A DNA stretch of 64,000 bases, taken from positions 1 to 64,000 of the forward strand of contig JAPPHB010000077.1 in assembly GCA_028821195.1 (NCBI GenBank), read 5' to 3'. Made by a program: the position numbers and the translations under genes. Positions 1 through 64,000 of the stretch are shown in pieces. Source of the stretch: Gammaproteobacteria bacterium. GTDB taxonomy: Bacteria > Gemmatimonadota > Gemmatimonadetes > Longimicrobiales > Gaopeijiaceae. Below the pieces are notes generated by a model that saw only the letters and a program-made list of their open reading frames with translations, had not been told where the DNA came from and ran no database searches. Numbering within the stretch: position 1 is the first letter of the stretch; every line of letters starts with the position of its first letter.

Positions 1-214
1 CGGGGACGAGGACGCTGCGCAGGAAGGCGCCGCCGGGGGATGGGCGGCCGGTCGATGGCGACGCCTCCACGGAATCGGCCGCTTCGGGCTCGACGCTGAC
101 CTGCGCTTCCTGGGCGCGGGCCCCTGCGGGCAGGGTCAGGGCGGCAATGGCGACCGCAGTCGCAGCAAGGATCCCCGCGGTAGGGACCGGGCGTGGGAAG
201 GACGGAGTAAGCAC
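1..214 (-). CDS. N-terminal part of an exported protein, truncated by window edge
   Basis: A minus-strand frame stays open from a GTG at 212-214 to the window edge (71 codons). It encodes a positively poor N-terminus, a hydrophobic alanine/leucine-rich stretch (about residues 14-30) and an Ala-Arg-Ala-Gln junction that looks like a signal peptidase I site. The mature part begins acidic and then reads Phe-Leu-Arg-Ser-Val-Leu-Val-Pro just before the edge. That ending recalls the start of small DUF5683-type membrane proteins, but the fragment is too short to name. It is divergent from the M16 peptidase gene. The start codon is uncertain. Confidence 0.5.
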   Translation of the reverse strand, partial: MLTPSFPRPVPTAGILAATAVAIAALTLPAGARAQEAQVSVEPEAADSVEASPSTGRPSPGGAFLRSVLVP

Positions 215-491
215 TGTCTGGGCGAGAGGGTCCTGCCGGCCGGACGTTGAACGAGCCTGCACCCATCGGCGAACGCGGCTGATACCCGCCAGCCACAGAG
301 ACGTTCTGCAACTTTGGCCCGCAGTTCCGTTACCCAGGGGATCCAGGCGGCGATGGCGCTCGCCTGACGCCCAATCCCGCTGCATCCTAAGGGGGCCTGC
401 ACGATCGAGGCTCCGATTTCGCACGTCCCGCGCGCAGCCGCAGGGACCGTGGGGTGAGACGCCTCGTCACCAAAGTACGAGGGCCACCTCC

Positions 492-2165
492 ATGAGAACT
501 CCGCTCGTCGTTCTTTTCGTCGGTGCCGCAGTCGCGGCAGCGTATTCGGGCGTGCGAACCTCACCGGCAGCGCCGCCTGTCGAGCCGCAGGCCCGGTCTG
601 GACCGGCGCTCACCCCGCAATCCCCTTCCGCACCGCTCCGGGTACAGGAGCACGTCCTCGACAACGGCTTCACGATTCTCCTCGTCGAGGACCACCGAAC
701 GCCTCGTGTGGCCACCAATCTGTGGGTCCGGGTCGGGTCCATGCAGGAGTCGGTGGGGCTCCACGGCATCACGCACTTCCTGGAGCACGTCATCCACCAG
801 GGGACCACGACCGTGGGCACCCGCGATCTCGCCGCGGAACTGCCCATCCTGCAGGAGATCCACGACACCGAACAGGAGCTCATCGCGGCACGCAACCGGG
901 CGCGCAATCAGCTTCGCGAGCGGGACGTCTTCTACGATGAGCTGGGGTGGCCGGTCACCCCCGAGATGCGGGCGCTGCGGACGAGACTCTACGAACTCGA
1001 GGACCGCGACAACGAGTACCGCGACTTCTGGACCTCGTACAAGTGGTACATGGAGCGCGGCGGGTACGTGCGCCACCTGGATCCCGTGCCAGCCAGCACC
1101 GAGCAGGATTACATGGAGATGAACATGGCGCTCCCCCGGGAGCACCTGGAACTCTTCTTCCGACTCGAGGCGGAGCGAATGGTGAACGCGGTCTTCAGGG
1201 GCTGGGAGGCGCAGCGCTTCACCGTCCTCGAGCAGATCCTCGGGGGCAAGAGCCGTCCGCAGACCCGCTTCAACGAGGCGATCGACGGCGTCACCTCGCA
1301 GGGCCACCCGGTCTACGTTCCGGACGGCGGGCACCTCCGCGACTTCGATAACTTCACGCGCGCTGTGATGTGGCGCATCTACGACGACTACTTCGTGCCC
1401 AATAACGCAGCTCTGGTGCTGGTCGGGGACGCGACCCTCGATGACATCCTGCCTCTCGCGGAACGCTACTTCGGAGCGCTGCCCCGCGGGCCCGAGCCAC
1501 CCGCGGATCTCGACATCGAGGCCGAACTCGTGCCCGGCGGGTCGATCCGGCTCGACTGGACGGAACCGCTCTCGCCGCAGGTGCACGTGCGCTACCGCAT
1601 TCCCGGGATGGGGCACCCCGACCGGCCCGTGCTCGACCTCGTTGCCGCGCTTCTGAACGGACCCCACGGCATGGCGGGCCAGACGATGGCGGCGAGCGGC
1701 ACGGCGGCCTCGGTGTCCGCCGACTTCCGGGTGATCCACACCTACCGCTTCGGGTCGCCCGGCGCGTTCAACCTCGTCGCGCAGGCGCAGGCCGATGGCG
1801 ACCTGGCGGCGGTTGAGCGGGCGCTGCTCGACGCTGTAGCCGACGTCCGCGAGGGACGGATCGACGAAGGTGCGCTGGAGCGCGCACGCAAGCGTCTCCG
1901 CGTCGAGTGGGCCGAGTTCCTGGACAACCCCCAGGAGCTCGCGTTCCTGATCGGGCACCACCACACGATGAACCACTGGAGCGTGCTACCGGAGCTCATC
2001 GAGGCACGGGACAGGGCGACGGCGGCGGACGTGCAGCGTGTCGCGTCCACCTATTTCGTCCCGTCGAATCGGGTGATCGCCACGGCGCGGGCCCAGCCTC
2101 CGGAAGGAAGCGGGCCGAGCTGGCTCGACTTCCTGTGGGCCGAACTGCCGGGGGACGGGCGATGA
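492..2165 (+). CDS. M16 family zinc metallopeptidase, catalytic subunit
   Basis: Exported insulinase/pitrilysin-family peptidase of 557 residues. The zinc-binding motif HFLEH is at residues 95-99, and a third-ligand Glu lies in the later LEAERM segment. Between them is an unusually long (about 85-residue), charged, probably coiled-coil insertion rich in Glu and Arg. The second M16 domain follows in the C-terminal half. The N-terminus has a hydrophobic segment (residues 4-18) consistent with a signal peptide or anchor. I chose the ATG at 492 because longer upstream frames have no signal sequence and lack family similarity. The stop overlaps the start of the next M16 gene (ATGA), so the two probably form the usual active/inactive heterodimer at the cell envelope. 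Confidence 0.88.
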   Translation: MRTPLVVLFVGAAVAAAYSGVRTSPAAPPVEPQARSGPALTPQSPSAPLRVQEHVLDNGFTILLVEDHRTPRVATNLWVRVGSMQESVGLHGITHFLEHVIHQGTTTVGTRDLAAELPILQEIHDTEQELIAARNRARNQLRERDVFYDELGWPVTPEMRALRTRLYELEDRDNEYRDFWTSYKWYMERGGYVRHLDPVPASTEQDYMEMNMALPREHLELFFRLEAERMVNAVFRGWEAQRFTVLEQILGGKSRPQTRFNEAIDGVTSQGHPVYVPDGGHLRDFDNFTRAVMWRIYDDYFVPNNAALVLVGDATLDDILPLAERYFGALPRGPEPPADLDIEAELVPGGSIRLDWTEPLSPQVHVRYRIPGMGHPDRPVLDLVAALLNGPHGMAGQTMAASGTAASVSADFRVIHTYRFGSPGAFNLVAQAQADGDLAAVERALLDAVADVREGRIDEGALERARKRLRVEWAEFLDNPQELAFLIGHHHTMNHWSVLPELIEARDRATAADVQRVASTYFVPSNRVIATARAQPPEGSGPSWLDFLWAELPGDGR

Positions 2166-3679
2166 AGGGCCGTGAGAGCCGGGAGCGCGGTGCGGCCGTG
2201 GCCGTATTGGTCATGGGCATCCTGGCCACGGGTATCCTTGCCGGTTGCGGGGGCGACTCCCACGACACCCTCCCGGGGCGCTCAAGACCGATCCTGGACC
2301 ACGATTGGCCGAACCCGGGCGAGGTCGCGCCCGGCCCCGCCGCGTTCGCGCCGCCCGATCCATCGGAGGCTCTCTACGAGACATCGAGCGGCGCGCGGGC
2401 CTACATCGTGGCCGGCACGCCGGCCGACCCGTTGGTGCGCCTCACGGCGGCCCTGCCGGTGGGACAGCTCCACGAGCGCGTAGGTGAGGCCGGCGCGTCG
2501 GCTCTCCTGATCCAGCTCCTCACGACGCGAGGCCCCGTGGGCGCGAGCGACCCGCTCACCCTCCGGCTGGCCGAGCTGGGGGCGTCCCTCGGCCCCGTCG
2601 AAGCCCTCGACGCCGCCCATCTATCGCTGAGCGTTCTTCCGGAGGATTGGCAGGAGGCGCTCGAGTTGCTCGTGGAGCTCGTGCGGAATCCCGATCTCGA
2701 CGTTACGACGATTCGCGACTACAGGACTGGCCCGGGCTACGACATGCCGATGGCCGGGATCGGCGGCAACGGCTTTCGTCCCAAGGTCGAACTGGAGCGC
2801 CGCATCCACGGTCATCCGCTGGCGCCGCCCGACCCGGGCACGATGGTCTCGCCGGAGGCGGTCCGGGCGCTGGCCTCCCGAAGCCTGGCGGCCGACCGGG
2901 TAATCTTCGGGGTCGGAGGACCTGTCTCCCGCGCCGAGGTGGAAGAGGCGCTGGAGGCGGCGACCCGGGGCTGGGCGAGGAGCGGTGAGCCGTTACCGGA
3001 ACCCTCGGTGATCGAGCCGACCTCGACCGCGACCGGTACAGCCGGTTCCGCGACCCGTTTTCACGCCGTGGACGTGCCGAGCCTCGAGGGCTGGATCGCC
3101 ATCGGGCGCGCGGTGGGCGCCGTCCCCGAATCGGACCGGGCCGCTCTCTCCGTGCTCCGTTTCATCCTCGCCGAGCGCCTCAACATCGCCGCGCGCGAGA
3201 TGCGCGGCCTCGCCAACCGGGACGACTTCGAGGTTCCCGTCACGGGATCAGGCACCGGTCTCCTTCTGGTTCGCACCGGTGGACGCCCGGAGGCCGTGGC
3301 GCCTCTGGTCCGCTACAGCCTGGACGAGGTGGAGCGCATGCACGATCCGGACGCGCCGGTGACGGAAGCCGAGGTCGCACGAGCCCGGGGCTGGCTGGTG
3401 AACGCGGTCTGGCGACGGTCGCTGGAACTCGCGACCAGCGCGAGTGGGACGTTCGCCCTGGAGCGCGTGCGCCGCGGCAGTACGGACCACCTCATGGGGT
3501 GGCCCGCCAGGGTGCAAGCCGTCACGCCGGACGACGTGAAGGCGATCGCGCGGGAGTACCTTGACCCGGCGACCTTCGTGACCGTGGTGGCGGGGCCGCT
3601 GGAACGCATCCGAGCCGCGCGCCACCCGCGCTGGCCGCTGGCCCTGGACGAGGTGGAGGCGGAACTCGGCCGCCCCTGA
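2162..3679 (+). CDS. M16 family peptidase-like lipoprotein, non-catalytic partner
   Basis: A 505-residue M16-fold protein translationally coupled to the catalytic subunit by a 4-base overlap. It starts with a lipoprotein signal whose lipobox ends Leu-Ala-Gly-Cys near residue 27. The place where HxxEH should be reads Gly-Glu-Ala-Gly-Ala, so the zinc ligands are missing and the subunit is predicted to be inactive. Such pairs of one zinc-binding and one degenerate chain are known in bacterial M16B enzymes, where the degenerate chain helps form the substrate chamber. The C-terminal half keeps the recognisable M16 C-domain. Confidence 0.82.
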   Translation: MKGRESRERGAAVAVLVMGILATGILAGCGGDSHDTLPGRSRPILDHDWPNPGEVAPGPAAFAPPDPSEALYETSSGARAYIVAGTPADPLVRLTAALPVGQLHERVGEAGASALLIQLLTTRGPVGASDPLTLRLAELGASLGPVEALDAAHLSLSVLPEDWQEALELLVELVRNPDLDVTTIRDYRTGPGYDMPMAGIGGNGFRPKVELERRIHGHPLAPPDPGTMVSPEAVRALASRSLAADRVIFGVGGPVSRAEVEEALEAATRGWARSGEPLPEPSVIEPTSTATGTAGSATRFHAVDVPSLEGWIAIGRAVGAVPESDRAALSVLRFILAERLNIAAREMRGLANRDDFEVPVTGSGTGLLLVRTGGRPEAVAPLVRYSLDEVERMHDPDAPVTEAEVARARGWLVNAVWRRSLELATSASGTFALERVRRGSTDHLMGWPARVQAVTPDDVKAIAREYLDPATFVTVVAGPLERIRAARHPRWPLALDEVEAELGRP

Positions 3680-3721
3680 TCTGCTCAGCGAGGAAGGAAA
3701 CGCCCCAGGCGCGGACGAGTC

Positions 3722-4267
3722 ATGACTACGCTCAGAACCGATCGGCTGCTTCTGCGCCCGTTCGAACTCACGGACGTCGACGACGTCTACGCCTACGCGC
3801 GCGACTCCGAGTGGGGCCGGTATTTGCCTGTTCCCAGCCCCTACGAGTACAGGCACGCCGTCGAGTTCGTGGCGCGCTCCGTGCTTGCTCCGTGGGATAC
3901 CAGTCCCGTCTTCGCGATCTGCCTGAGCGGCAGGTGCGTCGGCGGTATCAACATCAGGGTCGACACGTCCGCGGGGACTGGCGAAATCGGATACAGCATC
4001 GCCCGCGCGCATTGGGGCAAGGGCCTCACAGCCGAGGCCGCGACAGCGGTCATGGACTGGGCGTTCAACGAGTTCGGGCTCGCCAAGATCACCGCGATGG
4101 CGGACCTCGCGAATTCCCGGTCCTCACGAGTGATGGAAAAGCTGGGGATGAGGCGGGACGGGCTGCTGAGAAGCGAGCGTCCAAGCGACGCCGATCCGGG
4201 AACCCGGCAGGACATGGTGGTCTACTCCGTCCTGCGCGGCGAGTGGCAGGCGCGCGCGGCGGGCTAG
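3722..4267 (+). CDS. GNAT family N-acetyltransferase (RimJ/RimL type)
   Basis: A 181-residue acetyltransferase. The opening pattern LRTDRLLLRPFELTD is characteristic of the RimJ/RimL branch. It is followed by an acetyl-CoA-binding region (Gly-Glu-Ile-Gly-Tyr strand, then RAHWGKGLTAEA) and the typical tail with Asn-x-x-Ser and LGMRRDG. The substrate, protein N-terminus or small amine, cannot be told from the sequence. It was probably convergent with the S9 peptidase gene before the element at 4333-14274 inserted between them. Confidence 0.88.
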   Translation: MTTLRTDRLLLRPFELTDVDDVYAYARDSEWGRYLPVPSPYEYRHAVEFVARSVLAPWDTSPVFAICLSGRCVGGINIRVDTSAGTGEIGYSIARAHWGKGLTAEAATAVMDWAFNEFGLAKITAMADLANSRSSRVMEKLGMRRDGLLRSERPSDADPGTRQDMVVYSVLRGEWQARAAG

Positions 4268-4289
4268 ACGGCCGGCCCCGCTACTGCAC

Positions 4290-4350
4290 CTATGGCCAGA
4301 GATCCACGCCGCCCTTCAGGTGTCGGTCCAGGAAGGCCAGCATCCTCGGC
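4290..4350 (-). pseudogene. Displaced 3' end of the S9 peptidase gene
   Basis: Read on the minus strand, these bases encode Pro-Arg-Met-Leu-Ala-Phe followed by LDRHLKGGVDLWP and a TAG stop. The intact S9 peptidase gene at 14214-16118 ends PRMLAF-LNRHVKGDVDLWP. Frame and codon phase are identical, and 10 of the 13 residues after the shared 18-bp core match. The simplest reading is that this is the original chromosomal end of the peptidase gene, cut off by integration of the element, which brought its own substitute end. Confidence 0.8.
4333..4350. repeat. attL core, 18-bp direct repeat
   Basis: AAGGCCAGCATCCTCGGC is present here and, without a mismatch, at 14257-14274. To its left is chromosomal sequence, the displaced end of the S9 peptidase gene. 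To its right the element begins with CGTGAC repeats and the integrase gene. On the minus strand the core encodes part of the PRMLAF segment of the peptidase. Confidence 0.8.
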
Positions 4351-4359
4351 GTGTCGCGT

Positions 4360-4385
4360 CGTGACACACCGTGACACACCGTGAC
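4360..4385. repeat. Three CGTGAC direct repeats with 10-bp period
   Basis: CGTGAC occurs at 4360, 4370 and 4380, exactly one helical turn apart. The first two copies are extended to CGTGACACAC. They lie 10 bp inside the attL core. Two more CGTGAC copies with the same 10-bp period are at 5651 and 5661. The position and helical phasing fit arm-type sites for the integrase or binding sites for the AlpA-like protein, but no protein can be assigned from sequence alone. Confidence 0.55.
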
Positions 4386-4417
4386 AATGCAGTGTTGATC
4401 GACATTTGCGCCGAACG

Positions 4418-4471
4418 TTGCGCGAGTGTAACGATCCCCCTACGATCCGTTATGTGGTAACGAGATCGTTC
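4418..4471 (+). promoter_or_regulatory. Putative integrase promoter with overlapping inverted repeats
   Basis: TTGCGC at 4418-4423 and TACGAT at 4441-4446 are separated by 17 bases, a fair sigma70-type match. Around and after the -10 are short inverted repeats: AACGATC at 4430 paired with GATCGTT at 4464, GTTA/TAAC at 4449-4461, and AACGA/TCGTT at 4460-4471. These could be an operator controlling integrase expression. The promoter match is moderate and no repressor gene is recognised in the element. Confidence 0.4.
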
Positions 4472-4493
4472 AAATGTGGCACAGGGGGGAGAC

Positions 4494-5672
4494 ATGAAGC
4501 GACCGGCGAGGCTGACAACGGGGTTCTGCCAGAAGGTGAAGGCCGCGGGATTCTACTCCGACGGTAGTCAGGGTTACGGGCTTCGGTTGAGGGTCGCGGC
4601 GGGCGGGAAGTCGTGGGTCCAGTCGTACCGCGGCGCGGACGGGAAGCAGCGGTCCCGGGGGCTGGGCGCGTTCCCTGACGTGAGCCTCGACATGGCGCGG
4701 TTCCTGGCCGTCACTGACGCGATCATCCGCAAGACGGGTGTCGATCCCCGTCACGGTGCCGAAGTCGCTCAGGAGCCCGTCCAGGCGCTCCCTGACGCGC
4801 CTTCCTTCGAGGATGCGGCGGAGCAGTTCATCACGCTCGCGCGCGCCGGCTGGAAGGCCGTCAAGGGCGGATCCGAAGACAAGTATCGGGCGACGGTCCA
4901 TGCGGTCGCGTTCCGAGGGAAGCCGGTCAACCAGATTACCCGCGAAGACGTTCGGGCGGAGATCGTCCCGATCTGGAGCACCAAGCGGACACTGGCGAGC
5001 ACGCGGCTCACCCACATCCGGCGCATTCTCGACTACTGCGACATCGAGCCCAACCCGGCCGCAGGGCTCCGGCGCAAGCTCCCGACGAACGGGAACGGAG
5101 TCGAGCATTTCGAGGCGATCCCGGTTGCGGAGATGCCCGCGGCCTTCCGGTCGCTGGACACCGATCACAAGCGCCCGCAGGCACGGCGGCACAACGCGCT
5201 CGTCATCCAGTTCGCCCTACTGACGGCTTCTCGCCCCGACATGGCGCTGGGCGCGCGCTGGAGCGAGATCGATGACGACCACGTTTGGACGGTCCCGGCG
5301 AAGCGGATGAAGGGCAAGCGCGATCATCGCATTCCGCTGTCGGGCGCGGCGCTGGCGGTGCTGGCCGAGGCGCGGAAGCTGACGCGCGGGCGCGGCCTGA
5401 TCTTCCCGGCGCGCAACGGCGGCAAGATCGACAAGGGCACCATCAACCGCGTCATGAAGCGCAACGGCGGCGGCACCGTCCACGGGAACGCCCGGTCCAC
5501 GTTCCGGGACTGGACAAGCGAAATGGACGCTTGCCGGCGCGAAGTCGCGGAGGCTGCGTTGGGCCATGTCGTGCCCGGCGTGGAAGGCGCATACGCCCGC
5601 AGCGACCTTCTGGAACGGCGTCGGCCCGTCATGGAGGCATATGGGCTTTACGTGACAGGACGTGACGGTTAG
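4494..5672 (+). CDS. Tyrosine recombinase, P4-type integrase
   Basis: Integrates and excises the element by site-specific recombination. The 392 residues contain an N-terminal DUF4102-like arm-binding domain (about 1-90), a SAM-like core-binding domain (about 100-195) and a catalytic domain. Catalytic residues are visible: Arg247 (TASRP), the His278 region (RDHRIPLS), His330 and Arg334 (HGNAR), His358 (LGHVV) and nucleophile Tyr367 (EGAYAR). The ATG at 4494 is preferred over a GTG at 4476 because GGGGGGA lies just upstream of it. The gene reads inward from attL, as in P4-like satellites and PICIs. The 3' end contains two CGTGAC repeats. Confidence 0.9.
   Translation: MKRPARLTTGFCQKVKAAGFYSDGSQGYGLRLRVAAGGKSWVQSYRGADGKQRSRGLGAFPDVSLDMARFLAVTDAIIRKTGVDPRHGAEVAQEPVQALPDAPSFEDAAEQFITLARAGWKAVKGGSEDKYRATVHAVAFRGKPVNQITREDVRAEIVPIWSTKRTLASTRLTHIRRILDYCDIEPNPAAGLRRKLPTNGNGVEHFEAIPVAEMPAAFRSLDTDHKRPQARRHNALVIQFALLTASRPDMALGARWSEIDDDHVWTVPAKRMKGKRDHRIPLSGAALAVLAEARKLTRGRGLIFPARNGGKIDKGTINRVMKRNGGGTVHGNARSTFRDWTSEMDACRREVAEAALGHVVPGVEGAYARSDLLERRRPVMEAYGLYVTGRDG
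5651..5666. repeat. Two CGTGAC repeats at the 3' end of the integrase gene
   Basis: CGTGAC at 5651-5656 and 5661-5666 repeats the motif found three times beside attL, again with a 10-bp period. The copies fall in the last codons of the integrase gene, upstream of the hairpins that precede the AlpA-like gene, so the same protein could bind both places. Confidence 0.45.
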
Positions 5673-5692
5673 GTTCCCGTCGTGCCGGGTTT

Positions 5693-5733
5693 CCCGGCCA
5701 ACCGAGCAAAGGGACGAGCAAAGGTTGGCCGGG
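5693..5733. repeat. Perfect 11-bp inverted repeat after the integrase gene
   Basis: CCCGGCCAACC at 5693-5703 pairs perfectly with GGTTGGCCGGG at 5723-5733 across a 19-base loop. The loop and start of the right arm contain a direct repeat GAGCAAAGG (5704 and 5716). No U-tract follows, so this looks more like an RNA structure or DNA operator than a simple terminator. Confidence 0.55.
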
Positions 5734-5744
5734 AGTTCGGACGG

Positions 5745-5784
5745 GCCGCCTCCCGGTTGGATCTCAACGGGAGGCGGCTTTCTC
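5745..5784 (+). promoter_or_regulatory. Hairpin burying the ribosome-binding site of the AlpA-like gene
   Basis: GCCGCCTCCCG at 5745-5755 pairs perfectly with CGGGAGGCGGC at 5768-5778 (11 bp, 12-base loop), followed by TTTCTC. The right arm contains GGGAGG, the only good Shine-Dalgarno sequence for the ATG at 5785. In the RNA the site would be closed, and the short pyrimidine tail could also act as a weak terminator. This would limit regulator synthesis when transcription reads through from the integrase gene. Confidence 0.55.
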
Positions 5785-6009
5785 ATGTCCCTACTCTCCT
5801 ACGCCGAAGTGAGTCGGCTGGTCGGACTCAGCACGCGCTCCATTCGCCGGCTGATCGACTCGGGTTCCTTTCCGCAACCGCTGGACTTGGGCGGGCGGGT
5901 TCGCAAGTTTCGCGCGGATGAAGTCGAAGCCTGGATCGATTCCCGCCCGCGGGCGTCTGTTCCGGAGCCTGTAGCACTCCAAAAGGCTCGCGCCCGGGCC
6001 GCGTCATGA
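5785..6009 (+). CDS. AlpA-like helix-turn-helix regulator / excisionase
   Basis: A 74-residue MerR/AlpA-fold DNA-binding protein. The pattern YAEVSRLVGLSTRSIRRLIDSG, then FPQP and a Phe-Arg-Ala-Asp-Glu-Val-Glu-Ala-Trp-Ile helix, is the classic winged HTH of AlpA/excisionase proteins. In P4-like satellites and PICIs, AlpA-type proteins act as excision or activation factors and sit beside the integrase, as here. The ATG at 5785 is preceded by GGGAGG; a longer frame back to 5662 lacks a ribosome-binding site and family similarity. The stop overlaps the next start (ATGA). Confidence 0.82.
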   Translation: MSLLSYAEVSRLVGLSTRSIRRLIDSGSFPQPLDLGGRVRKFRADEVEAWIDSRPRASVPEPVALQKARARAAS

Positions 6010-6701
6010 GCGGGCTGGCCGACCTGAAGCGGCATCCGCTCTCCGCGATCTGGGGCGACATGCCCGATCGCGAGTTCAGGGATCTCGTCGCCGACGTGGA
6101 GGAAGCCGGAATTCAGGAGCCCATCGTGCTCTACGAGGGCAAGGTGCTCGATGGCTGGCATCGGACGCGGGCCGCGATCGCGGCGGGACTATCGAGCGTC
6201 CCGGCAACAGAGTTCGATCCCGACCGGCATGGCGACCCCAAGCGTTTCGTCATGCGAAAGAACGGGCTCAGGCGGCACTTGAAGGCCGGCGAGCGCGCGC
6301 GCGCCGTCGTGGAGTTGTTTGAATGGCGTCCGCGCGGCAGGCCGTCGCTAAACGATTCAAATGAATCAGTTTCTGAATCGGAGATGGCGCAGGCGGTGAA
6401 TGTGAGCCGTTCGACGATCCAGCGGGCGAAGCGACAATCGCGAAAGGCGCGCGGTGAACCTGACGTCCGACCGCCGTCCAGAAAGGGCTACAAGACGAAG
6501 CAGGACAGGATCGAAGAGCTTGAGTTTCAACTCGACGGGAAGAAACACCGGATCGCCGAGCTTGAGGCCAAGTTGGGATCCGCCCTCTCTGACGCGTGCC
6601 CCGACGTAATGGCTGAGAATGATCGGCTCAGGGCCGAGAACCGGGAGTTATCGGATCAGGTCTTCCGTCTCAACCGGAAAGCGAAGGGCGGGGCAACCTG
6701 A
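6006..6701 (+). CDS. ParB-N-like DNA-binding protein with C-terminal coiled coil
   Basis: 231 residues. Residues 1-75 resemble the ParB/sulfiredoxin-like domain (HPLSAIW, then EPIVLYEGKVLDGWHRTRAA, matching the GxxRxxA box). About 85-155 form a helix-turn-helix region (MAQAVNVSRSTIQRAK). About 170-225 are a heptad-like coiled coil. Many phages and islands carry such proteins as regulators or replication and partition factors. The gene is coupled to the AlpA-like gene by a 4-base overlap, so both probably act in control. A role as initiator or small-terminase substitute is possible but not shown. Confidence 0.72.
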   Translation: MSGLADLKRHPLSAIWGDMPDREFRDLVADVEEAGIQEPIVLYEGKVLDGWHRTRAAIAAGLSSVPATEFDPDRHGDPKRFVMRKNGLRRHLKAGERARAVVELFEWRPRGRPSLNDSNESVSESEMAQAVNVSRSTIQRAKRQSRKARGEPDVRPPSRKGYKTKQDRIEELEFQLDGKKHRIAELEAKLGSALSDACPDVMAENDRLRAENRELSDQVFRLNRKAKGGAT

Positions 6702-6819
6702 AAATGGACATCGATCTCCCCCGCGTGTACGCGCGCGCGACGGTTGTTATTCACAACCATTCTTCCGGATGTAATTGTTCTTTCCAGCGTGCAATCAGGT
6801 AGGAGTTCACGCGATGAAA

Positions 6820-6886
6820 GGAAGATGTAGAGCAGGCTTCTCAGTCTCTCCCTTCACAACCAGATATTGCCTGCTCTGCATCTTCC
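6820..6886. repeat. 18-bp inverted repeat with 31-base loop
   Basis: Bases 6820-6837 pair with 6869-6886 at 17 of 18 positions, and the remaining pair is a permissible G-U in RNA. Two or three A-T pairs extend the stem beyond a single mismatch. There is no U-run after it, so it is not a standard terminator. It could be a structured small RNA, an origin stem-loop or a cos/pac recognition element upstream of terL. Confidence 0.6.
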
Positions 6887-7011
6887 GTTTGTGGGTTCCT
6901 GTCGCACGCAAGCGCGCGCGTGCAGGAGACCCCAACTTGCGCGCTCACAGTCGTTTCCCCCATCATGTTCGCGTGGCCCCCAAGCTGGAAACCTTGAGTG
7001 GGCTACAGAGC

Positions 7012-7059
7012 AAAGCCGCAGGTCCGAGCAATGAGTCCCGGGCCGCGGCTTTTCTTTTT
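7012..7059 (+). terminator. Rho-independent terminator upstream of the head operon
   Basis: AAAGCCGC (7012-7019) pairs with GCGGCTTT (7045-7052). Across one bulged A the stem continues with GGTCC/GGGCC (one G-U). A run TTTTCTTTTT follows. It ends the upstream transcript about 18 bases before the start of the next gene, so the head operon needs readthrough, antitermination or a promoter inside this region. Confidence 0.72.
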
Positions 7060-7076
7060 CCCGGAGGCATCACCAA

Positions 7077-7430
7077 ATGAGTCAGGAGACCATCAGACCC
7101 GAAGACGTGCGGCGCGCGATGCGCGGTGCGTACGAGGCCGGTTTCAAGGCCGCGACCGTGGCCGCAATCGTCGAGATCGGCGGGCTTCTCCAAAAGGTCC
7201 TGGGTTGGCCGGACCGACTCACCTTCCGAATGGCCATCGACGGCTCCAGCTTCCGGATCGCTGACCCGGAACAGGACGGACGCGAGTTCGCCGTCGATGT
7301 CCGCGCGCTGATGAAGGAGCCCGCGTATCGGGAACTCTACCGGATGCTCGTTGGTGGCGAAGGCGATCTCGTAACCGAGGTTCCGGATCCCTTTCGCTCG
7401 GAGTCGGCGCGGGGTGGCCTGGAGGCGTGA
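7077..7430 (+). CDS. Small acidic protein of unknown function, first gene of head operon
   Basis: 117 residues starting at an ATG with a good Shine-Dalgarno (CGGAGG at 7061-7066). The N-terminal half is predicted to be helical (EDVRRAMRGAYEAGFKAA); the C-terminal half is acidic and ends without a known motif. No family is recognised. Its place upstream of terL is where a small terminase normally lies, and its size fits, but no HTH is evident, so that role is only a guess. The stop abuts the next start. Confidence 0.6.
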   Translation: MSQETIRPEDVRRAMRGAYEAGFKAATVAAIVEIGGLLQKVLGWPDRLTFRMAIDGSSFRIADPEQDGREFAVDVRALMKEPAYRELYRMLVGGEGDLVTEVPDPFRSESARGGLEA

Positions 7431-7640
7431 ATGGCCGACATCCAAGACGCCCGGGTTTACGAAGGGTTCCTGCGCGACGTCGGTCGGATCGCGCCGAACG
7501 AGCCACCGGCGCGGCTTATCGTGTTGCCTTTGGGGGTCAACGTCTACGCGGGCGGTCGGAATCACACATGCAGCCCTGACGAGGCGCGGGCGCGCGGGCT
7601 GTGGCCACCTTTCCGGGCGGGCTGCTGGGGGGTTTACTGA
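7431..7640 (+). CDS. Small protein of unknown function
   Basis: 69 residues beginning directly after the preceding stop (TGA then ATG) and ending in TGATG shared with the next start, so it is probably translationally coupled on both sides. The N-terminal 15 residues look helical and acidic. A Cys near residue 47 and another near residue 65 are the only notable residues. No family is recognised. Confidence 0.5.
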   Translation: MADIQDARVYEGFLRDVGRIAPNEPPARLIVLPLGVNVYAGGRNHTCSPDEARARGLWPPFRAGCWGVY

Positions 7641-7816
7641 TGACCTTCGCTCGCATCCTGTTCGATCACTTCGATGGGTCGTGGCGACCCTTCCCCCGGC
7701 CGGCGTTCTGCTGGGCCGCATGGAGTCGAGGCGCGCGTCGATGGCACCGGGGCCAGTCCCGGCGTCTAGGGGGTGGGCTCGCAGGGGGTTCTCTTCCGTG
7801 TAAGGGTGCCCCGTGA
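7640..7816 (+). CDS. Very small basic protein of unknown function
   Basis: 58 residues. The ATG overlaps the previous stop (TGATG) and the TGA overlaps the GTG start of terL. It is Arg- and Trp-rich in the middle. It may be a real coupled gene or simply a spacer that lets ribosomes reach terL. Coding evidence is only the tight overlaps and codon phase, so confidence is low. Confidence 0.35.
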   Translation: MTFARILFDHFDGSWRPFPRPAFCWAAWSRGARRWHRGQSRRLGGGLAGGSLPCKGAP

Positions 7817-9252
7817 TCGAGCTTCGCCCGTTTCAGCGGACGTTCCTTCGGCGAGCCTTCGCGCCTGGGATCGACACCGTAGGGCTCTCATTGCCGCGGG
7901 GAAATGGCAAGTCAACTCTTTGCGCCTTCATCCTTGCGCGCTGCATGACGCCGGGCGATCCGCTGCACGTGCCGGGGGTCGAATATGTCCTGACGGCGGC
8001 GAGTCTGAATCAGGCTCGTTTCGTGTTTCGGCCTTTTCGGGCGGAACTGGAGCCGCGCGGGGGTTATCGGTTCTCCGATACGCAAACGCGCGTCGGCGCA
8101 CTTCATGAGGCGAGCGGAACGCGGCTCATGGTGCAGTCGAGCAAGGCGAAGACGGCGATGGGTCTGGTTCGTACCCCGCTGGTTGTCGCTGACGAGCCGG
8201 GAAGCTGGGAAGTGAAGGGCGGCGAGTTGATGTTCGACGCGCTGATGGAGGCGCAGGGCAAACCGGGCTCGCCTCTGCGGATCATCTTCGTGGGCACGGT
8301 CGCGCCGGCGACGGCGGGGTGGTGGCCGGACCTGATCGAGTCCGGATCGCACGGCTCCACCTATGTCATGGCGTACCAGGGCGACCCGGCGACGTGGGAC
8401 AAGTGGCCGACGATCCAGAAGGCGAACCCGCTGATGGCGCGCTTTCCCGCGAGCCGCGCGAAGCTGCTCCAGCGTCGGGACGAGGCTCGGCGGGACAGTC
8501 GTCTCAGGGCGAGGTTTCTGAGCTACAGGCTGAACGTTCCGTCGGAAGACGAGGCCAAGGTGCTGTTGACGGTCGAGGATTTCGAGAGGGTGTTGTCTCG
8601 GGACGTTGCTCCGCGCGACGGGCTGCCGGTGGTCGGCGTCGATCTCGGGGCGGGCCGTGCGTGGTCGAGCGCGGTCGCCGTTTTCGAGACTGGCCGGACC
8701 GAGGCGGTTGCCGTCGCTCCTGGGATCCCGTCGATCGCGGATCAGGAAGCGCGTGACCGGGTGCCGGCGGGCACGTATGCGAAGCTGCTCGCCAACGGGT
8801 CGCTCACCGTCGCGGACGGGCTCCGGGTGCCGCCTCCGTCGGCGCTCATGGAGCGGGTCTACGCTCAGTGGGGCCGGCCGGCGCTGATCGTCGCGGATCG
8901 GTTCCGGATCAACGAGCTTCGGGACTGTTCGCTCGGGGTCCCGCTGGAGCCGCGCGGCTCGGGTGCAACCCGGTGGTCGCATCCGTCGGACGATATCCGG
9001 GCGCTCAGGAAGGCGGCGATGGACGGGCCGTTGTCGATTCCGGAGGGGTCCCGGTTGCTGATGGCTGCGAGCCTGACGGCGGCGCGGGTGGTGAACGACA
9101 CGTCCGGCAACGTCCGGATGGTGAAGCGGGACCCATCGAACAACACCGGCAGAGATGACGTTTGCTCTGCCTGGGTGCTGGCTGCGGGCGCGGTGAAGCG
9201 GCACGGCTCGGGCGTTCCCCGTCGGGAGGTCGGGCGCTTTGCCATCGCGTAG
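7813..9252 (+). CDS. Phage terminase large subunit
   Basis: Packaging motor and DNA-cleaving enzyme, 479 residues. The N-terminal ATPase has a Walker A motif PRGNGKST (28-35) and a Walker B ending in Asp127-Glu128 (LVVADEP). The C-terminal RNase H-like nuclease has Asp277 (VVGVDLGAG), Asp362 (LIVADRF) and the Asp448-Asp449 pair (GRDDV) for metal binding. The GTG start overlaps the preceding small gene. No classical small terminase precedes it. Together with the HNH protein next door it matches HK97-type cos-packaging sets. Length is normal to slightly short for the family. Confidence 0.9.
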   Translation: MIELRPFQRTFLRRAFAPGIDTVGLSLPRGNGKSTLCAFILARCMTPGDPLHVPGVEYVLTAASLNQARFVFRPFRAELEPRGGYRFSDTQTRVGALHEASGTRLMVQSSKAKTAMGLVRTPLVVADEPGSWEVKGGELMFDALMEAQGKPGSPLRIIFVGTVAPATAGWWPDLIESGSHGSTYVMAYQGDPATWDKWPTIQKANPLMARFPASRAKLLQRRDEARRDSRLRARFLSYRLNVPSEDEAKVLLTVEDFERVLSRDVAPRDGLPVVGVDLGAGRAWSSAVAVFETGRTEAVAVAPGIPSIADQEARDRVPAGTYAKLLANGSLTVADGLRVPPPSALMERVYAQWGRPALIVADRFRINELRDCSLGVPLEPRGSGATRWSHPSDDIRALRKAAMDGPLSIPEGSRLLMAASLTAARVVNDTSGNVRMVKRDPSNNTGRDDVCSAWVLAAGAVKRHGSGVPRREVGRFAIA

Positions 9253-9514
9253 GCTGCGGGGCGCGGCGTGGCGTCGGCTCCGGCGTCGGGTGCTGGATCG
9301 CGACGGGTGGCAGTGCGTGATCTGCTCTTCCCCGTATCCGCTGGAAGTGGATCACCGGGTTCCGGTCGAGCGGGGCGGCGGGCATGAAATGCGGAATCTC
9401 CAGACGCTTTGTCGGGGGTGTCACATACGGAAGACGCGGCGCGAGAACATGGCGCGCCACACGGGGCCGCGCCGGGACGCGTGGCGAACCTATCTCAAGG
9501 AGTTGGTGGCATGA
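9239..9514 (+). CDS. HNH endonuclease
   Basis: 91 residues with a strongly basic N-terminus, a Cys-x-x-Cys pair, the EVDHRVP box, a downstream Asn and CRGCHIRKT, which together make a complete HNH zinc-finger nuclease. In HK97-like phages such a protein beside terL is needed for specific cleavage at cos. The start is a TTG at 9239 inside the terL 3' end; this fits the usual N-terminal length, though a later start cannot be excluded. The stop overlaps the capsid gene start (ATGA). Confidence 0.85.
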   Translation: MPSRRLRGAAWRRLRRRVLDRDGWQCVICSSPYPLEVDHRVPVERGGGHEMRNLQTLCRGCHIRKTRRENMARHTGPRRDAWRTYLKELVA

Positions 9515-10761
9515 CGAACCTTCAGAAGTTGCGCGTTCGCGCTTCCGAGATTCGGAGCAAGCTGAACGAGCTTTCCGGGGTCGAGGATCTGAGCGACGAA
9601 CAGCGGTCCGAGATGGACGCGCTGAGCAAGGAGTATCAGGACGTGGAGCGCCGTTCGCGGGCCGCGATCATCGCGGAAGGCGAGGATGACGAGGGCAGGA
9701 CCACGCCCGCAGAGCCGGATGCCGAGATGCGGGAGCGGGTCGAGCTTCGGGGCAAGGCGTCGCTGACGAACTACCTGCTCGCGGCGGCGCGCGGGCGGCT
9801 CCCGGACGGTGCGGAGGCGGAGCTTGCCGAAGCTGCGGGCGTCGAAGGAATCCCGCTCGAGCTGTGGGACGTGCCGGCGGAAGCGGAGGAACGGGCCATC
9901 ACGCCCGCGCCGGGCACCGTGGGTGTGAACCTGGATCCGATCCGGCCAGCCGTGTTCGCGCCGTCGATCGCGCCCCGGCTTGGTGTCGAGATGCCGCGCG
10001 TTGCTTCCGGAACGTTCGCATCGGGCACGATCACCACGTCGGTGACGGCCGGGCCGCGCGCCAAGAGTGCAAACGCACCGCAGACTGAAGGAGCGATCAC
10101 CGTGACGACGGCGACTCCGAAGCGGGTCGCGGCGTCGGTCGCTTTCGCCATCGAGGACATCAAGGCGGTCGGACAGGCCAATTTCGAGTCGATCCTGCGC
10201 GAGAACATGAGCATGGCGCTCAGTGCCGAACTCGACAATCAGGTACTCAACGGAGATGGCCAGAACAACGCGCTCACGGGGCTGTTCCAGCGGCTCGCGG
10301 ATCCGGCCGCGCCGGGGGCGACCGTCACGGACTTCGACGACTTCGTGTCCGCGTTCGCCGGCGGCGTCGATGGTCTGTGGGCCAGCCGAATGAACGAGGT
10401 GGCGATCGTCGTGGGCGTGGACACCTATCGGGTCGCGGCACAGGCGTTCCGGGACGCGACGGGGCAGGATCTCGGCGATATCTCCTTCGCCGACTATGCG
10501 ATGGACAAGTTCGGGGGCTTCTGGACGAACAGCCGGATGCCGGCGGCGGCGGCGAATGTCCAGCAGGCGGTTCTGTACCGGACTGGCCGTTCGGGGATGC
10601 GGACGGCGGTCTGCCCGCACTGGGGCGAGATCGGGATCGACGACATCTACAGCGGCAGCCTCAAGGGCGAGCGTCAGTACACGATGCACGTCCTGCTCGG
10701 TGACGTGATCGTGGTCCAGTCGGCTGCCTATGCTCAGGTGAACTTCCGGACCGCGGTCTGA
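9511..10761 (+). CDS. HK97-family major capsid protein
   Basis: 416 residues. Residues 1-60 form a charged coiled-coil delta domain of the kind removed by the prohead protease. The rest follows the HK97 fold, with segments typical of this family (IEDIKAVGQANFESIL, then LNGDGQNNALTGLF, and a C-terminal DVIVVQSAAYAQ). The ATG at 9511 is preferred because AAGGAG precedes it and it overlaps the HNH stop; the frame extends upstream but only as noise. The capsid gene comes before the protease and portal genes, the reverse of the common order. Confidence 0.88.
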   Translation: MTNLQKLRVRASEIRSKLNELSGVEDLSDEQRSEMDALSKEYQDVERRSRAAIIAEGEDDEGRTTPAEPDAEMRERVELRGKASLTNYLLAAARGRLPDGAEAELAEAAGVEGIPLELWDVPAEAEERAITPAPGTVGVNLDPIRPAVFAPSIAPRLGVEMPRVASGTFASGTITTSVTAGPRAKSANAPQTEGAITVTTATPKRVAASVAFAIEDIKAVGQANFESILRENMSMALSAELDNQVLNGDGQNNALTGLFQRLADPAAPGATVTDFDDFVSAFAGGVDGLWASRMNEVAIVVGVDTYRVAAQAFRDATGQDLGDISFADYAMDKFGGFWTNSRMPAAAANVQQAVLYRTGRSGMRTAVCPHWGEIGIDDIYSGSLKGERQYTMHVLLGDVIVVQSAAYAQVNFRTAV

Positions 10762-11693
10762 TGGATCGCATTTTCACGGGCGAGTGCCGGGCAGAGGGTC
10801 GAACCCTGTCCGGTACCGTCCTGACGTTCGGCGAGATCTCGCCGTCCCATCGGGAGCGGTTCCTCCCCGGATCCCTCCAGCGCGAGGGGGACGTGTGGCT
10901 GGACGTGGACCACGATCAGCGGGCCGTGGTGTGCTGGGAGGGGTCCGGGCTCGCGTTCACGGAGACGGCGGGCGCGCTCACGATGCGAGCGGAGATCCCG
11001 CGCACCGTGCCGGGCGACATGGCGCTGGAGGGTGTGCGCGACGGAACCCGGGCCGGTCTGAGCATCGAGTTCTCGGCACTGTCGGAGCGGAAGGAAGCCC
11101 AGACCGGGATCCGTGTCTTGGAGCGGGCGCGGTTGCATGGCGTCGGGCTCGTTGCGGCACCGTCGTATCCCGGTTCCCGCGTGGAGGCTCGCCAGCGGAC
11201 CGGGCCGGGGATTTCGGGGCTCGTTGGGCTGGGTGAGGACTTGGCGTGTCGGTGCCGCGGTCCGGACTGCGATTCGGTCCGGTTTGCGGTGGACGCCTTC
11301 GATGATGCGCTGGCCGAAGCCGAAGCCGGGGACCGGATCATCACCATCTTCCTGAATGGCGCGTTCGCGACCCCGTTCGGGCGCGTTGGTGCCGGTCTGA
11401 CGGTCCGGCGCGTCGGCTCCGCGCTCCGGGTCGATCTGGACGCGCTGCCCGAATCCGCAGCGGCCGCGGAGTTCCTGGAATCGGTGCGCTCCGGGACGGC
11501 GTACACGGTCCGGCCGTACACGCCGGAATCGACATCCGAGTTCGTGAAGCGGGACCGGGTGGCGGTGTTCTCGCGGGCGGATCTCAGGGCGATCGAGGTT
11601 GCGCCCCTGTCCGGGCCGGTCTACGGGCTCCGCGAGATCGAGGTTGATGGCGAGACGCGCCGGAGATCGGCGAGGAGGCGAGTGTGGCTGTAA
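10761..11693 (+). CDS. Prohead protease with a second, degenerate protease-like half
   Basis: 310 residues. The N-terminal half (1-145) is an HK97-type prohead protease: His51 in DVDHDQ and Ser101 in GLSIEFS are the expected catalytic residues, with VGLVAAPSYPGSRV closing the domain. The C-terminal half (about 170-300) again shows the family pattern (LRVDLDALP, EFLESVRSGT, RADLRAIEVAPL) but has no matching His/Ser pair. It is probably a tandem duplication whose second copy is structural. It overlaps the capsid stop (TGATG) and the connector start. Confidence 0.8.
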   Translation: MDRIFTGECRAEGRTLSGTVLTFGEISPSHRERFLPGSLQREGDVWLDVDHDQRAVVCWEGSGLAFTETAGALTMRAEIPRTVPGDMALEGVRDGTRAGLSIEFSALSERKEAQTGIRVLERARLHGVGLVAAPSYPGSRVEARQRTGPGISGLVGLGEDLACRCRGPDCDSVRFAVDAFDDALAEAEAGDRIITIFLNGAFATPFGRVGAGLTVRRVGSALRVDLDALPESAAAAEFLESVRSGTAYTVRPYTPESTSEFVKRDRVAVFSRADLRAIEVAPLSGPVYGLREIEVDGETRRRSARRRVWL

Positions 11694-11986
11694 CGACGGA
11701 GGACGCTGCCCGTTGGCTGGGCGGCGGTCAGGATCTCACCGCGCCGGGTGCGAGTCAGCAAATGGTGGCGCTGATCGAGACGGCGGATGAAATGGTCGAT
11801 GACTACGCATCGGGCGCTCCGGCGACGATCCGGGATCACGCCGTCCGGATGCTGGTGGGGTACCTGTACAACGATCGCGGCTACGCGGAACGGCGTCCGC
11901 GGTGGGGTGCGAATGCGATGCGGAACAGCGGCGCGGCATCGTTGCTCGCGCCGTACCGGGTCGCTCAGGCGCTGGTGGCCGGATGA
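11684..11986 (+). CDS. Head-tail connector, gp6-like
   Basis: 100 residues, mostly helical, with the tail RNSGAASLLAPYRV typical of gp6-like (HK97 gp6/SPP1 gp15 type) adaptor proteins that dock below the portal. The GTG at 11684 has GAGGAGG upstream and overlaps the protease gene end. The stop overlaps the portal start. A connector implies the heads are built to receive a tail even though no tail genes are present. Confidence 0.78.
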   Translation: MAVTTEDAARWLGGGQDLTAPGASQQMVALIETADEMVDDYASGAPATIRDHAVRMLVGYLYNDRGYAERRPRWGANAMRNSGAASLLAPYRVAQALVAG

Positions 11987-13032
11987 GGTGGCCGTGGCAG
12001 GGACGCGAGAAGCGTTCGAGCGGGGGCAGCTTCACGGACGCCGTGATCCGGCTGATCGAGGCGGAAGCGGCCGGGACGTCTACCGACTCCTCCTCCACGG
12101 CCGCGGTAGAGGCCGCCAGCGGCGCGCTGAGCCGTGCGCTCGCGTCCGCGCGGGTGTCAGGGCCTCCGCACGTAATCCGCGCCGTCTCAGCGGGCTTTCT
12201 CGCGCAAACGGGACGCGACCTGATCCGGTCCGGCCAGTCGATGCACGTGATCCGGGTTTCCCGGGCCGGGCGGGTGCGGCTGCTTCCGGCGGCGTCGTGG
12301 CATTTCGAGGGGGACGCGGATCCATCCACGTGGCGGGTGCGGGCGACGGTCTACGGGTCATCCTCCAGCACCACGTACCGGCTGCCCCTGTCGGGCGTCG
12401 TATTCGCTGCCTGGGGCGCGACACCGGGCCAGCCCTATACGGGCGTCGGGCCGTTGCGCTGGGCGTCCACCACGGGCCGGATGCTGGCCGAGGCGGAGAA
12501 GCACATCGGCGACGAATCCGCCGGGCCGCGCGGCAACCTGCTTCCGGTGCCGGCCGCTGATGACGACAAGCTGGCGAAGCTCAAGGCGGCTGTGGCGGCG
12601 CTCAAGGGCCGCGCCCTGCTCACGGAAACCACGTCCACGGGCTTCGGGCTCGGGGCGCAGGAGGCACCGCGTCAGGACTTCGTAGCGCGCCGTCTCGGGG
12701 GCAGCGTCGATCAGAACATGATGCTCGCGAGGCGGGACGGGTTCGCCGAAGTGCTGGCCGCGACGGGAACGCCTCCGTCGCTGTTCACGGACGCCGACGG
12801 AACCGCCCAGCGGGAAGCCTTTCGACGCTACCTGACGATGACGGTACAGCCCATCGCGCGGGTGCTGGAGCAAGAGCTATCCGAGAAGCTGGAGACGTCC
12901 GTGTCGCTCGGTTTCGAGGATCTCTACGCCCATGACTTGGTGGGCCGCGCGTCCAGTTTCCAGAAGCTCGTTGCGGCCGGGGTGCCGGTCGCGGACGCGC
13001 TCAACACTTCGGGATTGATGGCCGATGGCTGA
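11983..13032 (+). CDS. Phage portal protein
   Basis: 349 residues, family PF04860-like: the SPLRWAS-type segment reads GVGPLRWASTT, followed by a long helix-rich wing and clip region and a C-terminal REAFRRYLTMTVQPIARVLEQEL stretch typical of HK97 portals. The ATG at 11983 overlaps the connector stop (ATGA). At about 350 residues it is a compact portal. It lies last in the head operon, whereas portals usually follow terL directly. Confidence 0.82.
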   Translation: MRWPWQGREKRSSGGSFTDAVIRLIEAEAAGTSTDSSSTAAVEAASGALSRALASARVSGPPHVIRAVSAGFLAQTGRDLIRSGQSMHVIRVSRAGRVRLLPAASWHFEGDADPSTWRVRATVYGSSSSTTYRLPLSGVVFAAWGATPGQPYTGVGPLRWASTTGRMLAEAEKHIGDESAGPRGNLLPVPAADDDKLAKLKAAVAALKGRALLTETTSTGFGLGAQEAPRQDFVARRLGGSVDQNMMLARRDGFAEVLAATGTPPSLFTDADGTAQREAFRRYLTMTVQPIARVLEQELSEKLETSVSLGFEDLYAHDLVGRASSFQKLVAAGVPVADALNTSGLMADG

Positions 13033-13219
13033 TGAGAACGCGGTAGACGTGCGGACGGCTCCGGAGCTTCAGGACTCCGAACGCGCGGACGCTATCCTTC
13101 CCGTGGCCGGCCGACTCGGGGAAGGACCGAAGCGACTGCCCCTGTCGAACGTCATGACGGGCGCGGAGATCGTCGCGAAGCTGGACGCGTACTTCGGCGG
13201 GACGGACTGGCGCACGTGA
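13025..13219 (+). CDS. Small protein of unknown function after the portal gene
   Basis: 64 residues whose ATG overlaps the portal 3' end. Residues 40-64 (MTGAEIVAKLDAYFGGTDWRT) recall a short repeat seen near the start of some phage tail-fibre-like proteins, where Asp-Trp-Arg is conserved. Here that segment stands alone without a fibre. It may be a remnant of, or a minimal version of, a head-completion or adhesion protein. The stop overlaps the next GTG. Confidence 0.5.
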   Translation: MADENAVDVRTAPELQDSERADAILPVAGRLGEGPKRLPLSNVMTGAEIVAKLDAYFGGTDWRT

Positions 13220-13428
13220 CGGGCCGGACGCTTCCGCCCCGGACGTGCAGGATTCCCGGCTGCGGGGGCAGGCACAACGCGCGCGGTTACTGCGGGAAGC
13301 ATTACCGGCGCTGGGAGCGATACGGCGATCCCCGGATCGTGCATCGACGGGGAACGCCCGCGCGACCGGAGACGCGGATCGGGGTGAGGATCAGGTACGG
13401 ATCCGGACGCCGCGCTCCAGCCGAATGA
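13216..13428 (+). CDS. Small zinc-finger-like protein
   Basis: 70 residues from a GTG coupled to the preceding stop. The first half has a Cys-x4-Cys ... Cys-x2-His arrangement (CRIPGC, then GYCGKHYRRW) like the zinc knuckle found at the start of many phage HNH homing nucleases. No HNH active site follows, so it is either a truncated nuclease or a stand-alone DNA-binding finger. The basic C-terminus would suit nucleic-acid binding. Its end overlaps a convergent gene by 38 bases. Confidence 0.5.
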   Translation: MTGRTLPPRTCRIPGCGGRHNARGYCGKHYRRWERYGDPRIVHRRGTPARPETRIGVRIRYGSGRRAPAE

Positions 13429-13663
13429 ACTCCAGTTCGAGCGCATCGTGCTCGAATTCAACGAGCGCGATCGGGGGGAGATCGAGGTCCGCGAGCGGGA
13501 TCGCGGGCACGGGATAGAGCTCGTCGGACACCCTCACGGTGAAGGCTTCGCCGTTGACCTTCACGGAGATCGTCCGTTCCTCCGGGCCGAACGCGAGTTC
13601 TCCGCGCTCGACTCTCTCTTGGAGCAAGTCCACGACGTGACGGCGGGTGATGGGCTCCCTCAT
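13391..13663 (-). CDS. Small acidic protein of unknown function, last gene of the reverse cassette
   Basis: 90 residues on the minus strand, coupled to the upstream 99-residue gene by an ATGA overlap. It starts with a helical region, then alternating strand-like segments (TISVKVNGEAFTVRVSDELY), and is acidic. No family is recognised. It is part of a three-gene set that opposes the head operon at the right end of the element. Confidence 0.6.
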   Translation of the reverse strand: MREPITRRHVVDLLQERVERGELAFGPEERTISVKVNGEAFTVRVSDELYPVPAIPLADLDLPPIALVEFEHDALELEFIRLERGVRIRT

Positions 13664-13959
13664 TGGGCGGGGCTCCAGATTACGCCCCCGACGTCGGTCC
13701 TGGGCACGTCAAGCAGCTTCGCAAAGAGATCGTCGTCCATCCCCTCGTGATAGGTGGTGTGGCGCATGCCGGCAGCGCGCAGGTGGGCGGCGAAATCGTC
13801 GAAAAACGTCTTGTCCACGTTGATGTAAAAGGTGCCGTTCAAGACCAGTCCCAGCACAACCCTCTCCGCGTCGTGCAGCAGTACCTTGTCCGCATCATCA
13901 AAGGCGGCGAACCCGGTAGCGATGAAGAAACGGGTGTCGGGGTTCGTGGGATCGGTCAT
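13660..13959 (-). CDS. Protein of unknown function, middle gene of the reverse cassette
   Basis: 99 residues from an ATG at 13959 whose first bases overlap the stop of a 29-residue ORF. The sequence mixes aromatic residues and acidic patches (FDDADKVLLHDAE, then INVDKTFFDDFAAHLR) and ends VGGVIWSPAQ, suggesting a small alpha/beta fold. A longer frame upstream is Arg/Pro-rich and not protein-like. No family is recognised. In satellites, genes at this location often serve superinfection immunity or interfere with the helper phage; here that is only a contextual guess. Confidence 0.6.
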   Translation of the reverse strand: MTDPTNPDTRFFIATGFAAFDDADKVLLHDAERVVLGLVLNGTFYINVDKTFFDDFAAHLRAAGMRHTTYHEGMDDDLFAKLLDVPRTDVGGVIWSPAQ

Positions 13960-14045
13960 TGCTTCGGAGGGTTCTGGCCGGGCTTCTCGCCTCCGCCGGT
14001 CTTCGTGGGCGGAACGTTGCGTCCAGGGTGCTTCTTGTCGGTCAT
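13956..14045 (-). CDS. 29-residue basic peptide, first gene of the reverse cassette
   Basis: A short frame with GGAGA seven bases upstream of its ATG (14045) and a stop overlapping the start of the 99-residue gene. The product is Lys-, Gly- and Pro-rich (MTDKKHPGRN ... QNPPKQ) and likely disordered. It lies 52 bases downstream of a good promoter. It may be a true small protein or a leader peptide controlling the downstream gene. Confidence 0.42.
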   Translation of the reverse strand: MTDKKHPGRNVPPTKTGGGEKPGQNPPKQ

Positions 14046-14096
14046 CGGTTGGTCTCCGGCGTTGCGTTGGCGGTGGCGGTCGATCTTGGCGGAGAG

Positions 14097-14125
14097 ACGT
14101 TATCACCCTGATCGCGGCCCGTCAA
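14097..14125 (-). promoter_or_regulatory. Sigma70-type promoter for the reverse cassette
   Basis: On the minus strand TTGACG (14125-14120) and TAACGT (14102-14097) are 17 bases apart, a close match to the -35/-10 consensus. It points toward the three small genes at 13391-14045. Having its own promoter, the cassette could be expressed while the rest of the element is silent. Confidence 0.6.
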
Positions 14126-14213
14126 ACGTGGTAATCGTCCGAGATCCGTCCCCAAGTTTCTCCTAGGGCGCGCTGGGGATAGTGCTTGGTAACCCGTTGG
14201 TATTGCTGCACTT

Positions 14214-16118
14214 TTACGGCCAGAGATCCACGTCCCCCTTCACGTGGCGATTTAAAAAGGCCAGCATCCTCGGCATCCACTCGAGCCGCGCGGCGCGGCC
14301 CGCAACCTCCACGTACCGTTCGTAGGTGACCGGCTTGTAGTAGCGGGCGGCCTCCGTGGCAAACGCGCGCATCTGCACGTCGCCGTCGCCGGCGATGATC
14401 AGCATTGGCATCCCCACATCCTGCGCGAACAGCGTGGGGGACGCCCGCCGGAAGGTCTCGCGGTTCTCCGCCAGCAGGCCGAGCTCGTACTGGTACATGT
14501 TGATGTTGGCCAGAGCCGACTCGCTCTCGACCAGTTGAATGCGGTTGGCGTATCCCTCCCGCAGGGGCACGGCGGCCCGGAACGCGTCCGGGGCGAAGGT
14601 GCTCGCGGCAAAGCTCAGATAGGCTCCGTAGCTCACGCCCGTGACCGCGACCCGGTCGCCGTCGATATCGGGCAATGTGCCGAGATACCCCGCGCCCGCC
14701 ACGACATCATCCAGATCACACCGCGCCCAGCACCCGTTGTTCGCCTCCTCGTGCTCCCAGCCGAAGCCTGAGCTCCCCCGGATGTTGGGGGCCAGCACCG
14801 CATAGCCGTGCTTGATGAAGTAGTGGGCGTCGGCGTGTCGCCTCCAGCCATCCTCGAACTGCGAGGAGGGCCCCCCGTGGACCCAGACGATGGCGGGATA
14901 CCCCCCGGGCGGCGGCGGCTCGGCAGGCCGGAACAGGTAGGAGTGGATGGTGAGCCCGTCGTTCTCGTAGCTCACCCGTTCGGGCATGAAGAAGGCGTCG
15001 GCAAGCGCCGGATCCGGCAACGAGTGCGTCAGGCGCGCCGGCTCGCCTCCGGCCGCATCCATCACGAACAGATCCGGGACCTGCGCCGGCGTGTCGAAGG
15101 TGAAGGCGATGCGGCGGCCGTCCGGGGACCACGCCGGGTTCGCCACGAGGCCTATCTCCGGAGCGAAGAGGGTCTGGACCGTGCCGTCGTCCACCGAGGC
15201 AACCCGCAGAATCTGCCGGCCCCTCAGGTTGGACGTGTACGCGACCCTCGTGCCGTCGGGAGACCAGCGGGCGTAGCCCCGGAAGGGCTTCTGGGAGCTC
15301 TGATCGGCTGCTTCGGGCGCGAGCGGACGGGGCTCTCCGCCCTCCATCGGCGCGAGCCACCAGTTGATCCAGCCGCTGCGGTAGGAGCGGAACAGCACCA
15401 GGTCGCCTCTCGGCGAGACCTGGCCAGGCCCGAACTCCTGGCCGGTGCGATAGTCCATCCAGTCGCGGTCGCTCACGATTAGACGCTCGCCGGCGCCGGT
15501 GGCGGCGTCTATGGAGATGACGTCGTGGTGGATCCACCACTGGTCCATGCGCACGAACACGATCCTGGAACCGTCCGGCGTCCAGGTGGGCTGCACGTCG
15601 TAGCGGGTGTCGGTGGTGAGCCGCTTCACCTGTCCCTCCGGCACCGACACCGTGTAGATGTCGTAGTTGCCGCGCAGCGAGTTGGAGAAGACGATGTGCC
15701 CTCCGTCGGGGGACCAGCTCCAGGAAAGCGTGCGGGCACCGAGGTCGGTCAACTGGAGCGCGCGCTGCTTGGGGATGGACCAGAGCCAGAGCTCCCGCCC
15801 GTCGCCGGATGCGCTTGACACGTAGCCGATCCACGCGCCGTCCGGGGAGTACGCCGGGCTGGTGACTCCCTCCACCGGGATCGCCTCGGGATCGGCACCG
15901 TCGGCGTCGACGGTCCACAGCGTGTCGCGCCCGAGGAAGAGGATCGCAGAACCGTCGGGGGACCAATCGGGCACGGCTCCGTCCACGAGGGAGCTCGTGG
16001 ACACGAACTCCTCGAGGGTGAAGTCGCCGGGGGTGCGGGTGGACGCTGGCGTGCCGCTGGTTTCGGCGCAGGCCGCGCTGGCGAGAGCAACGAGGAATGC
16101 CAACACCGCTCGCTTCAT
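14214..16118 (-). CDS. S9 family prolyl oligopeptidase-like lipoprotein, C-terminus supplied by the element
   Basis: 634 residues: lipoprotein signal with lipobox ending Ser-Ala-Ala-Cys, a TolB-like beta-propeller (about 40-380, many WSPDG repeats) and an alpha/beta-hydrolase domain (about 400-634). The nucleophile motif GVSYG and the acid Asp (AGDGDVQ) are present. The segment that normally holds the catalytic His (GEGHG type) reads EVAGRAARLEW, so the His seems to be lost and activity is doubtful. Translation starts at 16118 after AAGGAGG. The last 13 codons lie outside the att core and derive from the inserted element. Confidence 0.85.
   Translation of the reverse strand: MKRAVLAFLVALASAACAETSGTPASTRTPGDFTLEEFVSTSSLVDGAVPDWSPDGSAILFLGRDTLWTVDADGADPEAIPVEGVTSPAYSPDGAWIGYVSSASGDGRELWLWSIPKQRALQLTDLGARTLSWSWSPDGGHIVFSNSLRGNYDIYTVSVPEGQVKRLTTDTRYDVQPTWTPDGSRIVFVRMDQWWIHHDVISIDAATGAGERLIVSDRDWMDYRTGQEFGPGQVSPRGDLVLFRSYRSGWINWWLAPMEGGEPRPLAPEAADQSSQKPFRGYARWSPDGTRVAYTSNLRGRQILRVASVDDGTVQTLFAPEIGLVANPAWSPDGRRIAFTFDTPAQVPDLFVMDAAGGEPARLTHSLPDPALADAFFMPERVSYENDGLTIHSYLFRPAEPPPPGGYPAIVWVHGGPSSQFEDGWRRHADAHYFIKHGYAVLAPNIRGSSGFGWEHEEANNGCWARCDLDDVVAGAGYLGTLPDIDGDRVAVTGVSYGAYLSFAASTFAPDAFRAAVPLREGYANRIQLVESESALANINMYQYELGLLAENRETFRRASPTLFAQDVGMPMLIIAGDGDVQMRAFATEAARYYKPVTYERYVEVAGRAARLEWMPRMLAFLNRHVKGDVDLWP
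14257..14274. repeat. attR core, 18-bp direct repeat
   Basis: Identical to the core at 4333-4350. Here chromosomal DNA, the body of the S9 peptidase gene, lies to the right, and element DNA coding the last 13 residues of the peptidase lies to the left. The recoded end contains a TTTAAA run unlike the surrounding GC-rich gene, as expected for foreign sequence. Confidence 0.8.
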
Positions 16119-16128
16119 TGGAGCCTCC

Positions 16129-16905
16129 TTATTCCGGGTCCGGCACCGGCGGGAACGCCCCCTTCCTGAGAAACGCGATCACCGCCTCGGTAGTGAAGCG
16201 ATCGTTCATCAGGAAGGTATGGGACCGGGGGACCACGATGAACGGCACGTCCTCGATTCTGGTGTTGTCGACGCCGACCATGCCGTCGTCGGGGCCCGGA
16301 ATGAGAGCCGAACCGATGGGGTTGAAGCTGCGGTTGCCTGCGATGATGCCGACCTCGTACTCCGGAGGAGGCAGGCTGGCGGGAATGCCGGTTTCGCCGG
16401 TGCCGAGGCCCATGCCCGCCGGGCCCAGGAGGTGCCCGAGTTCCTGCTCCCGGAACCAGTCCGCCACTTCGCTCCCCTGGTTGGGAGGCGCGAGCAGGAC
16501 TACCCGTCCCAGGGACTCGGGTGGGGTGTCGGCCAGATAGCGGCGGATCACGAGCCCGCCGAGCGAGTGGCCCACGAAGTGAACGCGCGGAGCCGCGCCA
16601 CAGCAGGCCGACACCTCGGCAGCGAGCGTTTCGGCATGTTCGGCGAGGGTTCCGCCGCGCGAGTCGTAGTCCACGTTGGCGACATCGTAGCCGGCCCACT
16701 CGAGCCGCTCGGCAAGCAGTGCCATGGACGCCCGGGTGCGGCCGAGCCCGTGCATGAGGACGACGGACTCTTGTGCTGATTCCACTCCGATCCGAGACCC
16801 GAAGACGGCCGCGGCCGCAAGAACAACGCAGCAACCGACGAGCAGGGCATTCGACTGCCGCGGCCCGTGGGGCTTTCGGCCGCTCGCGCCCCGCACGGAC
16901 TTCAC
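16129..16905 (-). CDS. Alpha/beta hydrolase, lipase-like
   Basis: About 258 residues with one N-terminal membrane segment (ALLVGCCVVLAAAAVFG). It then has the lipase hallmarks: oxyanion strand VVLMHGLGRTRASM, nucleophile elbow GHSLGG, LLAPPNQGS, Asp in PGPDDGMVGVDN and His in VPRSHTFLM. It resembles small periplasmic triacylglycerol-lipase/PGAP1-type proteins. The start is uncertain: GTG at 16905 is used, and GTG at 16974 is also in frame and would abut the symporter stop. It is followed after 10 bases by the S9 peptidase gene, so the two are likely co-transcribed. Confidence 0.75.
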   Translation of the reverse strand: MKSVRGASGRKPHGPRQSNALLVGCCVVLAAAAVFGSRIGVESAQESVVLMHGLGRTRASMALLAERLEWAGYDVANVDYDSRGGTLAEHAETLAAEVSACCGAAPRVHFVGHSLGGLVIRRYLADTPPESLGRVVLLAPPNQGSEVADWFREQELGHLLGPAGMGLGTGETGIPASLPPPEYEVGIIAGNRSFNPIGSALIPGPDDGMVGVDNTRIEDVPFIVVPRSHTFLMNDRFTTEAVIAFLRKGAFPPVPDPE

Positions 16906-16981
16906 ACGGCGATCAGGGGCCTCCCGCCAATCTACCAACCTCCTTCGGAGTATCTGCCAGACCTCAACCAGCACCGTCGAT

Positions 16982-18409
16982 TCACCCGTGCAGAGCCTCA
17001 ATGCGCTCGACCATCTCCGTGGATTCCGCCGGCCCGAACCATCCCCCCAGCACCATGGCTGCGGCACTGGCGAAAAGGGCGACCACCACCGGCGCGAGCC
17101 CGATGTCAATGACGCCGAACTGCACCAGGATGTAGACGCCCGCACCCGACACCACCGCCCCGACGCCGCCCGCCAGGTTGGCCTTCTTCCACCACAGCCC
17201 GGCGATGGTGGGTACGAACAGGCTCGCGCTCAGGATTCCGACCCCCGCGGTGTAGAACTCGGTGATCAGTTCCGGCGGCGAGAATGCCCACAGGAGCGCC
17301 GCGATTCCGATCACCCAGGTCGAGCCGATGCGCACCAGGGTCATCGTCCGGTTGCTGGCCCGGCCCTTGAGCAGGCCTCCGAGGAGGTCGTGCGAGATGG
17401 CCGAACTGCACGCCAGCAGCAGCGCATCGGTGGTGGACATGACGGCGGCGAGCACGGCCGCGACGGCGATCCCGCGGATGAGGGGCGGGAACTGCGTCTC
17501 CATCACGCGCAGGAAGAGCTGGTCGGCGTCCTGGAGTCCCGGAAAGTCGATCCGCCCGACCGGCACGATGGCGAGCACCGCCGCCAGGATCATCACGCTG
17601 TACACCAGCATCGACAGGTTGAGCGACAGCCGCGCGCTCTCGGCGTCCCGGGCGGTGAAGACCCTCATGACGATATGGGGAATTACCGGGATGGCCGTGG
17701 CCCAGATGATGAAGTAGCCGAGGTAGCTCGAAACGGGCCGGTTCGCGACCTGCCCCAGTTCCGGAGCGACGGCCGTGGCCTGGCTCATGATCTCGAAGGG
17801 CGACCCCACGCGCCATACGATCACGAGCGCCGTGCCCATGATCACGAAGAGCATGAGGAATCCCTGGATCACGTCCGTCCAGGTGATCGCCACCATCCCC
17901 CCGAACGAGACGTAGATGATGAACACCAGCGTGGCTAGGGCCAGGGCGGTGTTGTAGGGGATGCCCAGCAGCGCCTCGGCGGTGATGCCCGCCGCCTTCA
18001 GCTGCGCCACGATGTAGATGGTGAAGGCCGCGACGATGAGGACCGGGACCAGGTACCGGACCAGCGCGTGCGGGTAGCGGAAGCTCATGAAGTCGGTGAT
18101 CGTGAACTTCCCGAAGTTGCGGAGCGGCCTGGCGACCAGAATCGACGCCAGGGGAAATCCGACAACCGCGCCCCCGAAGAGCGCGAGCGTCGCCGGAATG
18201 CCCTGGGCGTAGGCCAGCCCCATCACGCCGATGATCGATCCGCCGCTCGCCAGCGCCGCCATGATCGCCATCGAGTTCACGACCGTGCCGATGCGCCGTC
18301 CCGCCACCCAGTACTCGTCGCGGGAGCCCAGGACCCTCTTCGACACAGCGATGCCGATGCCGATGCACGCGGCGAGGTAGACGCCGACCAGGACGCGTTC
18401 GAGGAGCAT
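16982..18409 (-). CDS. Sodium:solute symporter family transporter
   Basis: 475 residues with about 13 hydrophobic helices. SSS-family features include the opening YLAACIGIGIAVSKR ... DEYWVAGR, the GGSIIGVMGLAY segment of helix 2 and MSTTDALLLACSSAISHD in helix 8, which forms the sodium site. The solute is not identifiable; actP-like monocarboxylate or amino-acid carriers are closest in style. The start overlaps the stop of an 89-residue membrane protein (TGATG), which likely acts as an accessory subunit. Confidence 0.88.
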   Translation of the reverse strand: MLLERVLVGVYLAACIGIGIAVSKRVLGSRDEYWVAGRRIGTVVNSMAIMAALASGGSIIGVMGLAYAQGIPATLALFGGAVVGFPLASILVARPLRNFGKFTITDFMSFRYPHALVRYLVPVLIVAAFTIYIVAQLKAAGITAEALLGIPYNTALALATLVFIIYVSFGGMVAITWTDVIQGFLMLFVIMGTALVIVWRVGSPFEIMSQATAVAPELGQVANRPVSSYLGYFIIWATAIPVIPHIVMRVFTARDAESARLSLNLSMLVYSVMILAAVLAIVPVGRIDFPGLQDADQLFLRVMETQFPPLIRGIAVAAVLAAVMSTTDALLLACSSAISHDLLGGLLKGRASNRTMTLVRIGSTWVIGIAALLWAFSPPELITEFYTAGVGILSASLFVPTIAGLWWKKANLAGGVGAVVSGAGVYILVQFGVIDIGLAPVVVALFASAAAMVLGGWFGPAESTEMVERIEALHG

Positions 18410-18678
18410 CAGGCGTCTCCCCGGTCCTCTTCCGCGGCCGCATCGGGTGCCGCTCCGCCCGCTCCGGCCCCCGCGCCTCCGGTCCCGTCACGCCGCAGGA
18501 TGGTGACGAGAGCCAGCGCCGGCGAAACCAGCATCAACGCGGCGATGAGCCAGCCGAAGACGGCCATGCCGCCCGCTTCGATGGTGCGCCACCGGGGGAT
18601 AAACGCAAACGCGGAGAAGGCGATCAGGAAGACGAGGGTCGCACCCTCTCCGCGCCGCAATGGGAAGAAGGATTTCAT
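18409..18678 (-). CDS. Small two-helix membrane protein, symporter partner
   Basis: 89 residues with two transmembrane segments (about 13-28 and 36-60) and a flexible Gly/Ala-rich acidic tail. It immediately precedes and overlaps the symporter gene. Small DUF485/DUF997/DUF3311-like proteins are commonly encoded this way with SSS transporters. The ATG at 18678 is used; the upstream extension is not conserved-looking and lacks a ribosome-binding site. Confidence 0.62.
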   Translation of the reverse strand: MKSFFPLRRGEGATLVFLIAFSAFAFIPRWRTIEAGGMAVFGWLIAALMLVSPALALVTILRRDGTGGAGAGAGGAAPDAAAEEDRGDA

Positions 18679-18821
18679 GATGGGTACGGTGCGCGGTGCG
18701 CCTGGATGGCGCAACAGGGAAGGTGCTGAAGCGGTGACGGCGCCCCGCAGCCGCAAGGCGTCGGCCGAGGGCACGCGGCCTTGCGGCATCTGCGCCCAAT
18801 AGCAACCTCGAGGATCCGGAG

Positions 18822-18918
18822 TGGCGGGAGCGTGTGAGAATCGAACTCACCAGCCCGGGTTCAAGCCGGGCCAGACGGTTTTGAAGACCGCTGGGGTCAC
18901 CAGACCCCACCCGCCCCC
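18822..18918 (-). tRNA. selC: tRNA-Sec (anticodon TCA)
   Basis: A 97-base minus-strand tRNA with encoded CCA. It has the selenocysteine-tRNA build: a six-pair D stem closed by a TGGT tetraloop (GGGGTC/GACCCC), anticodon loop CTTCAAA with anticodon TCA, a long variable arm (GCCCGG/CCGGGC), the T arm GTGAG-TTCGATT-CTCAC and an extended acceptor. It reads UGA as selenocysteine. No selenoprotein gene or selA/selB/selD is seen in this window, so those must be elsewhere if the system is active. Confidence 0.9.
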
Positions 18919-18934
18919 TCGCGGCTCCGGCGGA

Positions 18935-18977
18935 CGGGTATCGGGAAGCTAACCCGGGTAGGGCCTCGCTGACAGGC
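18935..18977. repeat. 43-bp intergenic repeat, copy 1
   Basis: This segment matches 21923-21965 at 37 of 43 positions without gaps; both share CGGGAAGC, AACCCGGGTA and GCTGACAGGC. It lies just outside the 5' end of the tRNA-Sec gene. Both copies are intergenic and in the same orientation, 3 kb apart. The function is unknown; a dispersed repeat family or a shared regulatory site are both possible. Confidence 0.5.
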
Positions 18978-19064
18978 GCTGCCGGTGCGGTCTAGCGATG
19001 CGGCCAGCGGCAGGACGCCGAGGCTGGCCAGGGCGGCGCCGCGCGGTACTCCCGGACCGCCAGC

Positions 19065-19778
19065 TCAGAACCGGAACGAGGCGTCGGGCGCGACGCGACC
19101 GGCCGCCTCTCCTGCCGCAGTGAACACCGTCAGGTCCACCTGCACCACGTCGGGCAGGAGGTCCGCGAACCGCAGGCTCGCCGGTCCGAGGGGCTCACGG
19201 GAACAGGTGAGGGAGGCAAGGAGGTGCACGTCTTCGTGTCCGTCGCCCTCATCCTCTGCGTGTTCGTGGCCCTCATCCTCATCGTGCTCGTGGCCCTCAT
19301 CCTCGTGATGCTGGTGGTCCTCGCCGGCCTGGTCATGGTCCGCGCCGGGTTGGTCATGCTCCTCGCCCGCATGGTCACCCTCTACACCTTCGGGCGCCTG
19401 CACCTCCGCCGAATCCAGCGAACAGATCGCCCCGTCCGGAAAGGCGATGAGACGAGCGCCATCGGTTCGGAGTCGGTCGAGCGCCTTCGCTACGGTGGTC
19501 CGCTCCTCCGCCGAGCGGGGGGCGCGCTCGAAGCCGAATACGGATTCCGCGGGGAGTTCCAGATCGATGGTGAGGCGGGTGCCGTCCACGGCCAGACCCA
19601 GTCGAGCGATGCCATGTTCGTGGGCCCCAACCGTCCCCAACCGTTCGCCCTCGACCAGGGGAGGACCGGGAGGCTGGGAGGATGAGTCGCCGCATGCGAC
19701 GCACAGCAGAAGACACGGGATCGTCCACCCGACGAAAGGCGAGCGGACCTGGGATCGATCGAGTGCGGGGTAGGTCAT
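19065..19778 (-). CDS. DUF2796 (ZrgA-like) zinc-binding lipoprotein
   Basis: 237 residues. The lipoprotein signal ends in a Cys-Val-Ala-Cys lipobox (about residue 27). Then comes GAHEHGIARLGLAVDG, the DUF2796 signature, and LELPAESVFGFERAP. Residues about 130-180 are an extreme His/Asp/Glu tract (HEHDEDEGHEH type), a likely zinc sponge. A beta-rich end closes the domain. ZrgA-type proteins belong to zinc-regulated uptake systems; an ABC transporter is not in this window. It diverges from the DUF3299 gene across a palindromic operator candidate. Confidence 0.8.
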   Translation of the reverse strand: MTYPALDRSQVRSPFVGWTIPCLLLCVACGDSSSQPPGPPLVEGERLGTVGAHEHGIARLGLAVDGTRLTIDLELPAESVFGFERAPRSAEERTTVAKALDRLRTDGARLIAFPDGAICSLDSAEVQAPEGVEGDHAGEEHDQPGADHDQAGEDHQHHEDEGHEHDEDEGHEHAEDEGDGHEDVHLLASLTCSREPLGPASLRFADLLPDVVQVDLTVFTAAGEAAGRVAPDASFRF

Positions 19779-19826
19779 GGCGAGGGAACCGGTGAGGGTT
19801 GCGTCCGTACAGCGCAAATGCATTAA

Positions 19827-19850
19827 ATGATATTGTATTCTCGTTATCAT
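19827..19850. promoter_or_regulatory. Candidate Zur-type operator between DUF2796 and DUF3299 genes
   Basis: ATGATA at 19827 and TATCAT at 19845 form an inverted repeat with a 12-base AT-rich centre, in an otherwise GC-rich genome. It sits midway between two divergent genes linked to zinc. AT-rich palindromes of about this size are typical for Fur-family regulators such as Zur. The assignment is by context, not by a strong consensus match. Confidence 0.45.
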
Positions 19851-19885
19851 ATCTTGGTTCCCCGAAGGGCGAGGACCCCTGTCAA

Positions 19886-20410
19886 GTGCCGAAGCCGCGC
19901 TGCCGATTCGCGATTCCCTGGACACCCCTCCGACTCGCCCTGGTCATCATGGGCGGCTGGCTTGCGCTCACGTCGGGCCCGCGCTCCGTCCTGGCCGATC
20001 GGAGCGGCGGAACGGGGACCCGGCCAGCCAGTGTCCCGGGGGACTCCATCGAGGTAGACTGGCAGCTGCTGGCCTCCCTGGATTACCGCACGGGCGAGGT
20101 GTCCAGGGAACTTGAGTCGGTCGTGGGACGAGGAGTGAAGGTGCCCGGATACATGGTCCCCCTGGAGGATTGGGCCGGCGAGGTCTCGGAGTTTCTCCTG
20201 GTCCCGTACGTTGGGGCCTGCGTGCACACCCCGCCCCCGCCGCCCAACCAATTGGTCTACGTCAAGATGGAGAAGGGTCAACGCGTACCGGTCTCCTTCT
20301 GGAATCCCGTCTGGATCCACGGCACCTTGACCGTGGAGGAAACGACGAACCTGTACGGATCGGTGTCCTTCAAGATGGCTGGCGTCTCGATTACACCCTA
20401 CGAGTGGTGA
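19886..20410 (+). CDS. DUF3299 domain exported protein
   Basis: 174 residues with an N-terminal signal segment (LALVIMGGWLALTSG ... SVLA) and a DUF3299 core: WQLLASLDYRTGE, then KVPGYMVPLE, and LLVPYVGACVHTPPPPPNQLV, where the Cys-x-His and tetra/penta-proline stretch are hallmarks. DUF3299 proteins are small periplasmic proteins often found near metal-transport genes. The GTG at 19886 has a GAGGA about ten bases upstream; an ATG at 19949 would remove the signal segment. It is divergent from the DUF2796 gene and may share its regulation. Confidence 0.75.
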   Translation: MPKPRCRFAIPWTPLRLALVIMGGWLALTSGPRSVLADRSGGTGTRPASVPGDSIEVDWQLLASLDYRTGEVSRELESVVGRGVKVPGYMVPLEDWAGEVSEFLLVPYVGACVHTPPPPPNQLVYVKMEKGQRVPVSFWNPVWIHGTLTVEETTNLYGSVSFKMAGVSITPYEW

Positions 20411-20588
20411 CGAGCCGCAGCCCTGCTGCCCATCCCGCCATGGAATCGCAGCAAACCCTGACGATACGCAAGGGCTGGCGGCCGCGAACTGGCGGGCTAA
20501 TTCGGACCATCGTAGTCTGGCCGAATCGCAGGGTCCTCGAAGTTGGAGCTTTCGGCTGCCTCCGAGCGCCGATCGACGGAGCGTCAAC

Positions 20589-21887
20589 ATGACAGTCAGT
20601 TCATCTTCTTCACGCCCGGGCTCGGCTGCGCCGCCGGCTTCGCTCACCCGCCTGTTCCTGCTCGCCGGGCTGTTGGCCCTTGCCTGCGAGGCGCCTCCCG
20701 CGGAGTCTGGAGACCAAGCATCGCCCGGCGGCGAAGCGGACGTCGCCACCGCCGCGCAGCAGGCGGACAGCGCCGAGCAGGAAGCCGCCGACCCCGAAGC
20801 CGCCATCATCCGCCTCGACCCGAACGATCCGAACCTCGAGGTGTGGCGCGACCGCGACATCTCGGGCGATCCGCCCCGCGAACCGGGCCCGATCGACGTC
20901 GGATCGGTGCTGAGCTTCTTCGGGCTCCCCATCGCACGCACCATCGAGGACCTCGTCGCGGGGGAGGTCGAGGTGGCGTTCATGGGCGCGCCTGTGGACA
21001 TGGGAGTCGGTTTCCGAGGCGCCGGCGAGGGGCCCAACGCGCTGCGCGCGATGCGGCGGAGCACCGGCAGCATGGAGACGATGATCAGCTGGCGCAGCGA
21101 ACTGACGGCGGTCGACTACGGGAACGCCCCCATCGACCAGTTCAGCGTGGAGCGCAGCATGGAGCCGATCCGCCGAATGGTGCGCGAGATCGCCGAAACG
21201 GGGGCGATTCCCGTGATCATCGGAGGCGACCACTCCATCGAATTCGCCAACGTGGCCGGGCTTGCGGACGTGTACGGCAAGGAGAATGTCGGCGTCATCC
21301 ACTTCGATGCCCACTACGACGCCGGCGGGACGCGGATGGGCCACTTGATCTCGCACGCACAGCCCGTGCGCCGTCTGGTCGACGACGGCCACATCCTCGG
21401 CAGGAACTTCATCCAGGTGGGGCTGCGCGGCAGCTGGCCCGGGCCGGAGGGCTTCGAGTGGATGCGCGAGAACGAATTCCGGTACCATACCATGGCCGAG
21501 ATCGAGCGCGACGGTTGGGCCACGGTCATGCAACGCGTCCTCGACGAGGCCAACGACGGCCCCGAGTACTTCCACGTCTCCTTCGACATCGACGTGATGG
21601 ACCCGGCGTATACGTCCGGCACCGGCACCCCCGTACCCGGAGGCCTGACCCCGCGCGAAGTCTTCCCCATCCTCCGCGGCCTCTGCTCCGAGAACAACCT
21701 GGTGGGCTTCGACCTGGTGGAACTCAACCCGCTGGTCGATCCGGGCTACACCACCGCCCTCAACGCCAAACAGGTGGTGGACGAATGCCTGACCGGCGTC
21801 GCCCTGCGGAAACTCGGGCTCGGCAACCGGGATTATCTGAGTCCGCTGACGAGGCGGGATGGGCGGCCCGGGGGAGTGGAGAGGTAG
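20589..21887 (+). CDS. Ureohydrolase (agmatinase/arginase family) lipoprotein
   Basis: 432 residues with all binuclear manganese ligands of the arginase family: His215 (GGDHS), Asp240, His242 and Asp244 (FDAHYD), and Asp333 and Asp335 (DIDVMDP). Unusually the enzyme starts with a lipoprotein signal (lipobox Leu-Ala-Leu-Ala-Cys33) and an acidic linker of about 45 residues, so it should sit at the outer face of a membrane rather than in the cytosol. The substrate could be agmatine, guanidinobutyrate or a related guanidino compound; sequence alone does not decide. Confidence 0.85.
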   Translation: MTVSSSSSRPGSAAPPASLTRLFLLAGLLALACEAPPAESGDQASPGGEADVATAAQQADSAEQEAADPEAAIIRLDPNDPNLEVWRDRDISGDPPREPGPIDVGSVLSFFGLPIARTIEDLVAGEVEVAFMGAPVDMGVGFRGAGEGPNALRAMRRSTGSMETMISWRSELTAVDYGNAPIDQFSVERSMEPIRRMVREIAETGAIPVIIGGDHSIEFANVAGLADVYGKENVGVIHFDAHYDAGGTRMGHLISHAQPVRRLVDDGHILGRNFIQVGLRGSWPGPEGFEWMRENEFRYHTMAEIERDGWATVMQRVLDEANDGPEYFHVSFDIDVMDPAYTSGTGTPVPGGLTPREVFPILRGLCSENNLVGFDLVELNPLVDPGYTTALNAKQVVDECLTGVALRKLGLGNRDYLSPLTRRDGRPGGVER

Positions 21888-21922
21888 CTGACCGACCGAG
21901 TTGCTCCAATGGAACGTGCGCA

Positions 21923-21965
21923 CGGGCATCGGGAAGCCAACCCGGGTACCGCGTTGCTGACAGGC
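21923..21965. repeat. 43-bp intergenic repeat, copy 2
   Basis: The second copy of the element described at 18935-18977, in the same orientation. It lies between the ureohydrolase and deoC genes. Copy-to-copy differences are six substitutions, two of them adjacent. Confidence 0.5.
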
Positions 21966-22060
21966 TGACGGAGACTGGTGCTGCCCGGACCGTTGTCTCG
22001 CGAGCCGTCCCCTTCACCGCCCCGGTAGCAGATCACCTCCGTCCGGGAATAACTTGGTGC

Positions 22061-23152
22061 ATGCCTGACGACAACACCTCCACTGGATCATCCGCCTTCG
22101 CCCGCAGGGGGCGGCGGTCGCCCGCGACCCCGGAAGCCCACGAGGCGCGTCCGTCCGCACACGACGTCCCGGTGCCCTCGGACCAGACCGCGCATTCCGA
22201 CCTCGAGCCCTGGAACCCGGGAACGCCCCTCGAGCTCGACTGGCTGCGCCACCTGCGCGTGAACCGGAGCGCGGCGGAGCGCCGGACCGCTTCCCTGCCC
22301 GGCCGCAGGAGCGTGAAGCGCGAGTGGCAGGCGGCCTGGCTCCTGCGCGCGGTCACCTGCATCGACCTCACCACGCTCGCGGGCGACGACACCCCCGGGC
22401 GGGTGGGCAGGCTGTGCGGCAAGGCACGCAATCCCGTGCGGGCCGACCTGCTCGAAGCGGCGGGCGCGTCCGGGCTGCCCATCCAGGTCGCGTCCGTGTG
22501 CGTCTACCCGAGCATGGTGCCCACCGCGGTGGAAGCGCTTGCCGGGTCTGGCATCCCCGTGGCGGCCGTGGCCGCGGGTTTCCCCGCCGGCCAGACGCCC
22601 TTCCCCGAGCGGCTCGACGAGATCCGGACGGCCGTCGCCGCGGGCGCTTCCGAGATCGACATCGTCATCAGCCGCGAGCACGTCCTCCGCGGGCGCTGGG
22701 GCGACCTCTACGACGAGGTCGGCGCCTTCCGCGAGGCGGCCCGGGGCGCGCACCTGAAGACCATCATCGCCACCGGCGAACTCGCGACCCTCAGCAACGT
22801 CGCGCGCGCGAGCCTGGTGTGCATGATGGCGGGAGCCGACTTCATCAAGACCTCCACGGGGAAGGAGAAGGTCAACGCCACCCTGCCCGTCGGCCTCACC
22901 ATGGTGCGCCAGATCCGCGCCTGGCGCGAGCGCACCGGTTACCGCGTGGGCTTCAAGCCCGCGGGGGGCATCGGCACCGCGAAGCAGGCGCTGGTCTGGC
23001 TGGTGCTCATGCGCGAGGAGCTGGGCCCCCGCTGGATGCAGGCCGGGCTCTTCCGCTTCGGCGCCAGTTCCCTCCTGGGCGACATCGAACGCCAGATCGA
23101 GCATCACGTCACGGGCCGCTATTCAGCCACCCATCGACATCCCATGGCCTGA
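22061..23152 (+). CDS. deoC: Deoxyribose-phosphate aldolase
   Basis: Cleaves 2-deoxyribose 5-phosphate to glyceraldehyde 3-phosphate and acetaldehyde. The core (about 90-350) is a class I TIM barrel with the Schiff-base Lys in ADFIKTSTGK, a preceding KTIIATGEL strand and FKPAGGI near the end. The product is 363 residues, longer than E. coli DeoC, because of an N-terminal extension of about 90 residues that is polar and probably disordered at first. The ATG at 22061 follows a weak ribosome-binding site. The aldehyde dehydrogenase gene starts 14 bases after the stop, an apt partner for the acetaldehyde produced. Confidence 0.88.
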   Translation: MPDDNTSTGSSAFARRGRRSPATPEAHEARPSAHDVPVPSDQTAHSDLEPWNPGTPLELDWLRHLRVNRSAAERRTASLPGRRSVKREWQAAWLLRAVTCIDLTTLAGDDTPGRVGRLCGKARNPVRADLLEAAGASGLPIQVASVCVYPSMVPTAVEALAGSGIPVAAVAAGFPAGQTPFPERLDEIRTAVAAGASEIDIVISREHVLRGRWGDLYDEVGAFREAARGAHLKTIIATGELATLSNVARASLVCMMAGADFIKTSTGKEKVNATLPVGLTMVRQIRAWRERTGYRVGFKPAGGIGTAKQALVWLVLMREELGPRWMQAGLFRFGASSLLGDIERQIEHHVTGRYSATHRHPMA

Positions 23153-23166
23153 GCGAGTCCCGCCAG

Positions 23167-25623
23167 ATGCCGCGAATCTCCGAGATCTTCGAAACCCTCG
23201 AATACGGGCCCGCGCCCGAGAGCGCGGGGCGGGCGCAAGCGTGGCTCGACGAGCGCGGACGCTCGTTCGGCCTGTTCATCGGCGGCGACTGGGTCGAAGG
23301 CGCGGATGCGGAAGCGTTCGACACCGTCAACCCGGCGAACGGGACGGCGCTCGCGCGCATTACACAAGGAGCCTCCGAGGATGTCGACCGAGCCGTGCGC
23401 GCCGCCCGCGCCGCGCAGGAGCCATGGGCGCGGCTCGGCGGTCACGCCCGCGCCCGCTTCCTCTATGCGCTGGCCCGCCGCATCCACCGGCATGCGCGCC
23501 TCTTCTCGGTCCTGGAGACGCTGGACAATGGCAAACCCGTGCGGGAATCGCGCGACATCGACATCCCGCTCGTGGTGCGCCACTTCTATCACCACGCGGG
23601 ATGGGCGCAGTTGATGGATTCCGAGTTCCCGGACCAAGTGCCCGTGGGCGTCGCCGGCCAGATCATCCCCTGGAACTTCCCGCTGCTGATGCTGGCGTGG
23701 AAGATCGCGCCCGCGCTGGCCACCGGGAACACGGTGGTGCTCAAGCCCGCCGAGTTCACGCCCCTCACCGCCCTGCTCTTCGCCGAGATCTGCCGGGAGA
23801 CAGAGCTGCCCCCCGGAGTCGTGAACGTGGTGACGGGCGACGGCCGCACCGGTGCCGCCCTGGTGGCGCATCCCGACGTCGACAAGATCGCCTTCACCGG
23901 ATCCACGGAGGTGGGGCGCCTCATCCGCAGCCGGACGGCGGGCAGCGGCAAGCGTCTTTCGCTCGAGCTGGGGGGCAAATCGCCCTTCGTCGTATACGAG
24001 GACGCCGACCTGGACGGCGTGGTCGAGGGAGTCGTCGACGCCATCTGGTTCAACCAGGGACAGGTGTGCTGCGCGGGTTCGCGCATTCTGGTTCAGGAGG
24101 GCGTCGCGGAGGCGCTGGAGCGCAAGCTCAAGGCGCGCATGGAGATGCTGCGCATGGGCGATCCGCTGGACAAGGCGGTGGACATGGGCGCCATCATCGC
24201 GCCCGTACAGCTCGAGAAGATCCGTCGGCTGGTGGACCAGGGCCGGCGGGATGGCGCCGACATCTGGCAGCCGTCGTGGAGCACGCCCGCGGAGGGGTAC
24301 TTCTACCCGCCGACGCTGTGTACCCGGGTCGCGCCCGCGTCCGCCATCGCGCAGGTCGAGATCTTCGGGCCGGTGGTGGTGATGATGACCTTCCGCACGC
24401 CGGAGGAGTCGGTTCGGCTCGCCAACGACACCCGCTACGGGCTCGCCGCCAGCATCTGGAGCGAGAACATCAACCTGGCGCTGGATGTCGCGCCGAAGGT
24501 GAAGGCGGGCACGGTGTGGATCAATTGCACCAACGTCTTCGACGCGGCCTCCGGGTTCGGCGGCTACCGCGAGAGCGGCTTCGGGCGCGAGGGTGGACGC
24601 GAGGGGCTCCACGAGTACTTGCGGCCCGCGTGGCAGGCGCGCGACGGGGCATCGACAAGGGAGAACGTCCGTCAGGTCGCGCAAATCGTCGCGGGCGAAT
24701 CCGTTTCGTTCGAGGATGGCCGAGCGGGCGTGCCGGCGGAAGACGACGAGTCTCCCCTTTCGGGCGATGCGATGCCGCGGCTGGACCGCACCACCAGGAT
24801 GTACATCGGGGGCCGCCAGGCGCGGCCCGACGGCGGCTACACGACGCTCGTCCGCGGGGCCTCGGGCGAGGTGGTGGGGGAAGTGGGCCGCGGCAACCGC
24901 AAGGACATCCGCAACGCGGTCGAGGCGGCGCGGCACGCCGGCGGATGGGCCGACCGCACCGCCCACAACCGCGCGCAGATCCTCTACTTCATCGCCGAGA
25001 ACCTCGCCGTGCGCGCATCCGAGTTCGCGGCCCGCATCCGATCACTCACCGGGCAGAGCACCGGCCGCGCGTCCGAGGAAGTCGATCTCTCGATCCGCCG
25101 CCTCTTCAGCTATGCGGCGCACGCGGACAAGTGGGACGGGCACGTCCACCGCACGCCCTACCGGAACGTCACCCTCGCCATGCCCGAGAGTCTGGGGGTG
25201 ATCGCCATCGCGTGCCCGGAGCGAAACCCGCTGCTGGGCTTCATCTCGCTGATCGCGCCCGCCATCGCAACCGGCAACACCGTGGTCGCCGTTCCCTCCG
25301 AGCGCTGCCCGCTCTCCGCCACCGACCTCTGCCAGGTGCTGGACACCTCCGACCTGCCGGGCGGGGTGGTCAACGTCGTCACGGGCGAGCATGCGGAACT
25401 GGCGCCGGTGCTGGCCGCGCACGACGACGTGGACGCCATCTGGTACTTCGGCGCGGATAGCGGGGTGGAGGAGGTCGAGCGCCTCTCCACGGGAAACATG
25501 AAGCAGACCTGGACGGAGACCGGCCTCCGGCGGCGATGGCGGACGCCCGAGCAGGGGGAAGGCGACGAATTCCTGCGCCGGGCGACGCAGGTCAAGAACA
25601 TCTGGATATCCTACGGGGAATAG
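23167..25623 (+). CDS. Two-domain aldehyde dehydrogenase, ALDH16-like
   Basis: 818 residues. Domain 1 (about 30-510) is a complete NAD-dependent aldehyde dehydrogenase with VPWN-type substrate loop IIPWNF (167-172), general base Glu267 (LELGGKS) and nucleophile Cys301 (GQVCCAGSR). Domain 2 (about 540-800) is another ALDH fold (MYIGGRQARPDGGYTT, AIATGNTVVAVPSE) without the catalytic Cys and shortened. This matches the ALDH16 family, in which the second domain is non-catalytic and helps form the dimer. Coupled to deoC, it probably oxidises acetaldehyde or another aldehyde from deoxyribose breakdown. Confidence 0.85.
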   Translation: MPRISEIFETLEYGPAPESAGRAQAWLDERGRSFGLFIGGDWVEGADAEAFDTVNPANGTALARITQGASEDVDRAVRAARAAQEPWARLGGHARARFLYALARRIHRHARLFSVLETLDNGKPVRESRDIDIPLVVRHFYHHAGWAQLMDSEFPDQVPVGVAGQIIPWNFPLLMLAWKIAPALATGNTVVLKPAEFTPLTALLFAEICRETELPPGVVNVVTGDGRTGAALVAHPDVDKIAFTGSTEVGRLIRSRTAGSGKRLSLELGGKSPFVVYEDADLDGVVEGVVDAIWFNQGQVCCAGSRILVQEGVAEALERKLKARMEMLRMGDPLDKAVDMGAIIAPVQLEKIRRLVDQGRRDGADIWQPSWSTPAEGYFYPPTLCTRVAPASAIAQVEIFGPVVVMMTFRTPEESVRLANDTRYGLAASIWSENINLALDVAPKVKAGTVWINCTNVFDAASGFGGYRESGFGREGGREGLHEYLRPAWQARDGASTRENVRQVAQIVAGESVSFEDGRAGVPAEDDESPLSGDAMPRLDRTTRMYIGGRQARPDGGYTTLVRGASGEVVGEVGRGNRKDIRNAVEAARHAGGWADRTAHNRAQILYFIAENLAVRASEFAARIRSLTGQSTGRASEEVDLSIRRLFSYAAHADKWDGHVHRTPYRNVTLAMPESLGVIAIACPERNPLLGFISLIAPAIATGNTVVAVPSERCPLSATDLCQVLDTSDLPGGVVNVVTGEHAELAPVLAAHDDVDAIWYFGADSGVEEVERLSTGNMKQTWTETGLRRRWRTPEQGEGDEFLRRATQVKNIWISYGE

Positions 25624-25651
25624 GTCCGCCCGCCCGGTCTCCGAGCTGCCG

Positions 25652-26089
25652 CTAGTTGAAGGTATAGGTGCAGACCAACTCGGGGACCTGTTCCGACAGC
25701 ACGGATGCGACTTCGCAGATGGCCTCGCCGCGCACGAACAACTGAAGGCTCACCTGTGGCATTGCCTCCGTCTCCGGAGGTCGGCCGACGCTCACGAAAA
25801 TGCGGGCCCCGCCGCCCAGCTCAAGATCCGCCTGATACCCGGGATCGACGGTTGAAGTGTCGGCCGAAACGACCTCTTCCCGGCGGTTGCCGAAGTTGTC
25901 CCAGATGTAGACGAACTGGTTCGACGTGACCAGGGTCAGGGGACCCGGACCCGGGCCGCCGACGACGATACTTGCGGTCGTGGGAGCTTCCGTTGGCCCA
26001 TCAAGGATCGAGCAGGCCGTGAGGGCCGACACGCCGGCGACGATGGCGAACCATCCCATCCGCACCCGCTCTGCGGAGTATGCACTCAT
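25652..26089 (-). CDS. Lipoprotein of unknown function
   Basis: 145 residues with GAGGTG upstream of the ATG at 26089. The signal sequence ends in Leu-Thr-Ala-Cys (lipobox, about residue 26), followed by a Pro/Thr-rich linker and a small beta-rich domain with two Cys residues near the C-terminus that could form a disulfide. No family is recognised. Confidence 0.68.
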   Translation of the reverse strand: MSAYSAERVRMGWFAIVAGVSALTACSILDGPTEAPTTASIVVGGPGPGPLTLVTSNQFVYIWDNFGNRREEVVSADTSTVDPGYQADLELGGGARIFVSVGRPPETEAMPQVSLQLFVRGEAICEVASVLSEQVPELVCTYTFN

Positions 26090-26209
26090 GAAATCACCTC
26101 ATAACAGGAGAACGGGGCGCGCGAGCACGATGGAGCCGCACGGGCGCCTCACTCCCTAATCGTGTCGGATCCGACAGGGCTCCGCCAGTGCGCCGGGGAG
26201 CAGTTTCCC

Positions 26210-26596
26210 TCAGGGAAGCAGCGCGATGGCGTCGATTTCGACGCTCACGTTCCTGGGGAGCGCGCCCGCCTGCACGGTCGAGCGCGCGGGACGGTGGTCG
26301 CCGAAGTGCTCGGCGTAGACTTCGTTCATGGCGGCGAACTCGCCCATGTCCGCGAGGAAGACGGTTGTCTTGACGACGGTGGACAGCGACGCGCCGGAGG
26401 CCTCCAGCACGGCCGCCAGATTGCGCAGCACCTGGTGCGTCTGTTCCTGGATGTCACCCCTCAGCAACTCGCCCGTTGATGGGACCAGCGGGATCTGCCC
26501 GGAGGCGAAGAGAAACCCGCCCGCGGCGATCGCCTGGGAGTAGGGACCGATGGCCCTGGGGGCGCGGTCCGTGTGCACGACCGTTGTTTCGCTCAT
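26210..26596 (-). CDS. ridA: RidA family enamine/imine deaminase
   Basis: 128 residues of the YjgF/YER057c/UK114 fold. The family signature at the C-terminus (RSTVQAGALPRNVSVEIDAIA) includes the Arg that binds the carboxylate of the substrate. RidA hydrolyses reactive 2-aminoacrylate and other enamines released by PLP enzymes. It overlaps the upstream PLP-enzyme gene by 4 bases, so the two are translated together, which fits a role in clearing that enzyme's enamine product. Confidence 0.92.
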   Translation of the reverse strand: MSETTVVHTDRAPRAIGPYSQAIAAGGFLFASGQIPLVPSTGELLRGDIQEQTHQVLRNLAAVLEASGASLSTVVKTTVFLADMGEFAAMNEVYAEHFGDHRPARSTVQAGALPRNVSVEIDAIALLP

Positions 26597-27729
26597 CTGG
26601 TGTCAGACTCCGTGGCTGAATTAATCGGGGACGCGACCCGTCCTCTTCCTTCGATGGGCCAGGTTTCGCAGCGGTCTCCTTCGTGTGCGATGACGCGGTC
26701 CTGCAGGTTCACCGAGACGCAGACGTGGTTCGGCAGCAGCCGCACCAGCTCACCCACGCGCGGACGCCAGTCCGTGCTCGTGATGTCCAGCACGCCGTGC
26801 TCTTCCGAGAGGGCGACCACGCGCACCTCCGGCCGCCCGGCCAGGGCGGCGTATCCGGTGCCGGCGGTGTCGTGCAGCTCCTTTGAGAGCGCTTTGGAGC
26901 CCGCGTCCACCACCGCCCGCCCTGGGACCGCGGTGCTCACCACCGTGGCGAGGATCGAGTAGGCGCACTCGCGGCCGCGGGCCACGCCCATGCCGGTCAT
27001 GTCCAGGTCGTTGTAGATGACGGTGCCGGCCCGCACCTCGGTCAGACGGGGAAGAAGGTGACTGTGCCAGAGCGTGGGGCTCGACCCGCCGCTGACGACC
27101 TCGGGCGCCAGGCCGGCCCCGCCGAGCGTTGCGCAGCAGGACTCGAGCCGCTCCGCGAGCGCACCGATCGCCTGCTCCTGCTCCGACACATGCGTGCGGA
27201 TGTGCCCTGGGTAGAACATGATGCCCCGGTACTCCAGACCCTCCGCGTCGCGGGCGAGCGCCGCCAGCAGGCCGGCCTCCCGTGCCGTCTGCACCCCCGT
27301 CCGTCCCAGCCCCACATCCACCTCGACCAGGACACGTACCGTCCTTGCGGCCGCCCGCGCGGCCTCTGCCAGACCCCGCAGCGCCACCTCCGAATCCAGG
27401 GCCACCGTCAGCGCGACCCGCTCGGGAAGCGCCATCAGCCGATCCAGCTTCCTCTTTCCGAGGAGCGGATAGGCGAGCAGCAGATCATCGCAGACCCGAG
27501 CCATGACCTCGGCTTCGTGCGGCGTGGCCACGGCGAGCCCCCGCGCACCGGCCTCCAGCTGGATGCGGGCGAGCGCGAGGCTCTTGTGGGTCTTCACGTG
27601 CGGGCGCCAGGCGATTCCGTGGCGCTCCGTGTAGGCGGCTACCCTGGCCGCGTTGGCGCGCGCCCTCGCCAGGTCCACGAGGGCGACCGGGGTCTCCGCG
27701 TCCGCGAGACCGGCGGGGATTACGCTCAA
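26593..27729 (-). CDS. D-serine dehydratase / D-threonine aldolase-like PLP enzyme
   Basis: 378 residues, fold type III PLP enzyme: an alanine-racemase-like barrel with PLP-binding Lys46 in RPHVKTHK and a C-terminal metal-binding domain with His-x-Cys in PNHVCVSVN. The His-x-Cys pair is the zinc site style of DSD1-type D-serine dehydratases; classical D-threonine aldolases have His-x-Asp. D-serine or a related D-3-hydroxy amino acid is therefore the likely substrate. Coupling to RidA supports a dehydratase that releases 2-aminoacrylate. The 5' end overlaps the TlpA-like gene. Confidence 0.82.
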   Translation of the reverse strand: MSVIPAGLADAETPVALVDLARARANAARVAAYTERHGIAWRPHVKTHKSLALARIQLEAGARGLAVATPHEAEVMARVCDDLLLAYPLLGKRKLDRLMALPERVALTVALDSEVALRGLAEAARAAARTVRVLVEVDVGLGRTGVQTAREAGLLAALARDAEGLEYRGIMFYPGHIRTHVSEQEQAIGALAERLESCCATLGGAGLAPEVVSGGSSPTLWHSHLLPRLTEVRAGTVIYNDLDMTGMGVARGRECAYSILATVVSTAVPGRAVVDAGSKALSKELHDTAGTGYAALAGRPEVRVVALSEEHGVLDITSTDWRPRVGELVRLLPNHVCVSVNLQDRVIAHEGDRCETWPIEGRGRVASPINSATESDTR

Positions 27730-28313
27730 CCCAGGGCCGCCTCCAGGGCGTCGAAGAACGCCCGGTCTTCCTCGGACACCGGACCGACGCGCACGAAGCG
27801 GATCGTTCCTTTCCGGTCGACGAGGTAGGTGGCCGGGAGACCGACGGCGCGGAACGCGTCCATCGAACGCATCTCCGGATCGTGCAGGATCGTGTAGGTC
27901 ACGCCGTACTCACCGGCGAACTCGCGCACCACATCCTCGAATCCGGCGTCGTCCACGGAGATGCCCACGATCTCGAAGCCCCGCTCACGGTGCTCGTCGT
28001 AGAGCGACTGCAGGAAGGGCGTCTCGAACCGGCAGGGCGCGCACCAGGTGGCCCAGAGGTTGACCAGCAGGACCTCGCCTCGCAGGTCGGAGAGCGCCAC
28101 CGCTTCGCCGTCCAGGGTGGCGGCCCGCACATCGGGCACCGGGTCCCCCGCGGTCGGAGGTCGATCGACCGGCGCGCACGCCGTGCCGAGCCAGAGGATG
28201 GCCAGGGCTGCCCGAAACGGACGGGGGCCCGGTCCTGCCGGGCTGAACCATCGGATGAGAGAGCTGATGTCCTGGCTCCTGGTTCGCGGTTCGCGGGAAG
28301 ATGCGTAGCGCAA
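27726..28313 (-). CDS. TlpA-like thiol-disulfide oxidoreductase
   Basis: 195 residues with a thioredoxin fold of the TlpA/ResA type: redox motif WCAPC, a Gly-Ile-Ser-Val-Asp strand and cis-proline region GLPATYLVDRKG. The N-terminus has a hydrophobic segment ending Leu-Gly-Thr-Ala-Cys, so it may be lipid-anchored outside the cytoplasm. The start at 28313 is tentative since a long polar stretch precedes the signal region. It overlaps the PLP-enzyme gene by 4 bases, though a functional tie is not obvious. Confidence 0.85.
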   Translation of the reverse strand: MRYASSREPRTRSQDISSLIRWFSPAGPGPRPFRAALAILWLGTACAPVDRPPTAGDPVPDVRAATLDGEAVALSDLRGEVLLVNLWATWCAPCRFETPFLQSLYDEHRERGFEIVGISVDDAGFEDVVREFAGEYGVTYTILHDPEMRSMDAFRAVGLPATYLVDRKGTIRFVRVGPVSEEDRAFFDALEAALG

Positions 28314-28496
28314 TCACGGGCGCGGGCCGTAAGTTCAACTTCCGTCCCCGTAACCGCAACGATGCCGCCCGCAGCGCCCGCGAGCGCGCGCGGACCTTAC
28401 CCCCCAAGCACCGTGTACTGACGCCATCATCCGCTACGCTCGCCCACGCCTCCAGTCAGCATCCGGCTGCGCGACGACATACGCCAAGGTCAGGCC

Positions 28497-31400
28497 ATGA
28501 CATCCTCCTCCTCGTCCGCCGTCCGCCGGAGCCTGTGCGCCGGAGTCCTGCCGGCCGTCGCCGCACTGACGGCCCTGCTCCTGCCCGAACCTGCCGAAGC
28601 TCAGTACTTCGGGCGAAACAAGGTGCAATACGACTCGTTCGATTTCCGGGTCATGAAGACCCCCCACTTCGACATCCACTACTACGACGAGGCTGCAGTC
28701 GCCATCGAAGACGCCGCCCGCATGTCCGAACGCTGGTACGAGCGGCTGGCCCGCACCTTCCAGCACGAGTTCGAGCGGCCCAAGCCGGTCATCCTGTACG
28801 CCGATCATCCCGACTTCCAGCAGACCAACACCCTCGCGGGCTTCATCAGCGAGGGCACCGGCGGCGTGACCGAGTCGCTGAAGAATCGCGTCATCATGCC
28901 GCTGGCGGGCACCTACTACGACACCGACCACGTGCTCGGCCACGAGCTGGTGCACGCCTTCCAGTACAACATCGCCCAGTCGCGGAGCGGAGGCGGGCTG
29001 CGCGGCATGGCCCAGTTGCCGCTGTGGGTGGTGGAGGGGATGGCCGAATACCTCTCGGTCGGCCGCGAAGATCCGCTTACGGGCATGTGGCTGCGCGATG
29101 CCCTTCTGCGCGACGACGTGCCGACGCTCGAACAGATGACCCGGGAACGGCGCTTCTTCCCGTACCGCTTCGGTCAGGCCTTCTGGACCTACGTCGGCGG
29201 CACCTACGGTGACGAAGCCGTAACCGAGCTGTACCGCCGCTCGCTCCGGGTGGGGTGGGAGAACGCCATCGTGAGCGTGCTGGGCAAGACCCAGGACTCG
29301 GTGTCCGCGGACTGGCACCGGGCGATCGAGAGCGAGTACCGGCCGCTCATGGCCGGCCGCTCGGCGCCTGGCGAAGTGGGTGCCCTGCTGCTCGCTCCTT
29401 CCACGGGGGCGGGAAGCCAGAACGTGGCGCCCTCGGTCAGCCCCGACGGCCGTTACGTGGCCTTCATCTCCGAGAGGGACCTCTTCTCGGTCGACCTGTT
29501 CATGGCCGACGCACGCACCGGGAGAATCATCCGCAGACTGTCGAGCGCCGCCTCGGATGCGCACATGGACGCGCTCCGCTTTCTCGACTCCTCGGGTTCC
29601 TGGTCTCCGGACGGGCAGCTGTTCGCCTTCGTGGCGATCGCCGACGGAGACAACCAGCTCGTCATCGTGGATGTCGACAACTCGGACGTGGAGCAGCGCT
29701 TCGAGGTCGAGAAGGCCAACATCGGGGCCATCTCCAACCCCGCCTGGTCTCCGGACGGCGGTTCGATCGTGTTCGCGGGACAGTCGGGGGGCATCGCCGA
29801 CCTGTTCATGCTCGACATCGAGACGGAACAGATCACCCGCCTCACCAACGACAAGCACGGGGACATGCAGCCGGCGTTCTCACCCGACGGCTCCATGCTC
29901 GCCTTCGTCTCCGACCGGGGACCCGAAACGGACTTCACCGACCTCGTCTACAGCCGGCCGCGCATAGCGCTTCTCGACATGGAGACCCGCGAGATCCGTA
30001 CGCTCGACCTGTTCGACAACGTCAAGCACCTCAACCCGCAGTTCACTCCGGACGGCCAGGGCCTCTACTTCATCTCCGACCAGGACGGCTTCAGCGACAT
30101 CTACCGCGTGAACCTTCCCACCGGAGAGATCTATCGGGTGACCAACATCGCGACCGCGGTCAGCGGCATCACGAGCGGTTCGCCGGCCATGAGCGTCGCC
30201 TCGCAGACCGGCACCCTGGTGTTCTCGGTCTTCGATGAATTCGAGTTCCACATCTACTCGCTCTCCTCCCAGGAAGCGGGCGCGGCCCAGGAGCTGGCGC
30301 GCGAGGGAACGGAAGTCCCCGAGGGCCGTCTGATTCCGCCCGCGGATCCGCTCGTGCGCAGCCGGGTCGCGAACTACCTGGCCGATCCGCTCACCGGGCT
30401 GCCTCCCACGGGGACGTACGTCTCCGAAGAGGCATCCACGTACGACCCCGGCCTGAAGCTCGACTACGTGGGTCAGCCCATGATCGGCATCGGAGCCGGC
30501 GACATCTACGGCAACAACCTGCAGGGCGGAGCCGCGGCGTTCTTCAGCGACATGCTTGGAGACCGCACTCTGGGGGTCGCCGTCCAGGCCCAGGGCACCT
30601 TCAAGGATGTGGGCGGACAGTTCCTGTACCAGAACATGAAACGGCGCTGGAACTGGGGCGTCTCGGGAGGACGAATACCCTATCAGCTGGTGTGGGCGAG
30701 TTTCGAACGTTCGCCGAACGGCATGCCCGCCATGCGGGCCCTGCGGGAGCGGATCTACATCGACCAGGCGATCGGAATGCTGGCGTACCCCTTCTCCACC
30801 ACGCAGCGGATCGAGACCCGATTCGGCATGACCCGCTACTCCTTCGACCTGGAAGAGGAGTACCTGTTCTACGACCCGCTCGGGCGTTTGATGGATCGGC
30901 GCGTCCGCGAGCTGGAGGATCCGCAGCCGCCCCTCAACATGTTCCACGCATCGATCGCGCTGGTGGGCGACAACTCCTATTCCGCCTTCACCTCTCCGGT
31001 GCGGGGGTCCAGGTACCGCTTCGAGTACGAGAACACGGTGGGTACCGCCGACTTCCATACCCTTACCGCCGACTACCGCCGGTACTTCAACCCGATGCGC
31101 GAGCTAACCGTCGCCTTCAGGGCGATGCACTACGGGCGCTACGGCATCACCCCCGACGAGACCCAGTCGGGGCTGCGCCAGATCTTCCTGGGATACGAGA
31201 GCCTCATCCGCGGCTACGCGAGAGAGAGCTTCGACTTCACCGGCTGCGGGGGGGAGATCTGCCCGGAAGCCGAGCGCTACCGGCAGCTGTTCGGCCAGCG
31301 CATCCAGGTGTTCAACTTTGAATTCCGGGTTCCGATCACCGGCGTGAGCCAGTTCGGCCTGCTCAACCTGCCGTTCCTGCCCATCGAGCTGGTCACCTTC

Positions 31401-31610
31401 GCCGACGTGGGGCTGGCGTGGGACGACTTCGGGACCGTGGATCTGCGCTTTGACAGACAGACGACGGATCGGGTTCCCGTCTTCAGCACCGGCGTCTCGG
31501 CGCGGGCCAACCTGCTCGGGTTCCTGATCCTGGAAAGCTACTACGCCTACCCGTTCCAGCGGCCCGACAAGGGCTGGCACTGGGGCTTCACCCTGGCGCC
31601 GGGCTGGTAG
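28497..31610 (+). CDS. Outer-membrane fusion of gluzincin-like peptidase, TolB propeller and beta-barrel
   Basis: 1037 residues in three parts. After a signal peptide (cleavage near AEAQ, residue 36), residues about 40-290 form a peptidase-MA-like domain with the zinc motif HELVH (GHELVHAFQ) and a downstream Glu (VVEGMAEYL). Residues about 300-600 are a TolB-like propeller (WSPDG, AFSPDGSMLAF repeats). Residues about 650-1037 resemble a BamA-like surface-antigen barrel, ending in alternating strands and a final Trp. The propeller-barrel layout suggests an envelope protein with the peptidase held in the periplasm. The substrate is unknown. Confidence 0.8.
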   Translation: MTSSSSSAVRRSLCAGVLPAVAALTALLLPEPAEAQYFGRNKVQYDSFDFRVMKTPHFDIHYYDEAAVAIEDAARMSERWYERLARTFQHEFERPKPVILYADHPDFQQTNTLAGFISEGTGGVTESLKNRVIMPLAGTYYDTDHVLGHELVHAFQYNIAQSRSGGGLRGMAQLPLWVVEGMAEYLSVGREDPLTGMWLRDALLRDDVPTLEQMTRERRFFPYRFGQAFWTYVGGTYGDEAVTELYRRSLRVGWENAIVSVLGKTQDSVSADWHRAIESEYRPLMAGRSAPGEVGALLLAPSTGAGSQNVAPSVSPDGRYVAFISERDLFSVDLFMADARTGRIIRRLSSAASDAHMDALRFLDSSGSWSPDGQLFAFVAIADGDNQLVIVDVDNSDVEQRFEVEKANIGAISNPAWSPDGGSIVFAGQSGGIADLFMLDIETEQITRLTNDKHGDMQPAFSPDGSMLAFVSDRGPETDFTDLVYSRPRIALLDMETREIRTLDLFDNVKHLNPQFTPDGQGLYFISDQDGFSDIYRVNLPTGEIYRVTNIATAVSGITSGSPAMSVASQTGTLVFSVFDEFEFHIYSLSSQEAGAAQELAREGTEVPEGRLIPPADPLVRSRVANYLADPLTGLPPTGTYVSEEASTYDPGLKLDYVGQPMIGIGAGDIYGNNLQGGAAAFFSDMLGDRTLGVAVQAQGTFKDVGGQFLYQNMKRRWNWGVSGGRIPYQLVWASFERSPNGMPAMRALRERIYIDQAIGMLAYPFSTTQRIETRFGMTRYSFDLEEEYLFYDPLGRLMDRRVRELEDPQPPLNMFHASIALVGDNSYSAFTSPVRGSRYRFEYENTVGTADFHTLTADYRRYFNPMRELTVAFRAMHYGRYGITPDETQSGLRQIFLGYESLIRGYARESFDFTGCGGEICPEAERYRQLFGQRIQVFNFEFRVPITGVSQFGLLNLPFLPIELVTFADVGLAWDDFGTVDLRFDRQTTDRVPVFSTGVSARANLLGFLILESYYAYPFQRPDKGWHWGFTLAPGW

Positions 31611-31632
31611 ACGGCCCGACCCTCAGGCCGTC
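31610..31632. terminator. Hairpin between convergent genes
   Basis: GACGGCC at 31610-31616 pairs perfectly with GGCCGTC at 31626-31632. It spans the ends of two convergent genes. No U-tract follows on either strand, so its action as a terminator is uncertain. Confidence 0.35.
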
Positions 31633-32587
31633 AGAAGATCGAGAGGCTGATGTACCTGCCGGGATTCTCGCGGATGTCGTCCAGCAGCAGCTGGAGACTC
31701 GACGCGCCCGCGGTAAGGTTGTCGTAGAGCGACTCGTCGTGGGACAGCCTCCCCAGGGTACCCTCCCCGCGCTCCATGCGTCCGAGGATGCCGCGCAGGT
31801 CGGCGAGCGCCGGATCGAGGATTTCGAGATTCCGGTTGACCGCCGCGAGCGCGGAATCCGCCCGCATCGCGGCGCTCTCGAGCGCGGGTGCCGTTGACGA
31901 CGTCGTGCTGCTCACCGAGCGAGCGGCTTCGTTGATCGACTCGACCAGTTGGCTGATCTCGTTCCTCTGCTCGCGGACGATGACCGCAAAGTCCGTGAGC
32001 ACGGACTCCAGTTCCTGCGCGCTGGCCTGAAACGACGCCACCGTGGGCTCGTTCAGCAGGGCCGCCATGCGCTGGATCATGTCTTCGGCGTCGTCGCCGA
32101 TTTCCGATACGATGCCGAAGACGTCCGAGCTCACTGTCCCCTGCAGGACGTCGCCGCCCTCCGCCATGACGGCGGAGTTTCCGGGCACGATCTCCACGGT
32201 GCGACCTCCCATCAAACCGATGCCCACCAGCCGCACCTGGGAGTCGCCGGGAATCTCGTATTCCCCTTCGATTTCGAGCTCGATGCTCACCCCCGCGGGC
32301 ACCATGACGAAGCTCATCACCCGCCCGATGTTGACGCCGCGCATCTGCACGGGATCGGATCTTCGCAGTCCGCCCGCGTTCTCCACCACGGCCATGACCG
32401 AATAGCGCCCCCGGAACATGGACGGATCGGTCAGCATGAAGAGGGCGATCAGCGTAGCCAGCACTCCTGCGACGATGAAGATGCCGACGCGCGCCTCGCT
32501 CATGAGCGCCCGCGGCGGGACGGCGTGCCTGAGTTCCGCGTCCGAGGGCCCGGAGCTCGTCCGGTAGTCCGTTTCCGCTTCGTTCAT
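31631..32587 (-). CDS. MCE/MlaD family lipid-transport protein
   Basis: 318 residues: cytosolic tail, one transmembrane helix (about 33-52), an MCE domain (VVENAGGLRRSDPVQMRGVNIGRV, then VRLVGIGLMGGRTVEIVPG) and a long helical C-terminal region (about 170-300) that could form part of a hexameric tunnel. It is the periplasmic substrate-binding ring of an Mla-type phospholipid ABC system. It overlaps the ATPase gene by 4 bases and is third in the operon mlaE-mlaF-mlaD. Confidence 0.85.
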   Translation of the reverse strand: MNEAETDYRTSSGPSDAELRHAVPPRALMSEARVGIFIVAGVLATLIALFMLTDPSMFRGRYSVMAVVENAGGLRRSDPVQMRGVNIGRVMSFVMVPAGVSIELEIEGEYEIPGDSQVRLVGIGLMGGRTVEIVPGNSAVMAEGGDVLQGTVSSDVFGIVSEIGDDAEDMIQRMAALLNEPTVASFQASAQELESVLTDFAVIVREQRNEISQLVESINEAARSVSSTTSSTAPALESAAMRADSALAAVNRNLEILDPALADLRGILGRMERGEGTLGRLSHDESLYDNLTAGASSLQLLLDDIRENPGRYISLSIF

Positions 32588-33366
32588 GTCGTTGCCACCA
32601 GGTCTACCGCGGCCTCGGCAGCGGTTCTGTCCACGAATGCTCTCACGATCGGATCGCCGCTTGCCCGGAAGGCCGTGGGGCTTCCGAGGAACCGGAGCCG
32701 CCTGCCCTCCAGCATCGCCACCCGGTTACACATCTCCAGCCCTCCCTCGATGTCGTGGGTCACGATGACCGAAGTCACGTCCAGTTCGCGGGAGAGACGC
32801 CGGATCTGGCGCTGCACTCCCGCGGTGTTGACCGGGTCCAGCCCGGTGGTCGGTTCATCCCAGAGGAGGATGTCCGGCCCTCCCACGATGGCGCGCGCGA
32901 TCCCCACCCGCTTCTTCATCCCGCCGGAAAGCTCGGCGGGAAGTTTGGTCATCACTTCACGCGGGTCCAGGAGAACCCGTTCCAGCGCCTCCCACACCAG
33001 GCGCGCGATGCGCACACCGTCCATGGCCCGAAGGCGCCTGAGAGGCAGTCCCGTCTCCACGTTCTCAAAGACGTTCAGCGAATCGAAGAGCGCCGCATGC
33101 TGAAACACGTACCCGACCTTGTCGCGGATCTTCCGCACGTCCCTGCGATCCCCGAAGAAGACCGACCTGCCGTCCACCTCCACGTCGCCCCGGTCGGGCG
33201 CGATCAGCCCGATGGTGGTCTTGAGCAGGACGCTCTTTCCGGCACCGGAGGCGCCGAAGAGGCCGAACATCTCTCCCGGGAAGATGTCCAGGTCGATGCC
33301 CTCCAGGACGGGCAGGTCGAACGCCTTGTGCACTCCGCGATACCGGATGACGGGGCGAGTCTGCAT
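32584..33366 (-). CDS. Mla-type ABC transporter ATPase
   Basis: 260 residues. Walker A GASGAGKS, signature LSGGMKKRVGIARAI, Walker B ILLWDEPTTGLDP and the switch His in VIVTHD. The extended GGMKKRV form of the signature is typical of MlaF/Ttg2A ATPases. It powers the permease encoded just upstream (6-base gap) for phospholipid movement between membranes. Confidence 0.9.
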   Translation of the reverse strand: MQTRPVIRYRGVHKAFDLPVLEGIDLDIFPGEMFGLFGASGAGKSVLLKTTIGLIAPDRGDVEVDGRSVFFGDRRDVRKIRDKVGYVFQHAALFDSLNVFENVETGLPLRRLRAMDGVRIARLVWEALERVLLDPREVMTKLPAELSGGMKKRVGIARAIVGGPDILLWDEPTTGLDPVNTAGVQRQIRRLSRELDVTSVIVTHDIEGGLEMCNRVAMLEGRRLRFLGSPTAFRASGDPIVRAFVDRTAAEAAVDLVATT

Positions 33367-33372
33367 CGCGCC

Positions 33373-34176
33373 CTAGTCGAGCAGGAGGGGTGGGAAGAGG
33401 GCGTCCATGATCAGAACCGCCAGCGTCATGAACATGACCGCCTGCGTCGTCGTCTTGCCGACTCCTTCGGCTCCTCCCTCCGTCCGCAATCCCATGTGGA
33501 TGGCGACGACGGGGATGGTGAAGCCGAAGACGAGCGCCTTCGTGAGGGAGTAGAAGAGATCCCAGGACTGCCAGTAGAGACGCGCCCCGTACAGGAAGCT
33601 GTTGGGCCCGAGCCCCACGGTGAGCTGGGCCGAGACCATGCCGGCCAGGATGCCCACCAGATTCGCGACCGCAACCAGGATGGGGACCACGACGATGCCC
33701 GCGACCACCCTGGGAGCAGCCAGAATCGACACCGGATCCCGCCCTACGCTGTAGAAGGCGTCGATCTGCTCGGAGACCTTCATGGTCCCGAGTTCCGCGG
33801 TGATTCGGGCGCCCACCCGCCCTACCAGCACGATCGCCGTCAGGACCGGTCCCATCTCCAGAACCACCGACTCGGTGACGATGCTGCCCAGTACGTACAG
33901 GGGAATGGCCCCGGTGAACTGGTAGCCGCCCTGCTGGCTCGTGACGATGCCGGCGAGAACGGCCGTCAGGATCACGATGGGGAGGCTCTGCACGCCCATC
34001 ACGTACATCTGCCGCAGGATCGACCGCAGCGAGACCCGGAGGCCGACGAGCGCAGCGACGATGTCGCGCAACAGGATCGCGATCTCGCCGGAGTGCTGCA
34101 GCACGGTGCGGCCGGCGCGCGCCACCTGCGCCAGTCCGCGTTCGGCCCGGGAAGGGGTCTCGGAGGATCCGGGCAT
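33373..34176 (-). CDS. MlaE family ABC permease
   Basis: 267 residues with about five membrane helices. MlaE family features: QMYVMGVQSLPIVILTAVLAG, ESVVLEMGPVLTAIVLVGRVGARITAELGTM, and EQIDAFYSVGRDP. It forms the membrane core of the Mla-like lipid transporter with the ATPase and MCE protein that follow. The ATG at 34176 gives the usual family length; an in-frame ATG at 34254 would add 26 residues. Confidence 0.86.
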   Translation of the reverse strand: MPGSSETPSRAERGLAQVARAGRTVLQHSGEIAILLRDIVAALVGLRVSLRSILRQMYVMGVQSLPIVILTAVLAGIVTSQQGGYQFTGAIPLYVLGSIVTESVVLEMGPVLTAIVLVGRVGARITAELGTMKVSEQIDAFYSVGRDPVSILAAPRVVAGIVVVPILVAVANLVGILAGMVSAQLTVGLGPNSFLYGARLYWQSWDLFYSLTKALVFGFTIPVVAIHMGLRTEGGAEGVGKTTTQAVMFMTLAVLIMDALFPPLLLD

Positions 34177-34329
34177 GGTTTTCGGGAGGGCTCTCCAGCC
34201 TGTGGGAGGATACACGCCCGCGGGCACGCGAAGCATGTACCGCGTGCGCAGCATCCAAGTGCGTGGAAAGCATCTACGATTGCGCAGCCGATGGCAAGGG
34301 ATCGGGGGCGCGCACGAGCGCTTGCGGGC

Positions 34330-35043
34330 CTACGCGCCGAGCGCCGCGACTTCGTCGGCGCGGCGGGTCACCTCGTTGAGCAGGGACTCGAGCCGATGCC
34401 GATCGTCACGATCGGAGTCGTGGTCCGGGCCATCCCCGGTTTGGTGGTCGACTTCGAAGCGGCGCACGCATACGCGGACCCGGGCAAATGGTTTGGGGAT
34501 GGTCATCCGGTCCCAGGAGCCAAGGCGCCAGTGGCGGTCGGAGGCGAGGCCCATGGCCAGGATGGGCGCGCCGGACAGGCGTGCGAGTACGAGTATCCCC
34601 CGTTTCAGGCGTCGTGCGGGGCCTCGTGGGCCGTCCGGAACCAGGATGGGACTGGAACCGTGGCGCCGGACGACCGAGCGAAGCGCCCACATCGCCTCGC
34701 GCCCGCCCGCGCTCGACGAACCGCGAACAATGCGCGCGCCCCATCGCCGCATGATGCGCGCCACCAGCTCGCCGTCTCCCGACCGGCTGGTGAGGGCGGT
34801 GACGTCCACGCCCTTTCCCCGGGCCAGACGGGCGCCCGTGAAATACGCTCCGGGGATGACGCGGTCGTGCCAGAAGGCGAGGATGGCGGGCGGCCCCCCC
34901 GCGGAGAGCGCGTCCAGGTGCTCGCGGCCCTCCGCGATCTCGATGCGCCAGGTGCGGCCGAGGGCCTCCACGAGCCAGCCCAGCAGAGTGGTGGCGAGGG
35001 CCGTGCGCCCGCGCTTGAGCCGCGTTGCGATGTCAGCACGCAT
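34330..35043 (-). CDS. DUF374 lysophospholipid acyltransferase-like protein
   Basis: 237 residues related to the LPLAT superfamily member DUF374: AFWHDRVIPGAYF, the SRSGDGELVARIMRRWG box, RGSSSAGGREAMWAL, and PDGPRGPARRLKRGI, then LSGAPILAMGL. Likely acylates a lipid A precursor or lysophospholipid at the inner membrane. The ATG at 35043 has GGGGGGAA upstream. It sits next to the Mla operon, consistent with envelope lipid work, but is separated from it by about 150 bases. Confidence 0.8.
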   Translation of the reverse strand: MRADIATRLKRGRTALATTLLGWLVEALGRTWRIEIAEGREHLDALSAGGPPAILAFWHDRVIPGAYFTGARLARGKGVDVTALTSRSGDGELVARIMRRWGARIVRGSSSAGGREAMWALRSVVRRHGSSPILVPDGPRGPARRLKRGILVLARLSGAPILAMGLASDRHWRLGSWDRMTIPKPFARVRVCVRRFEVDHQTGDGPDHDSDRDDRHRLESLLNEVTRRADEVAALGA

Positions 35044-35071
35044 GCGGCGCTTCCCCCCGTCCGTGCGTGAG

Positions 35072-35155
35072 TGCCGGGAGTGGGACTCGAACCCACACGC
35101 CCCAACGGGCAAAGGTTTTTGAGACCTTCGCGTCTACCTGTTCCGCCATCCCGGC
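35072..35155 (-). tRNA. tRNA-Leu (anticodon CAA)
   Basis: 84 bases on the minus strand, without encoded CCA. Acceptor GCCGGGA/TCCCGGC-type pairing, D arm with GGTAGACGC, anticodon stem AAGGT/ACCTT around loop CTCAAAA (anticodon CAA, reads UUG), a long class II variable arm, and T arm with GGTTCGAGTCC. The next gene starts 28 bases after its 3' end. Confidence 0.92.
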
Positions 35156-35261
35156 AGGATGGAGCGGTATAACCTACCCGGTAGTACGTCGCCCGCAAAT
35201 GGGTTTGGCATGGGGTCGACCGGACTCGTCCTGGACGGCACGGCGGGGCCCGGGAGGGGCG

Positions 35262-35939
35262 TCAGAGCGTAACCCGGTCGCCGGCCGGCGTCTCGAGCAC
35301 GGCAACCAGCCCCGGCCGCCCCGCAGCCACCGCGAGCTCGACACCGAGCCGATCCAACTCGCCGCGCACCAAATCCGGATCGGGATGGCGCCCAATCAGC
35401 CGGACGAGGCGTACTCCCCGGTCGGGGAGGTCGAAGCAGGGATGCGGGGTGTCGCCCCAGTCGATGAAGAAGGGGATGATGCCCTGCCGGGGAAGCGGCC
35501 TTCCGGGCATCGTGAGCGTCCAGGCGATGCGTTCGCCGCCGGGCCTGGTGCGGGACATGGACCGCACGGGACCCAGGAGGTGGCCGCACGGGCCGGCGGC
35601 CAGGCCATCAAGATCGGCGGAGCGGACCGCCCAGGTGACCAGCGCCGGCAGCGGGGCGCGGCCGCCGGCGAACCAGAGGCCGCCGGGCGGCGCCGGTTGC
35701 TCCGGATTCGGACCAACGACCTCCAGGTAGACGCGTTCACCGATGCGCAACAGAGAGTTGCGGGTTCCGAGTCCCGGATGGCTGCCGCCGGGCGTCTGGC
35801 GTGCGCCGAGACGCGCCTTGAGGTCACTCACTCCGGCGACCAGGTCGGGAACCGCGTAGACGAGGTGGTCGGTCCCAGGGGGCGCAGGCCGATGACCACG
35901 ACGAACCGCCGCTGCGCGGGCAAGCTCGGAATCAGTCAT
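35262..35939 (-). CDS. Glyoxalase-like domain (VOC fold) protein
   Basis: 225 residues of the PF13468-type glyoxalase-like family: GTDHLVYAVPDLVAGVSDLKARLG at the start, then GLGTRNSLLRIGERVYLEVVGP, and later GIIPFFIDWGDTPHP. The paired beta-alpha-beta modules and conserved His/Glu positions fit a metal-binding VOC enzyme of unknown substrate. No operon partner is evident. Confidence 0.8.
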   Translation of the reverse strand: MTDSELARAAAVRRGHRPAPPGTDHLVYAVPDLVAGVSDLKARLGARQTPGGSHPGLGTRNSLLRIGERVYLEVVGPNPEQPAPPGGLWFAGGRAPLPALVTWAVRSADLDGLAAGPCGHLLGPVRSMSRTRPGGERIAWTLTMPGRPLPRQGIIPFFIDWGDTPHPCFDLPDRGVRLVRLIGRHPDPDLVRGELDRLGVELAVAAGRPGLVAVLETPAGDRVTL

Positions 35940-36095
35940 TGGTCGTGGCGCTCGAGGACGAGTTGGCGCATGGGGTCCACAGGCGAAGGAAGATCCTTCA
36001 ATGTAGCGCGGAACTGCGGGATGTTATCTTGGAGCAGACGAATCGCGTCGCCTTGCGCGACGGTGCGCCGGCTTCCAGGACCCAGGGACAGATAC

Positions 36096-38851
<2,756 letters not shown>

Positions 38852-38852
<1 letters not shown>

Positions 38853-38876
38853 CTAGTCTTAGCTAAGCGGACTAGC
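38852..38876. terminator. Hairpin between acnA and the opposing gene
   Basis: GCTAGTC (38852-38858) pairs with GACTAGC (38870-38876) around an 11-base loop. It spans the ends of two convergent genes, where a bidirectional stop would be useful. There is no U-run. Confidence 0.4.
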
Positions 38877-39594
38877 CCGTCTCGCGTCGGTCCGGCGGAC
38901 GCTCCGAGGACGGAGCGTCCAGAATCTCCTTGAGCACAAAAGCCCGCCGCAGCGAATCGCGGTCGCCGCTCCCGAATAGTTCCCTGTAGATGCGGGTGCG
39001 CGGACGTCCGCCGCGTCCGGTGCCCGGCGCGGCGGCCGCCGGCTCGAGGCGACGCCGTTCCCCGGCGGCCGAGTCCCGCAGCGGTACCGCCTCACGGGGC
39101 GCACGAGCAGGGCGATCTCTGGTCTGGTCCCGTCCCGCCAGTCGGTCAACCCGCGCCCGCCTTTCGGCCTCGGACCTCCGGCGCTCCTGGTCCGAGGTCT
39201 GCCGCTCGCGCGCGATCGTCCTGCGTTCGTCGCGGTCCAGCGAGGGCCGCCGCCGCTCCTCCGACCTCGCCGGCGGCGCCTCCGCAGGTTCTTCCGGGCT
39301 GTCTTCCTCATCCTGTATTACACCCGTAATACCGGGTCCCATCAGCTTCTCGAGGTACCCCGGGCCCATGAGCTTCTCCAGGCCAACAAGCTCGCCCAGG
39401 GCTTCGGCCGGCTCCTTCTTCCGTGTCTCGCCCTCCCCCGCCTGAGCCGACGACGGCTCCGCACGCCACTCCTCGTCGCCCTCGTCTTCCGCGGGAAGCA
39501 CCTGCTTCTGCTGCTGGCTGCGGCGCGCCCGCGCAACGCTGTCAATGATGGACAGCGCCATGAAGATCAGGAAGAGAAGAAGGCCGGTGCTCAT
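38872..39594 (-). CDS. Membrane-anchored charged protein linked to floA
   Basis: 240 residues: one N-terminal membrane helix (about 4-18) and a long, very charged, Arg/Glu-rich region likely disordered or helical. Residues about 70-90 contain a tandem repeat of LEKLMGPG. A short helical domain ends the protein (YRELFGSGDRDSLRRAFVLKEIL). No family is recognised. It starts 15 bases after the FloA gene stop, so it probably works with the flotillin/NfeD pair in membrane microdomains. Confidence 0.65.
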   Translation of the reverse strand: MSTGLLLFLIFMALSIIDSVARARRSQQQKQVLPAEDEGDEEWRAEPSSAQAGEGETRKKEPAEALGELVGLEKLMGPGYLEKLMGPGITGVIQDEEDSPEEPAEAPPARSEERRRPSLDRDERRTIARERQTSDQERRRSEAERRARVDRLAGRDQTRDRPARAPREAVPLRDSAAGERRRLEPAAAAPGTGRGGRPRTRIYRELFGSGDRDSLRRAFVLKEILDAPSSERPPDRRETG

Positions 39595-39609
39595 CCGCCG
39601 CCCGCCGCG

Positions 39610-40596
39610 CTAGGCCAGGGGCTCGCCTGAAGCGGACTCGTCATCGCCTGCGATGGAGTTCCGCATCGCGGTGTCCGCCTGCACGTTACGGTACCGGATG
39701 TAATCCATCACGCCAAGGTTGCCGTCCCGGAAGGCGTCCGCCATGGCCAGCGGCACCTGGGCCTCGGCCTCCACCAGGTTGGCGCGCATCTCCTGCACCT
39801 TGGCGACGTTCTCCTGCTCGGAAGCAACCGCCATGGCGCGCCGCTCCTCCGCCCGCGCCTGGGCGACGCGCTTGTCGGCCTCGGCCTGGTCGGTCTGCAG
39901 CTCGGCGCCGATGTTCTTGCCCACGTCGACGTCCGCGATGTCGATGGAGAGGATTTCGAAGGCCGTCCCCGAGTCGAGCCCCTTGGCCAGCACCGCCTTG
40001 GAGATGCTGTCCGGGTTCTCGAGCACCGCCTGGTGCGTGTCGGACGAGCCGATGCTGGAGACGATGCCTTCCCCGACGCGCGCGACGATCGTCTCTTCGC
40101 CCGCACCCCCGACCAGGCGGTTGATGTTGGCGCGCACGGTCACGCGCGCGACCGCGATGAGCTGGATGCCGTCGCGCGCCATCGCCGCCACCCGGGGCGT
40201 GGTGATGACCTTGGGGTTCACCGAAACCTGGACCGCCTCGAAGACGTCTCGGCCCGCCAGGTCGATCGCCGCGGCCTGGTTGAAGGAGAGCTCGATGTTG
40301 GCCTTGTCGGCGCTGATGAGCGCCGTCACCACGCGGTCCACCCGTCCGCCGGCGAGGTAGTGGGCCTCGAGGTCCGCGATGCGGATGAACAGCCCGGCCT
40401 TGGTAGCCCAGATGAGGGGCCGCACCACGGCGGGCGGGGGCACTTTGCGCAGGCGCATGCCGATGAGATAGGTGATGCCCAGCCGCACGCCGGCCGAGAT
40501 GGCTTCGATCCACAGGCGCACGGGTACCGCCCACAGCACCATGAGGATGAGGACGACGATGAGTACGGGGAAAAACAGAGTGGCGATGGCTTCCAT
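39610..40596 (-). CDS. floA: Flotillin-like protein FloA
   Basis: 328 residues: a hairpin membrane segment (about 8-25 and following) and an SPFH domain typical of FloA (formerly YqfA): [22 protein letters not shown], then [16 protein letters not shown] and [12 protein letters not shown] Glu/Ala-rich coiled coil (about 235-290) follows. FloA organises membrane microdomains and is commonly paired with an NfeD protein, as here. NfeD lies immediately upstream in the same direction. Confidence 0.92.
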
Positions 40597-40669
40597 TGGA
40601 TGTCATCCGTGTGGGGACAAGGGAGACTGAGGGAGACTGGAGTTTTCAGGATTCGCGCTGCCCGGCGGA

Positions 40670-42031
40670 CTACGACCTCTTCTTCACGGGTCTGACCACG
40701 CACCGATAGCCTTCGGCGCTCAGCACCCGTATGGCTTCTCCCTCGGAGATGAACTCCGAGTCGGCGACGACATCCACCCGCTCGTCGCCGAACTGCCCGG
40801 TGCCGGCGGGACGCAGATCGGTGAGAGCCACGCCCTCGGACCCCACCAGATCCTCTCGCCGCTCTGCGGACTCGAAGCCGTGCTCGCGGTCGGTGGCATC
40901 CTGGAGCAGGAGGCCGGAGCGAGCGATGTGGCGGCTGCGCGGGAGCCGTCGCAGCAGGGCCCAGGAAGTCACCAGGATGATGACCAGGCTGAGCGAGACC
41001 ACGGTGCTGGCCTGCGAGAAGTCGGCAGACGTTGGCAAACCGCTGAGCATGCTCATGAACACGCCGCCCACAATGGCGGCGATGCCGAGCACGCCGAGGA
41101 TGCCGAACCCGGGAATCAGGAGGGCCTCCACCGCGAGCAGGCCGACGCCGCCTCCCACGAGGAGAAGGTCGGTCCAGGCGGCCAGCCCGACGATGACGTG
41201 CGAGCCGAAGTACGCCGACAGGCAGAGGACGCCGACCAGCCCCGGGGCGCCGAGCCCGGGGGTGCGGATTTCGATGATGATCCCCAGGAACCCCAGGGAG
41301 AGCAGGAACGGGGCGACGGTCGGGTGGGAGAGGAAGCGCACCAGGCGCTCGGACCAGTTGATCTCGTGCGTGCGGATGGGGGCCTGGGCTGCGCCCGCGA
41401 CCTCGAGCACCGCGTCGAGGTCGTCGACCGCGCGCGCGTAGCCGATGGCGACGGCCTCCTCGGTCGTCAGCGTGAGCAGCTGCCCCTCCTCCACCACGCC
41501 GGGAATGGCGATGGCTTCGTCGACCATGGCTTCGGCGACCGCCGGATCGAGTTCCGCGGCCTCGGCCAGCGCGCGCATCTCGCTCCGCATCGCCGAGACG
41601 ATCTTCTCGCTGGCCCTCTCTCCGGAGCCGTCCACCGGGGTCGCGGCGCCGATCACCGATCCGGGACGCATGAGGATCCCGTCGGTGGCGAGGGAGATCA
41701 GCGCGCCGGCGGACAGGGCCCGGCGGTTGACGTACGCGTACACCGGAATGCCGGCGTCCGCGATGGCGTCGCCGATGCGTTCGGCGGCGTCCACGCGACC
41801 TCCGGGAGTGTCGATGTCCAGCACCAGCGCCACCGCCCCTTCCTCCTCCGCCTCGCGGATGGCCCGCTCGATGGACGGCGCCAGACCGAGTTCGATCACC
41901 CCGGTGACGGGCACGACCACCACCGGCGCGCCGTCCTGAGGGCCTTGCGGCGCCTCGTCGACGGCGAAGCCCAGACTCGCCCCGGCGGCGACGAAGATCC
42001 CGCCGGCCATGACACGCATTGACGTCTTCAC
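40670..42031 (-). CDS. NfeD family membrane serine protease-like protein
   Basis: 453 residues. The N-terminal ClpP-like domain (about 30-230) has Ser in NRRALSAGALISLATD and a likely catalytic Lys in GSGERASEKIVSAM. About 250-385 contain four to five membrane helices, and a C-terminal OB-fold NfeD domain (SEGVALTDLRPAG ... GEAIRVLSAEGYRCVV) ends the protein. Such long NfeD proteins form units with SPFH proteins like FloA. The GTG at 42031 has GGAGGAGG about ten bases upstream; the ATG at 42019 is the alternative. Confidence 0.86.
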   Translation of the reverse strand: MKTSMRVMAGGIFVAAGASLGFAVDEAPQGPQDGAPVVVVPVTGVIELGLAPSIERAIREAEEEGAVALVLDIDTPGGRVDAAERIGDAIADAGIPVYAYVNRRALSAGALISLATDGILMRPGSVIGAATPVDGSGERASEKIVSAMRSEMRALAEAAELDPAVAEAMVDEAIAIPGVVEEGQLLTLTTEEAVAIGYARAVDDLDAVLEVAGAAQAPIRTHEINWSERLVRFLSHPTVAPFLLSLGFLGIIIEIRTPGLGAPGLVGVLCLSAYFGSHVIVGLAAWTDLLLVGGGVGLLAVEALLIPGFGILGVLGIAAIVGGVFMSMLSGLPTSADFSQASTVVSLSLVIILVTSWALLRRLPRSRHIARSGLLLQDATDREHGFESAERREDLVGSEGVALTDLRPAGTGQFGDERVDVVADSEFISEGEAIRVLSAEGYRCVVRPVKKRS

Positions 42032-42239
42032 CAGTGTCGGCCCTCCTCCGGTTGCTGGCCTGCGAATACTGCGCTTCTCCACGGTCTCCTGTAATTCCCC
42101 GGTGCCCGCGAGCCGTTCCGGAAAGCTAGCAGCCCGTGGACGAATCCGCGCGTGCACAGGGAGCGCCGGCACTTGCCCGCCGGACCCGGCTCCGGCATGG
42201 TGGCGGGTGTCGCGAATCCTTCTGCCGCCGATATCAGCC

Positions 42240-45200
42240 ATGCCCGCCATCGCCCGATCCGTCCGACGCCCGCTCACCGCTCTCGCGCTCCTGACGTGCG
42301 CGCTCCCCTTGCCGGCACGCGCCCAGGCCTCCGTCGCGGACGCCCTCTCAGACCTGACGCTACGGGAGATCGGCCCGGCGGTTGCGGGAGGCCGCATCGC
42401 CGACATCGAAGTGAACCCCGTCGACCCGTCCGTGTGGTACGTCGCGGTGGGCTCAGGCGGTGTGTGGAAGACCACCAACGCCGGGGTCACCTGGACGCCC
42501 GTGTTCGACAACCAGCCGTCCTACTCCATCGGCGACCTGGCGCTCGACCCCGCCAACCCGGAGGTGGTGTGGGCAGGCACCGGCGAGAACGTAAGCGGGC
42601 GGCACGTGGCGTGGGGTTCGGGGATCTACCGCAGCCGTGACGGAGGCGGCAGCTGGGAGCAGATGGGACTCGCGGACAGCGAGCATATCGGCAAGATCCT
42701 CATTCACCCCGACGACGGGAACACCGTGCTGGTCGCCGCGGAGGGGCCGCTCTGGTCGGCCGGCGGCGAGCGCGGCGTCTACCGGACCACGGATGGCGGC
42801 AACAGTTGGCAGCAGGTCCTCGCCCTCGACGAACACACCGGCGTCACCGACATCGAGTTCGCTCCCGGCAACCCGGACGTGGTGTACGCCGCGGCCTTCC
42901 AGCGCCGGCGCCACGTGTGGGGCTACATGGCGGGCGGTCCGTCGTCGGGCATCCACAAGTCCACCGACGGGGGCGAGAGTTGGCGCGAGGTGACGCGCGG
43001 CCTTCCCTCCGGTGACATGGGCAAGATCGGGCTCGCGGTCACGCCCGCCGATCCGGACATCGTCTACGCGACCATCGAAGCGAACGACGAGGAGCGGGGT
43101 TTCTACCGTTCCACCGACCAGGGCGAGAGCTGGGAGAAGCGCAACTCCTACATCTCCGGGGGCACCGGCCCGCACTACTACCAGGAAATCGAAGCCTCGC
43201 CGACCGACGCGGACCTGGTGATCCAGATGGACGTGTTCTACCAGATCACGCGCGATGGCGGAGCCACCTTCGCGACCCTGGGAGACGGCCGCCAGAAGCA
43301 CTCAGACAACCACGCCCTCTGGTTCGACCCGGAGGACACCCGGCACATGCTGGCGGGGACGGACGCCGGACTCTACGAGACCTTCGACGAGGGCGAGACC
43401 TGGCGCCATTTCCCCAACATGCCCATCTCGCAGTTCTACAAGGTGGCGGTCTCCAACCGCGAGCCCTTTTCCGAGATCCTGGGCGGGGCGCAGGACCTGG
43501 GGACGCTGTGGGGGCCATCGCGCACCACCACCGTCGAAGGCGTGCGCAACTCCGACTGGTATTTCCCGATGGGAGCCGACGGCTACGGGGTGCAGTTCGA
43601 TCCCTCGGACCCGGACATCCTCTACCTGATGACGCAGGTGGGGAACCTGTACCGGGTCGATCGCCGGAGCGAAGAGGCCATTCAGATCCAGCCCCAGCCC
43701 GAAGTCGGGGATCCGCCCGAGCGCTGGAACTGGGATTCCCCGATTCTGGTGAGCCCGCACTCCACGAACCGCCTCTACTTCGCGTCGCAACGGGTCTGGA
43801 GAAGCGAGGACCGGGGCGACTCCTGGAATGCGATCAGCGGCGACCTGACCACCGACACCAATCGCTACGAGCTGCCCTTCATGGGCCGGGTGTGGGAACT
43901 CGACGCGCTCCATGACAACGGCGCGATGTCGATGTACGCCACCATCACTTCCATCAGCGAGAGCCCGGTCCGGGAGGATGCCCTGTACGTCGGCACCGAC
44001 GACGGGCTGATCCACTTCAGTCCGGACGGGGGCGGCAACTGGAACCGGACCGCAGAGCTTCCGGGGCTCCCCGAGCGCTCTTTCATCAACGATGTCGAGG
44101 CCAGCCAGCACGATGCCGGGACGGTGTTCGCGGTCGCGGACGCGCACAAGATCGGCGACTTCGCGCCCTACATCTTCAGAAGCGACGACAACGGCGAGAG
44201 CTGGTCGTCCATCTCCGGGGATCTGGAGGACGGAACCATCGCGTGGGCGATCCAGCAGGACCACGAGAACGCCGACCTGCTCTTCCTCGGGGCGGAGTGG
44301 GGGCTCTACTTCTCTCCCAATGGGGGCGAGAACTGGCACCGCCTCCCGGGCGCGCCCACCATCTCCTTCCGGGACCTCAAGCTGCAGCGGCGGGACGGTG
44401 ATGTCGTGGGCGCCACCTTCGGGCGGGGCTTCTATGTGCTGGACGACTATTCCCCGCTGCGCGAGATCGCGGGCGGGGCGCTGGCCGCGGAGGACGGCGC
44501 GGGCGTGTGGCCGGTGCGGGACGCGTGGTGGTACATCCCCAGCGTTCCCAACCAGGCGCCCGGGCGCCCGACGCTCGGGACCGACGCCTACTCGGCGCCC
44601 AACCCGCCCTTCGGGGCCACGCTCACCTACTTCCTCCCGGAGGTGCCTCCGACGGCCGAGGACCGGCGCGAGGAGGAGGAGCGCGCGATGCGCGGACTGG
44701 GCACCGACGTGCCCTTCCCCGGATACGAGACGCTGCGGGCCGAAGCCGCCGAGAGCGGACCGCGGGCGCTGGTGCGGGTATCGGACGCGAGCGGCGACCC
44801 GGTGCGCTGGGTCGAGGGTCCCGCACGTGCGGGGCTCCACCGCATCACCTGGGATCTGCGCAGACCGGCACCCAACCCCATCAACCTGACCACTCCGGCG
44901 TTCGTCCCGCCGTGGGCGTCCGCTCCGGCCGGGCCGCTGGCGCCTCCCGGCGAGTACTCGGCGCAACTGGTGCTCGTCACAGCCGACGGCGTGGAGGAGG
45001 TCGGCGGGGCGCAGAGCTTCCAGGTGAAGCCGGTGCCGCACGCGCCTCCGGGCACCGACTTTGTGGCTGTGGCGGCCTTTCAGCACCGCGTGAGCGAGCT
45101 GCAGCGGCGCGTCGGGGTGGCCGGCTCCGAACTCGGGCGCCAGTCGGAGCGGCTCGGCTACATGCGCGCCGCCCTGCTGCGCACGCCCGCCGCGGGGGCC

Positions 45201-45530
45201 GAGCTGTTCGGGCGCATCGACGAGGTCGAGCAGGCATTCGCCGGCATCCGCCTGCGGCTCCAGGGGGACCAGCTGCGCGGCTCCCTCAACGAGCCCAGCG
45301 TGCCGTCGGTCGCAAACCGGGTGGGCAACGTCGTGGGAGGTCACTGGCAGACCCGCCAGAACCCGACCGCGACCCAGCGGCGCAACATCGAGATCGCCGA
45401 GGGAAACCTGGGCGCGGTCGAGCAGGACCTCGCTCGCATCATCGAGGGGGCGCTGGCCGAACTGGAGGAGGCGCTGGCCGCCGCGGGCGCTCCCTGGACG
45501 CCCGGGCGCTCGGTCGGTCCGTCGAACTGA
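42240..45530 (+). CDS. VPS10/sortilin-type BNR propeller secreted protein
   Basis: 1096 residues with a signal peptide (cleavage near ARAQ, about 28). Residues about 40-800 hold many BNR/Asp-box repeats (STDGGESW, STDQGESW, SEDRGDSW, SDDNGESW), making one or two large propellers of the sortilin/xyloglucanase type. The C-terminal part (about 830-1096) has a beta domain and a helical segment. Proteins like this are expanded in Gemmatimonadota and related phyla. They are often called glycosyl hydrolases, but no catalytic Asp is assured here; peptide or glycan binding is equally possible. Confidence 0.8.
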   Translation: MPAIARSVRRPLTALALLTCALPLPARAQASVADALSDLTLREIGPAVAGGRIADIEVNPVDPSVWYVAVGSGGVWKTTNAGVTWTPVFDNQPSYSIGDLALDPANPEVVWAGTGENVSGRHVAWGSGIYRSRDGGGSWEQMGLADSEHIGKILIHPDDGNTVLVAAEGPLWSAGGERGVYRTTDGGNSWQQVLALDEHTGVTDIEFAPGNPDVVYAAAFQRRRHVWGYMAGGPSSGIHKSTDGGESWREVTRGLPSGDMGKIGLAVTPADPDIVYATIEANDEERGFYRSTDQGESWEKRNSYISGGTGPHYYQEIEASPTDADLVIQMDVFYQITRDGGATFATLGDGRQKHSDNHALWFDPEDTRHMLAGTDAGLYETFDEGETWRHFPNMPISQFYKVAVSNREPFSEILGGAQDLGTLWGPSRTTTVEGVRNSDWYFPMGADGYGVQFDPSDPDILYLMTQVGNLYRVDRRSEEAIQIQPQPEVGDPPERWNWDSPILVSPHSTNRLYFASQRVWRSEDRGDSWNAISGDLTTDTNRYELPFMGRVWELDALHDNGAMSMYATITSISESPVREDALYVGTDDGLIHFSPDGGGNWNRTAELPGLPERSFINDVEASQHDAGTVFAVADAHKIGDFAPYIFRSDDNGESWSSISGDLEDGTIAWAIQQDHENADLLFLGAEWGLYFSPNGGENWHRLPGAPTISFRDLKLQRRDGDVVGATFGRGFYVLDDYSPLREIAGGALAAEDGAGVWPVRDAWWYIPSVPNQAPGRPTLGTDAYSAPNPPFGATLTYFLPEVPPTAEDRREEEERAMRGLGTDVPFPGYETLRAEAAESGPRALVRVSDASGDPVRWVEGPARAGLHRITWDLRRPAPNPINLTTPAFVPPWASAPAGPLAPPGEYSAQLVLVTADGVEEVGGAQSFQVKPVPHAPPGTDFVAVAAFQHRVSELQRRVGVAGSELGRQSERLGYMRAALLRTPAAGAELFGRIDEVEQAFAGIRLRLQGDQLRGSLNEPSVPSVANRVGNVVGGHWQTRQNPTATQRRNIEIAEGNLGAVEQDLARIIEGALAELEEALAAAGAPWTPGRSVGPSN

Positions 45531-45608
45531 CGGGTCCTCGAAGGCCGACAGGCTCCGAGCCCGGGATCCGACTCCCTTTTGCGGGTCCCAGCGGCGGACC
45601 CGTAGCAC

Positions 45609-45614
45609 TATAAT
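45609..45614 (+). promoter_or_regulatory. TATAAT box upstream of the catabolic operon
   Basis: A perfect TATAAT lies 51 bases upstream of the first gene of the operon. No good -35 is at the proper distance; a 7-bp GC hairpin (CGGGTCC/GGACCCG, about 45582-45602) sits there instead, which may be a terminator stem of the previous gene or an activator site. Weakly supported. Confidence 0.35.
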
Positions 45615-45664
45615 TGTGCGCCGATTCGAGAAGCCAACGCAGCCATCATCACGGAGAAACCCGC

Positions 45665-46465
45665 ATGACCGACCAGACCCTGGTCCACTACGACGTCAAG
45701 GACGGCGTCTGCATCCTGACCCTCGACGATCCCCCGGCGAACACCTACACCTACCAGATGATGCAGCAGCTGGACGCCTGCATACTGCGGGCGCGCATGG
45801 ACGAGGACGCGCACGTCATCGTGCTCACCGGCAAGGGCGAGAAGTTCTTCAGCGCCGGCGCGAGCATCGGGATGCTGAACGAGGTCACGCCGACCTTCAA
45901 GTACTTCTTCTGCCTGCACGCCAACGAGACCCTCAACCGTCTCGAGCACACCCCGAAGCTCACCATCGGCGCGCTCAACGGGCACACCGTGGGCGGCGGG
46001 CTCGAGATCGCGATGGCATGCGACCTGCGGGTCGCGCGCGCGGGCGGTTCCCGCATCGGGCTTCCCGAGATCAACCTGGGCGTGCTTCCCGGCACCGGCG
46101 GCACCCAGCGGCTCGCGCGGCTGGTCGGCAAGTCGCGCTCCATCGAGATGATGACCACGGGCCAGCTCTTCGGCTTCGCCGAGGCTCTCGACCACGGGAT
46201 CATCAATCGCGTGATCGAGGCCGAGTCGGGCGACGACTTCATGAACAAGGTCCTGGAATTCGCGGGGCAGTTCACCCCGCCGGCCAAGGCCTCCAAGGCG
46301 GTGGGCCTCATCAAGAGATCGGTCCAGACGGGTGCCGAGATCCCCTTCGAGACCGGCCTGGCCGTCGAGCGCGAACTCCAGCAGCAGCTCTTCCAGAGCG
46401 AGGATGCCACGGAAGGGATCGCCGCCTACGTCGAGAAGCGCCGTGCCGCCTTCCAGGGCAAGTAG
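45665..46465 (+). CDS. Enoyl-CoA hydratase/isomerase family protein
   Basis: 266 residues of the crotonase fold. Both catalytic glutamates are in place (GGGLEIAMACD and LPEINLGVLPGTGG), and the oxyanion hole is formed by SAGASI and VGGGLE. It hydrates 2-enoyl-CoA in beta-oxidation. The start at 45665 has a GGAGA upstream; the frame extends further without support. It heads an operon of CoA-ester enzymes; the dehydrogenase gene follows after a 4-base gap. Confidence 0.88.
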   Translation: MTDQTLVHYDVKDGVCILTLDDPPANTYTYQMMQQLDACILRARMDEDAHVIVLTGKGEKFFSAGASIGMLNEVTPTFKYFFCLHANETLNRLEHTPKLTIGALNGHTVGGGLEIAMACDLRVARAGGSRIGLPEINLGVLPGTGGTQRLARLVGKSRSIEMMTTGQLFGFAEALDHGIINRVIEAESGDDFMNKVLEFAGQFTPPAKASKAVGLIKRSVQTGAEIPFETGLAVERELQQQLFQSEDATEGIAAYVEKRRAAFQGK

Positions 46466-46469
46466 CGGG

Positions 46470-47927
46470 ATGAGCGACGTGCCCGCACGCGGTCTCTGGA
46501 TCGACAACGAGATGGTGCCCTCGGTATCGGGGGCCACCTTCGCGACCACCAATCCCGCGACCGGCGAGGTGCTCGCCGAGGTCGCGGAGGCGACCGCGGA
46601 GGATGTGGCGAGGGCGGTGGAGTCGGCGCATGCCGCGCTCGCGTCGAAGGCCTGGCGCCGCACCGACGCGCACAAGCGCTCGCGGCTGCTCTGGCGGCTG
46701 GCGGACCTGATCGAGCGCGACGCCCAGTTGATCGCGGAGACGGAGACCCGCGACAACGGCAAGCCCATCTTTGAATCGCGCTACGTCGACGTGCCCAGCG
46801 TGGTGGAGAACTTCCGCTACTTCGCCGGGCTGGCCGACAAGATCCAGGGCGAAACCATCCCCGTGAAGGGACCGTTCCTGAACTACACCCTGCGCGAACC
46901 CGTGGGCGTGGTGGGGTGCATCGTGCCGTGGAACTTCCCGCTCTCGCTCGCGACCTGGAAGGTTGCCCCGGCGCTGGCGTGCGGGAACGCGGTGGTGCTG
47001 AAGCCGGCCATGGAGACGCCGCTTACGGCGCTGATGCTGGGCGAACTGGCGGCGGAGGCGGGCTTTCCGCCAGGCATTCTGAACGTCGTCCCGGGGCGCG
47101 GCACGCGGGCCGGAGCGGCGATGGTGCGCCATCCCGGTGTGGACGCCATCGCCTTCACGGGCTCGACCGAGGTCGGCAGGACCATCATGCGGGAGGCGGC
47201 GGAGACGCTGAAGAAGGTCTCCCTCGAGTTGGGCGGCAAGTCGCCCAACATTGTTTTCGCGGACGCCGACCTGGGGAGCGCGGTGCGCGGCGCCAACACC
47301 GGCATCTTCTACGGGAAGGGCGAGGTGTGCGCGGCGGGCTCGCGCATCCTGGTGCAGGAGGCCGTCTACGAGGAGTTTCTGGACGGGCTGGCGGCGCGCG
47401 CGGACAAGATGACGGTCGGCGACCCGATGGGCCCGAAGACGCGCATGGGGGCGATCGTGAGCCGCAGGCAGCGGGACGTGGTGCTCGGATACATCGAGGC
47501 CGGCAAGGCCGACGGCGCCCGGCTGGTGACGGGGGGCGAGGCCGCCACCGTCAACGGCAAGGGCAACTTCGTGCAAGCGACCATCTTCGCGGACGTCACC
47601 CCCGAGATGCGCATCGCACAGGAGGAGATCTTCGGGCCGGTGGCGGCGGTGATTCCCTTCTCGGATACCGCCGACGCCATCGAGAAGGCCAACCAGACCA
47701 TCTACGGGCTGGCGGCCGGCATCTGGACCCGCGACGTGGGCCGGGCGCACCGCATCGCCCGGGAGATCCGCGCCGGCACCGTGTGGATCAACACCTACAA
47801 CCAGTACGACTCGGGGTCGCCTTTCGGCGGATACAAGCAGAGCGGCTTCGGTCGCGACCTCGGCTACCAGGCCGCGCTGGACAAGTACACCCAGGTGAAG
47901 AGCGTCTGGGTGGCGCTGGACGGATGA
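46470..47927 (+). CDS. NAD-dependent aldehyde dehydrogenase
   Basis: 485 residues, ALDH superfamily of the betaine-aldehyde/phenylacetaldehyde type: VPWNFPLSLATWK, general base Glu in LELGGKSPN, nucleophile Cys in GEVCAAGSRILVQE, and EEIFGPV. It yields an acid from an aldehyde, feeding the CoA-dependent steps of the operon. The start codon ATG 46470 comes 4 bases after the hydratase stop; upstream frame is shadow. Confidence 0.9.
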   Translation: MSDVPARGLWIDNEMVPSVSGATFATTNPATGEVLAEVAEATAEDVARAVESAHAALASKAWRRTDAHKRSRLLWRLADLIERDAQLIAETETRDNGKPIFESRYVDVPSVVENFRYFAGLADKIQGETIPVKGPFLNYTLREPVGVVGCIVPWNFPLSLATWKVAPALACGNAVVLKPAMETPLTALMLGELAAEAGFPPGILNVVPGRGTRAGAAMVRHPGVDAIAFTGSTEVGRTIMREAAETLKKVSLELGGKSPNIVFADADLGSAVRGANTGIFYGKGEVCAAGSRILVQEAVYEEFLDGLAARADKMTVGDPMGPKTRMGAIVSRRQRDVVLGYIEAGKADGARLVTGGEAATVNGKGNFVQATIFADVTPEMRIAQEEIFGPVAAVIPFSDTADAIEKANQTIYGLAAGIWTRDVGRAHRIAREIRAGTVWINTYNQYDSGSPFGGYKQSGFGRDLGYQAALDKYTQVKSVWVALDG

Positions 47928-47957
47928 GGGCGGCCGGACGATGAGGGTGCTGGACCA

Positions 47958-49154
<1,197 letters not shown>

Positions 49155-49161
49155 CCGGCCC

Positions 49162-50049
49162 GTGGACCGCCGGCTCGCCACGGCCAACCGGATCGACCGC
49201 GTCGCCGTCCTGGGCGCCGGGGTCATGGGCCACGGCATCGCCCAGGTGGCGGCCATGGCCGGGCACCGGGTCACCCTTCACGACCCCGACGCGGGGGCGG
49301 GCGACCGCGGCCTCGCGCGCATCCGGGCCAACCTCGACAAGGGCGTATCCCTCGGAAAGGTGAGCGAAGAGAGCCGGACAGCCGCCCTCGACGGAATCGC
49401 GCCCGCCCGGTCGCTGGAGGCCGCCTGCGCGGAGGCCGACCTGGTCGTGGAGGCCGCGCCCGAGCGCATGGAGCTCAAGCGGAGCCTCTTCCGCGAGGTG
49501 GAAGCCGCGGCCCCCCCTTCGGCGCTGCTCGCCACCAACACCTCCTCCCTCAGCATCGACGCGATCGCGGAGGTGCTGGCCGACCCGGGCCGCTTCCTGG
49601 GGCTGCACTTCTTCAACCCGGTGCACCTGATGGCGCTGGTGGAGGTCGTGCGCGGCAGCCGCACCGGCGACGCCACCCTGGATGCCGGCGTCGCATTCGC
49701 GCGCGGGCTGGACAAGGAGCCCATCGTGGTCCGCGACGCCCCCGGCTTCGCGTCCTCGCGGCTCGGGGTGGCCCTGGGGCTGGAAGCCATGCGCATGGTG
49801 GAGGAGGGCGTGGCCGATCCCGCCGCGATCGACAAGGCCATGGAGCTGGGTTACCGCCACCCCATGGGTCCGCTCCGGCTCACCGACCTGGTGGGGCTCG
49901 ACGTCCGGCTGGCCATCGCCGAGTATCTGCACGAGAAGCTGGGCGGCGAGCGCTACCGACCTCCCGCCATCTTGCGACGCATGGTGGAAGAGGGGAAGCT
50001 CGGGAGGAAGACAGGAGAAGGCTTCTACCGCTGGGAGGAGAAACGGTGA
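49162..50049 (+). CDS. 3-hydroxyacyl-CoA dehydrogenase
   Basis: 295 residues. Rossmann motif VAVLGAGVMGHGIAQ at the N-terminus, a catalytic His in LGLHFFNPVHLM and the helical C-terminal domain with YRHPMGPLRLTDLVGLD. The size equals short mono-functional enzymes (PaaH/Hbd). It oxidises 3-hydroxyacyl-CoA before thiolysis. The GTG start lies 8 bases after the thiolase stop and the stop overlaps the next gene. Confidence 0.92.
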   Translation: MDRRLATANRIDRVAVLGAGVMGHGIAQVAAMAGHRVTLHDPDAGAGDRGLARIRANLDKGVSLGKVSEESRTAALDGIAPARSLEAACAEADLVVEAAPERMELKRSLFREVEAAAPPSALLATNTSSLSIDAIAEVLADPGRFLGLHFFNPVHLMALVEVVRGSRTGDATLDAGVAFARGLDKEPIVVRDAPGFASSRLGVALGLEAMRMVEEGVADPAAIDKAMELGYRHPMGPLRLTDLVGLDVRLAIAEYLHEKLGGERYRPPAILRRMVEEGKLGRKTGEGFYRWEEKR

Positions 50050-50903
50050 CGGCCAGGGGGACCGGCAACAGCCGGACGGACGCTGACGGCAAACGCGGGC
50101 CGGTCACGGCCTCGGCGGGCGGACCGAGCTACGAGACCATCGTGGTCGAGCGCGACGGCTCCGTCGCCACCGTGCGCATCAACCGGCCCGACAAGCTGAA
50201 CGCCCTCAACGCGGTGGTGCGGCGCGAGATCGCGCAGGCGGTGAGCCGGCTCGCCGATGACGACGCGGTGCGGGTCGCCATCCTGTGCGGGACCGGCGAG
50301 AAAGCCTTCGCGGCGGGCGCCGACGTCTCCGAGTTCGCGGGGCGCACCGCCGGCGAGCAGCGGGAGGTTTACCGGCGCCGGCGCGTGTACGACGCCGTTG
50401 CCGCCTTCCCGAAGCCCCTCATCGCCGCCATCCACGGCTTCTGCCTGGGGGGCGGGGTCGAGTTGGCGCTCGCCTGCGACGTCCGCGTGGCCGACCCGAG
50501 CGCCCGCTTCGGCCAGTTCGAGATTCGCCTGGGGCTGATTCCGGGGGCTGGCGGCACCCAGCGACTGGCGCGGCTGGTGGGGCCGGGACAGGCCGCCCGC
50601 ATCGCCCTGAGCGGCGACGTGGTCGACGCCGCCGAGGCCCACCGCATCGGCCTGGTGGAGATCCTCGCCGGCGAGGGCGAGCACCTCGAGCGGGCCCGGA
50701 AACTGGCGGGACGCATGGCGCGCTGGAGCCCGTTCGCGCTCGGGCTGGCCAAGGAGTCGCTCCGGGCCGCAGCCGAGACCGCTTTGGCCGAGGGACTGGC
50801 GCTCGAAAAGGAGCTCTTCCTCGCCGCCTTCGCGAGCCACGACGGCCGCGAGGGCGTGCGTGCCTTCGTGGAGAAGCGCCGCCCGGAGTTCCGCGGACGA
50901 TGA
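50046..50903 (+). CDS. Enoyl-CoA hydratase
   Basis: 285 residues, crotonase family with both catalytic Glu residues (GGGVELALACD and FGQFEIRLGLIPGAGG). The N-terminus carries an extra 30 polar residues before VRINRPDKLNALN. It is the second hydratase of the operon and closer to the PaaF/EchA type. GTG start overlapping the dehydrogenase stop (4 bases), and the stop overlaps the DUF3311 gene start (ATGA). Confidence 0.9.
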   Translation: MTARGTGNSRTDADGKRGPVTASAGGPSYETIVVERDGSVATVRINRPDKLNALNAVVRREIAQAVSRLADDDAVRVAILCGTGEKAFAAGADVSEFAGRTAGEQREVYRRRRVYDAVAAFPKPLIAAIHGFCLGGGVELALACDVRVADPSARFGQFEIRLGLIPGAGGTQRLARLVGPGQAARIALSGDVVDAAEAHRIGLVEILAGEGEHLERARKLAGRMARWSPFALGLAKESLRAAAETALAEGLALEKELFLAAFASHDGREGVRAFVEKRRPEFRGR

Positions 50904-51175
50904 ACCGGGTGAGGCTGGTGCGCGCCGCGACCACGATCTACTTCGTGCTCTTCCTGTTCTTCGTCACATGGCCGGGCTTCGTCCCCTTCAACCGTCCTCT
51001 GCCGCTGGTGCTGGGCCTCCCATTCAACATGGCCGCGATCGGGCTCTGGGTGGGGTTCGGGGCGGTGGTGCTCTTCGTGCTGGACCGCTCGGAGGAACGG
51101 AACCGCTCTGGCGGGCCGACGGGGGACGCACGAGGCCGGCCGGGACGGGACTCGCGGGCCGGAGGTGCCGGGTAG
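50900..51175 (+). CDS. DUF3311 small membrane protein
   Basis: 91 residues with two membrane helices: IYFVLFLFFVTWPGFVPFN followed by the family's FNRPLPLVLGLPFNM motif, then a second helix. The C-terminal tail is Arg/Gly-rich. DUF3311 proteins are encoded directly upstream of SSS symporters and are thought to be accessory subunits; here the symporter begins on the next base after the stop. Confidence 0.85.
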   Translation: MNRVRLVRAATTIYFVLFLFFVTWPGFVPFNRPLPLVLGLPFNMAAIGLWVGFGAVVLFVLDRSEERNRSGGPTGDARGRPGRDSRAGGAG

Positions 51176-52672
51176 ATGGAGCGCTGGCAGTTGATCGCGG
51201 GCCTGATCCTGGTCTACCTGGCGGTGACGCTCGGCATCGGGCTGATGGCGGGCCGGCGCGCCTCCCGGAGCGTGACCGGCTATGTGGCCGGAGACCGGCG
51301 CTTCGGCCTGCTCGTCATGTATTTCGTCACCGGGGCGACCGTGTTCTCCGCCTTCGCATTCCTGGGCGGGCCGGGCTGGGCCTACTCCCGTGGCGCCGCG
51401 GCCTTCTACATCCTCTCCTACGGCGCCCTCGGAATCGCGCCCTGGTACTTCATCGGGCCGCGCGCGGCCGCACTCGGACGGCGCTTCGGCTACGTCACCC
51501 AGGCGCAGTTGCTGGTCGGACGCTTCCCTTCGCGCTTCCTGTCCGCGCTGATGGCGGCGCTCTCGGTGGCGGCATTCGTGCCCTACGTCACGCTGCAGAT
51601 GCAGGGGGCGGGGATCGTCATCGAGGCCGTCACCGACGGCCATGTGCCGCTGGCCGTGGGAGCGGCGATCGCCTACGGCATCGTGGCCCTCTACGTCCTG
51701 ACCAGCGGGGTGGCCGCGGTGGGATGGACCAACACCTTCCAGGGCATCTTCATGGTCGCGATCGCCTGGTCGCTCGGCATCTACCTGCCCTTCCGGCTGT
51801 ACGGGGGGGTGGGAGAGATGTTCGAACGCATCCTGGCCGAGCGTCCGGAGATGCTCTCCGTTCCGGGCCTGACCGCCGCGGGCGATCCCTGGAGCTGGGG
51901 CGGCTATTCGACCGCCATCCTGGTGAGCGCGATCGGGCTCATGATGTGGCCCCACCTCTTCATGAAGGCCTTCACCGCGCGCGACGACCGCACGCTCCGC
52001 CGTACCGTGGTGCTCTTCCCCACCTTCCAGCTCTTCCTGATCCCGGTGTTCCTGATCGGCTTCGCCGGCGTGCTGCTGCCGGAGTCTCCCCCCAACGCCG
52101 ACTTCATCCTCCCCTTCCTCATCCTGCGCTCCGAGCTGCCGGTGCTGGTCGTGGGCCTCTTCTGCGCGGGCGCCCTCTCGGCGTCCATGTCGACCGGAGA
52201 CGCGCTCCTGCACGCCGCGGCATCCGTGACGGTGGAGGACGGCATCGGTCCCTTCCGCCGGCTAAGCGATGCCGGCCAGCGCCGTCTGATGCAGGTGCTG
52301 GTCCTGGTGGTGGGGGTGGTCGCGTACTGGTTCGCGCTGGACGAAGATTCCTCGCTGGTCGTGCTGCTGCTGACCGCCTACGGCATCATATGTCAGTTCG
52401 CGCCTCCCATTTGCGCGGCGCTCTTCTGGCGACGCGCCACCACCCCGGGCATCGTGGCCGGTCTGGTCGCGGGCTCGGCGACCGCGGTCTTCTTCTTCAC
52501 CACGGGGTATCTGGGGATGGAACTGCGTCCCCTTGACCTGCACGAGGGCATACTGGGGCTCATGGTCCACATCCCGGTGCTGGTGGGGGTGAGCCTCGCC
52601 ACCCGGCCGCAGGACCGGGACCACACCGAAGCCTTCCTCAACCCGCGAGGCTCGTCGGGAACCCATGACTGA
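51176..52672 (+). CDS. Sodium:solute symporter family transporter
   Basis: 498 residues, about 13 helices, SSS family: GYVAGDRRFGLLVMYF near the N-terminus, then FSAFAFLGGPGWAYS, and MSTGDALLHAAASV in the sodium site helix. It is distinct from the symporter at 16982-18409. Being last in the beta-oxidation operon and paired with DUF3311, it is the probable importer of the organic acid the operon degrades. The stop overlaps the chorismate mutase start by 8 bases. Confidence 0.9.
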   Translation: MERWQLIAGLILVYLAVTLGIGLMAGRRASRSVTGYVAGDRRFGLLVMYFVTGATVFSAFAFLGGPGWAYSRGAAAFYILSYGALGIAPWYFIGPRAAALGRRFGYVTQAQLLVGRFPSRFLSALMAALSVAAFVPYVTLQMQGAGIVIEAVTDGHVPLAVGAAIAYGIVALYVLTSGVAAVGWTNTFQGIFMVAIAWSLGIYLPFRLYGGVGEMFERILAERPEMLSVPGLTAAGDPWSWGGYSTAILVSAIGLMMWPHLFMKAFTARDDRTLRRTVVLFPTFQLFLIPVFLIGFAGVLLPESPPNADFILPFLILRSELPVLVVGLFCAGALSASMSTGDALLHAAASVTVEDGIGPFRRLSDAGQRRLMQVLVLVVGVVAYWFALDEDSSLVVLLLTAYGIICQFAPPICAALFWRRATTPGIVAGLVAGSATAVFFFTTGYLGMELRPLDLHEGILGLMVHIPVLVGVSLATRPQDRDHTEAFLNPRGSSGTHD

Positions 52673-53006
52673 CCCCAAGGGAGCGACGACAGGCCAGCCG
52701 GAGGAGCGGCTGGCTCGCATGCGGGAAGTGATGAGCGAGGTGACCGACCGGCTCATCGAGCTGATGGGGGAACGCCGCAAACTGGCCATCGAGATTGGGC
52801 GGGTGAAGAAGGAATTGGGCCTTCCGGTCCTCGACCCGGCGCGCGAAGCGCGGATGGTGCGTCAGGCCGCCGTGCGGGCGCGCGAACTGGGCGTGGACCC
52901 GGAGATGGCGCGCGACATCATCTGGCGCATCATCGCCTCGGCGCGCGAGGCTCAGGGAGGACGCCGGCCCGGATGGCCGGACCCACCCTCCAATCGGGCG
53001 CGCTAG
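52665..53006 (+). CDS. Chorismate mutase, AroQ type
   Basis: 113 residues forming three helices of the AroQ class: the first helix ends [34 protein letters not shown], with the conserved Arg, Lys and Glu positions of the active site, and a second helix bearing [13 protein letters not shown]. Converts chorismate to prephenate for Phe/Tyr synthesis. It follows the symporter gene with an overlap and ends convergent with rpmA (4-base overlap). Confidence 0.85.
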
Positions 53007-53254
53007 TTCGGGCTTACCGAGACGAACTGGCGGTTTCGGCGCCGCTCGAACTTCACCACGCCGTCGACCAGGGCGAACAGGGTGTCGTCGCCTCCCCTCC
53101 CGACGTTCCTCCCGGGATGGAAGCGGGTGCCGCGCTGGCGCACGAGGATGCTGCCCGCGGTCACGGGCTGTCCGCCGTAGCGCTTGACGCCCAGGAACTT
53201 CGGCTTCGAGTCGCGTCCGTTTCGGCTTGAGCCGACGCCTTTCTTGTGTGCCAT
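53003..53254 (-). CDS. rpmA: 50S ribosomal protein L27
   Basis: 83 residues with the exact L27 start [16 protein letters not shown], then [20 protein letters not shown] and [17 protein letters not shown]27 contacts the peptidyl-transferase centre through its N-terminus. There is no cleavable N-terminal extension of the firmicute type. It lies 26 bases downstream of rplU in the usual pair. Confidence 0.97.
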
Positions 53255-53280
53255 CTCGGGTTCCTTCCCGGCTCGGACTG

Positions 53281-53595
53281 CTACGTGACGATCTCGTCGA
53301 TGCGCACTTCGGTGAACTTCTGGCGATGACCCTGCTTCTTGCGGTATCCCTTCCGGCGCTTGCGCTTGAAGATGATAAGCTTCCGGTCCTTGCCGTGCGC
53401 CAGCACCTCGGCCCGCACCGCAGCGCCTTCGACCGTGGGCGTACCGACCTCCGGTTCGCCATCTCCTCCACCCGTCATCAGCACGCGATCGAAGGTGACC
53501 GTCGAGCCCTCCTCGGCAGCAAGCGCCGGGATCCGCAGCCGGAGACCCGGCTCGGCCCTGAACTGCTTTCCGCCGCTCTCGAACACCGCGTACAT
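53281..53595 (-). CDS. rplU: 50S ribosomal protein L21
   Basis: 104 residues: [17 protein letters not shown] opening and the end [19 protein letters not shown] typical of L21, which binds 23S rRNA. An internal glycine-rich loop (GGGDGEPE) is slightly longer than usual. The ATG at 53595 gives the standard length; an upstream in-frame start would add an atypical extension. It is co-transcribed with rpmA. Confidence 0.97.
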
Positions 53596-53635
53596 GCCCG
53601 CCTCGTCGTGTAGATGGAGATCCCGGAACCGGGGA

Positions 53636-53691
53636 CTGCGGCACAAGGCTCCGCAGCCCGAAAAAGCTACAGAGTCGCCCGGTCAGGTCAA
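53636..53691 (-). promoter_or_regulatory. rplU promoter and leader hairpin
   Basis: On the minus strand TTGACC (53691-53686) and TAGCTT (53669-53664) are 16 bases apart. The leader then folds into CTGCGG/CCGCAG at 53636-53656, about 40 bases before rplU. Autoregulatory L21 leaders are known in several phyla; this one is a candidate by position only. Confidence 0.5.
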
Positions 53692-53708
53692 GGGCACCCG
53701 GCACGCGC

Positions 53709-55223
53709 CTAGACCGTCGCGTACTTCCCGGTCACATCCACCTGGGCCCGGCCCGAGAGCAGGCGGAACTCGTCTTCGCCCAGCAGAGGATCGTCGCGCA
53801 GGCTGATCTCCAGGCCGGTGGCGCTCGACACCCGGTTGCGAAAGTCCGGCTCCGAGTCGAGCACGTGCAGCGCCACCTCGGGGTGGATGCGCACCATGAG
53901 ACTGCGCTCGCTCTTCGCCGCGGCAGCGCGCTTGAGGCTGCGCTCCACCCGGCGCATCACGGTGTCGGGCGCGAAGACGCGGCCCAGCCCTCCGCAATGG
54001 GTGCACGCGTCCGTGATCGAGGTGAAGATCGACGGCCGCACGCGCTGGCGGGTCATCTCGATCAGCCCGAGCTCGGAGACGGCGAACGCGCGGGTGCGGG
54101 CACGGTCGCGCCCCAGGTGGGTGCGGAGTTCGTGCAACACCTTGTCGCGGTCCTTCTGCGTGTCCATGTCGATGAAGTCCACGACCACGATTCCACCGAC
54201 GTCGCGCAGCCGGAGCTGGCGGGCGATCTCGCGCGCCGCCTCCAGGTTGGTCTTCAGGATGAGCGAGGCGGGATCGTTCTTCTTCCTGCCGGCGAAGCGC
54301 CCGGTGTTCACATCGATCGACACCAGCGCCTCGGTCGGCTCGATCACCAGATGGCCGCCGGATTTGAGCCCCACCTTGCGCCGGAACGAGCGGTGGATCT
54401 CCTCCTCGATGCCGTGAACGTCGAAGAGCGGCTCCTCTCCCCGGTACAGCTTCAGCCGGTCCAGCAGATCGGGAGCCACGCCCTGCACGTAACCCTCGAT
54501 CTCGCGAAAGATGACGGGCGAATCCACCGTCAGCGAGTCGAACTTGTCGCTGAACAGATCCCGGATGACGCCGCTGATCAGACGCGCTTCGCGGCGCACG
54601 ACCCCGGGCTCGGCAGCGGCCTTCGCCGTCCGCTGGATCTCCAGCCAGCTCCCCCGGAGGGTCTCGAACTCGCGCGCGAACCGCTTCTCGGTCGCCTCCT
54701 CCCCCACCGTGCGCACGATCACCCCGCCGGAATCGGCCGGGACGACCCTGCGGGCAAGGGCACGCAGCCGCGACCGCTGCCTGCGGTCCTCGATCTTCCG
54801 GCTCACGCCGACGCGCGACGAGAACGGCATGTAGACGAGGAAGCGGCCCGCCAGCGACACCTGGCCGGTCAGGCGCGGTCCCTTGGTGCCGATGGGCTCC
54901 TTGGTGACCTGCACGGTGACCCGGTCGCCCTTGTTGAGCAGTTTCTGGATCGGCGTGTTCTGGCCGTCGCGGCCGTTCTCCGACGGTTCACCGTCCTGGT
55001 GAACCACATCCGAGACGTGCAGAAAGCCCGCCTTCTCGACGCCGATGTCGACGAAGGCCGCCTGAATGCCGGGAAGCACCGCCTCTACGCGTCCCAGGAA
55101 CACGTCGCCCACCAACCGTCCCTGGTCCGGGCGGTCCAGCATCAATTCTACGAGTCGTTTGTCTTCCAGTAGCGCCACCCGCGTCTCGCGCGAGGACGCG
55201 CTGATGATGATCTGTCTCCTCAA
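53709..55223 (-). CDS. rng: Ribonuclease G/E family endoribonuclease
   Basis: 504 residues: S1 domain ([22 protein letters not shown] ... GFLHVSD), RNase H-like and DNase I-like parts with the catalytic Asp residues ([12 protein letters not shown] and VVDFIDM), and the zinc-link Cys pair CTHCGG that joins subunits. The size and lack of a long scaffold tail fit RNase G rather than RNase E. It processes rRNA and mRNA 5' ends. It lies directly upstream of rplU-rpmA in the common cluster. Confidence 0.93.
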
Positions 55224-55274
55224 ATCCCTGGTTTCTCCGCGAGTCGCGGGGCCCGGGACCGCCCGAGGGCCTCC

Positions 55275-56519
55275 CTACCCCGCCTTAAGCTCCGCAGCCA
55301 TTCCGCCTCCGCCGACCTCGCGCACCAGGTGGCGAGCGATCAGCAAGCGCTGAATCTCGCTCGTGCCCTCTCCGATCTCGCACACTTTCGCGTCGCGAAA
55401 CATCCGTTCCACCGGGTAGTCGTTCGTGTACCCGGCGCCTCCCAGAAGCTCGACCGCCTCCGTAGTGGCGCGCATCGACAGTTCCGAGGCGAACAGCTTC
55501 GCCATGGAGGCTTCCTTGGAGAAGGGGCGTCCCTGATCCTTGAGCCAGGCCGCGTGATACGTCAGATGCCTGGCGGCCTGGATCCCCGTGGCCATGTCGG
55601 ACAAGCGGAATTGAACCGCCTGATAGTCGTAAATCCTGTGCCCGTAACGTTTCCGTTGCAACGTATACTCCAGGGCGGCGTCAAAAGCTCCCTCGGCGAT
55701 GCCGAGAGCCAGCGCGGCGATTCCAATGCGCCCGGCGTCGAGGGTGCGCATGAAGTTGACGAACCCCTCGCCCTCGGCCCCGAGCCGGTTCCCGGCCGGT
55801 ACGAAGACGTCGTCCAGCACCAGCTCCCGGGTATCCGAAGCCCGCCACCCCATCTTGTCTTCCTTGCCGCCCGCCCGTACGCCCCGGGTGAAATCGAGTT
55901 CCGCCGAGTGCCCCACGCCCAGGCGGCGCGCGGTCTCCAGGTCGCACGTCGGCTTGGTGACGATGAAGCTGGTGATGCCGCGGGTGCCCCGCGCCGGATT
56001 GGTAAGCGCGGTGATGGTGAAGATCTCCCCGACGCCGGCGTGCGTGATGAAGATCTTGGAACCGTTGATGCGGTAGCCGTCTCCCTCGCGGACCGCGCGC
56101 GTGCGGGTGCCCGCCGAGTCCGATCCCGCCGCCGGCTCGGTGAGCCCGAAGCCTCCCAGCACGCGGCCGCCGGCGAGCAGGGGCAGGTATCTCCGCTTCT
56201 GCGCCTCGGTCCCGAACGTCAGGATCGGGCTCGCGCCCAGCGTCGTGTGCGCCGACACCGTGATGGCGTGGCTGGCGTCGTGGCGCGCCAACTCCTCGAC
56301 GACGAGGATGTAGCTCAGGTAGTCGCGTCCCATGCCCCCGTATTCCTCGGGAATGGGAACGCCCAGAAGTCCCATCTCGCCCATCGCGCGCACGTTCTCC
56401 CAGGGGAAGGTCTGGGTGCGGTCGATCTCGGCCGCGACGGGCGCGATGTGTTCCAGCGCGAAGGCTCTGACCCCGTCACGCAGACGGGTATGGTCAGGAC
56501 CGAGATAGGGTTCCATCAC
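55275..56519 (-). CDS. Acyl-CoA dehydrogenase
   Basis: 414 residues, FAD flavoenzyme of the short/medium-chain type: [19 protein letters not shown] at the FAD site, the [24 protein letters not shown] helix and the final catalytic Glu region [17 protein letters not shown]. It makes the first beta-oxidation double bond, passing electrons to ETF. The translation start is a GTG at 56519 or the adjacent ATG at 56516. A long palindrome lies just upstream. Confidence 0.92.
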
Positions 56520-56528
56520 TCGATCCTA

Positions 56529-56559
56529 TATCATGTGTTACATCATGTACAACATGATA
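56529..56559. promoter_or_regulatory. 31-bp near-perfect palindrome upstream of the acyl-CoA dehydrogenase gene
   Basis: TATCATGT... to ...CATGATA: the 31-base segment equals its own reverse complement at all but four positions apart from the centre. It begins 10 bases from the start codon of the acyl-CoA dehydrogenase gene and is AT-rich in a GC-rich genome. A repressor of the TetR or GntR type that responds to acyl-CoA is the likeliest user; none is encoded beside it. Confidence 0.6.
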
Positions 56560-56749
56560 AGTCATTTTATATCTTTGTGTTATTGGATGTTTGCCAAAAA
56601 CGTAATGAAGGCCTCCGCCGGGTGGAGGAGGCCGCATGGGCATGTGGAATGGTACACCGCGGGCGTCGATAGGGTGCGCGGGAAAGGGAAGCGGCGGATT
56701 GGGCGCAAGACCGGCGCGAGACTGCGGCGACTGTGACGCGGTGGCCTGC

Positions 56750-57904
56750 TCAGGGGTTGAAGCCGATCTCCCAGATGCCGGCACGCAGATGGCCGGGCCC
56801 GAAGAACTCCCCCGACCACAGTTCATCTTCCCCCAGGAAGTCGACCAGGACAACTCCCTCCATTCTGGTGCGGGCAATCACCGTCGCCGTGGTCAGGTCG
56901 ATGACGTCGATCTGACCGTAGTGTCTGTCGATCGTCTGGTATTCGGGCTTCATCTCGAGTCGGACGCGTCCACCCGGTCCCGGGCGTTCCTCCATCATGT
57001 CCAGCCAGTCATCCCGGCGCCGCCAGGTCAGGACCCACAAGCGGCCTTCGGAATCAACGCGCAGCGCCCGTATGGTGCTGGCGGGAGGGTTATCCGCGGA
57101 TTCCGGGGCATCAGGATCGCGGGGCGGATCGTTGAACCCGGGAACCAGGAAGCCCGTGACCCGGCGGCCGTCCTCGGCCCAGACCTCTATGCTGTAGGCG
57201 CCGTACAGCGGCGCGGAGAAAATCCGATGGGCGGAATCGGTGGTGAAGGCTCTCCAGGAGGCGGGTTGCGCCCTCGGATTCTCGGGATCGACGAACCCGC
57301 CAAACGATCGCTTGATCTCCCCGCGCTCGACAACGTGGAGCGGCGAGCCGATGGCGTCGGGTGTGGGATGCCACATGTTGACCACCCACTGCCGCCCGTC
57401 TCCCAGTGGACCAGCGTCCGCTACATGATCGGGAAGCGGATGGTCCTCGATCAGGGTGAAGTCCGGACCTACGACGCTGTGGCGATAGTTCCCGCCGTCG
57501 AAGATGTGGACGCGTCCCTCCCCGTCCGCGTGCACGGGCATTGCGTTTTCCCACTCCAGCGGACCCTCCCCGGCTCGTCCGACTTCACCCACGAAGTTGC
57601 CGGCCGCATCGAAGAGCTTCACCGCGTCGTATTGTCCAAACCAGTAGTTGCCGGCGCTGTCTCGAACGAGATGGAAGGCACCCCGCAGGTATCCCTCCCC
57701 GATCGTGTCGCCCATGACCAGCACCCGTTCGAGCGTGATGCAGTCCTCGCAGAGGGACTCCGAGTCGCGGATGAGCCGGACCTCGGTGCTGTCGGTGATG
57801 TCGGTCCAGTGGGCGCGGGGCGGCTCGTCGGGTGGGGCGCAGGCGATGAAGAGGCCGTGCGCGAGCAGGATCGCGGCGGCGGCGAGGGACCGGGATGTGC
57901 TCAT
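56750..57904 (-). CDS. Six-bladed beta-propeller lipoprotein of unknown function
   Basis: 384 residues. The lipoprotein signal ends Phe-Ile-Ala-Cys (about residue 22). The mature part has propeller-like repeats (NYWFGQYDAVKLFDAAGNFVGEVGRAGEGP, cut as FGQYDAVKLFDAAGNFVG and others; EGRLWVLTWRRRDD). This matches the 6-bladed propeller (NHL/TolB-like) lipoproteins frequent in Gemmatimonadota. Two Cys residues near residue 45 (ESLCEDC) may bind metal or form a disulfide. The ATG at 57904 is chosen for the signal sequence. Confidence 0.75.
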   Translation of the reverse strand: MSTSRSLAAAAILLAHGLFIACAPPDEPPRAHWTDITDSTEVRLIRDSESLCEDCITLERVLVMGDTIGEGYLRGAFHLVRDSAGNYWFGQYDAVKLFDAAGNFVGEVGRAGEGPLEWENAMPVHADGEGRVHIFDGGNYRHSVVGPDFTLIEDHPLPDHVADAGPLGDGRQWVVNMWHPTPDAIGSPLHVVERGEIKRSFGGFVDPENPRAQPASWRAFTTDSAHRIFSAPLYGAYSIEVWAEDGRRVTGFLVPGFNDPPRDPDAPESADNPPASTIRALRVDSEGRLWVLTWRRRDDWLDMMEERPGPGGRVRLEMKPEYQTIDRHYGQIDVIDLTTATVIARTRMEGVVLVDFLGEDELWSGEFFGPGHLRAGIWEIGFNP

Positions 57905-58138
57905 GCGATGGGGGTTCCCAGTAGTGGAGGGAGGTGACGGAGGGCGTGACCACACCTTACGCCTGTGCGGGGGCGCGGGCGGTGGATCCGGACGCGTCAA
58001 GGTACGAGACGGGGGCCGGAGTTCGCCACCGGAGTTGGCTCCATCGTCCCGCGGATCGGCCCGACCGCTCCTCGTATTACCGTCGTATTACAAGCCTTGG
58101 ACCGGATCCTTGCCGATGCCGCGAGCGTGTGCCGGCCA

Positions 58139-59653
58139 TCACTGGCGCTGGCAGTTGTCGCAGGTGCCGCAGTTGGCCTTGTCGAGGGCATCGCCGAAGT
58201 AGCCGAGGATGCGGGCGCGGCGGCACCCGCGTGTCCGGGCGTAGCGCTCCACGGCGGCCAGCTTGGTCACCTCGGCGTTGCGCCGCTCGCGCAGCCGGCC
58301 CAGCGGGAGTCGGCGGACGTGCGGGCGCAGGTCGATGTGGAGGATGTCGCCGGGCTGCTCTGGAGGGTCCTCGCGCAGGTGCACCACCCGGCAGGCGGCC
58401 AGCGCGCGGGCCAGGGCGCCCACGTTGGATGGGGTCAGCGGGGTGCCGCCGCGGGCGCGAAGCTCGTCGACCGGAAGCTTCAGCCGCGTTTGCCCTGCGG
58501 CCCGGCGGCGGAGATCGCGCCAGAAGCGGCGCACCGCGCGCGGGGGCGGGTAGCTGTGGTCGACGAAGGTCATCTGGCCCGCGCGGTCGCCCTTCGACCA
58601 CAGCGCCAGGCAGTGCGCGGTGTCTCCGTCGCGGCCGGCCCGGCCGGCTTCCTGGTAGTACGCCTCCATGGTGCGCGGGAGTTCGTGGTGGATGACCAGG
58701 CGCACGTCGCTCTTGTCGACCCCCATGCCGAAGGCGTTGGTGGCGGCCACCAGGGGGGCGTCGCCGGCCATGAAGGCGTCCTGCACGCGGGCCCGTTCGG
58801 CCGCCGGCAGCCCGGCGTGGTAGGCTTCGGTGGTGTGGCCGAGGGCGGCCAGGTCGTCACGGACGCGCTCGACCCCCTTGCGGCTGCTCGCATAGACAAG
58901 CGTGACGCCGGGGCGGTTGCGCACCAGGGCCCGCAGGCGCTCCCGTTTTTCCTTCCACGACCGCGCCCGCTCGACCCCCCACACCAGGTTGGGACGGTCG
59001 AAGCCTCCCACCACGGTGACCGGGTCGGCGAGCCGCAGCCGGGTCACGATCTCCCGCCGGGTGCGTGGGGTGGCGGTGGCGGTGAGGGCGATCATGGGGG
59101 CCTCGAACATCCCGCGCAGGCGGTCGAGGCGCAGGTAGGCGGGACGGAAGTCGTGGCCCCATTCGGAGATGCAGTGGGCTTCGTCGACGGCGAGCAGGCT
59201 CACCCGCAGGCGCGGCAGGAGCTGGCGGAACGAGCGGCTCTCGAAGCGTTCCGGAGCCACGAAGACGACGCGCAGCGCGCCATCGACCAATTGCGCCTCC
59301 ACCTGGTCGCGCTCCTGCGAGGAGAGGGTGGAGTTGAGAAAGGCGGCGGGGATGTCGGCTTCGCGGCAGCGCATCGCCTGGTCGGCCATCAGGGACACGA
59401 GCGGGCTGACCACGATGGTGGCGTGCGGGAGTACGGCAGCGGGGACCTGGTAGCACACGCTCTTCCCTCCCCCGGTCGGGAGGATACCGAGGGCGTCGTG
59501 GCCCTGGAGCACCGCGCGCACCAGCACGTCCTGTCCGGGCCTGAACCCCGGGTAGCCGAAGTGGCGCTTGAGGGCGCCGAGGGCGATGTGGTCCGCTTCC
59601 TCGCTGTCCAGGACGGGGAACCGTGTCGCCGAGATTGCTGCCGGGCTCGCCAT
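58139..59653 (-). CDS. recQ: RecQ family ATP-dependent DNA helicase
   Basis: 504 residues: SF2 helicase domains with Walker A GILPTGGGKSVCYQVPA, the DEAH box (LLAVDEAHCISEWGHDFRP), motif VI QEAGRAGRDG, and the RecQ C-terminal zinc-binding region closing the protein with Cys-x-x-x-...-CGTCDNCQ. The winged-helix and HRDC domains are reduced or absent, so it is a short RecQ, a common variant in GC-rich bacteria. The ATG at 59653 is used; a longer frame is Arg/Pro noise. Confidence 0.9.
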   Translation of the reverse strand: MASPAAISATRFPVLDSEEADHIALGALKRHFGYPGFRPGQDVLVRAVLQGHDALGILPTGGGKSVCYQVPAAVLPHATIVVSPLVSLMADQAMRCREADIPAAFLNSTLSSQERDQVEAQLVDGALRVVFVAPERFESRSFRQLLPRLRVSLLAVDEAHCISEWGHDFRPAYLRLDRLRGMFEAPMIALTATATPRTRREIVTRLRLADPVTVVGGFDRPNLVWGVERARSWKEKRERLRALVRNRPGVTLVYASSRKGVERVRDDLAALGHTTEAYHAGLPAAERARVQDAFMAGDAPLVAATNAFGMGVDKSDVRLVIHHELPRTMEAYYQEAGRAGRDGDTAHCLALWSKGDRAGQMTFVDHSYPPPRAVRRFWRDLRRRAAGQTRLKLPVDELRARGGTPLTPSNVGALARALAACRVVHLREDPPEQPGDILHIDLRPHVRRLPLGRLRERRNAEVTKLAAVERYARTRGCRRARILGYFGDALDKANCGTCDNCQRQ

Positions 59654-59932
59654 GGATCCGAAAGGTCGGGCCGGAACCCGGGCGCCTCCATGGCGGGAGG
59701 GGACGATTTGGCAAATGCGTGTGCGACAAAACACCGAGGAAACGCGACCGGAAAGCCGCCGTGAGCCGCCGGACACGATCGTGGAGGGCCGGGGTCCGCG
59801 CGAACCGTCGCTCGCGAAGGCGGGAAGCGGTGCCTGGTGCGCGGGCAGCCTCTATACTGAAGGCCGTTGCGCGCGCTCGGTTTCGCTGCCCGGGCGGACC
59901 AACGGACGACGGCTATCGACCGAGGAGAGGCC

Positions 59933-61189
59933 ATGCACCATCGAACCAACCGTACCCGCGTTCTGTTAGGCGCAAGCCTGACCGCCCTGGCAGGCGTTGT
60001 CGCTTGCGGACAGGATTCCGGAGAGAGCGCCATGGGCGGCGGCGAAGCGCGGGACGCCGCAGGCGCCGCGGAGGCCGCGGACGGGGTGTATTCCTCCGCC
60101 CGCCACGACTTCCGCGTCGTCACGGTCGCCGACGGCCTCGACCATCCCTGGTCCATGGCGTGGCTGCCCGGCGGCGAGATGCTGATCGTGGAACGTCCGG
60201 GCCGCCTGCGCGTGGTGCGCGACGGCGTGCTCCAGCCGGAGCCGGTGGCAGGTTGGCCGGAAGTATACCGGGACGAGGGCCAGGGTGGCTTCATGGACAT
60301 CCTGCCCCACCCCGACTTTGCCGAGAACCGCTGGCTCTACCTCAGCTACGGCAAGCCCAACGAGGACGGGTCGGAGGGTACCACGACCGTCGTGAAGGGG
60401 CGCTGGGACGATGGCCGGGTCATCGACGTCGAAGAGATCTTCGAGTCGAACGCCTGGCACGACAACAACAACCACTTCTCCGGGCGCATGGCGTTCGGCC
60501 TCGACGGGTATCTGTACCTGACGGTGGGCGACCGCATGTTCGAGCCCGACATGATGGCCGACCACCCGGCGCTGGACGTGACCAACCATATGGGCACCAT
60601 CGTGCGCCTGCACGACGACGGCCGCGTCCCCGACGACAACCCCTTCGCGGGGAGCGGCGACGCGCTACCCGAGATCTGGAGCTACGGGCATCGCAACCTG
60701 CAGGGCCTCGCCGTGGATCCCGGCACCGGAGACGTCTGGTCGAACGAGCACGGGCCCCGGGGCGGCGACGAGCTCAACCTGATTTCGGGCGGGGGCAACT
60801 ACGGCTGGCCCGTGGTCTCCCACGGCATCAACTACGACGGCACCGCGTACACGCTGGATGCCTCCGGGGAGGGCGTGGAGTCCCCGCGCTTCGTGTGGAC
60901 GCCGTCCATCGGCATCTCCGGCATGATGATCTACCGCGGGGATGCGTTCCCCTGGTGGAAGGGCAGCGCCTTCGTCGGCGGCATGGTCGGCGAGCAGCTT
61001 GGCCGGGTCATCCTCGAAGGAACGGATGCGCTCGGCGTCGAGACCCTGCTCCCGGGCGAGCTGGGCCGCATCCGGGACGTGCGGGAGGGTCCCGACGGAC
61101 TCATCTATCTCGCCCTCGAGCACGCCGAGGACCTCACAGCGGTGGTGCGCCTGGAGCCCGTGGCCAGCGACGTGATGCCCCCGGAGTAA
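59933..61189 (+). CDS. PQQ-dependent sugar dehydrogenase-like lipoprotein
   Basis: 418 residues. Lipoprotein signal ending Val-Val-Ala-Cys, a short acidic linker, then the GSDH (PF07995) propeller: LDHPWSMAWLPGGEMLIVERPGRLRVV, ILPHPDFAENRWLYLSYG, GYLYLTVGDR, SYGHRNLQGLAVDP and HGPRGGDELNLISGGGNYGWP. Soluble glucose dehydrogenases of this fold bind PQQ and calcium. Sugar or other aldose oxidation at the envelope is likely; the exact sugar is unknown. GAGGAGAGG precedes the ATG. Confidence 0.86.
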   Translation: MHHRTNRTRVLLGASLTALAGVVACGQDSGESAMGGGEARDAAGAAEAADGVYSSARHDFRVVTVADGLDHPWSMAWLPGGEMLIVERPGRLRVVRDGVLQPEPVAGWPEVYRDEGQGGFMDILPHPDFAENRWLYLSYGKPNEDGSEGTTTVVKGRWDDGRVIDVEEIFESNAWHDNNNHFSGRMAFGLDGYLYLTVGDRMFEPDMMADHPALDVTNHMGTIVRLHDDGRVPDDNPFAGSGDALPEIWSYGHRNLQGLAVDPGTGDVWSNEHGPRGGDELNLISGGGNYGWPVVSHGINYDGTAYTLDASGEGVESPRFVWTPSIGISGMMIYRGDAFPWWKGSAFVGGMVGEQLGRVILEGTDALGVETLLPGELGRIRDVREGPDGLIYLALEHAEDLTAVVRLEPVASDVMPPE

Positions 61190-61197
61190 CTGACGCG

Positions 61198-62325
61198 TTA
61201 CCGGGGAAAGCCTGCCTCGGGCATGTTGGGGATGATCCGCAGCGCGTTCGCGTAGTACACCTTGCGCAGGACATCGTCCGGAAGGCCCATGCCGTAGAGC
61301 TTCCAGAAGGCGTGGTAGTTCCGGTAGTAGTCGAAGTACTCGTCCTCGGTCTCGAAGACGCGCCAGTAGTAGGGATACTCGTCGGGCTGGAACGAATCCT
61401 TGCCGAAGAGGATGCGGTCCTGGTACCGGACGAAGAACTCGCGCGCGAAGCGAGGCTGCCGTCCCAGGTCGTAGAGCACGGCGCCGACCTCGCCGTGGAC
61501 GTTGGGGAAGCGGTCGAAGAGTTCGCCCAGGCGCCCGAGATCCTGCGTGTGCCATCCCATGTGCGCCAGAACCCAGGTCGTATTGGGATGCTTCGCCAGC
61601 ATCCGGTCGCGCTCGGCCATCAGTTTCTCGAAGGACGGGAAACGCTCGCTGTCGAAGAAGCGGCGGTTGGGGAAGATGGCCAGCTCGAGCCAGCGCTCGT
61701 TCTCGTAGTCGAGGGGCTCGAAGAACTCCGCAGGGTCGGCGGTGTGGATGAAGACCGGGATCCCCAGCCGAGCCGCTGTCTCCCAGACGATGTCGAGTTC
61801 GGGATCGTCGAGTTGGAGGCGGGTGCCGTCTGCCTTGCGGGTGGTTAGCCCGAACTGCTTGCCGATCTCGCCGATGCCCACCGCTCCGGCGCGCACGTCC
61901 TCCTCCAGTTGGGCCGCAATGCGGGCGCCCGATCCGGGACCCACGTTGCGCAGATCGAGCGTGGTGAAGAACACGAAGCGGTCTGCGTGCCCGGCGGCGC
62001 GCACCGCCTCGATCTGACGGGTGAGGCGGGTGCCGGAGCTGCCGCGCGCCTGCACGATGACCTGGAGGTTCAGTTCGTCCATCGCCGCCACCACCCGCTC
62101 GATGGTGGCGGGGTCTGCGAGCGACGGGGGATGCCCGTGCAGGTCCACCACCGGGTATTTCGCCCGTGGCACGGGGTTCTCCGGGACCACGAGGGTGGAG
62201 CGCGGCTGATACTCGACGATGCTCGGGGGCGGGAGGGTCGGCTGCGCGAAGTTCGGCCGACGGGCCTGCGCGTCGAGCGCGGCGGGCAGGAGAAGCAGCA
62301 CGGCGATCGGTGCGGTTCGGCACAT
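61198..62325 (-). CDS. Amidohydrolase family exported protein
   Basis: 375 residues with a signal peptide (cleavage near DAQA, about residue 18). Amidohydrolase-2 (PF04909) features: VVDLHGHP with the metal-binding His pair, IPVFIHTADP, HPNTTWVLAHMGWHTQD, and FGKDSFQPDE with the catalytic Asp. These enzymes hydrolyse or decarboxylate varied substrates and the reaction here is not assigned. An ATG at 62358 would be an alternative start. Confidence 0.82.
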   Translation of the reverse strand: MCRTAPIAVLLLLPAALDAQARRPNFAQPTLPPPSIVEYQPRSTLVVPENPVPRAKYPVVDLHGHPPSLADPATIERVVAAMDELNLQVIVQARGSSGTRLTRQIEAVRAAGHADRFVFFTTLDLRNVGPGSGARIAAQLEEDVRAGAVGIGEIGKQFGLTTRKADGTRLQLDDPELDIVWETAARLGIPVFIHTADPAEFFEPLDYENERWLELAIFPNRRFFDSERFPSFEKLMAERDRMLAKHPNTTWVLAHMGWHTQDLGRLGELFDRFPNVHGEVGAVLYDLGRQPRFAREFFVRYQDRILFGKDSFQPDEYPYYWRVFETEDEYFDYYRNYHAFWKLYGMGLPDDVLRKVYYANALRIIPNMPEAGFPR

Positions 62326-62701
62326 GGTGGGCGCTCCGGCGTGCGAGTGATCGGGCATTCGGGTCGAGATGCGGATTGCGTCCCCGGCGCGGAGACCGTC
62401 GGCCGAGGCGCGTATGGGAACTTGGCCAGAGCCGGCGGTGCCGGCCATGCCCGCGGGAGCAATGACTGCGAACACCGTGCCGAAACCTGGTGGGAGGGAG
62501 CGGGGCGAGCCGGATTCCCAGGGCCGAGAGGCGCCGACGCGGGTGAGAGAATCCAGGGGGCTGCGATGTCCGGACGGTGGCGACTCCCTGGGATGGCATG
62601 CCATGTTGGCGGGTATCAGACTTACGCGTTGTCCGGGCGGTACAGTTTCCCGTCACGGGCAGGTCGCGGTGCCCCCCCTGGCGCACAGCATGGAGGTAGC
62701 C
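62326..62701. other. Divergent intergenic region
   Basis: 376 bases between the amidohydrolase and the DUF1028 gene, which diverge. It should hold both promoters; no convincing -35/-10 pair, repeat or small gene could be fixed. Frames through it are Arg/Gly-rich and not protein-like. Confidence 0.5.
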
Positions 62702-63805
62702 ATGTCCCGATCGCCCTCGTCGTCCCGAAGCGCCATCACGGCGTTCGTCGCGCCGCTCCTGCTTACGCTGTTGCTCGCGGTCGCCATTCCCCTGGCGGCC
62801 CAGGAGCCGGCGGGCTGGGGGGAGGACCTTGTGTTCAACACCTTCTCGATCGTCGGCATCGACCCGGTGACCGGTGAGTCCGGGGTGGCGGTCACCACGC
62901 GCGTGGCCTGCGTCGGCAACGCCGTACCGTGGGTGCGGCCGGGGGTGGGGGCGGTCGCGACCCAGGGCGGCACGCGGCTCGAGTACGGCCACGATCTCCT
63001 TGCCCTTCTGGAGCAGGGCGTGGCCCCCCAGGAGGCCATGGACCGCGTGGTGGCGGCGGACGAGGGGCGGGAACGCAGGCAGGTGGGCGTGATCGACATG
63101 CAGGGGCGCTCGGCCCAGTGGACCGGATCGGGCCAGTACGGCGCCGAGGACAGGGGCGACTGGGTCTGGGAGCGCACGGGCCTCAACTACGCCGCGCAGG
63201 GCAACTCGCTGGTGAGCACCGCCGTGGTGGACTCGGTGGCGGTCGCGTTCGAGAGAACGGAGGGATCGGGGCGCCACCTGGCGGACCGGCTGATCGAGGC
63301 CCTCTACGCCGGGCAGGTGCTGGGGGGGGACGGCCGCCACGGCCGCACACAGTCGGCCGCGGTGCTGGTCGCGGACCCGCGGCCCGGCATGTCACGGCGC
63401 CAGGACGGGGTAACGACCGACATCAACGTGTGCGAGCACCCCGAACCGATAAGGGAGGTGCGGCGCATCTACGACACCATCTCGGAGACCCTCGGCTTCC
63501 GCAGCCTCCAGCAGTTCGCCGGCCGCGACGTACTGCAGCTCAAGGTGATGCTGCACGCGCTGGGATACTACCGGGCGGGCTCGCCGCCGCCTTCCATGGA
63601 AGCGACGGACGCGCTCCTCTACGATCGCGAGACTGTGGAAGCCGTGGACACCTTCCGCGCGGCTCAGGCCTGGCAGACCTCCGTGCCCGGCTGGGTGGAC
63701 GCAAACACCATCGCGAGGCTGTGGAACCGGCTGGAGGAGGCCGGAGTCGCCGACGAGGTGCGCCAGCGGATGCGGGACGTGGTGCGGGTGCGGGTGAGGC
63801 GCTAG
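62702..63805 (+). CDS. DUF1028 Ntn-hydrolase-fold protein with peptidoglycan-binding C-terminus
   Basis: 367 residues with a signal peptide (about 1-34). The DUF1028 domain starts FNTFSIVGIDPVTGESGVAVTTR and goes on AVPWVRPGVGAVATQGGTR and GGDGRHGRTQSAAVLVADP, typical of this predicted Ntn-hydrolase family. Residues about 280-350 are a helical peptidoglycan-binding-like domain (LQLKVMLHALGYY ... DALLYDRETVEAVDTFR). It is probably an envelope amidase-like protein. The ATG at 62702 has GGAGG six bases upstream. Confidence 0.82.
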   Translation: MSRSPSSSRSAITAFVAPLLLTLLLAVAIPLAAQEPAGWGEDLVFNTFSIVGIDPVTGESGVAVTTRVACVGNAVPWVRPGVGAVATQGGTRLEYGHDLLALLEQGVAPQEAMDRVVAADEGRERRQVGVIDMQGRSAQWTGSGQYGAEDRGDWVWERTGLNYAAQGNSLVSTAVVDSVAVAFERTEGSGRHLADRLIEALYAGQVLGGDGRHGRTQSAAVLVADPRPGMSRRQDGVTTDINVCEHPEPIREVRRIYDTISETLGFRSLQQFAGRDVLQLKVMLHALGYYRAGSPPPSMEATDALLYDRETVEAVDTFRAAQAWQTSVPGWVDANTIARLWNRLEEAGVADEVRQRMRDVVRVRVRR

Positions 63806-63812
63806 GAAGAGA

Positions 63813-64000
63813 TCAGGGCTGTTCGCGGCGCACCACCACGCCCGGTTGCGCTCCCGTCACGGCTCCGTCCTCGTAGACGACCGTCCCCCCGACCCATACG
63901 CGCTCGATCCCGATCGACGTGAGGTGGGGCTCCGCGGTCGTCGCCCGGTCGATGACGGTCTCGGGGTTGAAGAGCACCAGGTCGGCGGCAGCACCCACTT
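63813..64000 (-). CDS. C-terminal part of an amidohydrolase/D-aminoacylase, truncated by window edge
   Basis: 62 codons running off the right edge on the minus strand. The fragment GAAADLVLFNPETVIDRATT, followed by IERVWVGGTVVYEDGAVTGAQPGVVVRR, is the standard closing segment of N-acyl-D-amino-acid deacylases and related amidohydrolases, in which the last beta-sandwich forms. The gene lies just downstream of the DUF1028 gene in convergent orientation. The metal-binding part lies outside the window. Confidence 0.72.
   Translation of the reverse strand, partial: VGAAADLVLFNPETVIDRATTAEPHLTSIGIERVWVGGTVVYEDGAVTGAQPGVVVRREQP

Follow-up and report, generated by a model that had tools for sequence, protein, structure and literature searches.

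Among the phage satellites described so far, the capsid-forming PICIs (cf-PICIs), reportedly introduced by Alqurainy et al. in 2023, offer the nearest parallel to the element presented here. In the passages dealing with their gene content (PMC10690885, PMC10803314, PMC11389934), they carry an integrase, their own capsid, protease, portal and connector, a large terminase subunit (TerL) and an HNH endonuclease, and are without a tail. One of these accounts, in the part concerned, gives an average length of 14 kb and names mostly Enterobacteriaceae and Firmicutes as hosts (PMC10803314), another mentions a wide distribution across Bacteria (PMC10690885), and a further study notes, in the relevant section, putative tmp genes for some cf-PICIs as well as for PLE-like elements (PMC12987554). 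The Streptomyces satellites MulchRoom and MiniFlayer are also similar in that their small genomes encode TerL, a portal, a capsid and a head-tail adaptor, and the tail of MulchRoom is thought to be helper-derived, according to the passage devoted to them (PMC10690885). They differ by their gene order (TerS-TerL-portal-scaffold-capsid-adaptor) and long terminal repeats; when our ten family models were compared with both genomes (OQ784832, OQ357865), TerL, portal and capsid had no match at E ≤ 1, the single match at this threshold being that of the integrase model, in MulchRoom. PLE, P4, classical PICIs and PICMIs are likewise small and integrated, with an integrase and regulators, but in the descriptions given (PMC10803314, PMC10690885) they either appropriate or remodel the capsids of a helper or do without capsid genes, whereas this element has its own. 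Finally, HK97-like siphophages such as Pseudomonas phage PG1 share its TerL family (PG1 matched the family model at 3.4e-38), as well as an HK97-type capsid, protease, portal and gp6-like connector; PG1 differs by its 37.2-kb genome, in which TerS and HNH precede terL and the portal precedes the capsid. A tblastn search of 50,697 phage records with the TerL, portal and capsid of the element itself gave no match.

The window, i.e., the whole stretch of DNA analysed, spans 64,000 nucleotides. Named records with the same locus (n=8) are labelled Gemmatimonadetes (4), BD2-11 clade (1) and Gammaproteobacteria (3), the last of these labels looking wrong. The element, of 9.9 kb, is likely an integrated and apparently intact capsid-forming phage satellite, functioning like cf-PICIs and borrowing siphovirus tails, which belongs to a diverse, mosaic lineage. 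Its features are the following:

4291..4350, minus strand: attL region, displaced native 3' end of the host S9-peptidase gene, with the exact core at 4333-4350
4350..4386: three tandem repeats with 10-bp spacing just inside attL, candidate integrase arm or AlpA sites
4476..5672, plus strand: tyrosine integrase with Arm-DNA-bind_3 domain (PF13356 4.7e-11, PF00589 1.5e-8; phrog_1 2.3e-36)
5785..6009, plus strand: AlpA/excisionase-type HTH regulator (PF05930 2.8e-7 and TIGR01764, both above cut-off)
6006..6701, plus strand: ParB-like N-terminal domain with HTH and coiled coil (phrog_4715 7.1e-15)
6702..7076: intergenic stretch, richer in AT, containing an inverted repeat (21-nt arms at 6817-6837 and 6869-6889), a possible origin or packaging site
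7077..7430, plus strand: 117-aa ORF upstream of terL, without family
7431..7640, plus strand: 69-aa ORF, no assignment
7813..9252, plus strand: TerL (phrog_9 8.6e-39; clear in PHROGs only)
9239..9514, plus strand: HNH endonuclease (PF01844 4.7e-12, above cut-off)
9511..10761, plus strand: HK97-type major capsid protein (PF05065 5.1e-9 and TIGR01554, both above cut-off)
10761..11693, plus strand: prohead serine protease (PF04586 2.7e-12, above cut-off; TIGR01543 5e-13, below its cut-off)
11684..11986, plus strand: head-tail connector, HK97 gp6-like by fold, with a weak profile match
11983..13032, plus strand: portal protein (PF04860 2.5e-10; TIGR01537 7.6e-6, below its cut-off)
13025..13219, plus strand: 64-aa ORF, no assignment
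13216..13428, plus strand: 70-aa ORF, like the N-terminal part of an HNH-endonuclease family (phrog_5351 5.7e-10)
13391..13663, minus strand: accessory ORF, no assignment
13660..14046, minus strand: accessory ORF, no assignment, overlapping the preceding one by 4 bp
14215..14274, minus strand: attR region, element-borne 3' end of the peptidase gene, with the core at 14257-14274

An earlier note, made from the letters of this DNA, had proposed a head-only element built like a cf-PICI, and the genes which it named are borne out: integrase, AlpA, HNH, capsid, protease and portal all exceed their Pfam cut-offs, the portal barely (40.5 vs 39.1 bits), and the connector, whose best PHROG match has an E of 0.037, has a predicted fold matching HK97 gp6 and phage necks. 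With the NCBIfam models (the TIGR entries above), capsid and excisionase are again above threshold, those of protease and portal giving weaker matches. Missing from that gene list were the ParB-like gene (6006-6701), a relative of which (1.1e-34) is encoded two genes upstream of terL in genome G003, and several small ORFs. As the note had stated, no gene is broken, all named genes being open frames and both ends intact. The element combines integration at a specific site and an integrase of its own with an AlpA-type regulator, capsid, protease, portal, connector, TerL and HNH, as cf-PICIs do. It differs in that TerS had no profile match among its ORFs (Pfam, PHROGs), it is shorter, and its host lies outside the groups named in the passage on cf-PICI hosts (PMC10803314). 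The 117-aa ORF at 7077..7430 was considered as TerS for its position, a reading not supported by any family match, its AF2 model being uninformative (pLDDT 49.5). Since no small terminase was identified, the head set, which had been called complete, can so far be termed so for head building (capsid, protease, portal and connector) but not for packaging. As for replication genes, stated in the note to be lacking, profiles revealed no primase in the window, the ParB-like gene being the one exception to this lack; relatives in G004 and G395 encode a primase or replicase. No tail or lysis family was matched by the 18 element ORF references scanned (Pfam, PHROGs), in line with the note. Rfam returned nothing up to E 1 over 4200-14400, and among ten proteins submitted to PADLOC, four of them from the window, only the serine protease of G397 was matched (PDC-M35A 3.2e-10, RT-Protease_XI, LmuA).

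Regarding the ends, the exact 18-bp repeats are confirmed at 4333-4350 and 14257-14274, within a 60-bp repeat (4291-4350 / 14215-14274, 83% identity) whose two copies each correspond to the 3' end of an S9-peptidase gene (14214-16118, minus strand). The element proper, previously bounded at 4333..14274, is 4351-14274. The search for an empty site in related genomes, proposed in the same note, was performed with the two flanks joined in silico as query, and nine of ten further genomes from the genus have the site uninterrupted. The exception is G004, whose left flank directly abuts the gene downstream of the peptidase; peptidase gene and element are both absent there. Because the element brings its own copy of the gene end, the 634-aa peptidase is still intact. 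This element-borne end is identical at 59/60 positions to that of the sister species G009 and G010, and only at 50/60 to the displaced native copy, which suggests that the element moved between species.

Relatives are patchily distributed. In the bacterial family, portal profile A1 retrieved 12 genomes out of 121 at E ≤ 1e-8, counting the element's own genome and remnants, and phylum-wide 11 out of 395 at E ≤ 1e-10, every one in the same bacterial family. The head order terL-(HNH)-capsid-protease-connector-portal is found again in other genomes of this family. Two further integrated elements are close to the present one in size, at 10.66 kb in G397, where the site is the 3' end of tRNA-SeC, and at ~10.0 kb in G103, with an imperfect 15/16 repeat. 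The closest relative changes from gene to gene, namely G103 for TerL (50%), G397/G003 for capsid (65-67%) and portal (62-63%), and G179 for the protease (57%). The TerL of G062 and that of G395, whose out-of-frame rows were left aside in this comparison, have 31% and 32% identity to the TerL of the window. In the G397/G003 pair, dN/dS is 0.15-0.17 for portal, connector, terL and capsid, which points to purifying selection, in this one close pair, for four of the five head genes under comparison; their proteases, only 30% identical with a dN/dS of 0.86, are read as a gene replacement. Neck and adaptor proteins are also encoded in relatives, whose genes were called with our own GC3-based caller, making small ORFs and starts approximate.

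The IMG/VR relatives came from queries built as alignments of closer relatives, the window TerL as sole query retrieving nothing there. Among the 22 closer contigs (L071-L086, L100-L105, with the caller performing badly in the AT-richer L101 and L104), 18 keep this order for at least three of the six head genes, with two of these 18 showing it circularly permuted. Four contigs have identical ends and are apparently free circles: L072 (9,391 bp as circle), L086 (10,095), L085 (13,577) and L105 (10,093). Unlike cf-PICIs, which the element resembles in gene content, relatives include circular contigs that have a Rep-type gene and lack a recognised integrase. The capsid of the circular L085 had no match in the plasmid collection and its TerL matched 16 phage records at ~24% identity, while the portal of L078 had no match in phage records. 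The 41 related contigs from the five family scans have a median of 8.6 kb and a maximum of 17.3 kb, against a median of 30.1 kb and 59 of 80 contigs above 17.3 kb for a siphophage TerL control, although the two sets were retrieved with queries of different kinds, and distant or short relatives make up 19 of the 41.

These data bear on whether the element is a decaying prophage, i.e., a tailed siphovirus lysogen reduced to a remnant by deletion of its tail, lysis and replication genes. The earlier note had named two signs of such decay, tail or lysis genes beside relatives and random gene loss within them. No tail or lysis module appears among the matches listed for relatives (in one PHROG table, the best 25 of 62 matched families). 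Besides neck and adaptor proteins, the tail-type genes among these matches are limited to a tape-measure-like ORF in G179 (phrog_2276 1.1e-7), a gene type shared with some cf-PICIs in the section cited above (PMC12987554), and a tail terminator in G103. As for gene loss, conserved order and selection on the head genes stand against it, but decayed copies exist: the portal has two stops in G238, is reduced to a fragment in G000:C65 and lies within a longer frame in G027. While these copies favour decay, they are expected because the family is mobile, and the open genes and intact ends, a tail-less plan shared by relatives integrated separately and by circular-ended contigs, purifying selection in the pair tested, and the absence of any family-scan contig over 17.3 kb (0/41) make a decaying prophage quite improbable. 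A lone deletion remnant is unlikely: the head order recurs, contigs reach at most 17.3 kb, four have circular ends and dN/dS is near 0.15 for four of the five head genes in one close pair. Small relatives with integrase or Rep genes retain the ordered head module, which supports the reading as a head-only satellite; helper dependence and the satellite lifestyle as such are inferred.

In known phages, gp6-like connectors, neck and tail-terminator proteins link head to tail, and their presence in the element or its relatives argues against an autonomous miniature phage, whose released head would infect through an undetected minimal tail or adhesin without any helper. Moreover, the space between the assigned genes of the window fits only ORFs of up to ~170 aa, and no lysis family was matched by the ORFs scanned. 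Nevertheless, one study predicts, in the part describing them, circular genomes of 7.3-8.5 kb that are tailed-phage-like and equipped with capsid genes (PMC7762592), and L086 encodes a 764-aa protein that matches the connector at its start and continues with a long part devoid of PHROG matches, so that we leave a small chance to this explanation.

A helper prophage was sought in the element's own genome with three families and none was found, which is weak evidence, this genome being a draft (140 contigs, 5.89% contamination). This negative result would also suit a head module domesticated for host use, as a gene-transfer-agent-like particle or protein cage. The element instead looks mobile, given its integrase and AlpA, its att repeats, the gene end that it has from another species, and a patchy occurrence with empty sites; moreover, the gene transfer agents known so far produce tails of their own. 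We consider domestication highly implausible. As the tape-measure-like protein of G179 had no relative in IMG/VR and the tail terminator of G103 no match in phage records, no helper can be named.

For the satellite favoured here, the entry or induction of a tailed siphovirus would lead the element to excise and replicate, its DNA would be packaged by its own TerL/HNH into its own small head, the connector would dock tails made by the helper, and particles would be released through the helper's lysis. Across the lineage, head-gene order is conserved, with replication and accessory genes variable. The best reading is that this mosaic lineage of capsid-forming satellites is undescribed. More tentatively, and with slightly less than even confidence, we propose that it is old and independent, confined to one bacterial family among the Gemmatimonadota genomes searched, swaps head genes freely between elements and occurs either as islands with an integrase or as plasmid-like circles without one, the latter comprising hardly more than a Rep-type gene and a phage head and spreading only on borrowed tails.

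The lineage extends the cf-PICI type of strategy to a little-cultured phylum, with head proteins unmatched in the phage collection searched and with relatives resembling circular replicons without integrase. It provides a marker set for helper discovery and, through the element-borne peptidase gene end, a traceable case of transfer between species. Taken as a whole, the lineage suggests that tail theft is a recurrent lifestyle of head-only elements.

The ends of the element, which had been described in the earlier note as 18-bp repeats, proved to be exact, and both cores are enclosed by a 60-bp repeat of 83% identity whose two copies correspond to the 3' end of an S9-peptidase gene. The features of the window concerned are:

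4333-4350 and 14257-14274, exact 18-bp repeats at the left and right ends
6817-6889, inverted repeat with 21-nt arms within the AT-richer gap before terL, a candidate for an origin or packaging site
14214-16118, minus strand, S9-peptidase gene

With the element inserted, the final codons of this peptidase gene are supplied by the element itself, so that the gene keeps its 634 aa; the displaced native copy of the gene end still reads ...PRMLAFLDRHLKGGVDLWP. The empty site proposed as a check was found within the genus: the left flank is present in 10/10 other genomes and the joined flanks align without interruption in 9 of them, with public records also showing the uninterrupted locus for 8 of these 9. 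Regarding the origin of the element, its 60 bp are identical at 59/60 positions to those of two genomes of the set (G009 and G010) and at 50/60 to the displaced native copy, the simplest reading being that it would have come from a G009/G010-like genome. In the tenth genome (G004, 67% complete), the left flank stops within the peptidase end on contig G004:C126 (L030) and then joins the hydrolase gene that is found after the peptidase elsewhere in the genus. What remains of the peptidase gene at this locus is the final few bases of its end, no close copy of the gene was found in the genome, and the stretch gives no match to head-gene or integrase models. Of note, three public MAGs labelled Gammaproteobacteria (L013, L016, L017) share the host locus with Gemmatimonadetes/BD2-11 records and are probably mislabelled; some of the named MAGs presumably come from sponges, judging by their sample names.

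Among the genomes of the phylum searched, related elements were found in one bacterial family only. TerL alone retrieves 9/395 phylum genomes at E<=1e-20, the window's own genome counted, and a portal profile retrieves 11/395 at E<=1e-10 (3/138 genera), all in this same family, and 12 of its 121 genomes at E<=1e-8, some of the portal matches being remnants. The set of six genes is complete in the window, G103, G397 and G004, where it runs terL, HNH, capsid, protease, connector, portal; this order is kept in G179 and G395, with no connector called, and in G203, with no HNH called. The G158 locus begins within terL, the G003 element is spread over two contigs, and in G062 the contig begins near the capsid gene, with terL and HNH coming after the portal. 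Three elements have repeats at or near their ends:

Ends of related elements
G397, 10.66 kb, delimited by a 17-bp repeat located at the 3' end of tRNA-SeC
G103, ~10.0 kb, 15/16 repeat adjoining the integrase
G179, between AT-rich repeats matching at 16/17, with an additional tape-measure-like protein and no recognised integrase

Moreover, the G103 element encodes neck and tail-terminator proteins, and primase or replicase genes are present in those of G004 and G395. The G397 element ends with a trypsin-like serine protease (L034:15775-16530), possibly defence cargo, which has weak PADLOC matches to PDC-M35A (candidate) and LmuA. The elements of G203 and G062 (L036 and L037) differ in arrangement and have the same host genes as neighbours, which suggests a shared integration hot spot. 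A second, fragmentary portal of the family lies on a short contig of the window's own genome (G000:C65, L060:2625-3101), near the apparent end of a cytochrome P450 gene.

In the only close pair, G397/G003, for which some of the genes compared are partial in G003, dN/dS is 0.15 for portal, 0.17 for connector, 0.15 for terL and 0.16 for capsid; the protease, at 30% identity, has a dN/dS of 0.86 and may be read as a gene replacement. More distant pairs give 0.31-0.45. The nearest relative of the window changes with the gene: G103 for TerL, G397/G003/G395 for capsid, G179 for protease and G397/G003 for portal.

Five scans of IMG/VR retrieved 41 distinct related contigs (L071-L111) of 4.1-17.3 kb. 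At least three of the six head genes stand in the same order in 18/22 contigs (L071-L086, L100-L105), L084 and L103 being included as circular permutations. A further group, L089-L099, is more distant (26-29% by capsid); downstream of its capsid gene come protease, portal and HNH, in so far as these are called, terL stands after HNH in 4/11, and an integrase is called in 6/11. The median length of element-family contigs is 8.6 kb versus 30.1 kb for the 80 retained of 124 relatives of a siphophage TerL control (59/80 >17,278 bp), a comparison that is indicative only, since one protein, with close matches, served as the control. Identical ends such as assembled circles show occur in four contigs (L072, 99 bp; L085, 55 bp; L086, 99 bp; L105, 127 bp) and may reflect assembly overlap instead of a true terminal repeat. 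Two of these apparent circles (L072 and L086; 9.4 and 10.1 kb) join a relative of the G395 replicase gene to the head module, with no recognised integrase; the connector frame of L086 extends ~650 aa further, without PHROG match in the extension. L085 (13,632 bp, IMG/VR 2617270816) combines a helicase-like Rep with the head module and with genes interpreted as Tn3-type transposase and resolvase, and is possibly a head-gene plasmid.

Are tails encoded in relatives? A PHROGs scan (E<=1e-4) of 120 non-head ORFs, 114 from relatives and 6 from the window, matched 62 families, with integrases, replication proteins and neck/adaptor proteins among the 25 of them listed. Proteins of the neck, adaptor, head-closure and terminator types came out of single-protein scans, along with a single minor-tail match, which is weak, and one tape-measure-like protein, the latter (L035:16056-17675, 539 aa) located one small gene after the portal of the G179 element. 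Putative tmp genes are reported in PLE-like elements and some cf-PICIs, and the PLE11 tape measure is reported to enter chimeric tails (PMC12987554); the G179 gene is thus compatible with a satellite.

As described in PMC10690885, cf-PICIs are widely distributed across Bacteria, encode capsid, protease, portal, connectors, both terminase subunits and HNH, and take only tails. The element would work in this way. It is nonetheless kept out of the cf-PICI class, since TerS was not found in it, its helper dependence is putative and its likeness to cf-PICIs is one of gene content. The head proteins of MulchRoom/MiniFlayer give no match to element-family models, and Charybdis elements (PMC12324425) are of another kind, 4.6 kb and without such hallmark genes. 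A literature search covering few subscription papers returned no paper linking phage satellites to Gemmatimonadota.

Finally, the helper was sought in the window's own genome with three families: PF04860 detects no other portal at E<=0.001, the G000:C65 fragment being visible with the family model only, and neither PF10145 nor PF13550 gives a match. Provided that the draft is sufficiently complete, an infecting phage is more likely than a resident prophage to be the helper of this putative satellite.
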